Of a stretch of 40,359 nucleotides of DNA, positions 1-40,359 are shown piece after piece. This DNA comes from Planctomycetaceae bacterium. GTDB taxonomy: Bacteria > Planctomycetota > Phycisphaerae > Phycisphaerales > UBA1924. The stretch is from positions 1 through 40,359 of the forward strand of contig JAJTDF010000038.1 in assembly GCA_021294835.1 (NCBI GenBank), in the 5' to 3' direction. Under the pieces are notes generated by a model. That model saw only the letters and a program-made list of their open reading frames with translations, searched no databases and was not told where the DNA came from. The stretch's first letter is position 1. The number at the start of each line of letters is the position of its first letter. Made by a program: the position numbers and the translations under genes.

Positions 1-69
1 TTGACCATCCTCAACGCCCTGGTCCGTGACGACAAGCTCTGGGGCGAAAAGAACTCGAAAGAGGCTTGA
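1..69 (+). CDS. C-terminal end of an IS110-family transposase (5' end outside window)
   Basis: An open frame enters from the left edge and stops at a TGA at 67-69. Its 22 residues include TILNALVRDD, which resembles the end of IS110/IS116-type transposases, where a 'LLTILNAMVR..PW' motif closes the protein. IS110 enzymes use a DEDD catalytic domain and a C-terminal serine-containing domain, neither of which is in the window. The downstream palindromic repeats could be non-coding flank of this element or an unrelated repeat family. Identification rests on a very short tail, so it is tentative. Confidence 0.5.
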   Translation: MTILNALVRDDKLWGEKNSKEA

Positions 70-81
70 CAATCAACACAG

Positions 82-186
82 TCGCTTCGCTCCTTCGCTG
101 ACCATTCTTCTCTTCTGACTTTGCTGAAAAGAAACACATGAAGGCCTGTCAGCAAAGCAGCGAAGGAAGCAAAGAAAAACCAAGAC
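82..186 (+). repeat. Dispersed palindromic repeat, copy 1
   Basis: The left arm contains CTCCTTCGCTGAC followed by CATTCTTCTCTTCTG. The right arm contains GTCAGCAAAGCAGCGAAGGA. The arms are imperfect inverted repeats that would fold into a long hairpin around a purine-rich centre. A closely similar copy lies at 302-409 and an inverted copy at 40077-40180. No convincing gene overlaps it; small open frames here are compositionally odd and unsupported. Confidence 0.8.
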
Positions 187-301
187 GGCACAAGCAACCC
201 ACCCCTTCCACACGCCCACACCGCCCTTCTCGCCCTCTCAAATCTGAAATCCCAAATCTGCTTCCCTGTCTTCCCGCCTTCTTGCCTTTCTTGCCTTCCC
301 T

Positions 302-409
302 TCGCTCTCGTCGCTCCTTCGCTGACCATTCTTCTCTTCTGCTTTCTCTGAAGAGAAAGACATGAAGACAGTCAGCAAAGAAGCGAAGGAAGCGAAGAAA
401 GACCAAGAC
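302..409 (+). repeat. Dispersed palindromic repeat, copy 2
   Basis: This nearly repeats the element at 82-186 in the same orientation, with the shared core CTCCTTCGCTGACCATTC, then TTCTCTTCTG, then GTCAGCAAAG and GCGAAGGAAGC. The two copies are about 220 bp apart. The sequence between them (187-301) is pyrimidine-rich and holds two AAATCTG words but no gene that I can support. The stretch 410-608 up to the recombinase start is likewise low-complexity and C-rich. Confidence 0.8.
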
Positions 410-608
410 CTCACAAACGGGAGCCGCAAACCATCCCTCCGATGCCATGATCACGGACCTCCACTCTCGAATCCACCGCTCCGCCTTCCCGATCCCCCCT
501 CTCAAGTCTGCTCCCCCGCCTTCCCACCCCGCCCCCGCCCGCACCACCTGCCTTCATTTCGCCATCTCTCCCATCCCGCCCTCCACCCTTCGTACCGTCC
601 CCTTGGCC

Positions 609-1757
609 ATGGCACGCCGATCCCCCTCAGCCCGCCCCGCCCGCTCAGCGCCCCGCACCCCGCCGCGGCCCACGCCCATGCCCCGCCGCGTCACCGGCCC
701 CTCCGCCCCGCTCACCACCCGCGCCGTCGCCGCCTTCCTTGACACCCAAACCCCCGACCGCCGCGTCGTCATTGCGGATTTCCTCGGCTACCTCCGCGTC
801 GAAGTGGGGGCCTCCCCGCACACCGTCGCCGGCTACTTCCGCGACCTGGCCGACCTCTGCCGCGACCTCTTCGCCTCGCCCGACAAGCCCGCCCGCCGCC
901 CCGGCCTTGTCACCTTCGCCGACCTCCAGCCCCGCGACCTCACCGAACACCTCGTCCGCCTCAAGCAGGGCGAAGTCACCGGCAAGCCCCTGGCCGCCAG
1001 CAGCGTCACCCGCCACCTGGCCACCATCCGCGTCTTCGGCCGCTTCCTGGTCGAGCGTCGCCTCACCACCACCAACCCCGCCGACGCGATCGACCGCCCC
1101 ACCCGCTGGAAGAAACTCCCCAACGTCCTCTCTCCGGGCCAGATCCGCGCCATCCTCCGCGCCGCCGCCACCCCCAAGCCCGCTGACGACTCCCCCCGCG
1201 CCCAGGCCCTCGCCCAGGCCCTCGCCCTCCGCGACACCCTCCTGATCGACCTGCTCTATTCCTGTGGTCTTCGCGCCAGCGAACTGGCCGGCCTCCGCCC
1301 GGACGACTTCAAGCCCGCCTCCGGCGTGCTCCTGGTCACCGGCAAGGGCGACAAGCAACGCCTCGCCCCCATCGGCCTCCCCGCCCAGAACGCCCTCCGC
1401 CGCTACCTCTCGGCCGGCCGCCCCGTCCTGCTTCATGATGCCAAGGGCCGCCCCCGCCCCGACCCCGGCCCGCTCCTCCTTTCCACCACCGGCAAAGCCC
1501 TCGAGCGCGTCGCCCTCTGGCAACTCGTCCGCAAAGCCGCCAAGGCCGCCCGGGGAGGCGGCACCGTTCTGCCCCTGAAGATCAGCCCCCACGTCTTCCG
1601 CCACAGCTACGCCACCCACCTCCTCGCCGGCGGGGCCGACCTCCGCGTCGTCCAGGAACTCCTCGGCCACGCCGACATCACCACCACCCAGATCTACACC
1701 CACGTCGACCGCACCGCCCTCAAAGAAGTCCACCGCGCTTTCCACCCCCGCAAATAG
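609..1757 (+). CDS. xerD: Tyrosine recombinase XerC/XerD family
   Basis: Site-specific tyrosine recombinase, expected to resolve chromosome dimers at dif together with a partner Xer protein and FtsK. The N-terminal SAM-like core-binding domain (FLGYLRVEVGASPHTVAGY) precedes the catalytic domain. Visible catalytic residues are Arg in GLRASEL (about residue 222), Lys in GKGDKQR, His and Arg in HVFRHSY (about 328 and 331), His in LLGHAD (354) and nucleophile Tyr in TTQIYTH (363). The ending THVDRTALKEVHRAFHPR is closest to XerD style, but XerC cannot be excluded. The frame is open from 447. I chose ATG 609 because the extra upstream residues are proline-rich and non-conserved; ATG 678 would give a length closer to the usual ~300-330 residues. 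No neighbouring phage genes are present. Confidence 0.88.
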   Translation: MARRSPSARPARSAPRTPPRPTPMPRRVTGPSAPLTTRAVAAFLDTQTPDRRVVIADFLGYLRVEVGASPHTVAGYFRDLADLCRDLFASPDKPARRPGLVTFADLQPRDLTEHLVRLKQGEVTGKPLAASSVTRHLATIRVFGRFLVERRLTTTNPADAIDRPTRWKKLPNVLSPGQIRAILRAAATPKPADDSPRAQALAQALALRDTLLIDLLYSCGLRASELAGLRPDDFKPASGVLLVTGKGDKQRLAPIGLPAQNALRRYLSAGRPVLLHDAKGRPRPDPGPLLLSTTGKALERVALWQLVRKAAKAARGGGTVLPLKISPHVFRHSYATHLLAGGADLRVVQELLGHADITTTQIYTHVDRTALKEVHRAFHPRK

Positions 1758-1902
1758 CCCCGCGGCCCACCCTCACCCGCCCGCCGTACCCTCGACCGAA
1801 CCCCGGTGGCTCTGCCCAAGCAGCCAAGGGCAGGAGTGGGGTTGGAAGTGGGGGGTGGCAGCGGGGGTTTGTAGTGGGGCGGGTTGGGAGTGTGGTCCAC
1901 AT

Positions 1903-3789
1903 ATGCCGGTCTTCCTTCGCTCATTGCTCAGGCTCGGCCCGCTCAACCCCATCGCGGTGCGCTTGGTCAGCAACGGCTCCCGCCGTTCCCGCCACCACTA
2001 CATCCGCATCGCCTATCTGGGCTCGCTCATCGTCGTCCTGCTGTATGCCCTTCTGGTCGAAGTCCGGGGCGACGCCGTCTCCTATCGCGACCTGGCCGCC
2101 GCAGGCGCCACCAGTTTCGCCTGGATCGCCTACCTCCAGATCGCCCTGATCTGCATCCTCGCCCCCGTCTTCATGGCCGGCGCCATCGCCCAGGAGGCCG
2201 ACCCGCGAACATGGGACATTCTTCTCACCACGCCCTTAGGCGCCGGTGAGATCGTCCTGGGCAACCTCTTCGGCCGCCTCTTCTTCATCCTCGCCCTGCT
2301 CTTCAGCAGCCTCCCCCTGTTTGCCGTCACGCAGTACTTCGGAGGTGTCCGAGGCACCACCATCTTCAGCAGCTTTCTCATTGCCGCCTGCGCCGCCCTG
2401 CTGGTCGGCACCATGGCCATCGCCCTCTCCGTCAGCCGCCTGGTCGGCCGCCGCGCCGTCTTCACCTTCTACGTCTCGGTGGTCAGCTACCTCGCCATCA
2501 CCATCGCGATTGACGCCCTCTCCCGCGTCGGCCCCACGGTCACCTGGATGACCGCCATCAACCCCTTCCTCGCGCTCCAGGCCCTGCTCAATCCCACCGG
2601 ATACGCCCTCCGCCCCGAAGGCTCCCAGTCCGGTCTGGCCGTCTGGTTCCTCGAACGCCCCGTCGCCACCTTCTGCCTGCTCTCGTCGGCCATCAGCCTG
2701 CTGCTCATGGTCGTCTCGGTCATCACCGTCCGCGTCGGCGGCTTCGCCGGCTTCGGCTCCGCCGGCGCCGGCCCCCAGGCCTCGTTCTTCCGCCGCATCC
2801 TCGGCCGCGCCGCCGCCGAGGGCTCCGGCATCCGCGCCCCCCGCGCCGTCTGGCACAACCCCATCGCCTGGCGCGAGGCCGCCGGCCGCACCCAGACCCT
2901 CGGCCGCGCCGCCGGCCGCTGGCTCTTCATCGCCTCGGGCGTCGCCCTCGGCCTGGCCTTCATTGTCCTGGTCCACCGGGGCGCCTTCACCCCCGCCCAG
3001 TTCCGCACCGCCGTCTTCGTCACCGTCATCGGCGAGATCGGCGTCATCTGCCTGGTCGCCATCAACATGGCCGCCACCTCCATCAGCCGCGAGCGCGAGG
3101 ACGGCACGCTGGACATCCTCCTGACCACCCCCATCCAGGCCAGCGCCTACCTGGCCGGCAAACTGCGGGGCATGGTCACCTGGCTGCTCCCCATGCTGGT
3201 CGTCCCCATCGTCACCGTCGCCGCCGCCGGGCTGTACTCCGCCTTCGGCGGCTTCGGCCGTGCGGACAACGCCGCCGTCCCCTTCGTCCCCACCGCCCAA
3301 CTCGGCTTCGGAGGCCCGGCCGCCGGCGGCGCCGTCGCCACCATCAACGTCCCCTTCGTCCTCCCCGAGGCCCTGGTCGTCATGACGCTGGTCGCCGTCC
3401 CCTTCACCGCCTTCTGCGTCATCGTCGGCATGCTCTGGTCCCTCCGCAGCCGGGGCACCATCGCCTCCGTCGCCAGCACCGTCGGCGTCGTCGCCGCCGT
3501 CGCCGGCACCATCGGCCTGTGCGCCTGGAACGCCTCCCAGCAGATCCAGATCATCGGCCCCGTCCTCGGCGCCGCCAGCCCCGCTTCCGCCGCCTTCGCG
3601 CTCATCTTCCCCGAAGAGGGCATGTTCACCACCATCAACCGCTCCGGCGAACTCATGGGCGCCCGCACCTGCCTGCTCGTCGGCGCCCTCATCTCCGCCG
3701 TCCTCCACGGCGTCGTCGTCTGGAGCCTCCACGCCTCCATGACCCGCAACTTCGACATGACCGTCCGCAAGCTCGCCGGCCTCAAGTGA
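1903..3789 (+). CDS. ABC-2 type transporter permease (duplicated)
   Basis: Integral membrane permease subunit of an ABC exporter. The protein is built of two similar halves. Each has a cytoplasmic signature: EADPRTWDILLTTP near residue 105 and EREDGTLDILLTTP near residue 400, each followed by hydrophobic helices. This pairing is typical of fused ABC-2 permeases. About ten to twelve membrane segments are apparent. The frame is open from 1855, but ATG 1903 (MPVFLRSLLRLGPL) is the sensible start because the extra residues do not look coding. No ATPase gene is adjacent, so the nucleotide-binding subunit must lie outside the window and the substrate is unknown. The stop codon overlaps the GTG start of the methyltransferase, so the two are probably translated together. 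Confidence 0.85.
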   Translation: MPVFLRSLLRLGPLNPIAVRLVSNGSRRSRHHYIRIAYLGSLIVVLLYALLVEVRGDAVSYRDLAAAGATSFAWIAYLQIALICILAPVFMAGAIAQEADPRTWDILLTTPLGAGEIVLGNLFGRLFFILALLFSSLPLFAVTQYFGGVRGTTIFSSFLIAACAALLVGTMAIALSVSRLVGRRAVFTFYVSVVSYLAITIAIDALSRVGPTVTWMTAINPFLALQALLNPTGYALRPEGSQSGLAVWFLERPVATFCLLSSAISLLLMVVSVITVRVGGFAGFGSAGAGPQASFFRRILGRAAAEGSGIRAPRAVWHNPIAWREAAGRTQTLGRAAGRWLFIASGVALGLAFIVLVHRGAFTPAQFRTAVFVTVIGEIGVICLVAINMAATSISREREDGTLDILLTTPIQASAYLAGKLRGMVTWLLPMLVVPIVTVAAAGLYSAFGGFGRADNAAVPFVPTAQLGFGGPAAGGAVATINVPFVLPEALVVMTLVAVPFTAFCVIVGMLWSLRSRGTIASVASTVGVVAAVAGTIGLCAWNASQQIQIIGPVLGAASPASAAFALIFPEEGMFTTINRSGELMGARTCLLVGALISAVLHGVVVWSLHASMTRNFDMTVRKLAGLK

Positions 3790-4775
3790 CCCACGCCGCC
3801 GCAACCACCACCTCCGCCCCGCGGCTCCCCCGCCTGATCGACCGCGGGCCCTGTCCCCTCTGCGCCGCCCCCGGCCCCTTCCCCGTCGCCGTCGCCTTCC
3901 GCCACATCCCCGTCGTCCGCTGCACCCGCTGCGCCATGCTGCACTCCGCCCGCATCATGGACGCCACCGACACCGCCGCCTACTACCGCGAGACCTTCGG
4001 CTCCGAGTTCCACCGCCAGGGCCAGCGGGTCAACGCCGCCGTCAACGCCCAGGTCGTCACCCGCCTCTTCCGCCTCGCCGGCCTCACCGGCCCGCAACGC
4101 ATCCTCGACGTCGGCTGCGGCTACGGCTACCTCCTCCCGCGCCTCCGCGCCATGGGCCACACCGTCCGCGGCGTCGAGCCCTCGGTCGGCGAGTCCGCCT
4201 GGGCCCGCGAACGCCTCGGCCAGTCCGTCCGTACCGGCATCTTGGACCTCTCCTCTCCCGAGTGCGACCCGGCCCCGAACGGCCCTGGCCGTTTCGACGC
4301 CGCCGTCACCTTCGAAGTCATCGAACACATCCCCACGCCCGGCCCCTTTGTGCAGGCCCTGGCCGCCGCCGTCCGCCCCGGCGGCCTGCTGATCATCGGC
4401 ACCGACAACTTCGCTTCCCCCGTCGTCGACCAGTTCGGCCCCGGCTTCCCGAAGTGGATCCCGCACACCCACGTTTGCCACTTCTGCCCCGCCACCCTTC
4501 GCCGCTGCATCCAGTCCGTCCCCGGCCTGTCCCCCGTCGGCCTCCTGACCTACACCCCGCCTGAGAACGCCCTCCGCGCCCTGCTCCGGGGCGGCTTCCC
4601 TCCGCCACCGGCGGCGCACGCGTTCGACCTCGCTTCCCACATGGCCGCCGAGATGCAGCGCGGCTATCCCCTGTTCGCCCTCCGCCAGGCCGTCACCGCC
4701 CTCTGGGCCGGCCTCACGCTGTCCTCCAGCGACCGGGGCTCGATGATGTTCCTCGCCGCCCGCCGAGAGGCCTGA
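3786..4775 (+). CDS. Class I SAM-dependent methyltransferase with N-terminal zinc-ribbon-like cysteines
   Basis: Methyltransferase of the Methyltransf_23 type. The N-terminus has CPLC followed 24 residues later by CTRC, a probable zinc knuckle. The Rossmann fold follows, with motif I ILDVGCGYGYLLPRL, acidic motif II GVEPS, and DAAVTFEVIEHIPTPG plus VRPGGLLIIGT as later motifs. Proteins of this layout often modify sugars or lipids, but the acceptor cannot be read from the sequence. The start is GTG 3786, whose last two bases belong to the TGA stop of the permease (GTGA overlap). This implies translational coupling and excludes the longer upstream reading frame as a separate gene. It ends 10 bp before the convergent AsmA-like gene. 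Confidence 0.88.
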   Translation: MTHAAATTTSAPRLPRLIDRGPCPLCAAPGPFPVAVAFRHIPVVRCTRCAMLHSARIMDATDTAAYYRETFGSEFHRQGQRVNAAVNAQVVTRLFRLAGLTGPQRILDVGCGYGYLLPRLRAMGHTVRGVEPSVGESAWARERLGQSVRTGILDLSSPECDPAPNGPGRFDAAVTFEVIEHIPTPGPFVQALAAAVRPGGLLIIGTDNFASPVVDQFGPGFPKWIPHTHVCHFCPATLRRCIQSVPGLSPVGLLTYTPPENALRALLRGGFPPPPAAHAFDLASHMAAEMQRGYPLFALRQAVTALWAGLTLSSSDRGSMMFLAARREA

Positions 4776-4785
4776 AGCCGCCGGC

Positions 4786-7700
4786 TCACTTCTTTCCCGG
4801 CTGCTTTGGCGGTGTGGTCGGCCGGGCCGGCTGAGCGGGCGTTTTCTTGCCGTCCTTGCCGTCCTTTCGGTCCTTTTCGCGATCGATCAGGTTGCCGATA
4901 GCGTCAATCAGATTCTCCGGCGACTTGATGACCTCCCTGCCCAGGTTGTCGATGAACGCCTGGAAGTCCAGTTCCCGCGTCGGCTTGCTCATCGGCCCGC
5001 GCGTCCGCAGCGGGATCATCGTCGCTTCGGAAATCAGATTCGGCATCACCCCGCGCAACGCTCCGGCCACCTGGTTGTTCAATCGCTCCGCCAGCCCCGG
5101 CGACAGTGCCACCGTGGGGATGTACGTGATCACGTCGATCCGCTTGTTGACCAGGTCCACCGTTCCTTCAGTCCGCATGAAGAAGTTCCGCACCGGGATC
5201 TCAAACCGGTCGTACCGCAACACTCCGTTGGTGATGGTGATGTCAAACGGTGCGATCGGCCGCTGGGACACCGCCGAATCCTGCGTGAAGATCGTGTTGT
5301 CCAGAATCTCCCCCAGTTCCCGCGCGAACGTGTACTGCACCTGCCCCATGTCCACCCGGATGGTGCCGTTGAGCTTGCGCAGGTCTCCGTCAATCGGCAG
5401 CCGGAGATTCGTCGACGAGATCGCACTTGGCCGCTCACCTGCCTTCCGCGAGACCTCTGCGAACAACGGCAGCACCTCCAGGAACGTCGTGTCCACACCG
5501 TAAGTGAACTCCGACAGCTCCAGCCGCAAGGGCCGCCCGCTCTGCCCTCCCGGCCCCCCCTGCCCACCCACGCTCAGCACCCCGCCCGAGATCGGCCCCG
5601 CCACATCCACCAGTGATCTGGCCGTGCGCAGATTCGCCGACAGCGAGCCCGAGGTGCCCGTCTTGGAGAACTGCCGCAACGCCACGTCCGCCGCCAGTTC
5701 CGGCCCGAGGATCCGGGGCAGGTCCATCCCGCCGGCCAGCGCATCGATCAGCGCCGTCGGCACCTTGCCCGCCTTGAGCGTCAGGTCCACCACTGCTCCG
5801 TCGGTGGCGATCTTCCCGTTGGCGCCGGCAAAGCCGCTCAGCAGCGCATCCAGCCGCAGCGGTTCGCCCGTCGCCGCACCGCCTTCGGCCACTCGCGTCA
5901 CCGCCGCCTTGAGCGATACCGCCCGCCCGTCGTTCTGCGTCCCGATCTCGACGCTCGTCCCGCTGATCTCCGACTGCACCTTGCCCGGCTTCCCGTCCGC
6001 CCCCGTCGTACGCCGCTCCATGGTGATCTTCGGCACGCTCGCCGTCGCCGCCAGCGCAAACACGCCCGGTCGCGCCGGCCCCGCGTCCGGCTCGCTCCCG
6101 CCGGTCGAGAGCGTCAGGCTCTGCAGGTTCAACGTGATCTTCGTGTTCCCCACCACCGCCAGATCCGGGCTTTGCCCCGCCGGCAGGCTCTCGCCGCCCA
6201 TCGCAAAGCGGTTCAGCCACTCCGCCGTTGCGTCCAGTTCCACCGTCACCGGCTTGCTCACGCTCAGCCGGTCGGCGCTCGTCCGCACCGCCACCTCCGA
6301 GACCTTCAGCCTCGGGCTGTCCACCGCCACCGTCGCCTCGAGCGGGGCCCCTTCGCCCGTCCGCGCCGCCTTGGCCGTCACGGTCAGCTTTTCGCCCGCC
6401 GCTCCGCTCACCAGCATCGGCCGGCCCGCCAGGCCGTCCAGCAGTGCCGTCGGCACGTCGGCGAGTTGAACGTCCGCGTTCAGCCCGCCCCCGGCTGTCG
6501 TGCCGCCACGACCGCTCAGCTTGCCCGCCACTGCGCCATCCTGAAGCACCTCCCCGCCGAGGGTGAAGTTCAGCGTGGGCGTGCCAGCCAAGCTCGCCAC
6601 CGGGGCCCGCGCCGCCAACTTCAGCCCATTCACCCCGTGGCTCTGCGTCGGCTTGTCACGCATCAGCCCACGCACCGCCACCTTTTCCATGCCCACCTCC
6701 ACGCCCACCTCGCCGCTGCCCTTGGCGAAGTCCGGCGCCAGCGTCACCACGCCGTTGGCGGTCTTCAGCGGCACCTCAAAGGCGCCCACCGTCACCTTCG
6801 GACGCACCGCTTCGGTGACCGCGAAGTTCGGCAGGCTCTCAGCGCTTAGCCCCGCGTTGCGCAGCAGTGCCGTCAGCCGATCTGCCGGCATGTCCGCCTC
6901 GATGGTCACGCCGCTCACCGCCAGGCTCGTCGGCTTGAGTGCTGCCTCTGCCGTCGCCGTCCGCAGCCCGCCTGCGCTCAGGTTGGCGCTGACCACCTGT
7001 TCCCCCGCGCTCCCCGTCCGCAGGCCCACCGTCACCCCCGCCGCCTGCCCGTAGAGCATCTCCGCCGCTTCCAGCGTCACCCCGCTGAGCTGGGCAAACT
7101 GGTTCACCAACGCAAACGGCACGCCTGTTACCGCCGCCTGGCCGTTCAACCGCATGCCGTCTAATCCTGGCAGCGCGGGCGTCACTTTGGTGCCCAGCGC
7201 CCCGGCCACCTTCATATCGGCGCTCAGGCTCGCCGGCACGCCCCGGTGCCGCAACTGCCCGTCGACCTTCACATCCACCGGCTGCCCGGGGTTCAAGCCC
7301 AGCGTCGTCGTCAGCCGCGTGACCTCAACCGCGTCCTGATCGGCCGCCAGTCGGGCTGCCACATCGGTCACCACCGCGCTCACCTGCGCCGTCACAGCGT
7401 TCATGTCCGGCTTGCCCCCCGTCGTCGGCACTCGCAGCGTCGCCTGCGCCTCCACCACGCCCCGCCCGCTCAGCTTCACCGCGTCCCCCGCCAGCCGCCC
7501 GGCCAGCCCGCTCGCCGAGTTCACCTTCACGCTCACCGGCCGAACCGTCGCGATCTCCGTCGCCCGGATCACCATTGGGGCCTCCACGTTCACGTTGGCG
7601 CTCGCCACGCTCAGCGTCACTGCCCGATCGCTTGAGCCGGTCGCCGTCTCCGCCTTGACCGTCACATCCATGCTCGGCCCGATGTCGTCCTTCACGACCA

Positions 7701-9174
7701 GCGGCAGGTTCATCCCCTTGAGCACCGGATCGAGCAGTTCCGCCGACAGCCCCGTGACCTTCGCCTCACCCTGCACGTTCATCGCCGCGACCGCCGCCGG
7801 CCGCCCCTGGCCATCCAGCAGCCCGCTGGCCGTCGCCGCCACGCTCAGTGTGCCCGCGCTCGCCCCGCCCAGATTCGCCGACGTGCCGCCCTGCACGCTC
7901 ACCGGCCCGCCCAGGTCGGCCGCGTTGACTGTCAGCCGCAGCGGCGCCACCGTCAGTGCCCGCTCGGGCTGGTTCGGCAGCCGCGCCGCCCCGGTCAGTT
8001 CGCTGAGTTCCAGCATCACCTGCGCCCCGCTCCCGCGCAAATCCGCCGACCCGCTCATGGGCACATTCAGCCCCGTCACCGTCACCTTGGCCGACGGCCA
8101 CGTGCTGATGCTGATGCCCGTGTCGGCCAGCGACGCTTTGAGGTTGCCCAGCCGCTCGACGAAGCGTGTCGATCGCACCTCCGCCGTCACCGGTCCGGTT
8201 GCCGTCAGCCGGTCATTGGCCGCCCGCAGCGCTGCGTTCACCGTCGCCCGGGGCGCCTGGACGTTCACCACCACCGTCGCATCCTTCAGACCACCGTTCA
8301 CCTCGGCGTCCACCGCCAGGCTGTCGCCCAGCGCCTCCACCAGCAGCCCCTGCTGCTGCGCCAGCGCATCAATCAGCCGCACCGGCACGCCCGAGGCCTT
8401 CACCGTCGTCTTGGTCTTCATCCCCGCCACAGCCACCTTCCCCGCGCTGTCCAGCAGCCCATCCACCGTGCTGTTCACCGCCAGCGTACCGCTCGCGGCC
8501 CCGCCGCCGGTCGCCGCCCCGCTCCCCTCAGCGAAGCCGGCTGTCAGATCAATCTGCGCCGACCCGCCCCCTGCCATGTTCGCCGTCACCGTTCCCTTCA
8601 GTCCGCGAATCGCCGCCTCGGCGCTGGTCTTCCCGCCGGCGTCGGTCTCCACATACGTCACATCAATCCCGGTGATCTCCACCTTCGCCCGCAGCGTGCC
8701 GGGCACCCCGCCCCCCCCGCCGCTCGTCCCGCCCGCTGCCGGCGTCGCCGGCGTCTTGGGCGCGATCGCCCGCTCCAGATTCGTCTTCACCGCGCCGCTG
8801 GCGTCGGTCACCGCGCGCAGGTCCGCCCGCCCGCTCACTTTCAGCGTCCCCACGTCGCCAATCCCGCCCAGCACAGACAGGATCCCCAGATCGCTCACCA
8901 GGTCCACCTTGGCCACCGGCTTGCCGGCCTCATCCAGCAGTTCCACCCCGCTCACGCTGATCGGCCCGAACCACGACAGCGACACCCCGCCCACCTTCAC
9001 CGACCCGCTGATCTGCGCGTTGGCCGTGCTCTGGATGATCCCCGGCGCAAACGACGAGGCCACCGTCGGCCCCAGCAGCACCACCCCGCCCGCCAGCAGC
9101 ACCAGCCCACCGCCACCGAACAGCACCACCTTGCCCAGGCCCGTGCGGAAGAACGAACGCGAAGTCTCAGCCAT
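4786..9174 (-). CDS. Giant AsmA-like envelope protein (about 1460 residues)
   Basis: A single N-terminal membrane helix (VVLFGGGGLVLLAGGVVLL, about residues 15-35) anchors a very long, repetitive, beta-rich extracytoplasmic region made of alternating short hydrophobic strands with Gly, Ala, Val and Thr. The C-terminal part (NGTIRVDMGQVQY..., then ITNGVLRYDRFEIPVRNFFMRTEGTVDL) matches the closing module of AsmA/TamB/DUF748-type proteins. These are thought to form hydrophobic grooves bridging envelope membranes and moving lipids or helping outer-membrane assembly. A Gly-rich linker follows the first domain, and the tail is Lys/Pro-rich. The start ATG at 9174 is set by GGAGG at 9183-9179, four bases upstream; the frame continues to 9378 but without such a site. 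Family assignment is fairly secure, exact function is not. Confidence 0.75.
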   Translation of the reverse strand: MAETSRSFFRTGLGKVVLFGGGGLVLLAGGVVLLGPTVASSFAPGIIQSTANAQISGSVKVGGVSLSWFGPISVSGVELLDEAGKPVAKVDLVSDLGILSVLGGIGDVGTLKVSGRADLRAVTDASGAVKTNLERAIAPKTPATPAAGGTSGGGGGVPGTLRAKVEITGIDVTYVETDAGGKTSAEAAIRGLKGTVTANMAGGGSAQIDLTAGFAEGSGAATGGGAASGTLAVNSTVDGLLDSAGKVAVAGMKTKTTVKASGVPVRLIDALAQQQGLLVEALGDSLAVDAEVNGGLKDATVVVNVQAPRATVNAALRAANDRLTATGPVTAEVRSTRFVERLGNLKASLADTGISISTWPSAKVTVTGLNVPMSGSADLRGSGAQVMLELSELTGAARLPNQPERALTVAPLRLTVNAADLGGPVSVQGGTSANLGGASAGTLSVAATASGLLDGQGRPAAVAAMNVQGEAKVTGLSAELLDPVLKGMNLPLVVKDDIGPSMDVTVKAETATGSSDRAVTLSVASANVNVEAPMVIRATEIATVRPVSVKVNSASGLAGRLAGDAVKLSGRGVVEAQATLRVPTTGGKPDMNAVTAQVSAVVTDVAARLAADQDAVEVTRLTTTLGLNPGQPVDVKVDGQLRHRGVPASLSADMKVAGALGTKVTPALPGLDGMRLNGQAAVTGVPFALVNQFAQLSGVTLEAAEMLYGQAAGVTVGLRTGSAGEQVVSANLSAGGLRTATAEAALKPTSLAVSGVTIEADMPADRLTALLRNAGLSAESLPNFAVTEAVRPKVTVGAFEVPLKTANGVVTLAPDFAKGSGEVGVEVGMEKVAVRGLMRDKPTQSHGVNGLKLAARAPVASLAGTPTLNFTLGGEVLQDGAVAGKLSGRGGTTAGGGLNADVQLADVPTALLDGLAGRPMLVSGAAGEKLTVTAKAARTGEGAPLEATVAVDSPRLKVSEVAVRTSADRLSVSKPVTVELDATAEWLNRFAMGGESLPAGQSPDLAVVGNTKITLNLQSLTLSTGGSEPDAGPARPGVFALAATASVPKITMERRTTGADGKPGKVQSEISGTSVEIGTQNDGRAVSLKAAVTRVAEGGAATGEPLRLDALLSGFAGANGKIATDGAVVDLTLKAGKVPTALIDALAGGMDLPRILGPELAADVALRQFSKTGTSGSLSANLRTARSLVDVAGPISGGVLSVGGQGGPGGQSGRPLRLELSEFTYGVDTTFLEVLPLFAEVSRKAGERPSAISSTNLRLPIDGDLRKLNGTIRVDMGQVQYTFARELGEILDNTIFTQDSAVSQRPIAPFDITITNGVLRYDRFEIPVRNFFMRTEGTVDLVNKRIDVITYIPTVALSPGLAERLNNQVAGALRGVMPNLISEATMIPLRTRGPMSKPTRELDFQAFIDNLGREVIKSPENLIDAIGNLIDREKDRKDGKDGKKTPAQPARPTTPPKQPGKK

Positions 9175-9427
9175 AACGCCTCCATCCCCCCGTCGTATCC
9201 CACTCCATTCGCCTGTCACCCTGCCCCACCCTGCCCCACGCTGGCCCCCTTCGCCCCCCGTCTTCATCGCTGCCTGATACCCTTTCATTACCCAAACACC
9301 ATACCTCCCGCCCTGCCGACCGCGTTTCGCGTCCGGCCGCTCTATCGATGCAGATACGGTCCGGTTCACCCGTACCAATTGTCACATCACCCATCGCCGG
9401 GCCGGGATTGTTCGCCACCCACCGCTC
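9175..9427. other. Divergent intergenic region
   Basis: About 250 bp separate the AsmA-like gene (minus) from the membrane glycosyltransferase-like gene (plus). The region must hold both promoters, but I see no clear -35/-10 pair. The minus-strand Shine-Dalgarno GGAGG (9183-9179) is the only site I can support. Confidence 0.4.
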
Positions 9428-11041
9428 ATGGTCCGGCGGCCTGATGGCCGAATCACCCCCTTGCCCCCTGCCCCCCCCCCCCCCCCCCCCCCCCGCCCCC
9501 CCCCCCTCCCCGCGCCCATCCCCATCGAACACCGCCTCCTCACCGGTGGCCCCATCCGCACCGCGCTGGCCCTCGCCAGCGGCCTGGTTGCCGCCGCCGC
9601 GATGTGGGCCGTTCTCGCCGCCGTCATCCTCTCCGGGGCCACCCACGCCCGCACCCAGTTTGATCAGGACCGCTTTCACCTCCGCGTCATCGCTGATTTC
9701 TCCGCCGCGCTGCCCGCCCCAAACCTGGCCGACTACCCCTCCGCCACCACGCCCGGCTTCCATCTTCTTCTCGCCGCTGTCCACCGCTGGCTCACCGCCG
9801 ACACCACCACCCTCCGCCTTCTGGCCGCCCTGCTGCCGGCCGCGATGCTCGGCCTGCTGGTCGGCTGGCTGGCCCCGCGGCGGGGCACCCTGGCCGCCCT
9901 CGCCCTTGCGCTGCCGCTGGGCTGCTGCATGTATGTGGTGCAGGCTGGTGCGTATCTGTTGCCCGACAACGCCGGCTGGCTCGGCGTGCTGGTCGTGCTG
10001 CTGCTGGCCCTTCAGGGCCCGCCCGATCGTGCCGCCCACGGCTCGGGCCGCTGGTGGGGGGGTTGGTGGGGGATGGGAGGTTGGGGTGGGTGGTACACGC
10101 TGCTCGGCCTGGCCCTGTTCCTGCTGGTCATGTGTCGGCAGATCCACCTCTGGGTGCTGGCCCCCGCGCTCGTCGGTGCGTTCTTCGCGGGCCGCGTGGG
10201 CCTGGGCGACACCCGCCGTGCCGACGCATCGCTCGCCGCCGCCCGCTTCGCCTGGCTGATTCCGGTTGACGGCCTGACCGGGGGCCTGCGTCGCGTGGGC
10301 GTGGTGCTCGCTGCCGCGGTGCCCGCCGTCGCCGCCCTCACGGTGCTGATCATCACGTGGCGGGGCCTCACCCCGCCCGGCTTCCGCTTTGCCCAGGCCC
10401 AGGCCGGCGATGAGGACGCCACCAGCGTCACTGGCCTCTCGCCTTCAACGCCGGCGTTCATCCTCGCGTTGCTCGGCGTGTATGGCGTGTTCTTCCTTGC
10501 GTGGCTGTGGCCCCGCATCCAGCGGAACACCGTCCGCTGGGGGCTGGTGCTGGCCACCATGCTGGCCGCCGCTGCGGTGGCCCTGGCGGTGCCGACGGAC
10601 CACTTCCCGCGCCCGCGCATCGGCGGCCTGTGGAACCTCGCCCGCGCCACCGAGCCGCTGGGGCTGGTGGTCACCTGGTTCGGCCATCGCACCAGCCTGC
10701 TGATCGTCGCCCTGGCTGCCCTTGGCGGGGCGTGGCTGGCCCTGTGGACGCAGGCCCTCCCGCGCCGCACCGCACTCATTCTGCTGGCGGCGCTGGCCGG
10801 CTTCGTCGCCGCGATGACCTGCCAGGCTCTCTCGTGGCAGCGGTACTTCGAACCGCTGCTGCTGGTGTGGCTGGCCCTGTGCGCCGGCTGCCTGCCGGCC
10901 CAGGCTGCGGAGGCGGTGCAATGGGCGGCACCGGCGGGTCGGTGGCCGCTCGCGAGTGTTCGGACGTGGCAGGTGGTTGGGCCGGTGGTGTTGGGGGTGG
11001 TGCTGGCTGCGTTGACGGTGGGGAGCTTTGTGGGGTCGTAG
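9428..11041 (+). CDS. Polytopic membrane protein, GT-C glycosyltransferase-like
   Basis: About 11 hydrophobic segments and no catalytic domain of any soluble family. After the first helix comes an extracytoplasmic loop with an acidic cluster, FDQDRFHLRVI, then YPSATTPGFHLLLA. This order recalls GT-C enzymes that use lipid-phosphate sugars, and especially the DEIFH...TTPPGLY signature of DIE2/ALG10 glucosyltransferases; the likeness is read by eye. The N-terminal 30 residues are almost all Pro and Arg because they are encoded by a C homopolymer (9471-9506). The start at ATG 9428 is uncertain. The next in-frame ATG (9602) falls inside the first helix, so the tract is probably translated or the true start is a non-ATG codon after it. 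Sugar donor and acceptor are unknown. Confidence 0.6.
   Translation: MVRRPDGRITPLPPAPPPPPPPRPPPLPAPIPIEHRLLTGGPIRTALALASGLVAAAAMWAVLAAVILSGATHARTQFDQDRFHLRVIADFSAALPAPNLADYPSATTPGFHLLLAAVHRWLTADTTTLRLLAALLPAAMLGLLVGWLAPRRGTLAALALALPLGCCMYVVQAGAYLLPDNAGWLGVLVVLLLALQGPPDRAAHGSGRWWGGWWGMGGWGGWYTLLGLALFLLVMCRQIHLWVLAPALVGAFFAGRVGLGDTRRADASLAAARFAWLIPVDGLTGGLRRVGVVLAAAVPAVAALTVLIITWRGLTPPGFRFAQAQAGDEDATSVTGLSPSTPAFILALLGVYGVFFLAWLWPRIQRNTVRWGLVLATMLAAAAVALAVPTDHFPRPRIGGLWNLARATEPLGLVVTWFGHRTSLLIVALAALGGAWLALWTQALPRRTALILLAALAGFVAAMTCQALSWQRYFEPLLLVWLALCAGCLPAQAAEAVQWAAPAGRWPLASVRTWQVVGPVVLGVVLAALTVGSFVGS
9471..9506. repeat. Poly-C homopolymer (24 C, then G, then 11 C)
   Basis: Positions 9471-9494 are uninterrupted C; 9495 is G and 9496-9506 are C. 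The tract lies in the presumed 5' coding end of the GT-C-like gene. Homopolymers of this length slip readily during replication and would switch the downstream frame. The complementary strand can form a G-quadruplex. The exact length may also be unreliable as assembled sequence. Confidence 0.95.
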
Positions 11042-11178
11042 ATCTCACTCGCGTGCGGCCAATCATCTGCTTCAGCCCCCAACTCGAAGCCCCGGCGGAG
11101 CCTCCGTTGGCCGCAGGAGAATCGCATCCTGCGAAGCACAGTTGCCCCGACGTTCCTCTCCGGGCGATTCCACGAAGT

Positions 11179-11187
11179 TGCTATACT
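11179..11187 (+). promoter_or_regulatory. Extended -10 promoter candidate
   Basis: TGCTATACT fits the extended -10 pattern TGnTATAAT with one mismatch in the hexamer. No good -35 box is visible at the usual distance, as expected for extended -10 promoters. Transcription would begin near 11194, about 33 bp before the GTG start at 11227. Confidence 0.5.
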
Positions 11188-11226
11188 GATTGTCGGTGCA
11201 ATGAACGACGCGGCAGGGAGGATGAA

Positions 11227-11742
11227 GTGCCGATAGACTCGAGCGACCTCAGGACAGTGCTGGGTTTTGCAGTCGCCGGAATGCAAACCGCGGGGGAGGC
11301 GTGTTGGAACTGCTACGCCGTGGGCTGGCGTCCCCCAACCCCGGCCGCCGGCGATGAGGGGCTGGCCTTGGCCGTCAGAGAGCCATCGTTCGAGAAGTAC
11401 ACTGAGCTGACTTGCAGCGATGGGTATCCGGACGGCACCATCATGTACTGGTGTTGTGCCGTCGGGCGGCTCCAGATTGCATCGCTTGCGGTTGAGGTTC
11501 ACCTGCGAAACGACCTGGTACGAGAGCTTGCGGCTGGTTGTGCATGGCTGAATGTCGCACCGCCGATCGACGTCCACCGGATGCCATGCATTGAGATCTC
11601 GTTCGAGAAGATCCAAGAGTGTCGTCAGTTTGCACAGGAACAAGAGACTCGTCAGGGTTGGTTGAAGAAGTTCAAGCAGCTCATCAGAAGGGCAACAAGT
11701 GGTGGCGTGAGGGGTGAGGAACACACGGCAGGGGGCCGGTAA
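11227..11742 (+). CDS. Hypothetical protein of 171 residues
   Basis: No family recognised. The start GTG 11227 is supported by GGGAGG at 11216-11221, five bases upstream. The protein appears soluble, with scattered Cys and Trp (TAGEACWNCYAVGW, IMYWCCAVGRLQI) and a basic C-terminal helix (RQGWLKKFKQLIRRAT). The upstream in-frame sequence to 10501 is a shadow of the membrane protein gene and is not part of it. The DNA is visibly less GC-rich than its neighbours and codons are less biased, which suggests later acquisition. It has its own promoter candidate. It might be an accessory or mobile-element cargo protein, but no function can be assigned. Confidence 0.65.
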   Translation: MPIDSSDLRTVLGFAVAGMQTAGEACWNCYAVGWRPPTPAAGDEGLALAVREPSFEKYTELTCSDGYPDGTIMYWCCAVGRLQIASLAVEVHLRNDLVRELAAGCAWLNVAPPIDVHRMPCIEISFEKIQECRQFAQEQETRQGWLKKFKQLIRRATSGGVRGEEHTAGGR

Positions 11743-11907
11743 CTGCTCTGGCGCTCCACTTGGGGCCTTGCGTCGTCCAGCCAACGCCTGAGTTGCCCGG
11801 GACTGGTCGGCCACGGCGATGGTGGAGAGATCCTGACGGAACTCGACCCCGCAGCTGCCCCACCGATCGCTTCCATCGCAGTCCCACGGTTCCTGCGTGC
11901 TCACCCC
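11743..11907. other. Intergenic, no gene seen
   Basis: Between the hypothetical gene and the convergent sigma-factor terminator. I see no conserved motif or credible open frame; composition is intermediate. Confidence 0.5.
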
Positions 11908-11944
11908 AAAACACAAGGCCCCGCGGCATCACCGCAGGGCCTTG
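11908..11944 (-). terminator. Rho-independent terminator of the sigma-factor gene
   Basis: Read on the minus strand, CAAGGCCCTGCGG pairs with CCGCGGGGCCTTG around a five-base loop, and the stem is followed by TGTTTT. It lies 62 bp beyond the stop codon of the sigma factor. Confidence 0.75.
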
Positions 11945-12005
11945 CTTGTTCACTTCGCGTTCAACCAACCCAACCAACCGGCCGCCGGCAACCCGGGCTG
12001 GCCGT

Positions 12006-13223
12006 TCAGTTGGTCATGTTCGACATCCGCAGGATCTGCTCCAGCGAGGGCTGGGGCACGCCCTCCGCGGCGGCCTGGGCCTGAGCGGCCGCCACCGCCT
12101 CCTTGGCGTCGCGGTTGCCCAGGAAGTTGGCCTCCAGTTCAAGGCGGATCTTCTCCATGGCCTTGTTCTGGATCTGGCGCACACGCTCCTTGGTCACGCC
12201 GATGATCTGGCCGACCTGCTCCAGCGTCATCGGCTTTTCCGGCTCCTCGGCCTTCTCGGCGGCGCGGGCGATGCGAACCTCTTCGCCGGCGCGAATGCCG
12301 AAGCGGTGCTCGATCACCGTCCGCTCCACGTCGGTCAGGTCGGCGCGGTTGTTCAGCACGATCCGCCGAACCTCTTCCGCAGCGTCCTTCTCGAACGAGG
12401 CCCGCTTGGTCTCCAGGAAGTTGGACTTCTCCAGCTTGGGGTCAAAGTCCGTCGGGAAGCGCTGGCGGTACTTGCTCAGCTTCATGCCCTGACGGCTGAA
12501 GGCCTTGAGGATCGCGCGGCAGGCGTAGGTCGAGAACTTGTAGCCACGCCCCGCGTCGAACTTGTCGACGGCGCGAAGCAGGGCCATGTTGCCCTCGCTG
12601 ACCAGGTCGGCGAAGTCCACCTCGCTCATGCGGGTCCGCTTGGCCATCGCCAGCACCAGCGCCAGGTTGGTGTTGGCGATCTGCGTGCGGATCAGATCGG
12701 CCTTGCGGTACCACCGCAGGATCTGCTGAGCCGTGGTGATGTCCGGCTTGCGCGTCGGGCTCTCCCACACCACCTTCTGGAGCTGCCAGATGCGGAAGCG
12801 GGCGTAGTTGAACTGGTGGAACAGCACCTTCTCCTGCGCGCCGGTGAGGATCACCTGCTGGGCAGTCTTGATCGTGCGGGTCCGGCCCGAGAGGTCGTCC
12901 ATCACCGGGTGATACCACGAGGTGTCGGGCTTGGGGATCTCCGGCGCCTCGTCGTAGATCTTCTTCTCCGCGTCGTCCTCGTAGAACGCCGGGGAGTCGA
13001 TGAAGTCCTGCTCGGTCTCAAGCAACGAAGACAGCAGCCGCTCGTCCTCGGGGGACAGCCGCATCTTCGTCTTGCTGATCACGCCCTTGGACGCGCCCTT
13101 GGCGGTCTTGGACGGAACCTTGACCTCCGCGGTGGCCTCGGAGATTTCCACCTTGATGCGACGCCGGACCTGGTCCAGCGGGCTCGGGGCGGCAGACATC
13201 GGCATGAGATTGGTGGGCTGCAT
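12006..13223 (-). CDS. Sigma-70 family RNA polymerase sigma factor, divergent
   Basis: The N-terminal ~120 residues are charged and not conserved. A region 1.2-like segment follows (ILTGAQEKVLFHQFNYARFR). Region 2 is clear: ANTNLALVLAMAKRTR, DLVSEGNMALLRAVDKFD and GYKFSTYACRAILKAF. Region 4 is also clear: LTDVERTVIEHRFGI, then a helix-turn-helix MTLEQVGQIIGVTKERVRQI ending in an AMEKIR helix. Between them are only about 60 residues, so region 3 is missing or reduced, and the -10-contacting segment after STYA (CRAILKAFSRQGMKLSKYRQ) differs from the usual WWIRQAI. It is therefore probably an alternative sigma factor rather than the vegetative one. I took ATG 13223; the frame is open to 13340. 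It has a strong terminator and an unusually long gene-free upstream region. Confidence 0.88.
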   Translation of the reverse strand: MQPTNLMPMSAAPSPLDQVRRRIKVEISEATAEVKVPSKTAKGASKGVISKTKMRLSPEDERLLSSLLETEQDFIDSPAFYEDDAEKKIYDEAPEIPKPDTSWYHPVMDDLSGRTRTIKTAQQVILTGAQEKVLFHQFNYARFRIWQLQKVVWESPTRKPDITTAQQILRWYRKADLIRTQIANTNLALVLAMAKRTRMSEVDFADLVSEGNMALLRAVDKFDAGRGYKFSTYACRAILKAFSRQGMKLSKYRQRFPTDFDPKLEKSNFLETKRASFEKDAAEEVRRIVLNNRADLTDVERTVIEHRFGIRAGEEVRIARAAEKAEEPEKPMTLEQVGQIIGVTKERVRQIQNKAMEKIRLELEANFLGNRDAKEAVAAAQAQAAAEGVPQPSLEQILRMSNMTN

Positions 13224-14232
13224 GGTGTGTTCTCGCCTGGGTGCGGCGATCCTGGTTCCTCGAACAATGGCTTGGTGGACGCTCCAAACGCTCACCTGCC
13301 GGTCTGTCTGACTGGTCCGACCGAGTTCCAACTCCGTCACGTCGCCCCGCCCTGCTTGTCTCAGCGGTTGTTCCGCTTCAACGTCATCTGGTTCCCCTTT
13401 TCCCTGTCTGTTCCGCCGGGTCCTCCACGGACGCTTGCGCTCAACCGCCTGTGAGCCTCCCCCTGCCGGTCAGGCCATCCTGCGAACTTCTTGCCCCTAC
13501 CGGTCGCACAGATTGCCTGTCTTTCCACTCTCACCTGTCCCCCTCTGCGGGAAGGTACCACATTCGCTGGGAAAGTGGGGGGCTTCTCAGGAAATCAATG
13601 ACGAGTTCCAGACATTCTCTGCTTGCCGACAACTTACCCATGTCCACGTCACCCACACGCCTCCTCCCTGCCATCTTCTGACCCCACATGTACGCATTGT
13701 GTTTGGTGGTCGCTGCCAGCCATTCAAGCCTTGGGATACGCATCCCGCCATCGCAAAGTTCCATGAATCGAGGCGATCTTGGTGCAATCCGCCGAGAACT
13801 CGCCTCCATCCGGGTCCGGTGGGGCGGTTCACCAACCCTCCGGCTGCCCTCCGCGGGATCCAGTCGGCTCCGTCTGAAAAAATACGGGTTTGTGATTGCT
13901 GCTGTTCGCTCTCTTCTGTTCGCTCGACTCGTTGTACCAGACGCACCGCAGAGCCGCCAAGATAGCACAAAAACGAGTACCTGCAATCATTCCACACTCG
14001 ATCTCGGGGTTTCTCTTGGGGTGTCCCGGCGCACCGCTTTGCATCCGACAACATCTCCCCGAACTTCTCTGCTTGGTTCTCGGTCAACCATCAACGTCCC
14101 AGCTCCGCCGCACCGCCCGTAGTTGTGCTCCAGCACGATTAGAACCCGTACTCAAACCGCTCTGTCCTCTCAGGGCGCGGTGGTCTGTCAGCCGGTCAGC
14201 CCGGCGGGCATGTGGGCCGCGGGCGGCCCGCC
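13224..14232. other. About 1 kb without a supportable gene
   Basis: Between the sigma factor and the rpmA terminator. Composition is less GC-rich than the surrounding genes. Several open frames of 60-225 codons exist on both strands, but none has a recognisable domain, good start signal or conserved-looking composition. A minus-strand promoter candidate lies at 13959-13986, pointing at the sigma factor. The region may be a long 5' leader or encode a non-coding RNA; I found no tRNA, tmRNA or RNase P signature. Confidence 0.5.
13959..13986 (-). promoter_or_regulatory. Promoter candidate toward the sigma factor
   Basis: On the minus strand TTGCAG and TATCTT are separated by 16 bp, and TGC precedes the second hexamer as in extended -10 promoters. 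It would make a leader of about 730 nt before the sigma-factor start, so it may instead serve a small RNA. Confidence 0.35.
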
Positions 14233-14268
14233 AAAAACAAACATCCCCACGAGGGTCGTGGGGATGTT
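14233..14268 (-). terminator. Rho-independent terminator of rpmA
   Basis: On the minus strand AACATCCCCACGA pairs perfectly with TCGTGGGGATGTT around a CCC loop, followed by TGTTTTT. It lies just after the rpmA stop codon. Confidence 0.88.
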
Positions 14269-14305
14269 CAAAGACCTGTTGTTGTGTCGGCCGAAGCGGC
14301 CAACC

Positions 14306-14590
14306 TCAGTTCGCCGAGGCGCCCAGCCAAGACGGCTTGGGCTCCTTCGGATCTGTCGGCTGCACGTGGACCATGCGGCCCATCACCACCACCTTGCCGT
14401 GGCCGATGGAGTACAGGGTGTCGTCCTTGCCGCGACGCACGTTGAAGCCAGCCTTCAAGGGCGTGCCGCGCTGGCGGACGATGATCGCGCCCGGGGCGGC
14501 CGTCTCGCCGGCGTACAGCTTGACACCCAGGTACTGCGGGTTGGAGTCGCGCCCGTTCTTTGTCGAGCCCTGACCTTTCTTGTGTGCCAT
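14306..14590 (-). CDS. rpmA: Large ribosomal subunit protein bL27
   Basis: Ninety-four residues, the normal bacterial length. The sequence starts [17 protein letters not shown] and contains [21 protein letters not shown] and [14 protein letters not shown], all hallmarks of L27. The N-terminal tail reaches the peptidyl-transferase centre of the 50S subunit. The start is preserved directly, with no cleaved N-terminal extension of the Firmicutes type. The upstream minus-strand sequence AAGGATC is a plausible Shine-Dalgarno site. rplU (L21), its usual partner, is not adjacent. A strong terminator follows. Confidence 0.98.
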
Positions 14591-14815
14591 GACAACGATC
14601 CTTCTAGTGCCCCAAGCCCCGGCGCAACACCCGCTCTCCGCCGGCCAAACGCTGCGCCTGCGGCCCCCATCTGTCGGGCCAAGATGATAGCCGCTTGATC
14701 CCCCGCCGGGCTACCCCGCCTCGCCGCCACCCGAGCACCTGCGTCTGCCCGCTTCCAGTCCGTCCCAGTCCGGGAACCGCAGCCCCTGACGCCCGTCTAT
14801 CTGTTGCAGCACCCC

Positions 14816-16330
14816 ATGCCATCCACCCGCCTGATCTCCTCCGCCATCCTGCCCGCCCTTCTGAGCCTGGCCGTCATCGCGGTTACGCCCTATAACCATT
14901 CGATCGCGGCCCCCGCAGCCCCCAAGCCGCCCGCGGCCGCCCCCAAGCCCGCTCAGGACGCCCGCCCCTCCGTGCTCACCTCGCTTCCACTCGAGCAGGC
15001 CATTGCCCAGGCCACTGCTGAGCAGCGGCTGCTGCTGGTGGTCCTCGCCCCCGCCCGCCAGAACCAGGAACGCTGGCGCTCCGTCTTCGCCCAGCCCCGC
15101 CTGGCCGAGTGGGTCCGCCACCACGCCCTGGCGGTCATGGTCTCTGACCAGGCCACCGTCACGCGGCTGACTGATGCCGGTCTGAACCCCGGCCCTGATG
15201 CCGATCCGCTGATCTTCCGCGACGGCCTGCAGGTCCGTCTGTTTGGTTCTGGTCTTCCGCAGAAGCGCAGCCGCCTTTGGTCCCGCCGCGCCACGCCCGC
15301 CTCCATCGCTCTGCTCTGCAAACTCGACTGGACCGTCCAGTTCCTCGGCCGCACCTCCCCGGTCACCCCTGCCCCGAATGCCGGCTGGCTCGCCCGTCAC
15401 GGCCCCGGTCGACACCTTCAGCCGCCCGCCTACTCGCCTGTGACTCCGCCCGCCGCGCTGGAGCAAGCCCTCGCTGAATTCACAGCCGACCCGGTCGCTT
15501 TCTTTGCCCGCACCGCCGCCGCCGCCTCATCCACCAGCACGCCCGAGGCCGGCCTGGCTGCCGCCACCAGCCTGGTCGCCCTGTGGGAGGCCACTTGGCT
15601 GACGCCGTCTTCCTCGCAGCCCAGCCCGCATCCGCTGCCGGCGAACCCCGCCTGGCGGGCCGCCTGCACCGTCCTGCTCGGGAACCACCTGCAGCTTCTG
15701 GCCGCCAAGCACCCGTCCGCCCGCCAGCAACTGCTGGCCCTTCGGGCCGCCTCGCTGGCCTCGCTGAATCTGCGTGATGAGCAAGCCCTCTTCGCCTACC
15801 TCATGCTCTGTCGCGCTGCGGGCGAGGTGGATGAGAACTTCGGGTTCCTGGATGATGCGCTGAACGACCCCGACGGCCGGTTCATGCTCACGTGGTCCCA
15901 GCGCACCGCCTATGCCGCGATCCTGCGCCATGCCCACTGGCAGGCCCCGCCCCCGGCCGAGCGTGCCGCCGCGGTCCGCGCCGTTGCCCAGCTCCGCCAG
16001 CGGCTGGCCGATGAACGCCCCGACGAAGCCTCTCCTGAGGAGTTCCAGCGTCTGACCGCCACCCGGCGCTTCCTCTTGCATGTCGCCGCTGTCCGCACCT
16101 ACGCCGCCCTGCTCGCGCAGGGTGAGGACGACCGCGCCGCCGCACTGCTAGACGCTGCCCAGCCGCAAGCCGCGCCCGACCCCGACACTGCTGCCGCGCT
16201 GCTGCTGGCCGCCGCCTTCGTGGGTCAGCCCCGTCAGGCTCAGGCTGGGCTGGCCAAGGCCCTGACCACCGGCGATCAGCCGGTCCTCTGGCGCTGGGCT
16301 GAGCCCTTTATCGCCAAAGCCGCCAAATAG
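14816..16330 (+). CDS. Secreted protein with thioredoxin-like N-terminal domain
   Basis: About 504 residues. The N-terminus (RLISSAILPALLSLAVIAV) is a signal peptide followed by an Ala/Pro linker. The next ~150 residues contain QRLLLVVLAPARQNQERW and WVRHHALAVMVSD, similar in pattern to thioredoxin-fold proteins that sense or carry out redox reactions, but there is no CxxC motif, so it is not an active oxidoreductase. The remainder is Ala/Leu-rich and helical, resembling tetratricopeptide-like repeats, without identifiable catalytic residues. ATG 14816 is preferred over the frame's first ATG (14804) because the signal peptide then starts normally. It ends 40 bp from the convergent hydrolase gene. 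Function unknown. Confidence 0.7.
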   Translation: MPSTRLISSAILPALLSLAVIAVTPYNHSIAAPAAPKPPAAAPKPAQDARPSVLTSLPLEQAIAQATAEQRLLLVVLAPARQNQERWRSVFAQPRLAEWVRHHALAVMVSDQATVTRLTDAGLNPGPDADPLIFRDGLQVRLFGSGLPQKRSRLWSRRATPASIALLCKLDWTVQFLGRTSPVTPAPNAGWLARHGPGRHLQPPAYSPVTPPAALEQALAEFTADPVAFFARTAAAASSTSTPEAGLAAATSLVALWEATWLTPSSSQPSPHPLPANPAWRAACTVLLGNHLQLLAAKHPSARQQLLALRAASLASLNLRDEQALFAYLMLCRAAGEVDENFGFLDDALNDPDGRFMLTWSQRTAYAAILRHAHWQAPPPAERAAAVRAVAQLRQRLADERPDEASPEEFQRLTATRRFLLHVAAVRTYAALLAQGEDDRAAALLDAAQPQAAPDPDTAAALLLAAAFVGQPRQAQAGLAKALTTGDQPVLWRWAEPFIAKAAK

Positions 16331-16370
16331 CGGGCGAAAGGCGGCCGTCGCCAGAGCGGGCACCCCGCGG

Positions 16371-17210
16371 TCACGCCTCAAACATGTCGACCGGCGTCGC
16401 CCGCAGCTTCTCGACCAGAAACTGCACCAGCAGGGTCTTGGCCTCGCCGGCCACCCGCCCGAACCCGCTGTGTTCGTCGGGGGCTCCCGTCGTTGCCCAG
16501 GTGTGGATCTTCACCAGATCCGCGTCGGCGCCACGATCCCGATACATCGTCCGCAACGCCGACACAAACGTCGTGATGCAATCCAGCGGCACGATCCGGT
16601 CCGCCGCCGAATGCAACGCCAGCAGCGGCACCACCCGCCATGTGGCCATGTTGATCAGCGGGTCCAGCGGCGCCACGGTCTGCGGGCTGTGATGCACCGG
16701 CCACGGGTTCTCCGGCGTGTCGCCATACAGCATCGCCAGATTCCCCGCGGTGCTCTCAACGGCCCCGCACGTAAACACGTGGTGCGGCTCGCACAGCTTC
16801 CGCAGCGCCGCCATCCCGCCGGCAGACATCCCTCCGATCGCGAGCCGCTCCACGTCGAACACTCCGCCGTGGTGCGGCCCGTGCAGTTCCTCCACCACCT
16901 CATCGAGTTCGTGCCGCACCGTCGCCAGCATCTCCAGCGTCCGCTCCGGTGATTGCAGCCCCGTGTCCAGCCGCTCCCCGTGCCCAGGCAGGTCGATTGC
17001 CACGCTGGCGATCCCGACCCGCAGCAAACGCAAGTACCGCCCGTTGTCCAGTTCCTTGTTGGCCGTCCGTCCGTGCATCCAGATCAGCGTCGGGCACGGC
17101 GTCCGCCAGTCCGGGTGCGCCATCAAGGCCGGCACCCCGGTCGTCCCCAATCTCGCAAAGCGCGTGCACCGAGCCAGCGCCGAAGGCAACATCGTCGTTC
17201 GCTCTTTCAT
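16371..17210 (-). CDS. Alpha/beta hydrolase (dienelactone hydrolase/esterase-like)
   Basis: Cytoplasmic serine hydrolase of 279 residues. The oxyanion-side motif WMHGRTANKE precedes the strand VASVAIDLPGHG-type segment. The nucleophile elbow is GGMSAGG (Ser), the acid is Asp in HSAADRIVP, and the catalytic His is in DEHSGFG. This arrangement is that of alpha/beta hydrolases acting on esters or lactones; the true substrate is unknown. The ATG start overlaps the TGA of the upstream MntR-like gene (ATGA), so both are in one operon and probably co-translated. Regulation by the same metal signal as mntR is conceivable but not shown. Confidence 0.88.
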   Translation of the reverse strand: MKERTTMLPSALARCTRFARLGTTGVPALMAHPDWRTPCPTLIWMHGRTANKELDNGRYLRLLRVGIASVAIDLPGHGERLDTGLQSPERTLEMLATVRHELDEVVEELHGPHHGGVFDVERLAIGGMSAGGMAALRKLCEPHHVFTCGAVESTAGNLAMLYGDTPENPWPVHHSPQTVAPLDPLINMATWRVVPLLALHSAADRIVPLDCITTFVSALRTMYRDRGADADLVKIHTWATTGAPDEHSGFGRVAGEAKTLLVQFLVEKLRATPVDMFEA

Positions 17211-17791
17211 GATCGCTTCCCCTCATTCTTCCCCTTCGCTCGCGCCGCCCGCTTGCCCTGCACCCGTCCGTCGTTCTTCCTGCCCAGGCTCCGTCGCATC
17301 GCCGCGATCGTCGCCGCCGACACGTGGTGCTCGATCCCCTCAGCGTCCAGTTCCGCCTGCCATGCCGGCACCCCGAGGCTGCGCAGAAACGCCAGCACCA
17401 CCGCGTGCCGGTCCTCCACTTTCCTGGCCAGCCGCCGACCCGCCCCGGTCAGCCGCAGCGGCCCGTACCGCTCCTGCTGCACCAGCCCGTCCGCTGTCAG
17501 CCGCACCGCCATCTTGCACACCGTTACCGACGACACGCCCATGAACGCCGCCACATCGCGCACCCGTGCCGTACCCAGCCCGCGGCACAACTGCTCGATG
17601 GCTTCCACGTAATCCTCCACCCGCTCATGCCGGTGCGCTGCGCGCGTCCCCGCGAAGCGCGCGCTGGTTCGCACGCCGCCCGCAGCGCCGCCGGCCGCCC
17701 CACCCCGTCCAGTCTGGTCCCGTCCGCGTCTGCTCACAGCATGATGCCCTGAAAGGCCCGCCAGTTTAGCGTCCTGCCCCGCGCGCCCCAC
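17207..17791 (-). CDS. mntR: MntR/DtxR-family metal-dependent transcriptional regulator
   Basis: Winged-helix regulator of the DtxR/MntR family that senses Mn(II) or Fe(II). The first ~50 residues are a low-complexity extension, probably not part of the true protein. The DNA-binding domain starts at ERVEDYVEAIEQL, with recognition segment VRDVAAFMGVSSVTVCKM and wing RYGPLRLTGAGRRLA. The dimerisation helix has RHAVVLAFLRSLGV and DAEGIEHHVS, matching the EGIEHH metal-site motif of MntR. A Lys-rich tail follows. The annotated start is a GTG at 17791; another GTG at 17737 would also work, and the start is unsettled because neither has a good Shine-Dalgarno. It lies 9 bp after DUF167 and overlaps the hydrolase. 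Confidence 0.85.
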   Translation of the reverse strand: MGRAGQDAKLAGLSGHHAVSRRGRDQTGRGGAAGGAAGGVRTSARFAGTRAAHRHERVEDYVEAIEQLCRGLGTARVRDVAAFMGVSSVTVCKMAVRLTADGLVQQERYGPLRLTGAGRRLARKVEDRHAVVLAFLRSLGVPAWQAELDAEGIEHHVSAATIAAMRRSLGRKNDGRVQGKRAARAKGKNEGKRS

Positions 17792-17800
17792 CGGGAACGC

Positions 17801-18229
17801 TCACCCCACCCCGCCCGCACGCAGCCTGGCGCTCGCCTCCGCCGCCGACAGCCCCTCGACCACAAACACCTTCAGCGGGTTGGCTCCGTCGCTGCTCAGC
17901 CGTACGCGCCCCGCCTGCACCCCCAGTGCCGCCGCCAGCACGCGGCCCACCGCTGCATTGGCCCGCCCATCCTCCGGCGGCGCCGCCACCCGCACCTTCA
18001 GCCGATCCCCCAATAGACCCGCCACCTCATCCCGCCTCGCTCCCGGCACCGCCTTCACCCACACCGCCGCCCCCTCTGCCGACGCCCGAACGCACGCCAA
18101 GATCGCTGCCTCGACGCCGCTGCCCGAGGTCGGCGGAGTGGGGGGTGCAGAAGGGAGTGCAGAAGGCGGTGAAGTGGGGGGCGTGGGGCCATGCCCCGCC
18201 GGCTCGTTCCCGCGTTGCCGTCGTTTCAT
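17801..18229 (-). CDS. DUF167 / YggU family protein
   Basis: 142 residues. After a Pro/Ser-rich N-terminus (residues 1-38) comes the compact DUF167 domain: AVWVKAVPGARRDEVAGL, LKVRVAAPPEDGRANAAV and LGVQAGRVRLSSDGANPLK. The family is small, widely conserved and without an agreed function. It is first in an operon with mntR and the alpha/beta hydrolase, transcribed leftward and divergent from the TIGR03790-type gene. The N-terminal low-complexity segment is encoded by short repeated GTGCAGAAGG-like words. Confidence 0.85.
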   Translation of the reverse strand: MKRRQRGNEPAGHGPTPPTSPPSALPSAPPTPPTSGSGVEAAILACVRASAEGAAVWVKAVPGARRDEVAGLLGDRLKVRVAAPPEDGRANAAVGRVLAAALGVQAGRVRLSSDGANPLKVFVVEGLSAAEASARLRAGGVG

Positions 18230-18287
18230 TGCCGCCTCCGTTTGCCCACCTTCTCATCGCCCGGGGCCCGTCCAGCGTCCGCTTTGC

Positions 18288-18315
18288 TTGTCGGCCGCTG
18301 CAAGGGGGGTACATT
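18288..18315 (+). promoter_or_regulatory. Promoter candidate for the TIGR03790-type gene
   Basis: TTGTCG and TACATT are separated by 16 bp. Transcription would start near 18322, about 45 bp before the GTG start at 18367. Both hexamers are only moderate matches. Confidence 0.35.
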
Positions 18316-18366
18316 GTCTTTCGTCCACCGTATCTCCGCCCCCTGTGCCTTCGGAGTTCTCGGTCC

Positions 18367-20073
18367 GTGCGTTTCCGCCCCGCCAATCTGCTCGTCCGCG
18401 TCCTGGCCGGGGCCGGCTCGCTCGCTCTGGCCGCCTCCGCCTCGGCCCAACTCCGGCCCGATCAGGTTTTGGTTGTCTACGACAGCCGCATCCCCGACTC
18501 CCTCGCTGTTGCCGAGCACTACGCCGGCTCGGCCGCGGTTCCCGGCGGGCTGGGCAATCTCCCCGGCACCCGCCCCGGCGTCCGCGTGGTGGATCTCGCC
18601 TCGCTCGGCGGTGTCGTGCAATCCGCCGCCACCATCTCCCGCTCCGCCTTCAACCTCCATATTCGCGACCGCCTCCGCACCCATCTGGCCGCGACCGATG
18701 CCCCGGGCGGCGGCGGCTCCACCAACGGCGGCGCCATCCGCTGCCTGGTGCTGACCAAGGGCCTGCCGCACCGCATTCTCCAATCCAACAACGCCAACGT
18801 CGGCGACAACCCCTCCCTCGCTGGCAACACGCTGGGCGCTGCGAACTACAACAGTGCCGCCTTGGATGCCGAACTGGTCCTGCTGTGGCAGAACCTCGAT
18901 GCCGGCGAGAACAACGGCCCGGCGGATTCCCCCGCCGACGGCTTTGTCGTCAACCCCTATTGGCGACAGACCCTGCCCATCGAAGCGTGGCGCACGCGCT
19001 TCCGCCGCAACGCCAAGACCTTCTCCGCGCCCACCACCACGCCCGCTGCCGGCCCCGGCATTCTCTGGTCTGCCAGCCTCACGAACCCGACGCTCGCCCC
19101 GCCGCCCAACGCCCTGACCCCCGGCGACATCTACCTCGTCTCGCGCCTCGACGGCCACACCGTTGCCGACGTCCGCGCCCTGCTGGATCGCTCCGCCGGC
19201 CCGGCCATCCCGGTGAACGTCGATGCCGCGGGCTTCATCCTGGATGAGTCCAACTCCGACGGCGTCCTGAGCCCGATCAACTCCGCCGAGTTTGACACCG
19301 GCGGCTTCTCGCTGATCTGGAACGGCGACGACTACGAACAGGCCCGCGACACCCTTCTGGCCGACCGCCGCTTCGCGCCCGCCAACGTTCGCTACGACCG
19401 CTTCGCCAACAAGAACAACTTCCTTGTCGGCTCGCGCATCAGTTACGGTGGCCAGGGCCTGATCGTCGATGCCCCCGCGGCACCTCTCCCGGTCATTCTG
19501 CTGGCCAGTTACGGCTCCAACCACGAGGGAACAGCCCCCGGCGACGATGTCTCCACCTCGCCGAACGTCCGCACCACCTACGCCGAGAGCTTCACCTACG
19601 CGCCCGGGGCGGTGTTCAACACCATGGAGAGCTACAACGGTCGCCAGTTCAACAACGTCGAGGCCGGCGGGGTGCCGCAGGAGCAGGCGGCCGACTTCAT
19701 TGCCGCCGGGGGCTCCTTTGCCATCGGCAACGTCTTCGAGCCCTTCACGCTGACCGTCCCGGACAACGACGCGCTGGTCAAAGCCTGGCACCTGGGCAAC
19801 CTCTCCTGGGCTGAGGCCGCGTTCAGCAGCCTGCCCGTGCTCTCGTTCCAGCAGATCGTCATCGGCGACCCGCTCGCCCGCCTGGCCCGCTCCAGCGAGG
19901 ACCGCGACGCCGACGCCCGCCTGAGCGTCGACGACCTGTACTCGATGAACCAGACCCCGGCCGACATCAACCGCTCCGGCGTCGCTGATGACGCTGACCG
20001 CGCCCTGGTCGAGCGCGCCGTCCGCTCGTCACGCGACGCCGACATGCGCAGCGGATCGCTGCAACGTCCCTGA
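18367..20073 (+). CDS. Secreted TIGR03790-type protein with dockerin-like C-terminus
   Basis: A 568-residue exported protein. The signal peptide is LLVRVLAGAGSLALAASASA. The mature region has the conserved pattern of the TIGR03790 family: RPDQVLVVYDSRIPDSLAVAE near the start, CLVLTKGLPHRI, FNTMESYNGR and AIGNVFEPFTLTVPDN. No enzymatic activity is known for this family. The last 60 residues (DRDADARLSVDDLY and DINRSGVADDADRALV) look like two calcium-binding dockerin or EF-hand loops, common in planctomycete secreted proteins. The start GTG 18367 gives a normal signal peptide; upstream in-frame sequence overlaps the DUF167 gene. It ends 17 bp from the convergent agmatinase. Confidence 0.78.
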   Translation: MRFRPANLLVRVLAGAGSLALAASASAQLRPDQVLVVYDSRIPDSLAVAEHYAGSAAVPGGLGNLPGTRPGVRVVDLASLGGVVQSAATISRSAFNLHIRDRLRTHLAATDAPGGGGSTNGGAIRCLVLTKGLPHRILQSNNANVGDNPSLAGNTLGAANYNSAALDAELVLLWQNLDAGENNGPADSPADGFVVNPYWRQTLPIEAWRTRFRRNAKTFSAPTTTPAAGPGILWSASLTNPTLAPPPNALTPGDIYLVSRLDGHTVADVRALLDRSAGPAIPVNVDAAGFILDESNSDGVLSPINSAEFDTGGFSLIWNGDDYEQARDTLLADRRFAPANVRYDRFANKNNFLVGSRISYGGQGLIVDAPAAPLPVILLASYGSNHEGTAPGDDVSTSPNVRTTYAESFTYAPGAVFNTMESYNGRQFNNVEAGGVPQEQAADFIAAGGSFAIGNVFEPFTLTVPDNDALVKAWHLGNLSWAEAAFSSLPVLSFQQIVIGDPLARLARSSEDRDADARLSVDDLYSMNQTPADINRSGVADDADRALVERAVRSSRDADMRSGSLQRP

Positions 20074-20090
20074 CGGTGTGAACTTCGCGG

Positions 20091-21248
20091 TCAGCGACCT
20101 GCCGTTGCGCAGGCGGCGCCGCACAGCTTGTACAGCACCCGAGCTCCCACGCTCTGGTCGATCGGCGGATCCGACTCGTTCGGTCCCGGGCACACCTCTA
20201 CAAGGTCAAAGCCCACCACCCGCCGCCCGCTTTCCGCCAGCATCTTCAAGGCCAGGGCCGCCTGCGAGAAGCTCAGCCCGCCCGGCACCGGCGTGCCCGT
20301 GTGCGGGCAGAGCGCCGGCTCCAGCGCATCAATGTCAAAGCTCACGTACACGTTCGCCGGCAAGGCGTCAATCGCCCGCTTGACGACCGCCTTGAAGTTC
20401 CCCCCGCTGTTGATCTCATCGGCGATGTCCTGGTCGTAGAGCACCACCACCCGCCCGCCGCTGTCGTCCGCCACCGCCCGCTCGGCAGCGCAGTAGTCGC
20501 GGATGCCCAGTTGCACCAGCCGGCTCACCCCCGGGCACTCCTTGAGCACGTTGAACATCACCGACGCGTGCGAGTAGGTGAAGCCCTCGAACGCGTCCCG
20601 AAGGTCCATGTGGGCATCAAAGTGCAGAATCCCCAGCCCCTTTTCGCCCTTGGTGCCCTTGGCTCCCTTGCCACCGGTCACATGCTCGGCGCATGCCTTG
20701 ATCGCCCCCAGCGGCGTGCTGTGATCGCCACCCAGAAGCCCGGGGATCTTCCCCTCCGCCAGCACCGCCGCCGTGCGCTCGTAGACGTGCTGGTTCACCT
20801 CGGCGCTCGCCGCGTTCACCTTGTCCAGCGCCTTGCGCAGCCGCTTGCCCCCGTTCTCGATGCCGCCCGCGGCGATGATCGGCTCGGCCAAAGCCCTGGC
20901 CTCGCGGCTCAACTTGCGGATCCGGCCCTTGGGCTTGTCCATGAACAGCCCGTGCTTCCAGACATCGCCAAACTGGTGGTCGAGCAGGTCCACCTGCATG
21001 GAGGCCTCGAACACCGCATCCGGCCCGGCGCTGGCTCCGCCGCCATAACTGGTCGTCGCGTCGAACTCCACCGGCGTGATGACGATCCGCGACTGCTCCC
21101 GGGTGCACGAGAGTCCGAAGATGCCCGCTCCGGGGGCCGCGGCGGCGTTCGGGTCAAACCCCGCCGGCGGAGCGTCTGCCGCCACATCCGCCTTGCCCGA
21201 GGTCTTCACCTTGCCGCCCGAAACGTCTTTGCCTTTGCTGCTGCTCAT
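20091..21248 (-). CDS. speB: Agmatinase / arginase-family ureohydrolase
   Basis: Binuclear manganese ureohydrolase, which cleaves agmatine to putrescine and urea or a related guanidino substrate. Metal-binding motifs are present: GGDHS, FDAHMDLRDAFEG and SFDIDALEPALCPHTGTPVPGG. The length (385) exceeds the usual ~300 because of a low-complexity N-terminus (about 35 residues) and a Gly/Lys-rich insertion after the GGDHS region (GGKGAKGTKGEKG) that is probably a surface loop. ATG 21248 is taken as the start; an upstream ATG at 21308 is not supported. Agmatinase versus formimidoylglutamase or guanidinobutyrase cannot be decided by eye. The gene stands alone. Confidence 0.88.
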   Translation of the reverse strand: MSSSKGKDVSGGKVKTSGKADVAADAPPAGFDPNAAAAPGAGIFGLSCTREQSRIVITPVEFDATTSYGGGASAGPDAVFEASMQVDLLDHQFGDVWKHGLFMDKPKGRIRKLSREARALAEPIIAAGGIENGGKRLRKALDKVNAASAEVNQHVYERTAAVLAEGKIPGLLGGDHSTPLGAIKACAEHVTGGKGAKGTKGEKGLGILHFDAHMDLRDAFEGFTYSHASVMFNVLKECPGVSRLVQLGIRDYCAAERAVADDSGGRVVVLYDQDIADEINSGGNFKAVVKRAIDALPANVYVSFDIDALEPALCPHTGTPVPGGLSFSQAALALKMLAESGRRVVGFDLVEVCPGPNESDPPIDQSVGARVLYKLCGAACATAGR

Positions 21249-21317
21249 GGCCGAGATTAGGCCGCCGCACCCGCACCATTCGGCCCCGATTCGGCCCAGT
21301 TGTGTCAATCCTGCTCG

Positions 21318-22001
21318 TCACTTTGTCGCTGGGTCCGATGGCAGCTTTGCAGTTTCAGCCCGCCCGCACTCGCTGCACCTCCGCATCCGTTGCTCATCCG
21401 CCGGGCCCAGTGCATACCCGCACCGCAGGCACTGCCCTGCCACCAGCCGCCTGGCCCGCCGCCGCCGCCGCCAGGCCACCCACGCCGCGGGCACGCCGCC
21501 GGCGCCGATCACCATCGACCACGGCAGCGACACGATCTGCGCATCTTCACCCTGCCGGCTCTGCTCAATCAGCCCCAGCCCGCCTGCCTGCCAGTCGGTC
21601 AGCGATCCCCATCGCCACGCCACCACGCGGTCCGCCCGCAGGTGCACGCCCTGCATGCTCGAGCCCTCCCACCCGCCATAGGTCTCCCACTGGCTCAGTC
21701 CGGCCCGGTCGGACGAGTAACTGGTGTACCGGCTCACCCCCAGCAGCAGCACGCCCGAGTTGCTGGTGACAAAGACCCGCCCGGCGACAAACCGCCACAG
21801 GCTCTCGCGTGGCGCTGGCTCAACGAACCACCCCAGCCCGTAGCCGCCGTGGTCCAGCCAGCCCGCACTTCGCACCCACATCCCCACCCCGCCCACGCTT
21901 ACCAGCGTGCCCAGCGCGAGCACGGCTGTTCCCAGCCGCCGCGGCCACCGTCTGGCTGGCGTGCCCGCCCGCACCGTGCTTTGGGCCGATTCACCGATCA
22001 C
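21318..22001 (-). CDS. Two-helix membrane protein with C-terminal zinc ribbon (paralogue A)
   Basis: 227 residues with one helix near residues 22-42 (GTAVLALGTLVSVGGVGMWV) and a second near 170-185, separated by an extracytoplasmic domain. The tail carries CLRCGYAL and CSECG, a likely cytoplasmic zinc ribbon frequently found in planctomycete proteins. It shares its layout and many residues (MWVRS, SSGVLLLG, the SLTDWQ/SITDWQ pair) with the next gene upstream, so the two arose by tandem duplication. Translation probably starts at GTG 22001. Function unknown; tdh and both paralogues look like one transcription unit. Confidence 0.7.
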   Translation of the reverse strand: MIGESAQSTVRAGTPARRWPRRLGTAVLALGTLVSVGGVGMWVRSAGWLDHGGYGLGWFVEPAPRESLWRFVAGRVFVTSNSGVLLLGVSRYTSYSSDRAGLSQWETYGGWEGSSMQGVHLRADRVVAWRWGSLTDWQAGGLGLIEQSRQGEDAQIVSLPWSMVIGAGGVPAAWVAWRRRRRARRLVAGQCLRCGYALGPADEQRMRRCSECGRAETAKLPSDPATK

Positions 22002-22047
22002 TGTTCACGATAGGCCCAAACCAGCTCCTCCCACCCTCCACCGCCGG

Positions 22048-22683
22048 TCACGTCCGCTTCGGCCCCTCCGCCACCCAGCCGCACTCGCTGCACCGCCGCA
22101 CACCCCGCACGTCCGCCGCCCCCAGCGGGTAGTCGCACGCCTCGCACTGGGTGAGCACGATGGGCTGGCCCGGCCTTCGCCGCAGCCACACTACCACCGC
22201 AGCGGGCGCGCCGAACAGGCCCATGACCAGCGCCCACGGAATGACCACCGCTTGACAACTGTGGGTAAAGACGCCCAGCCCCCACATCTGCCAGTCTGTT
22301 ATCGACGCAAAGAACACGTTATCCAGTTGCGTTCGCGCCAGAAGTGTCACGGGCAAACTCAAGACCTCCGGCCCGTTGGTGTAGTTCTCGATAAGTTCAG
22401 GCCGCCTTTGCGTATGCCAGCCTTCGGACTCACCGCGTCCGAGGATCAGCACGCCCGAACTACTCAGCACGTAGAGGCGCTCGCCCGGCATCCCAGACGC
22501 CATGCCCCATGGCGGCACCTGCGGGGCCGGGGCCGCCCCGACCCTGTACGCCACCTGATCCAGCCACACCTCACTCCGCACCCACATCCCCGCGCTCACC
22601 ACGCTCCCCAGCGTGCCGATCACCAGCACCGCCGTCCCCAGCCGCTGCCGCCACCGCCTCAGCCTCGCCCGCCGCCGGCTCAT
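22048..22683 (-). CDS. Two-helix membrane protein with C-terminal zinc ribbon (paralogue B)
   Basis: 211 residues. A basic N-terminus is followed by a helix (LGTAVLVIGTLGSVVSAGMW), an extracytoplasmic domain with SSSGVLILG, a second helix (VIPWALVMGLFGAPAAVVVW), then CEACDYPL...CSECG. It is a tandem relative of the adjacent gene. The ATG start overlaps the TGA stop of the threonine dehydrogenase gene (ATGA), and 46 bp separate it from paralogue A. No catalytic residues are apparent. A role in sensing or assembly at the membrane is possible but unproven. Confidence 0.75.
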   Translation of the reverse strand: MSRRRARLRRWRQRLGTAVLVIGTLGSVVSAGMWVRSEVWLDQVAYRVGAAPAPQVPPWGMASGMPGERLYVLSSSGVLILGRGESEGWHTQRRPELIENYTNGPEVLSLPVTLLARTQLDNVFFASITDWQMWGLGVFTHSCQAVVIPWALVMGLFGAPAAVVVWLRRRPGQPIVLTQCEACDYPLGAADVRGVRRCSECGWVAEGPKRT

Positions 22684-23771
22684 GCGTTCACGCTCAGCAC
22701 CACCTTGATGCCCTCGCCGCTCTGCATCAGCCGGAAGCCGGTGGCGAAGTCCTCCATGGGCAGATCGTGGGTGATGATCTCATCCAACTGCAGCCGCCCG
22801 CCCAGCAGCAGTTCCTCCATCTGGTACCAGGTCTCGAACATCTTCCGCCCGTTGATGCCCAGCACCCGCGCCGCCTTGAACACAATGTGGTTGGTCAGAT
22901 CAAACGTGAACGGCATCGATGGGATGCCCAGCAGCGCCGCCGTTCCGCCCATCCGCAGCGCGGTGAAGCCGTCGTTGATGGCCGCGGGGTGGCCTGACAT
23001 CTCCAGCAGCACGTCCGGCCCGTCCCCCCGGGTGGCCTTGCGGATCTCGTTGATCCACTCCGGCGTCGCCGGCGTGACCGCACCCGCGCGGCCCGAGGGC
23101 TCGCGGGGCGGCGGCGGCACATAGGTGTTGAACGCTTCGGTCGCCCCCAGCCGCTTGGCCAGCGCCAGCCGCTGCGGGTTCACGTCGGTCACGAAGATGC
23201 GGCTTGCCCCGGCCGCCTTGGCCACTGTCACCGCCATCAGCCCGATGATCCCCACCCCGGTGATCAGCACCGCTTTGGCCGAAACGTCGGCCGCCATCAC
23301 GGTGTGCACCGCGTTGCCCAGCGGGTCGAGCACCGCCGCCACCTTGTCGGGGATGCTGGGGTGCACCGGCCAGACGTTCTCCTCCGGCACGCAGACGTAA
23401 TCTGCAAAGCAGCCGTCGCGGTCCACGCCGAGGATCTTCATGCTCTCGGCGATGTGGGCGTTGCCGGTGCGGGCGTTGTAGCCGGTCCCCGGCGAGATGT
23501 GACCCTCCGCCGACACCCGCTGGCCGACCTGGTAGCGCGTGACCGCCGAGCCGACCTTCTCGATGATGCCGACGAACTCGTGCCCGGTGACGATGCCCAC
23601 GGGGATTCGCGACGCGGCCCAGGCATCCCACTCCCAGATGTGCCGGTCGGTCCCGCAGATGCCCGCCTTGCGAACGCGGATCAGCACGTCCCGGGGCCCC
23701 GGCTCCGGCACCGCCCGCGCCGCATCCAGCCGCAGTTCCGGACCGGCGGTGTGCTTGAACAACGCCCGCAT
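22680..23771 (-). CDS. tdh: L-threonine 3-dehydrogenase-like zinc alcohol dehydrogenase
   Basis: MDR-family dehydrogenase that would oxidise L-threonine to 2-amino-3-ketobutyrate with NAD+. The catalytic zinc region is intact: GICGTD (Cys39), GHEFVG (His64/Glu65). The Rossmann motif GVGIIGLMA and FDPFGNAVHT-like LDPLGNAVHT fit Tdh closely, as do GCFADYV and INGRKMFETWYQM. The segment that in E. coli Tdh carries four structural-zinc cysteines (CGHCRNC...C) is replaced by HISPGTGYNARTGNAHIAES, with no cysteine. A 20-residue Pro-rich insertion sits at about 218-238. I took ATG 23771 as the start; an in-frame ATG at 23867 adds 32 Ser/Ala-rich residues. Another substrate is possible. Confidence 0.85.
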   Translation of the reverse strand: MRALFKHTAGPELRLDAARAVPEPGPRDVLIRVRKAGICGTDRHIWEWDAWAASRIPVGIVTGHEFVGIIEKVGSAVTRYQVGQRVSAEGHISPGTGYNARTGNAHIAESMKILGVDRDGCFADYVCVPEENVWPVHPSIPDKVAAVLDPLGNAVHTVMAADVSAKAVLITGVGIIGLMAVTVAKAAGASRIFVTDVNPQRLALAKRLGATEAFNTYVPPPPREPSGRAGAVTPATPEWINEIRKATRGDGPDVLLEMSGHPAAINDGFTALRMGGTAALLGIPSMPFTFDLTNHIVFKAARVLGINGRKMFETWYQMEELLLGGRLQLDEIITHDLPMEDFATGFRLMQSGEGIKVVLSVNA

Positions 23772-24002
23772 GGTCCGGCTCCCCGCCGGCTTGCCGGCGG
23801 TGGATGAGGAGGCGGCTGGGGGGGTCTGGATGGTGGCGGTGGCCGAAGAGGATGCAGCAGCGGTCATGCCCGCAGGGTACCCCGCTCCATGGGCCGTTTG
23901 CCCCACCCCCGGTGGTTCGGTCGCACCCCGGCTGGGGCATTCCCCCCGCCGCCCTCCCGCGGCCGCACCGGCGCACGCCCTGCGCCCGATACGCGCTGCA
24001 TC

Positions 24003-27000
24003 ATGCACCCCGGGCACCCCGTCCCTTCCCCTGACACCCTGACCCCCTTCCCGGGGTCCGACCTGTTCCTGGCCCCCGGCCCCGGTCTGACCACCCTCGC
24101 CGAGACCACCGCCTCCAACCCCATCCTGGACGCCAACCTCCGCGCCCTGGCCCGCACCTGTGCCCCGCTGGCCGTCACGCTTTCCCAGACCCAGCCGCAC
24201 CCCGGCCTGGCCTTTGTTGACACCCCCGATGGCGCCCCCGCCGGCGTGCTCACCCAGTGGGGCCTGCTCGGCCCCGGCTTCGGCGACGCCGTTGAACGCG
24301 CGCTGTGCAGCCGCAAACGCCCGCTGCATGAGGCCGCCGTGCTGGTCGAGAAGGTCACCGCCGCGTCCTGCGGCATCGCCGTGATCACCGGCTTTGCCTG
24401 CGGCTACCACGTTGCCGAGGCGGCCCGCAAGCTCGCCCACGGCGGGTTGGTGGTTGTCCTTGAGACTGACCTGCCCCTGCTCCGCGCCGTCTTTGAACGC
24501 ATCGACTGCACCGCCTGGCTCGACGGCGGCAACGTCATCGTGCTCACCGACCCTGCCGACGAGGGTGCGCTCGCTCACGCCATCAGCGGCGTGGAGCATC
24601 TGGTCGGCATGGGGGTCGCCGTCATTGACCACCCGCCCAGCAAGGCCCGCCTCGGCCCCGATGCGGCCCGGTTCGTCGACCGCTTTGTCGCCGTTGCCAA
24701 GGCCGCCCGCACGACCCTGATCACCACCCTGGCCCAAAGCAGCACCACCCTCCGCAACCTCACGCAGAACCTCGACCACTACACCGCTGCTCCCGGCATC
24801 GCCGACCTGGCCGGTGTCTGCGCCGGCCGCCCGGCCGTCGTCGTGTCCGCCGGCCCCAGCCTGCAACGCAACATGCGGCTGCTCGCCCAGCCCGGCATCG
24901 CCGAGCGTGTGGTCATCATCGCCACCCAGACCACCCTGAAGACCCTGCTGGCCGCCGGCATCCGACCCCACTTTGTCACCGCGCTGGACTTCCACGAGAT
25001 CTCCGGCCGCTTCTACCAGGGCCTGACCGAGCAGGATGTTCAGGGCATCCAACTGGTCGTCGAGCCCAAGGTCAACCCCGCCGTCACCTCCGCCTTCCCC
25101 GGCGTGATCCGCTGCTGCAACGATCCGTTTCTGGATGAACTGCTCGGGCGTGATCTGGCCCGCAACATGGGCGCCCTGCCCAGCGGGGCCACCGTCGCCC
25201 ACCTGGCGTATTACCTCGCCCGCCATCTCGGCTGCGACCCCGTCGCGTTCATCGGGCAGGATCTGGCCTTCACCGACAACCTCTACTACTCCGCCGGAGC
25301 CGCCATCCACGATGTGTGGGCTTCGGAACTTGGCCCCTTCACCACACTTGAGACCCGCGAGTGGGAACGCATCGCCCGCGCCCGCAACCTGCTCCGGACC
25401 GTCCCCTCGCACGACGGCCGCCCCGTCTACACCGACGAGCAGATGTCCACCTACCTCGTCCAGTTTCAGCGCGACTTCAAGATCGACGCCGCCCGGGGCC
25501 TCACCGTCATCGACGCGACCGAAGGCGGAGCCGTCAAGCATGGCGCCGCCCCCATGCCGCTGGCCGAGTTTCTTCGCCGCTACGTCCCCGCAGACGCACC
25601 GCCCATTCCCAGCCTTCTCCCCGCCGCCGCCGTCGGATCCGGCGATCAGGATCCTGTCGCCCGCCGTCGTGCCGTCCGTCAGCGGGTCCGCGAATTGATC
25701 TCCGATGTCCGCCGCGTCCGCACCGGCTCCGCCGAGGCCGTCAAACTGCTCCAGCAGATGCTCGAGCACCATGCCGACCAGCCCCGCGTGAACACACTCA
25801 TTGACAGGCTCGACAGCGTCCGTGCCCGCGTCACCGCGATCCGTCCTGCCTTCACGCTGGTCGAGCGGCTCAACCAGCGGGGTGTCTACAACCGCGTGCG
25901 CACCGATCGCTCCATCTACACCGACACCTCGCTGGACCCGTTTTCCGTCCAGCGCCGTCAGATCGAGCGCGACATCGCCAACATCGACAGCATCATCCAC
26001 GCGGCCGACCATCTCACCGACATCCTCGACAGCGCCGCCCGCGTCTTGGACGGCGCCCCCAAGATCACCCGCGAGGCCCTTGCTGTTGACGCCGGATTGC
26101 CCCAGGCCGGTACCGGCCCCGCCCGCCCCGCGGCGGTCATCGCCGTCGTTGCCTGCCTCACCCCCGATGCCCGCGACTGGGCCTCGCCCTTGCCTGACGG
26201 CCGCACCGCTCTGCAACTCACTCTGGCCCGGCTGCTCCGCAGCAAGCGGATCGACGGCTGCGTCGTCATCGCCGCTGATCCGCATGCCGCTCGCGCCGCC
26301 GCCGGCGCCCTCGCCGACGCCCGCGTTGGCGGCCGACCCATCACCTTCGCCTCCGCCACCCGGGGCACGCACCTTCCGTCCGATCTTCTCGCCGCCTCCG
26401 CAGCGCTCACGCCCGATCAGTGGCGGGGCGGCCCCCTCGCTCTGGCCTGCTACGACTGCCTTCTCCCCAACCTCGATGACCTGCTCGCCGCCTTGAACGC
26501 CGTCGGCCTGCCCGCCAAGGGCGACTCCGCCGCCCTTCTGGTCGGCGGCCACTGGGGCCTGATCGATCCCGCCCTGTGCGACGAGATCATCGCCCGCTAC
26601 CGCGAGGACCCTTCCGGCCACCGCCTGACCTTCAGCCAGGCCGCCCCCGGTCTGGTCGGCTGCGTGCTCGATGTCAAACTTCTGGCCGACCTGCAGCGCA
26701 CCCGCCCGTCTTCCGGCGTGCACTGCTCCGTCGGCGGCCTGCTCTCCTATGTGCCCGTCGCCCCTGCTGCCGATCCCATCGCCCGCAGCACCTGCGTTCC
26801 CGTCCCCCCGGTTGTGCGCGATGCGTTGATCGGCTGCGAACTCACGCCGGCGCGCTGCGGAGCCATCCTCACCGCCCTGCAGCAGGCTGGTGTGGATCCG
26901 CACACCGCCGACGCCAAGGCCATCGCCGGTGCCCTTACCGCCGACCGCCTGGCCGCCGCCGGCCTGCCGCCCCAGACCCTGCACCTGCACGAACAGGCTG

Positions 27001-27635
27001 ATTTGGTCGCCCTCCAGCACGCCCGCGAGCAACTCGCCGACTTCGCCCGCGCCAATCCTCGTGGCGGCGTGGTCCTCCAGGCCGGCTGGTCGCCCACCTC
27101 CGCCACCGTGGATCTCACCGCCCACGCCGCCTCGCTTGGTCTGGTCGTCTGCGTCCGTACCGCGCTGGTCACCACGCCCGCGACGGTCGATGCCCTGATC
27201 GCCGCCGGCGTCGCCGTTATCACTGTGGACGAACACGCCGCGGACGCCGCCGGCTGGTGCGCCGTCACCGGTCGCAGCGAGCACGAGTTCCACTTGGCCC
27301 AGCAGGCTCTTGAACACCTGGCCACCTGCCGTCCGGTCGCCACCGGTGAAGATCTGGCCAACCGCTGGGCCATTCGCCGGCCCATCGTCATCCCGCGCAT
27401 GGCCCGTCGCGACGCCATCCTGCACCAGATCGAGGACTGGTACGACCGATCCATCCTCCGATTCGGCGGCGCGGTCATCGACCCGCCCGATTCTCCCGAA
27501 GCACCAAACGGCCTGGGCTCTGCTCCGGCCGCCGCGGGCGAGCGTCTCACCGCCCTTCCCCTCCCCGCGCTGGCCCGCGCCCGTGAGGCCCTGCTGCTTC
27601 GCCCGGCCACTCCCAACGGCGGAGCCTCCGCGTGA
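24003..27635 (+). CDS. Maf/DUF115-type glycosyltransferase fused to SpsF-like nucleotidyltransferase
   Basis: A 1210-residue multidomain protein. Residues ~1-580 are of the Maf (motility accessory factor, DUF115/MptE-like) type: GRPAVVVSAGPSLQRN near 278, then IATQTTLKTLLAAGIRPHFV and TALDFHE. Maf proteins attach nonulosonic acids to flagellin Ser/Thr. About 712-915 resembles SpsF/NeuA-like nucleotidyltransferases: TALQLTLARLLRSKRIDGCV, IAADPHA and LACYDCLLPNLDDLL. The last ~250 residues (GGVVLQAGWSP, VCVRTALVTTPATVDALIAAG, RPIVIPRM) look like a TIM-barrel radical-SAM domain but have no CxxxCxxC cluster motif; this is the weakest assignment. The start ATG 24003 is chosen because the upstream residues are Pro/Arg-rich. 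The next gene starts within its stop codon (GTGA). Confidence 0.78.
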   Translation: MHPGHPVPSPDTLTPFPGSDLFLAPGPGLTTLAETTASNPILDANLRALARTCAPLAVTLSQTQPHPGLAFVDTPDGAPAGVLTQWGLLGPGFGDAVERALCSRKRPLHEAAVLVEKVTAASCGIAVITGFACGYHVAEAARKLAHGGLVVVLETDLPLLRAVFERIDCTAWLDGGNVIVLTDPADEGALAHAISGVEHLVGMGVAVIDHPPSKARLGPDAARFVDRFVAVAKAARTTLITTLAQSSTTLRNLTQNLDHYTAAPGIADLAGVCAGRPAVVVSAGPSLQRNMRLLAQPGIAERVVIIATQTTLKTLLAAGIRPHFVTALDFHEISGRFYQGLTEQDVQGIQLVVEPKVNPAVTSAFPGVIRCCNDPFLDELLGRDLARNMGALPSGATVAHLAYYLARHLGCDPVAFIGQDLAFTDNLYYSAGAAIHDVWASELGPFTTLETREWERIARARNLLRTVPSHDGRPVYTDEQMSTYLVQFQRDFKIDAARGLTVIDATEGGAVKHGAAPMPLAEFLRRYVPADAPPIPSLLPAAAVGSGDQDPVARRRAVRQRVRELISDVRRVRTGSAEAVKLLQQMLEHHADQPRVNTLIDRLDSVRARVTAIRPAFTLVERLNQRGVYNRVRTDRSIYTDTSLDPFSVQRRQIERDIANIDSIIHAADHLTDILDSAARVLDGAPKITREALAVDAGLPQAGTGPARPAAVIAVVACLTPDARDWASPLPDGRTALQLTLARLLRSKRIDGCVVIAADPHAARAAAGALADARVGGRPITFASATRGTHLPSDLLAASAALTPDQWRGGPLALACYDCLLPNLDDLLAALNAVGLPAKGDSAALLVGGHWGLIDPALCDEIIARYREDPSGHRLTFSQAAPGLVGCVLDVKLLADLQRTRPSSGVHCSVGGLLSYVPVAPAADPIARSTCVPVPPVVRDALIGCELTPARCGAILTALQQAGVDPHTADAKAIAGALTADRLAAAGLPPQTLHLHEQADLVALQHAREQLADFARANPRGGVVLQAGWSPTSATVDLTAHAASLGLVVCVRTALVTTPATVDALIAAGVAVITVDEHAADAAGWCAVTGRSEHEFHLAQQALEHLATCRPVATGEDLANRWAIRRPIVIPRMARRDAILHQIEDWYDRSILRFGGAVIDPPDSPEAPNGLGSAPAAAGERLTALPLPALARAREALLLRPATPNGGASA

Positions 27636-28399
27636 TCACTCCGCTCGGGTTGGTCATTCTCGCCCGCGCCGGCAGCAAGGGCGTGCCCGGCAAGAACATT
27701 GCCCCGGTCGCCGGCCGTCCGTGCATCGCGTGGAGCATCGACCACGCGCTGGCTGCGCAGCATGTCGGGGCCGTCGGCCCGGTCGCCGTCAGCACCGATG
27801 GTGCGGCCATCGCCAGCGTTGCTCGCGATCTGGGCGTTCCTGTCCTCTCCCGGTCGCCCGATCTCGCCTCCGACCGAGCCACTGTGGATGCCGCCGCCCG
27901 CGAGGCTCTCGCTCAGCTTGAGGCCGCCCACGGTCCGCTCGCCGGGTTGGTGATCCTCTATGGCAACGTGCCGGTTCGCCCCGCCGGGCTGATCGAGCGT
28001 GCGGTGGACGTGCTGCTGACCACCGGGTGCGACTCGGTGCAGAGCTACGCCCCGGTCGGCAAGCACCACCCGTGGTGGACCGCCCGCGTGCAGGCCGATG
28101 GGGCCGTCCGGCCCTGGGAGGGCGACGTGCTCAACCACGGGGTCTTCCGGCGGCAGGACCTTCCGCCCGCCCACATCCCCGACGGCGGCGTGCTGGTCGT
28201 CACCCGCGCGGCACTGCTGCTGCAATGCCCCGGCGCTGCGCCCGGTCCGCACCAGTTCTTCGGACGCGACCGTCGTGGTGTTCTGACTGCCGAGGGCGAT
28301 GTGATCGACATCGATTCTCCGATCGATCTGCTGGTTGCTGATGCCCTGCTTCGTCAGCGGGCCGGCCAGCCGACGGCGGCCGAGCCGGCAACCATCTGA
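27632..28399 (+). CDS. neuA: CMP-nonulosonate cytidylyltransferase (NeuA/LegF/PseF-like)
   Basis: Activates a nonulosonic acid with CTP to its CMP form. The signature LARAGSKGVPGKNIAPVAGRP is complete at residues 10-30, and GAVGPVAVSTD, PDLASDRATV and PDGGVLVVTRAA follow the family order. Length 255 is normal. The start is GTG 27632, overlapping the fusion gene's TGA by four bases (GTGA). It ends six bases before the NeuB-like gene. The substrate (sialic, legionaminic or pseudaminic acid) cannot be read from the sequence. Confidence 0.92.
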   Translation: MITPLGLVILARAGSKGVPGKNIAPVAGRPCIAWSIDHALAAQHVGAVGPVAVSTDGAAIASVARDLGVPVLSRSPDLASDRATVDAAAREALAQLEAAHGPLAGLVILYGNVPVRPAGLIERAVDVLLTTGCDSVQSYAPVGKHHPWWTARVQADGAVRPWEGDVLNHGVFRRQDLPPAHIPDGGVLVVTRAALLLQCPGAAPGPHQFFGRDRRGVLTAEGDVIDIDSPIDLLVADALLRQRAGQPTAAEPATI

Positions 28400-28405
28400 G
28401 CACTC

Positions 28406-29479
28406 ATGCGCATCGCACAGCGACACCTCGGGCCCGGGCACGAGCCCTACATCATCGCCGAACTGGGCGTCAACCACGACGGCTCGGTGGACAAGGCCCT
28501 CGCGCTGGTTGATGCCGCCGCTCGCGCCGGGGCCGACGCCATCAAGCTCCAACTGTTCCGCGCTGATCTGCTCATGAGCGCCGCCGCCCGTCTGGCTGCG
28601 TATCAGGCCGCCGCCGGGGAGCGTGACCCGGTGGAGATGCTCCGCCGGCTGGAACTCTCCGTGCACCAGATGGGCCCGATCGTCCAGCGGGCCCGCGCGC
28701 GCGGGCTGCACGCCATCGTCACCGTGTTCAGTCTGCCGCTGGTCGCTCAGGCCGAACTGCTGCCGTGGGACGCGTACAAGACCGCCTCGCCCGACATCGT
28801 TCACCGTCCGCTGCTGGAAGCCCTCGCCCGCACCGGCCGACCGCTGATCATCTCCACCGGGGCCGCGGAACTGGGCGAAGTCGGTCGCGCTCTGACGTGG
28901 CTGGCCGAGGCCGGCGCCGGACCGGATCGCACCGCCGTGCTGCAGTGCGTCAGCAGCTACCCGACGCCCCGCGAGGATGCCGAGCTCGGCGGGATCACCT
29001 CCCTGTGCGCTATCTGGCCTGGCGTCGTCGGCTACAGCGACCACACCGCCGAGACCGACACCGGCGCCCTGGCCGTCACCACCGGCGCCACCGTGCTTGA
29101 GAAGCATCTCACGCTTGACCGCACCGCAGCCGGACCCGATCACGCCGCCTCGCTGGACGAAGCCGGCCTGACCGAGTACGTCCAGCAGGCCCGCCAGGCC
29201 GCGGCCGGCCTTCGGGCCGGCGAGGGCATGAACAGCCAGCTGCCGGCGCGTCCCGGCAAGCGTGTGCTGGAGCGCGAGCGCGACGTGCGGGCTGTCTCAC
29301 GTCAGTCCATCACGGCCATCTGCGATCTGCCAGCCGGCACCGTGCTGCAGACGGAGCACCTGGCCTTCAAGCGTCCGGGCACGGGGCTGCTGCCGTTTGA
29401 GTTGCCCCGCGTGCTGGGCAAGCCGCTGACGCGGGCGGTTGCAGCCGACATGCCCGTCATGCCCGAGGACCTGGCGTGA
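28406..29479 (+). CDS. neuB: Nonulosonic acid synthase (NeuB/LegI/PseI family)
   Basis: Condenses an N-acyl hexosamine with phosphoenolpyruvate. The TIM-barrel motifs are intact: IIAELGVNHDGSVDKAL, DAIKLQLF, YKTASPDI, LQCVSSYPTP, VGYSDHT and EKHLTLDRTAAGPDH. The C-terminal SAF (antifreeze-like) domain is present (SRQSITAICDLPAGTVL, KRPGTGLLPFEL). At 357 residues it has full length. It begins at ATG 28406 and ends in a GTGA overlap with the NeuC-like gene. The context with NeuC and NeuA agrees with sialic or legionaminic rather than pseudaminic acid, since PseG-type hydrolases are not seen here. Confidence 0.95.
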   Translation: MRIAQRHLGPGHEPYIIAELGVNHDGSVDKALALVDAAARAGADAIKLQLFRADLLMSAAARLAAYQAAAGERDPVEMLRRLELSVHQMGPIVQRARARGLHAIVTVFSLPLVAQAELLPWDAYKTASPDIVHRPLLEALARTGRPLIISTGAAELGEVGRALTWLAEAGAGPDRTAVLQCVSSYPTPREDAELGGITSLCAIWPGVVGYSDHTAETDTGALAVTTGATVLEKHLTLDRTAAGPDHAASLDEAGLTEYVQQARQAAAGLRAGEGMNSQLPARPGKRVLERERDVRAVSRQSITAICDLPAGTVLQTEHLAFKRPGTGLLPFELPRVLGKPLTRAVAADMPVMPEDLA

Positions 29480-30726
29480 GCGGCGCACGGCGTGCCAAGG
29501 CGAAGCCGGCGAGCATCATGGTCGTCACCGGCTCGCGGGCGGAGTTCGGCCTGCTGGCGCCCGTGATGCGTGCCATCGACCGTCACCCCCAGCTCGCGCT
29601 GCAGGTCGCGGCGGCTGGCAGCCACCTGCTGGGTTCGCAGCCCACGCTCGCCGAGGTACGGGCCAGCTTTCCGGTCGCCGCCACCGTACCGATGCAACGC
29701 GCCCGGTCCACTCGTTCGCGCCGGGCCGATGCGTTGGCCGTTGCCCGGGGCATTGCCGGCTTCACCAAGGTGATGGATCGGCTGGAGCCCGACGCGGTGC
29801 TGGTGCTCGGCGACCGCATCGAGGCGTTTGCTGCTGCGACCGCTGCGGCGTTGCGGGGCGTGGTCGTTGCCCATGTGCACGGAGGGGACCGTGCCGAAGG
29901 CATCGCTGATGAATCGATGCGGCACGCGATCAGCAAACTGGCGCATGTGCACTTTGCCGCCAGCGCCCAGTCTGCCGCGAGATTGGCCCGCATGGGCGAG
30001 CACGCGTGGCGGATCCACTGTTCGGGCTCACCGGGTATTGACGATCTGGCCCGCATCCCGGCCCTCCCTTCTGCCCGCTGGGTGCAACTGGGTTGCCCTC
30101 GCGTGGTCATCCTGCTGCATCCGGCGGGCCTGAGCGAGCGGCAGGAGCAGCGTACCGCGTTGGCATGCCTGCGGATGGCGATGCACGTGCAGCCGGCGGC
30201 GGTGCGTCCCGGCGATCTGGTCGGTTCGCCGCCCCGCCCGCTGTGGCTGGCGCCCAACGCTGACGCCGGACGCGAGACCATCGTCTACGTCCAGCGTGTC
30301 GCGGCCGGGGCGGGCGTGGTCACCGCGTGCGAGCATCTGCCCCGGGCCGAGTTTGTCGGCCTGCTCAAGCGGATGGCCCGCGACTGCGCCGCCGGTCGCC
30401 CGGCGGCACTGATCGGCAACTCCTCCGCGGGGCTGATCGAGGCTTCGGCGCTGGGTGTGCTGGTGATCAACGTGGGGCCGCGGCAGGCGGGTCGACAGCG
30501 CGCGGGGCGGATGGCGGAGGTGCCCAGCATCGAAGGCCGGGGCTGGCAGGACGCGGTTCGGCGGATTGAGCGGTGGACCAGCCCCGGCTCACAGTCCGGC
30601 TCGCGACGCCCTCACCCGTACGGCGATGGGCATGCGGGCGAACGCATCGCTGAGGCGCTCGCCGGGTTGCGGCTTGATGATCCGGCTTCGGTCGCCCGGC
30701 TGATCCGCAAGCAGAACGCCGACTGA
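29476..30726 (+). CDS. neuC: UDP-GlcNAc 2-epimerase (hydrolysing), NeuC/LegG-like
   Basis: Would convert a UDP-N-acetylglucosamine-type donor to ManNAc-type sugar with loss of UDP. Family motifs: VVTGSRAEFGLLAPVMRAI, VLGDRIEAFAAA, HVHGGDRAEGIADESMRHAI, SGSPGIDD and GNSSAGLIEASALG followed by VINVGPRQAGRQRAGR. Length 416 is slightly above the family's ~380, with extra Arg/Ser-rich sequence near the C-terminus. The start is GTG 29476 inside the upstream stop codon. It is the last gene of the operon; beyond it lies a 10-bp direct repeat and the convergent prenyltransferase-fold gene. Confidence 0.93.
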   Translation: MSGARRAKAKPASIMVVTGSRAEFGLLAPVMRAIDRHPQLALQVAAAGSHLLGSQPTLAEVRASFPVAATVPMQRARSTRSRRADALAVARGIAGFTKVMDRLEPDAVLVLGDRIEAFAAATAAALRGVVVAHVHGGDRAEGIADESMRHAISKLAHVHFAASAQSAARLARMGEHAWRIHCSGSPGIDDLARIPALPSARWVQLGCPRVVILLHPAGLSERQEQRTALACLRMAMHVQPAAVRPGDLVGSPPRPLWLAPNADAGRETIVYVQRVAAGAGVVTACEHLPRAEFVGLLKRMARDCAAGRPAALIGNSSAGLIEASALGVLVINVGPRQAGRQRAGRMAEVPSIEGRGWQDAVRRIERWTSPGSQSGSRRPHPYGDGHAGERIAEALAGLRLDDPASVARLIRKQNAD

Positions 30727-30748
30727 CCGGGTGCGGGGGCCGGGCTTG

Positions 30749-30798
30749 CTTGGGCTCGCTTGGGCTTACTTGGGCTTACTTGGGCTTACTTGGGCTTG
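30749..30798. repeat. Five tandem 10-bp repeats (CTTGGGCTTA)
   Basis: Units CTTGGGCTCG, three CTTGGGCTTA and CTTGGGCTTG run head to tail, preceded by a partial copy at 30741-30748. The last units cover the stop codon (30786-30788) and the final codons of the leftward gene, encoding its VKPK end. Here two gene tails converge. Confidence 0.9.
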
Positions 30799-32408
30799 AC
30801 CGGTCCGGAGTTGCCGACGGCGTGCTGCAGGGCGATCAGGCCGTAGGCCGTGATCAGCACCGGGTTGTTCTCCATCCAGCGGTCGTCCAGAGCCTTGAAC
30901 GAGCCATCGGGGTTCTGCAGGGCGACCAGGCGTTCGACGATCGCTTGCCGCCAGTCGATGGTCACCGTGCCCTCAGTGGCCCAAGCGTTCTCGGCGGTGT
31001 GCACGCGAAGGGGCGTGTCGCCCACCTTCAGGCTGCCGCCGGGGCCGATGAGCGCCATGAGGGGGGTGGCCTGGTCGTCCTTGGCGGTGTAGAGGATGAT
31101 GTCGCGGCTGCCCGAGGCTGGGCTGCCACCCGAGGGTGCAGCGGTGGGGATGTCCAGCAGCACGCCGACATCGGGGTCATCGGCGTTCTTGCGCAGCGCG
31201 GCGACGGCCGCCCGCACCTGCTCGTGGGTCACGCTGGCGGGCACGTCGCGGAGCACCAGCGAGTTGCGGGGCTGGGCGAAGGCGCTGACGGCGATGGCCG
31301 GTTCGGCGGTCGCGTCCAGAGCGCGGGACATCATCAGCACGTAGTAGTAGAAGCCGTCGGTGCCGATGCCGGGGTTCTCGCGCATCGACCAGTTCTGCTG
31401 CATCCACCTGTGGGCCAGCACCACGCGCGGGTCGTTGCGGGTCAGGCCGGCGTAGATGTAGCTCTTGAACCCGGCGTAGGTCACGCTGCCGTAGGCCCGC
31501 AGCATGCTGACGCGTTCGCCGGTGGTGAGGGTTTCGTCGATGCGGCCGGCGAAGGAGTTGCCCTGGCCGACGGTCTTGTCGTTCTCGCTGGTGGCGTAGA
31601 TGAACCCACCCTGCTGGGAGCCCTTGGCGTAGGGCATGTCGTTGATCACCTTGCCGGTGGGGTCCTTCTCGGCCATCTGCATGCGCTGCAGGAAGATGAC
31701 CGCCCGCTGGAAGGCGGGGTCGTCTGAAGGCAGGCCCGAGTCGTGCCAGGCCTGGAGCGCGAAGGCGAGGTTGGAGATGTCGGGGCGGCCCCGGTTGCCG
31801 TACCCCAGCCCGCCGTAGTGCGGGTGTGAGGGCTCGACGGTCGACGGCGCTTCCTTGCCGCCGGCCCCGCCGACGCCGACCGGCTCGGTGGTGCCCCACT
31901 GGGAGCGCTTGAGGAACTCCTGCGCCGGCGCGATGGCGGCGCGGGCCTGGGGCGTGTTCATGCGGGCCAGGGCCGAGAGGGTGATGGCGGTGTTGTAACT
32001 GGGCAGGATGGTGTCGTAGATGCCGCCGTCGGGGCGGGCGAAGGAGAGGATGTAGCGGGCGCCGTTGGCGACGGCCGGATCGGCGCTGTCGATCCCCGGC
32101 TGGAGCAGCATGCCGTTGAGGACCAGCCCGGTGATCGCCGGCAGGTTGGGCATGGGCGAGCCCTTCTCGGGCACCGACCAGCCGCCGGTGGCCTTGTCTT
32201 GCGTGCGGCGGAGGTACTCAATCGCTCGCGCGATGGCGGCCTGGCCCCGGTCGCGGTAGCCGAGCGCGGGGGCCATGGCGGGGGCGGTGGCGGGGGTTGA
32301 AGCGGGGGTCGACTGGGTGTTCTGCAAAGCCAGCGCGGCGTTGGAGCCGGCGGCGAGCACGAGGAGCGAAGCAAGGCGGGGCAGGGTGGTGCGGAGCGTG
32401 CGGGTCAT
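30786..32408 (-). CDS. Secreted prenyltransferase/squalene-cyclase-fold repeat protein
   Basis: 540 residues with an N-terminal signal peptide (LASLLVLAAGSNAALAL). The body has the repeated aromatic/Gly motifs of alpha/alpha-barrel prenyltransferase-type repeats: GGWSVPEKG, DGGIYDTILPSYNTAITLSAL, QQGGFIYA, GSVTYAGFKSYIYAG and NPDGSFKALDDRW. The DxDD acid motif of true cyclases is absent, so a structural or binding role is more likely than terpene cyclisation; this fits the A-macroglobulin/prenyltransferase-repeat proteins common in planctomycetes. ATG 32408 is the start that preserves the signal peptide; upstream frame continues to 32582. Its stop lies inside a short tandem repeat. Confidence 0.78.
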   Translation of the reverse strand: MTRTLRTTLPRLASLLVLAAGSNAALALQNTQSTPASTPATAPAMAPALGYRDRGQAAIARAIEYLRRTQDKATGGWSVPEKGSPMPNLPAITGLVLNGMLLQPGIDSADPAVANGARYILSFARPDGGIYDTILPSYNTAITLSALARMNTPQARAAIAPAQEFLKRSQWGTTEPVGVGGAGGKEAPSTVEPSHPHYGGLGYGNRGRPDISNLAFALQAWHDSGLPSDDPAFQRAVIFLQRMQMAEKDPTGKVINDMPYAKGSQQGGFIYATSENDKTVGQGNSFAGRIDETLTTGERVSMLRAYGSVTYAGFKSYIYAGLTRNDPRVVLAHRWMQQNWSMRENPGIGTDGFYYYVLMMSRALDATAEPAIAVSAFAQPRNSLVLRDVPASVTHEQVRAAVAALRKNADDPDVGVLLDIPTAAPSGGSPASGSRDIILYTAKDDQATPLMALIGPGGSLKVGDTPLRVHTAENAWATEGTVTIDWRQAIVERLVALQNPDGSFKALDDRWMENNPVLITAYGLIALQHAVGNSGPVKPK

Positions 32409-32596
32409 GGGGAGGGTCTTTCGGGGGCGGGCGACGGCGGGGGGGGAGGCGCGGGCGAGGGACGAAGGTGGATACGTCCGGAACTGTGGTGCGGTGCGGC
32501 GGGTGGCGGTGCGGGTGCACACGCGCCGAACTGGTCGCCCCACACGGTAATCGCGCTGGCGGCGGGTCGGCCGGTTGCCCACCTTGGTCTGCCCAC

Positions 32597-32631
32597 AAAA
32601 ACAAACCCCCCGGCGGAGCGTGCCGCCGGGG
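32597..32631 (-). terminator. Rho-independent terminator of the esterase gene
   Basis: On the minus strand CCCCGGCGG and CCGCCGGGG form a perfect stem, followed by TTTGTTTTT. It lies 65 bp downstream of the esterase stop codon. Confidence 0.75.
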
Positions 32632-32695
32632 AGGAGTGGACGAAGGAATGTGGGCCGCGGGGTGCGATCGGTCCGGCCGGTGGTGCGGGCAACGC

Positions 32696-34171
32696 TCAGT
32701 TGCCCGGCTGCCAGTCGACCGGACGCTGGAAGAGCATCTGCAGGGCGCTGGGGAAGCGGCGGGCCCAGGTGGCCTCGTCGTGGGTGCCGTTGTTGTCCAG
32801 GATGACCTGCACGTTCAGGTCGGCGCCCTTGGCCTTGGCGGTGGCGAGCGTGCGGAACTCTTCGGTGGCCTCGCGGAAGCGGGTGTTGGCGTCGGCGTTG
32901 TCCGGACCGTCCCCCGCCTCCTTGCCGCCCATGGCGAAGTAGATCACCGGCGGGAACGCCGAGGCGGCGGCGAAGTGCCGCATCAGGGCTTTGTCGTTGT
33001 TGAGCAGGGGGAGGCTCTCCAGCAGCACCTTGCCGAACAGTTCGGGGTGCTTGACCGCGGCATGCAGGGCAATCGCGGCGCCCATGCTGGCCCCGCCGAT
33101 GGCGGTGTTCTGCGGGCCGGTCTTGGTGCGGAAGGCGCGGTTGACGCGGGGCATGACCTCGGTGACCAGGAAGTCCACGTAGCGGTCGCCCCGGGCCTCG
33201 ACGCCCTCGGCCACCGGCACGGGCGAGTACTCGCTGACGCGGGTGCGGCCGGAGTGCGGGATCGCGACGATGATCACGGGGACGATCTTGGCCTCGGCGA
33301 TCAGCCGGGTGGCGGTTTCGTCAGCGCCCCACTCGGCGGGGGTGCCGGGCATCTGCATGAACACGTTCTGGCCGTCCTGCAGATAGAGCACCGGGTAGGT
33401 CTGGTTGGCGTTGGCCGGGTTGTCATAGCCCTCGGGCAGCCACACCAGCACGTCACGCAGGGTGGCCACACCGCCGCCGGCGACCTGGAGGCGGCGAACC
33501 GTGCCGGTGGCCTTGATGTCGTAGTAGGGGTTGAGGTCCGGCCGGGCAGCGGCGGAGGGCCGCTGGTCGGCCCACTTGGGGACGACGAACTCGATCACGG
33601 GCTTCTCGCCGGGGGCGAGCTTGGAGATGTCCACCTTGGGCAGCGAGCGGTTCTCGATGTCGGCCAGGTCGGCGGAGACCTCGCAGGTATCCCAGTTGCC
33701 GCGGGTGAACTTGAAGGAGAGGGGAGCGTTGAGCTTGGGCTTGGGGAGGACGATTTGCCAGCGGAGGTCCGAACGGGAGGTGAGGACCTGGTTCTTGTCG
33801 CCCGGGTCCCAGCCGTTGTGGCTGGAGGCCAGGTGGATGGGCGAGTTGGCCGAGGCCAGCCCGGCTTCGTCCTTAACGACGATCACAAAGCCCTGCTCGA
33901 GGGTTTCGGGCTGGACCATTTTGGGCTCGGCGGCGGCGGGGGCGGGCTGCTTGGCGGGCTGCGCGAGTTCAGCGGCGGACGCCGTGGCCAGCGGCCGGGC
34001 CGAGGCCTGATCGGCGCGGCTGCCGGCGAGGGAGGCGGACTCGGTGCCGTAACGCTGGAGCATCTCAGCGCGGTTCTTGCGGGCGGCGTCGCGGTCCACC
34101 ATGAAGGCCAGACCGGCAACCACGGCGAGGGGACCGACGAGGAAGAGGGTGACGATGAGCTTGGTGTTCAT
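32696..34171 (-). CDS. Secreted or membrane-anchored esterase (PF00756-like)
   Basis: 491 residues. The N-terminal helix (IVTLFLVGPLAVVAGLAFMV) anchors or exports the protein; a ~60-residue Ala/Gln linker follows. Residues ~75-180 include NSPIHLASSHNGWDPGDK and LSFKFTRGNWDTCEV, a CBM20/CBM48-like starch-binding beta domain. The catalytic domain is esterase D/enterochelin-esterase-like: VLYLQDGQNVF, nucleophile elbow IGGASMGAAIAL (Ser), and the C-terminal GTHDEATWARRFPSAL carrying the catalytic His. This family hydrolyses acyl esters, often on carbohydrates. ATG 34171 is the chosen start. A terminator lies just downstream of it. Confidence 0.82.
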   Translation of the reverse strand: MNTKLIVTLFLVGPLAVVAGLAFMVDRDAARKNRAEMLQRYGTESASLAGSRADQASARPLATASAAELAQPAKQPAPAAAEPKMVQPETLEQGFVIVVKDEAGLASANSPIHLASSHNGWDPGDKNQVLTSRSDLRWQIVLPKPKLNAPLSFKFTRGNWDTCEVSADLADIENRSLPKVDISKLAPGEKPVIEFVVPKWADQRPSAAARPDLNPYYDIKATGTVRRLQVAGGGVATLRDVLVWLPEGYDNPANANQTYPVLYLQDGQNVFMQMPGTPAEWGADETATRLIAEAKIVPVIIVAIPHSGRTRVSEYSPVPVAEGVEARGDRYVDFLVTEVMPRVNRAFRTKTGPQNTAIGGASMGAAIALHAAVKHPELFGKVLLESLPLLNNDKALMRHFAAASAFPPVIYFAMGGKEAGDGPDNADANTRFREATEEFRTLATAKAKGADLNVQVILDNNGTHDEATWARRFPSALQMLFQRPVDWQPGN

Positions 34172-34303
34172 GGGGAACGGGCGGACGAAACGTGGTGGAC
34201 TCGGAAAGCGAACGGATCGGCAAAACGCGTTATCTGGCAAGGATATCGCGGGTGGGGTGGCGGTGGCGGTCGGGAGGTGTCAGGGGGTGGAGTGATGGCA
34301 GCA

Positions 34304-35098
34304 TCAGGTGGCAGTGAGGGCTCGCCGGAGGCAGTGGGAGGCGAGGCGTTTGGCGATGTTCTGGATGAAGCGGGAGAAGTTGGCGGGGGCGTGGGCGTCG
34401 GCGCGATCGGAGAGGATGCGGAGGACGGCCAGGGGTACGGCGAAATCCGCAGCGACCTGGGCGACGGCGGCGGACTCCATGTCGCAGGCGAGGGCGGAGG
34501 GGACCAGGCCGTGCAGGCGGGCGCGGCCGTGGGCGGAGCAGATGAACTGGTCGCCGGTGACGATGTCGCCGGCGATGGCCAGGGGTGTGCGGGTGGTGAG
34601 GCCGAAGGCGGCGCGGTCGGCATCGGAGAGGAGGGTGGACAGGTCGTGCGTGAGGGTGGCGTGGGCGGCGGCGAGCAGGCGGGCGGACCAGTGCGGATCA
34701 GCGGGGAGAGAGGTGTGGGAAGTGAGGGGGATCTGCATGGGCGGGAAGAGGGGCGAGGCGTCGAGATCGTGCTGGAAGAGGTGGCGGGCGATGACGATGT
34801 CGGCGATATCCAGCGGGCGAGGGAGGGGCTGGGGGGCGGCGGTGGCGTCAAGGGCTCCGGCGACGCCGACGAACAGGAGCGCTTCGGGCTTGAAGTGGGT
34901 GATGGCCAGGGTGGCGGTGAGCGCCGCGGCGACCTTGCCCCAGCGGCTGAAGGCGATGACGACGGGTCGGCCCCAGAGATCGCCCTGCACGAAGGTGCGG
35001 CCGGCGAGGGTGTGGGTGACGGGGTTGGCGAGGTGGGTGAGGAGGTCGTCGACCTCTTCGGGCATGGCGCCGAGGATGGCGATGGAGGCGAGGAGCAT
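34304..35098 (-). CDS. mtnN: 5'-Methylthioadenosine/S-adenosylhomocysteine nucleosidase-like
   Basis: Nucleoside phosphorylase/hydrolase superfamily member that cleaves adenine from MTA or SAH in the activated-methyl cycle, or a relative such as futalosine hydrolase (MqnB). Motifs are IAILGAMPEEVDDL at the start, AFSRWGKVAAALTATLAI, LFVGVAGALDA, GDIVTGDQFIC, and CDMESAAVAQVAADF followed by RILSDRAD, with the ribose-binding Glu and catalytic Asp. Length 264 is slightly longer than usual because of a mid-protein segment. The chosen start is ATG 35098; an upstream in-frame ATG (35143) lies inside an 8-bp repeat array. The presence of several SAM methyltransferases in the window makes an MTA/SAH role sensible. 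Confidence 0.82.
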   Translation of the reverse strand: MLLASIAILGAMPEEVDDLLTHLANPVTHTLAGRTFVQGDLWGRPVVIAFSRWGKVAAALTATLAITHFKPEALLFVGVAGALDATAAPQPLPRPLDIADIVIARHLFQHDLDASPLFPPMQIPLTSHTSLPADPHWSARLLAAAHATLTHDLSTLLSDADRAAFGLTTRTPLAIAGDIVTGDQFICSAHGRARLHGLVPSALACDMESAAVAQVAADFAVPLAVLRILSDRADAHAPANFSRFIQNIAKRLASHCLRRALTAT

Positions 35099-35121
35099 GG
35101 AGGATGGTTGGGGAGTGGAAA

Positions 35122-35153
35122 TGGCAAAATGGCAAAATGACAAAATTGCAAAA
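35122..35153. repeat. 8-bp tandem repeat array 1 (four units)
   Basis: TGGCAAAA, TGGCAAAA, TGACAAAA and TTGCAAAA. It lies 24 bp upstream of the minus-strand nucleosidase start and overlaps, by one base, the ATG at 35153 of the rightward kinase-like gene. It thus sits in a divergent promoter region. Confidence 0.85.
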
Positions 35154-36220
35154 TGGAAGACACTGCAGGGTGCGCAGGGGTGATGGCTGGGCGCGGCAGT
35201 GGGGGGCGGGGCCTACTTTGGTTTGTGGCGACGACGCGGGCGATTCCGGCGATCAGTGATGTGAAGTTCCTGCGTTTGGCGGAGGGCGCGGACGCGGCGG
35301 CGTTGCTGCGGATGCTGGGCGGGCATGCGGAGGTGCTCAAGGCGGAGGGGCAGGCGGGGGATGGGGCGGACCCGTGCGGGGTGTGGGCGAGCGGGGAGGT
35401 GGTGATGAAGGTGCGGCGGGCGGGGTCGTTCTCGGAGACGATCAAGCGGGCGGTGGGAAGGAGCCGCGGGGGCCGGCAATGGGAGGGCGCGGTGTGGCTG
35501 GCGGGTCAGGGGATGGGGACGGTGGTGCCGGTGGGCTTGGCGGTGGGGCGGAGTGCGCGGGGTGTGGTGGAGGTGTTGTTTGTGCCGAGGGTGCGGGGTG
35601 ACGGGGTGCTGGAGGGGATGGCGGGGGGGGCGGGGGCGAAGTGGTCAAATGGTCAAATGGTCAAATGGTCAAATGGGGGCGGGCCTGGTGGGGGCGGAGA
35701 GGGCGACAGTGCGTGGAGCTTTGCGGAGGAGGCCTTGGTGGCGGAGGCGGTGGGGCGGCAGGTGGCGGAGATGGTGGAGCGCGGGCGGTACAACCGGGAT
35801 CACAAGCCGAGCAACCTGATGGTGCGGTGGGGTGTGGGGGACCGGGCGGGGGAGGCGGAGGTGGTGGTGCTGGACACGGTGGCGGTGCTGCCGGTGCGGC
35901 CGAAGCACGCGACGGTGCCGCACGCGGTGCGGATGCTGACGAGTCTGGTGCTGGAGCCTTTGGGGTGCGGGTGCCTGCCGAGGCGGACGGTGCGGATGCG
36001 GGCGCTGCGGGCGATGCTGGAGGAGATGTGGAAGCGGCAGGGGGTGAAGATGGGGGATGCGGGGCAGGCGGGCGGGGCGGCGGAGGTGGACGAGGGGTGG
36101 CTGCGGGGTTCGATGCGGGCGTTGTGGGTGCAGGTGGAGCGGCGGGTGCGTGAGCATGGGGACCCGACGCCAAGGGTGAACCCGCTGGCGAGTTTGGAGC
36201 GGGGGATTGGGGTGCGGTGA
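35153..36220 (+). CDS. Kinase-like protein (Kdo/WaaP-type fold) with repeat-derived insertion
   Basis: 355 residues, resembling small-molecule or lipopolysaccharide kinases of the protein-kinase superfamily. The ATP-binding part has WASGEVVMKVRRAGSFSETI (putative Lys), and the catalytic loop is YNRDHKPSNLMV (about residue 215) followed by VVLDTVAVLP (metal-binding Asp). WaaP/Kdo kinases phosphorylate lipid A-core heptose; the real acceptor is unknown. A run KWSNGQMVKWSNG in the middle is encoded by a four-unit 8-bp repeat (35642-35673) and is unlike the rest of the protein. The start is uncertain: ATG 35153 is used, with ATG 35183 as alternative. It ends 57 bp before the start of the DNA methyltransferase. 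Confidence 0.6.
   Translation: MEDTAGCAGVMAGRGSGGRGLLWFVATTRAIPAISDVKFLRLAEGADAAALLRMLGGHAEVLKAEGQAGDGADPCGVWASGEVVMKVRRAGSFSETIKRAVGRSRGGRQWEGAVWLAGQGMGTVVPVGLAVGRSARGVVEVLFVPRVRGDGVLEGMAGGAGAKWSNGQMVKWSNGGGPGGGGEGDSAWSFAEEALVAEAVGRQVAEMVERGRYNRDHKPSNLMVRWGVGDRAGEAEVVVLDTVAVLPVRPKHATVPHAVRMLTSLVLEPLGCGCLPRRTVRMRALRAMLEEMWKRQGVKMGDAGQAGGAAEVDEGWLRGSMRALWVQVERRVREHGDPTPRVNPLASLERGIGVR
35642..35673. repeat. 8-bp tandem repeat array 2, inside the kinase-like gene
   Basis: Four perfect TGGTCAAA units, followed by TGGGGGCG. The unit is not a multiple of three, so a gain or loss of one unit would shift the reading frame. It currently encodes KWSNGQMVKWSNG. Confidence 0.95.
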
Positions 36221-36276
36221 GGGGGGTGAGGGGGTGCGGTGGCGCGGGGGCGATGGGGGCAGTACACTGGGCGGCG

Positions 36277-37260
36277 ATGGCCAAGAAGACGACCAGCACG
36301 GGCAAGCAGGGGGCGGATGCGGCGCGGGCGGGGGGCGGTGTGGAGGCTGTGCGCGGGAATGTGGGTGCGGAGGCGAAGCCGGACTACAGCGAGGCGGGCG
36401 GGGCGACGCGGGTGTATGTGGGGGATTGCCGGGATGTGCTGCCGAGGATCGGCGAGGTGCGGCGCGGGGAGGTGGATCTGGTGTTCGCGGATCCGCCGTT
36501 CAACTGGAACCGGGCGTACGACAAGTGGGACGATCAACTGCCGGACGCGGAGTATCTGGCGTTTACGTATCGGTGGCTGGACCTGAGCGTGGACGCGTTG
36601 CGGCCGCACGGGGCGATCTGGGTAAACATCCCCGATGACTGGGCGGCGGAGATCGTGATGCACCTGAAGGGGCGGGGGCTGAAGATGATCAACTGGTGCA
36701 TCTGGCACTACCGCTTCGGGCAGAACAACAAGAGCCGGTTCATCAACAGCAAGGTGCACGCGTTGTACTTCGCGAAGAACGCGCGGGAGCGGCGGTGGAA
36801 TCTGGACGCGGTGCTGGAGCCATCGGACCGGGCGACGACGTACTTTGACAAGCGGACGCTGGAGAAGAGCGACGGCGTGAAGGCGGGGATGCGGTCGCCG
36901 ATGGATGTGTGGTACGGGCAGTATTGGGGGCGGATTCAGGGGAACAACGAGGAGCGGCGGCCGGGGCACGACAACCAGTTGCCGGAGGTGTATCTGGAGC
37001 GGGTGATCAAGGCGTGCAGCAACCAGGGAGATCTGGTGCTGGACCCGTTCAACGGCTCGGGCACGACGGGGACGGTGGCGCGGGCGCTGGGGCGGCGGTT
37101 CATCGGGACGGAGTACTCGGCGGACCTGGCGGCGGCGGCGTGGGAGCGGATCACGAAGATCGGGGCGGTGCGGGTGGGGAAGGTGAAGAACGAGGGGTCG
37201 GCGATTTTTCGGCCCCGCAAGGCGAGCAAGGAGGTGGTGGCGAAGTTCAAGGGGGAGTGA
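36277..37260 (+). CDS. Orphan beta-class DNA methyltransferase
   Basis: 327 residues. Motif IV is DPPFNW (residues 72-77) and motif I is LDPFNGSGTTGTV (about 255-267), so the order is IV-TRD-I, which is the beta class (N6-adenine or N4-cytosine). DPPF is compatible with N6-adenine or N4-cytosine. A target-recognition region with RFGQNNKSRFINSKVH and a SPMDVWYG motif lies between. No restriction endonuclease is adjacent, so it is probably a solitary methyltransferase like CcrM; target site unknown. The start ATG 36277 removes an unsupported 20-residue upstream extension. It ends 11 bp before an 8-bp repeat array. Confidence 0.88.
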   Translation: MAKKTTSTGKQGADAARAGGGVEAVRGNVGAEAKPDYSEAGGATRVYVGDCRDVLPRIGEVRRGEVDLVFADPPFNWNRAYDKWDDQLPDAEYLAFTYRWLDLSVDALRPHGAIWVNIPDDWAAEIVMHLKGRGLKMINWCIWHYRFGQNNKSRFINSKVHALYFAKNARERRWNLDAVLEPSDRATTYFDKRTLEKSDGVKAGMRSPMDVWYGQYWGRIQGNNEERRPGHDNQLPEVYLERVIKACSNQGDLVLDPFNGSGTTGTVARALGRRFIGTEYSADLAAAAWERITKIGAVRVGKVKNEGSAIFRPRKASKEVVAKFKGE

Positions 37261-37271
37261 GCGGGCCCAAA

Positions 37272-37303
37272 TGGCCAAATGGCCAAATGGCCAAATGGCC
37301 AAA
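37272..37303. repeat. 8-bp tandem repeat array 3 (four units)
   Basis: Four perfect TGGCCAAA units, ending in TGAAG. It sits 11 bp after the methyltransferase stop and before the convergent superoxide dismutase terminator. Confidence 0.95.
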
Positions 37304-37337
37304 TGAAGCATGCGGGTGGGTGATTGGGTGGGCGCAG

Positions 37338-37365
37338 AAAAACACCCGCGGGGGGGGCGCGGGTG
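37338..37365 (-). terminator. Rho-independent terminator of sodA
   Basis: On the minus strand CACCCGCG and CGCGGGTG pair around CCCCCCC, followed by TTTTT. It is 35 bp downstream of the sodA stop codon. Confidence 0.82.
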
Positions 37366-37399
37366 TGGGGGGATCGGAAGTCAGATTGAGTCGAGTGGG

Positions 37400-38047
37400 T
37401 TACTTGCCGGCCTTGGCGGCGGTGAGCAGCTCGGCGACCTTGGGCCAGTTGACCACGCCCCACCAGGCGGTGATGTAATCAGGGCGGCGGTTCTGGTAGT
37501 GCAGGTAGTACGCGTGCTCCCAGACATCCAGGCCGAGGATGGGGGTGCCGCCGCAGCCGGCGATGGCTTCGCCCATGAGGGGGTTGTCCTGATTGGCGGT
37601 GGAGCAGACCTTGAGCTTGCCCTCGCCGGCGTGCCAGCAGAGCCAGGCCCAGCCGGAGCCGAAGCGGGAGGTGGCGGCGGCGGCGAACTGCTCCTTGAAG
37701 GCGGCGAAGGAGCCGAAGGCGGCGTTGATGGCGGCGGCGAGGTCGCCGGTGGGTTCGCCACCGCCGCCCTTGCCGGGGGGCGCCATGATCTGCCAGAACA
37801 TGGAGTGGTTGACGTGGCCGCCGGCGTTGTTGCGGAGCGGGCCCTTCTTGTCAGCGGGGAGGTCGTTCAGGCGGGTGATGAGCTGCTCGGCGGGGAGATC
37901 AGCGAAGGGGGTGCCTTCAAGGGCCTTGTTGGCGTTGTTGACGTAGGCGGCGTGGTGCTTCTGGGAGTGGATCTCCATGGTCTTGGCGTCGATGACCGGC
38001 TCGAGCGCGTTCAAGGCATAGGGGAGGGTGGGGAGGGTGTATGGCAT
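37400..38047 (-). CDS. sodA: Superoxide dismutase, Mn/Fe family
   Basis: 215 residues. It dismutates superoxide to peroxide and oxygen using Mn or Fe. The metal ligands are visible: His27 ([10 protein letters not shown]), His81 ([10 protein letters not shown]), Asp174 and His178 ([21 protein letters not shown]). Gln153 in ANQDNPLM lies in the C-terminal half, as in Mn enzymes, where the residue touching the solvent is carried by this segment. There is no signal peptide, so it is cytoplasmic. A GGAG site lies 7 bases before the ATG (38047). A dedicated hairpin terminator follows. The MntR-like regulator at 17.2 kb could control such a gene, though no operator was identified. Confidence 0.97.
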
Positions 38048-38244
38048 GGGTGTGCTCCGTGCGGGGGGTGATGGGGGGGACCGAAAGGGCGGTCGCCAAC
38101 GGGGCGCGGCGGTCGCGGCTTTGAGACGCGGTTCCGGGGCGTTGGCTCTCGCTTGAACGAGGGTAGCGATGCGGGCGGGGCAGGGGGCCGGGGGGCAGGG
38201 GCGGAGATATGCTGGGACAGCGCCGGGGGACCCTTGGAGCGGTC

Positions 38245-39180
38245 ATGGCGACACACCGGTCGGCGATGGATGTGTGGCGGATGCGGCTGGGGTGTCGGTC
38301 GCTGTACCCGTTCGCGTTGCTGCCGTTCGCGGCGGTGGAGCCGTCGCGGCGGGCGGCGATGCGGGTGCTGGATCTGCCGGCGGGCAACGGGCTTTTGAGC
38401 TACGCGTTGGCGGCGGCGGGGTTCGACGTCATTGCCGCGGATTTGTTCCCGGAGTACTTCCTGCCCCCGGATGAAGCGGCGAAGGCGTCAGGGGCGGCGG
38501 AGTTGTTTGAGCGGCAGGCGGAAGCGAAGCTGCCGGGATGGTTGCGGCGAGAGCTGTTTGGCCCGAGCGGAAATGCGCCGGTGGCCAGGCCGGCGTTGCC
38601 CCGGCCGATGGACATGGAGGCGCCGCTGCCGTTGGCCGACGGGAGCGTGGACCGGCTGCTGTGCGTGGAGGGGATCGAGCATGTGATGGACCGGCACAAG
38701 GTGCTGTCGGAGTTCCGGCGCGTGCTGCGTCCGGGCGGGGTGCTGGTGCTGACCACGCCGAACCTGCTGAGCTTCCGGTCGCGGGCGGCGTATGCGTTGG
38801 CGGGGCAGCGGGCGTTCGCGTCGTACGTGGATGAGTACACGTCGGTGTGGGGCCGCTCGCCGGACGGCACGCGGACGTATCACGGGCACGCGTTCCTGGT
38901 GAACTACTTCCAGTTGCGGTATTCGCTGCACCACACCGGGTTTGCGATCCGGTCGCTGCAGCCATCGAACGCGAGCCCGAGCAGCCTGGCGATGACGCCG
39001 CTGTGGCCGGCGGTGGCGGCGGCGACGTGGTGGTCGCAGCGGCGTGCGAAGCGGAAGTTCGGGCGGATGCCCGAGGGGAAGGCGGGGGTGCGGCCGCCGT
39101 ATGCGGAGATGACCTCGCACCTGCTGTCGGCGAATCTGCTGTACAACGCGACGCTGATTCTGGAGGCGGAGGCGCGGTGA
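38245..39180 (+). CDS. Class I SAM-dependent methyltransferase
   Basis: 311 residues. The SAM-binding motif is MRVLDLPAGNGLLSYALAAAGF with acid ADLF, followed by LPLADGSVDRLLCVEGIEHV and LRPGGVLVLTTPNLL. This order is of the Methyltransf_11/23 type. Beyond the core lies a long Arg- and Trp-rich C-terminal half (AATWWSQRRAKRKFGRMP). Substrates in this family range over sugars, lipids and quinones, and cannot be decided here. The start ATG 38245 has GGAG six bases upstream (38235-38238). It is divergent from sodA, with which it shares the ~200-bp intergenic region 38048-38244. Confidence 0.85.
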   Translation: MATHRSAMDVWRMRLGCRSLYPFALLPFAAVEPSRRAAMRVLDLPAGNGLLSYALAAAGFDVIAADLFPEYFLPPDEAAKASGAAELFERQAEAKLPGWLRRELFGPSGNAPVARPALPRPMDMEAPLPLADGSVDRLLCVEGIEHVMDRHKVLSEFRRVLRPGGVLVLTTPNLLSFRSRAAYALAGQRAFASYVDEYTSVWGRSPDGTRTYHGHAFLVNYFQLRYSLHHTGFAIRSLQPSNASPSSLAMTPLWPAVAAATWWSQRRAKRKFGRMPEGKAGVRPPYAEMTSHLLSANLLYNATLILEAEAR

Positions 39181-39204
39181 GGTGGGGTGAGGTGAGGTGA
39201 GGAG

Positions 39205-40014
39205 TCACGCCGAGCGGCGGAGGACGGCGGCGGCGGGGGTGTTCAGGTGCAGCGTGGCGGCGAGTTGGTCGGCCTTGGGGCTGGAGAGGTGGGTGACGGC
39301 CCACTGCTCGGCGAGTTCCAGCAGGGGGCGGTTCTCGGGGTCCAGCAGATCGGCGTGGAGGTTCAGCGGGTGGTGGAGGATGGTGGCGCCGGCGAGCAGG
39401 GCGGGGAAGAAGTGGCTGAGGAAGGGGGCCGGGTCGTGCCAGGGGTGGGTGGTCAGCAGAGTTGAAGCGGGGGAGAAGTGTGCCGCGGCGTCAGCGGCGG
39501 CGAGCAGGTCGTCGTCGGTGAGTGTGCGGCCGTCGGGGAAGACGACGCGGGGCTGGCGGGCGAGCAGGGCGGGGTGCTGGGCGAGGGCGTGCGGCGGGGC
39601 GGCGTCTTCGCGGGCGTGGGTGGCGCCGGCGGCGGGGAGGCCGTCGTGATCAGGCCTGACGGCCCAGCGGCCGAAGGGGGCGACGGCCAGGGCGGCGTCG
39701 GCGATGGTGACCAGTTCGTCGCAGTGCTCGGCGGAGGCGGGGGCCGGGAGGATGTGGATGGTCAGGCCTTCCCACGCGGCGGCGACGAAGGCCATCAGCC
39801 AGGCGGGGGAGGGGTCAAGGGCGAGGGCGAGCCGGTCGCCGGGACGGAGGGAGAGCAGGCGGAGGGCGGCGCACCACTGGCGGGCGCCGGTCCAGATGGA
39901 GGCGCCGGGGATGATGCGGCCGGGTGGGTTGCTGGCGTGGAAGACGACCAGGGGATGGCCTTGACCACGGAAGGCGGTGTAGAGACGGGCGCGGAGGGCG
40001 GAGGTTTCGGTCAT
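39205..40014 (-). CDS. Shortened acyl-CoA-synthetase-like (ANL) protein
   Basis: 269 residues, much shorter than the 500-600 of active ANL enzymes. The N-terminal half aligns with the AMP-binding fold (LSLRPGDRLALALDPSPAWLMAFVAAAWEGLTIHILP), and TLLTTHPWHDPAPFLSHFFPALLAGATILHHP corresponds to the region after the phosphate-binding loop. The TSGTTGxPKG loop and the C-terminal lid with catalytic Lys are absent, so adenylating activity is unlikely. The layout resembles TIGR03089-type proteins of unknown function. The chosen start is ATG 40014. An 8-bp repeat array is 15 bp upstream of it. A degraded gene is a second possibility, although the frame is intact. Confidence 0.6.
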   Translation of the reverse strand: MTETSALRARLYTAFRGQGHPLVVFHASNPPGRIIPGASIWTGARQWCAALRLLSLRPGDRLALALDPSPAWLMAFVAAAWEGLTIHILPAPASAEHCDELVTIADAALAVAPFGRWAVRPDHDGLPAAGATHAREDAAPPHALAQHPALLARQPRVVFPDGRTLTDDDLLAAADAAAHFSPASTLLTTHPWHDPAPFLSHFFPALLAGATILHHPLNLHADLLDPENRPLLELAEQWAVTHLSSPKADQLAATLHLNTPAAAVLRRSA

Positions 40015-40028
40015 GGGGGAAGGAGAAA

Positions 40029-40060
40029 TGGCAAAATGTCCAATTTGCAAAATGACAAAA
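40029..40060. repeat. 8-bp tandem repeat array 4 (four degenerate units)
   Basis: TGGCAAAA, TGTCCAAT, TTGCAAAA and TGACAAAA. Upstream of the minus-strand ANL-like gene. Units are shared in part with array 1. Confidence 0.7.
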
Positions 40061-40076
40061 TCAAGGCATTGCTTCT

Positions 40077-40180
40077 GTCTTCGCTTCCTTCGCTTCGTTG
40101 CTGACTGGCTTTGGGTTGGTGTGTTTGTGGATCAGCAACGGCAGAAGAGAAGAGGGGTCAGCGAAGGAGCGAAGAGAGCG
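40077..40180 (-). repeat. Dispersed palindromic repeat, inverted copy 3
   Basis: Reads as the reverse complement of the left-edge copies: GCTTCCTTCGCT...GCTGAC, a diverged centre, then GCAGAAGAGAAG and GGTCAGCGAAGGAGCGAAG. It leads directly into the 47-bp tandem repeats. Confidence 0.75.
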
Positions 40181-40287
40181 AAGGAAGGCAGAAGAGAAGA
40201 GAGGTCAGGGAAGGAGCGAAGGGAGCGAAGGGAGGCAGAAGAGAAGAGAGGTCAGCGGAGGGGTGAAGGGAGCGAAGGAAGGCAGAG
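40141..40287. repeat. 47-bp tandem repeat (about three copies)
   Basis: GCAGAAGAGAAGA-type words begin at 40141, 40188, 40235 and (truncated) 40282, giving a 47-bp period. Each unit ends in GTCAGCGAAGGAGCGAAG-like sequence, so it is built from one arm of the adjacent palindromic repeat. The remaining 40288-40359 is G/A-rich and gene-free as far as I can see. Confidence 0.88.
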
Positions 40288-40359
40288 GGGGGCAGGGAGG
40301 AGGGGAAGAGGGCAGGTGGGAGAGAGCGGAAACGCGGGGCGGAAGAGGGGGGCTTGATA

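Follow-up and report, generated by a model that had tools for sequence, protein, structure and literature searches.

Maf transferases, which move sugars onto serine or threonine residues of flagellin, are commonly regarded as stand-alone enzymes. In the window analyzed here (the whole 40,359-nucleotide stretch of DNA from a Planctomycetaceae bacterium), a single gene of 1210 residues (24003–27635, + strand) encodes a Maf region and, in the same chain, a long C-terminal half with an SpsF-like segment, which raises the question of what this second half contributes. An earlier note had proposed that the protein links sugar activation to sugar transfer. We instead consider it probable that the gene leads a nonulosonic-acid glycosylation operon, that its Maf region transfers the sugar to flagellin and that the fused C-terminal pseudo-domains serve as a non-catalytic accessory.

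The Maf region spans residues ~36–690 (24108–26072, +), and its MptE-like core (Pfam PF01973) was detected at residues 252–425 (24756–25277, +) with an E-value of 3e-34 and 118.6 bits against a curated cut-off of 34.6, in agreement with the Maf/DUF115 motifs noticed earlier. The start codon is approximate, because the frame is open from an ATG at 23889 and conservation begins at around residue 36. No other MptE-like gene was found in the source genome. The sole NCBIfam match of the protein was to the PseD model NF050051, at 54.7 bits far below the cut-off of 670, and the Maf N-terminal domain PF20157 was matched by 11 of the 24 aligned fused relatives (E ≤ 0.01) and not by the window protein. 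The remainder of the chain comprises a cytidylyltransferase-fold domain without the catalytic signature (residues ~708–945; 26124–26837, +) and a degenerate radical-SAM/SPASM-like domain that lacks both CxxxCxxC and the SPASM quartet (residues ~985–1210; 26955–27632, +).

Three genes follow on the same strand: a neuA-like CMP-nonulosonic acid synthetase whose signature residues R12, G14, S15 and K21 are canonical (PF02348; 27632–28399), a neuB-like nonulosonic acid synthase with a C-terminal SAF domain (PF03102; 28406–29479) and a neuC-like hydrolysing UDP-GlcNAc 2-epimerase (TIGR03568; 29476–30726). The fused gene overlaps neuA by 4 bases, neuA and neuB are 6 bases apart, and neuB overlaps neuC by 4 bases. 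NeuC exceeded the NCBIfam cut-off for TIGR03568 (262.2 versus 235.9 bits) and NeuB the Pfam cut-off for PF03102 (212.8 versus 22.1 bits). The PF01973, NeuA, NeuB and NeuC matches and the gene spacing confirm the earlier description of a nonulosonic-acid operon in which NeuA-, NeuB- and NeuC-like genes directly follow that of a Maf-type transferase.

NeuC converts UDP-GlcNAc to ManNAc, NeuB condenses ManNAc with phosphoenolpyruvate and NeuA then forms the CMP-sugar; the three proteins encoded here would together supply a CMP-activated sialic-acid-type sugar. NeuB, present as one copy in the source genome, reached 284 bits against the stricter equivalog TIGR03569 and fell below its cut-off of 400, so the exact sugar is not fixed by this match. 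The genome encodes two aminotransferases that scored 177 and 146 bits against the LegC model, both under the cut-off of 420; a legionaminic route is disfavored by these scores, and a Neu5Ac-like route looks more likely from them. CMP-Neu5Ac is the donor of the Maf protein of Clostridium botulinum (PMC11339370). PF02348 also matched one further protein of the genome (184 bits), encoded on contig C95, which we read as KdsB-like.

We then consider how the two halves came to share one frame. Relatives were found in 156 of the 298 genomes of the class that were searched. Fused frames of 1071–1607 codons occurred in 40 other genomes, with two shorter ones besides (one of which ends at a contig edge), and the fused gene was present in all 28 genomes searched of one family (f1). 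Other families encode the two parts separately, in a maf gene of ~650 residues and a partner gene of ~550 residues directly after it; neuA usually comes next, and neuB and neuC are often present as well. A partner-driven search of the phylum gave the same picture, with a maf gene on the same strand ending within ~270 bases upstream for 17 of 23 split partners. In a tree of 93 Maf regions (a quick search without bootstrap), the fused sequences formed one side of a single branch (SH-aLRT 99). The simplest reading of this branch is a single fusion of maf and partner, which we place in a common ancestor of three families within the order to which the window belongs. The same 43 homologues in one clade rule out a sequencing or assembly error as the source of the fused frame, an outcome that the earlier note had named as a possible refutation.

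The stand-alone partners identify the C-terminal half, as far as sequence similarity can tell, as a former neighbor gene of ~500 residues that is kin to the spiro-SPASM family. The NCBIfam model of this family, TIGR04321, was matched by all 28 aligned split partners and by 17 of 24 aligned fused relatives, although the first split member scored 114 bits, under the cut-off of 250. Most split partners also matched Pfam SPASM and, more weakly, Radical_SAM; the latter was matched by 12 of 24 fused relatives. The window protein matched neither TIGR04321 nor, on its own, Radical_SAM, but it was found at 155 bits by a profile built from the split partners only. Its C-terminus, which the earlier note had left unidentified, is a degenerate radical-SAM/SPASM domain that also has relatives encoded as separate proteins. 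A plasmid search yielded only partial radical-SAM matches.

The top PDB profile matches of the split family were BtrN (SPASM) and cytidylyltransferases, and the cytidylyltransferase-fold domain gave a profile match of 95% to NeuA. AlphaFold modeled the C-terminal half of the window protein itself poorly (pLDDT 42, with generic barrels as PDB matches), so we used the model of a relative (L032), which is of modest confidence, with a pLDDT of 51 overall that reaches at most 91 within the nucleotidyltransferase part. This model matched the cytidylyltransferase 6oew (Z 13.8), CMP-Kdo synthetase (13.2) and CMP-Neu5Ac synthetase (12.9), and the radical-SAM proteins MoaA and SpeY appeared further down its Foldseek list. 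The model therefore supports a nucleotidyltransferase fold in the SpsF-like segment, as had been proposed; lack of such a fold was the other outcome named as a refutation.

Both pseudo-domains have lost residues on which catalysis in their superfamilies depends. The comparison covered 101 partner sequences, of which 43 were fused and 58 split. CxxxCxxC was found neither in the window protein nor in any of 28 aligned split proteins or 30 matches from the phylum, whereas the SPASM cysteine quartet was intact in 51 of 58 split forms and in none of the 43 fused forms. Of the seven remaining split sequences, four are missing one cysteine of the quartet, two have few or none left, and the last is truncated where its contig ends. 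The C-terminus had been called cysteine-less; it holds five cysteines between residues 940 and 1160 (945, 952, 1050, 1086 and 1109), and what stands of that claim is the absence of the two cluster motifs. Split partners are found across the phylum, an example being L053:7914–9560 (–), with a radical-SAM-like region, the four SPASM cysteines and no SAM-cluster motif; it is possible from these features that they are SPASM-only iron-sulfur proteins.

The nucleotidyltransferase part shows a comparable loss. The signature R-x-G-S-x(5)-K, invariant in NeuA and its 21 homologues (22 proteins), is not conserved in the cytidylyltransferase-fold domain of either split or fused forms. The window protein has a partial deletion across the signature region, and the two putative acidic positions of the fold are occupied by H and T, as assigned from profile alignments and not from a structure of the window protein. 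These acidic positions are kept in 39/43 and 38/43 fused proteins, and nucleotide binding or an atypical activity is accordingly possible in most fused relatives. Other residues persist: W-R-G-G is conserved in both split and fused forms, and the invariants of the partner family are R89, W96, R97, G98 and G99 (L053 numbering).

Purifying selection acts on the fused pseudo-domains. Six pairs of related fused genes, none of which includes the window protein, gave dN/dS values of 0.10–0.21 for the nucleotidyltransferase part and 0.06–0.23 for the radical-SAM-like part, compared with 0.10–0.19 for Maf within the same genes; these values are rough, since synonymous sites are partly saturated. The short tail of the fused genes was less constrained (0.09–0.73 in the six pairs).

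Flagellin genes, which the earlier note had suggested looking for, are present in the source genome: five proteins with a flagellin domain are encoded on contig C55 (four strong matches and a weaker one that we read as FlgL-like), away from the fused-gene operon. Across the class, 154 of 156 Maf-positive genomes encoded a flagellin-domain protein (Fisher's exact test, P ~ 1e-24, with relatedness ignored), and 73 flagellin-positive genomes lacked such a Maf. The two Maf-positive genomes that lack flagellin, G102 and G155, also encode no NeuB, and their fused genes are not accompanied by neu genes. These fused genes (L121:2586–5798, +, and L122:4038–6542, –, respectively) have a decayed Maf half, down to 102 and 164 bits compared with at least 736 for complete genes of the same family, and retain the pseudo-domain half. 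The loss of the Maf half together with flagellin fits a flagellar role for Maf. The retained half is a hint of a separate role for the partner, one perhaps not confined to flagellin.

Maf-like genes without the partner domain were also observed in phage head modules on four IMG/VR contigs (L155:3881–5284, L156:2822–4717, L157:3752–5107 and L158:259–1614). They lie downstream of portal or head-morphogenesis genes, the one on L157 being upstream of a major head protein gene and the one on L155 adjoining a Polysacc_synt_2 gene. The encoded proteins group with the fused clade on long branches, and the L157 protein had no match in GenBank phages. These genes may serve to glycosylate phage virions or host flagellin.

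These observations allow the possible functions of the C-terminal half to be weighed. If the SpsF-like domain activated the sugar and passed it to Maf within one chain, as the earlier note envisaged, the real cytidylyltransferase fold and the acidic positions kept in most fused proteins would be explained; but the signature is missing from split and fused forms alike, the window protein has neither acidic residue, and the next gene encodes a canonical NeuA. We consequently hold this model to be improbable, and the proposed link between activation and transfer in one protein was not upheld. The family-specific invariants, together with the acidic positions kept in most members, could also reflect an enzyme with a non-canonical reaction, such as tailoring of the nonulosonic acid, yet the window protein keeps no known catalytic motif of either superfamily, and such an activity seems very improbable to us. 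Alternatively, the half may be a vestige, neighboring genes having been joined by loss of a stop codon and the partner drifting without function. The loss of all cluster ligands in 43/43 fused forms, among which the window protein is one of the more degraded, and the weakly constrained tail (dN/dS up to 0.73) are what such drift would leave, whereas simple decay is disfavored by the dN/dS of the pseudo-domains, which differs little from the Maf values across the six pairs; W-R-G-G and similar residues also persist in both forms, and G102 and G155 retain the partner while Maf decays. A vestige is thus unlikely.

The target of the Maf region has to be considered as well. Modification of another protein, for example one of the surface or the matrix, would be compatible with the location of the operon away from flagellar genes, with the 73 genomes of the class that encode flagellin and lack such a Maf, and with the related Maf genes in phage head modules. 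We give this possibility only a small chance, since 154 of the 156 genomes with Maf also encode flagellin and Maf is decayed in the other two. Our preferred reading remains the accessory one: the Maf region would transfer the nonulosonic acid from its CMP-activated form to flagellin, assisted without catalysis by the fused module, which would either dock flagellin or its chaperone or hold the CMP-sugar donor. More tentatively, Maf glycosylation in Planctomycetota, and perhaps also in spirochaetes, may involve a second, dedicated component that has gone unrecognized, namely the product of the partner gene, whose iron-sulfur cluster would have become dispensable on covalent fusion to Maf.

The window protein shares the MptE-like core with known Maf transferases (Campylobacter PseD/Maf, Clostridium botulinum Maf and the solved Maf-type structure 5mu5), and a genomic link to CMP-nonulosonic-acid synthesis and flagellin is common to these systems and the window operon. 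It differs in its ~520 additional C-terminal residues with two pseudo-domains and is distant in sequence from the PseD model. In contrast to spiro-SPASM proteins (TIGR04321), it is fused to Maf, lacks the SPASM cysteines and has no match to the model. The fold of SpsF-like 6oew and of the CMP-Kdo and CMP-Neu5Ac synthetases is shared by the L032 model, but the catalytic signature is lost in the fused family. Likewise, the partner family shows profile similarity to radical SAM/SPASM enzymes such as BtrN across the barrel and SPASM region, whereas no partner form has the SAM-cluster motif and no fused form the quartet; the pseudo-SAM/SPASM family TIGR04347 is a precedent. In the literature searched, which covered few subscription journals, we found no paper on a Maf–SPASM or Maf–cytidylyltransferase fusion or on spiro-SPASM, and no characterized example of a Maf fused to pseudo-domains, consistent with the earlier impression that this combined design is uncharacterized. 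A neighbor that lies beside Maf throughout the phylum, was fused to it once and has lost the quartet in 43 fused members points to a physical partnership, and the split and fused forms offer a natural before-and-after comparison of a pseudoenzyme partner in flagellin glycosylation.

Elsewhere in the window, two adjoining and similar small proteins (21318–22001 and 22048–22683, – strand) had no Pfam match and carry a C-terminal CxxCxY...RCSECG motif resembling a zinc ribbon. Runs of an 8-base unit (AAATGGCA, TGGTCAAA, CCAAATGG) were observed at 35119–35156, 35642–35676, 37267–37305 and 40034–40054; the common pattern of this unit had 9 matches, where none is expected by chance. A 47-base tandem repeat of ~3.1 copies (91% match) lies at 40140–40286.
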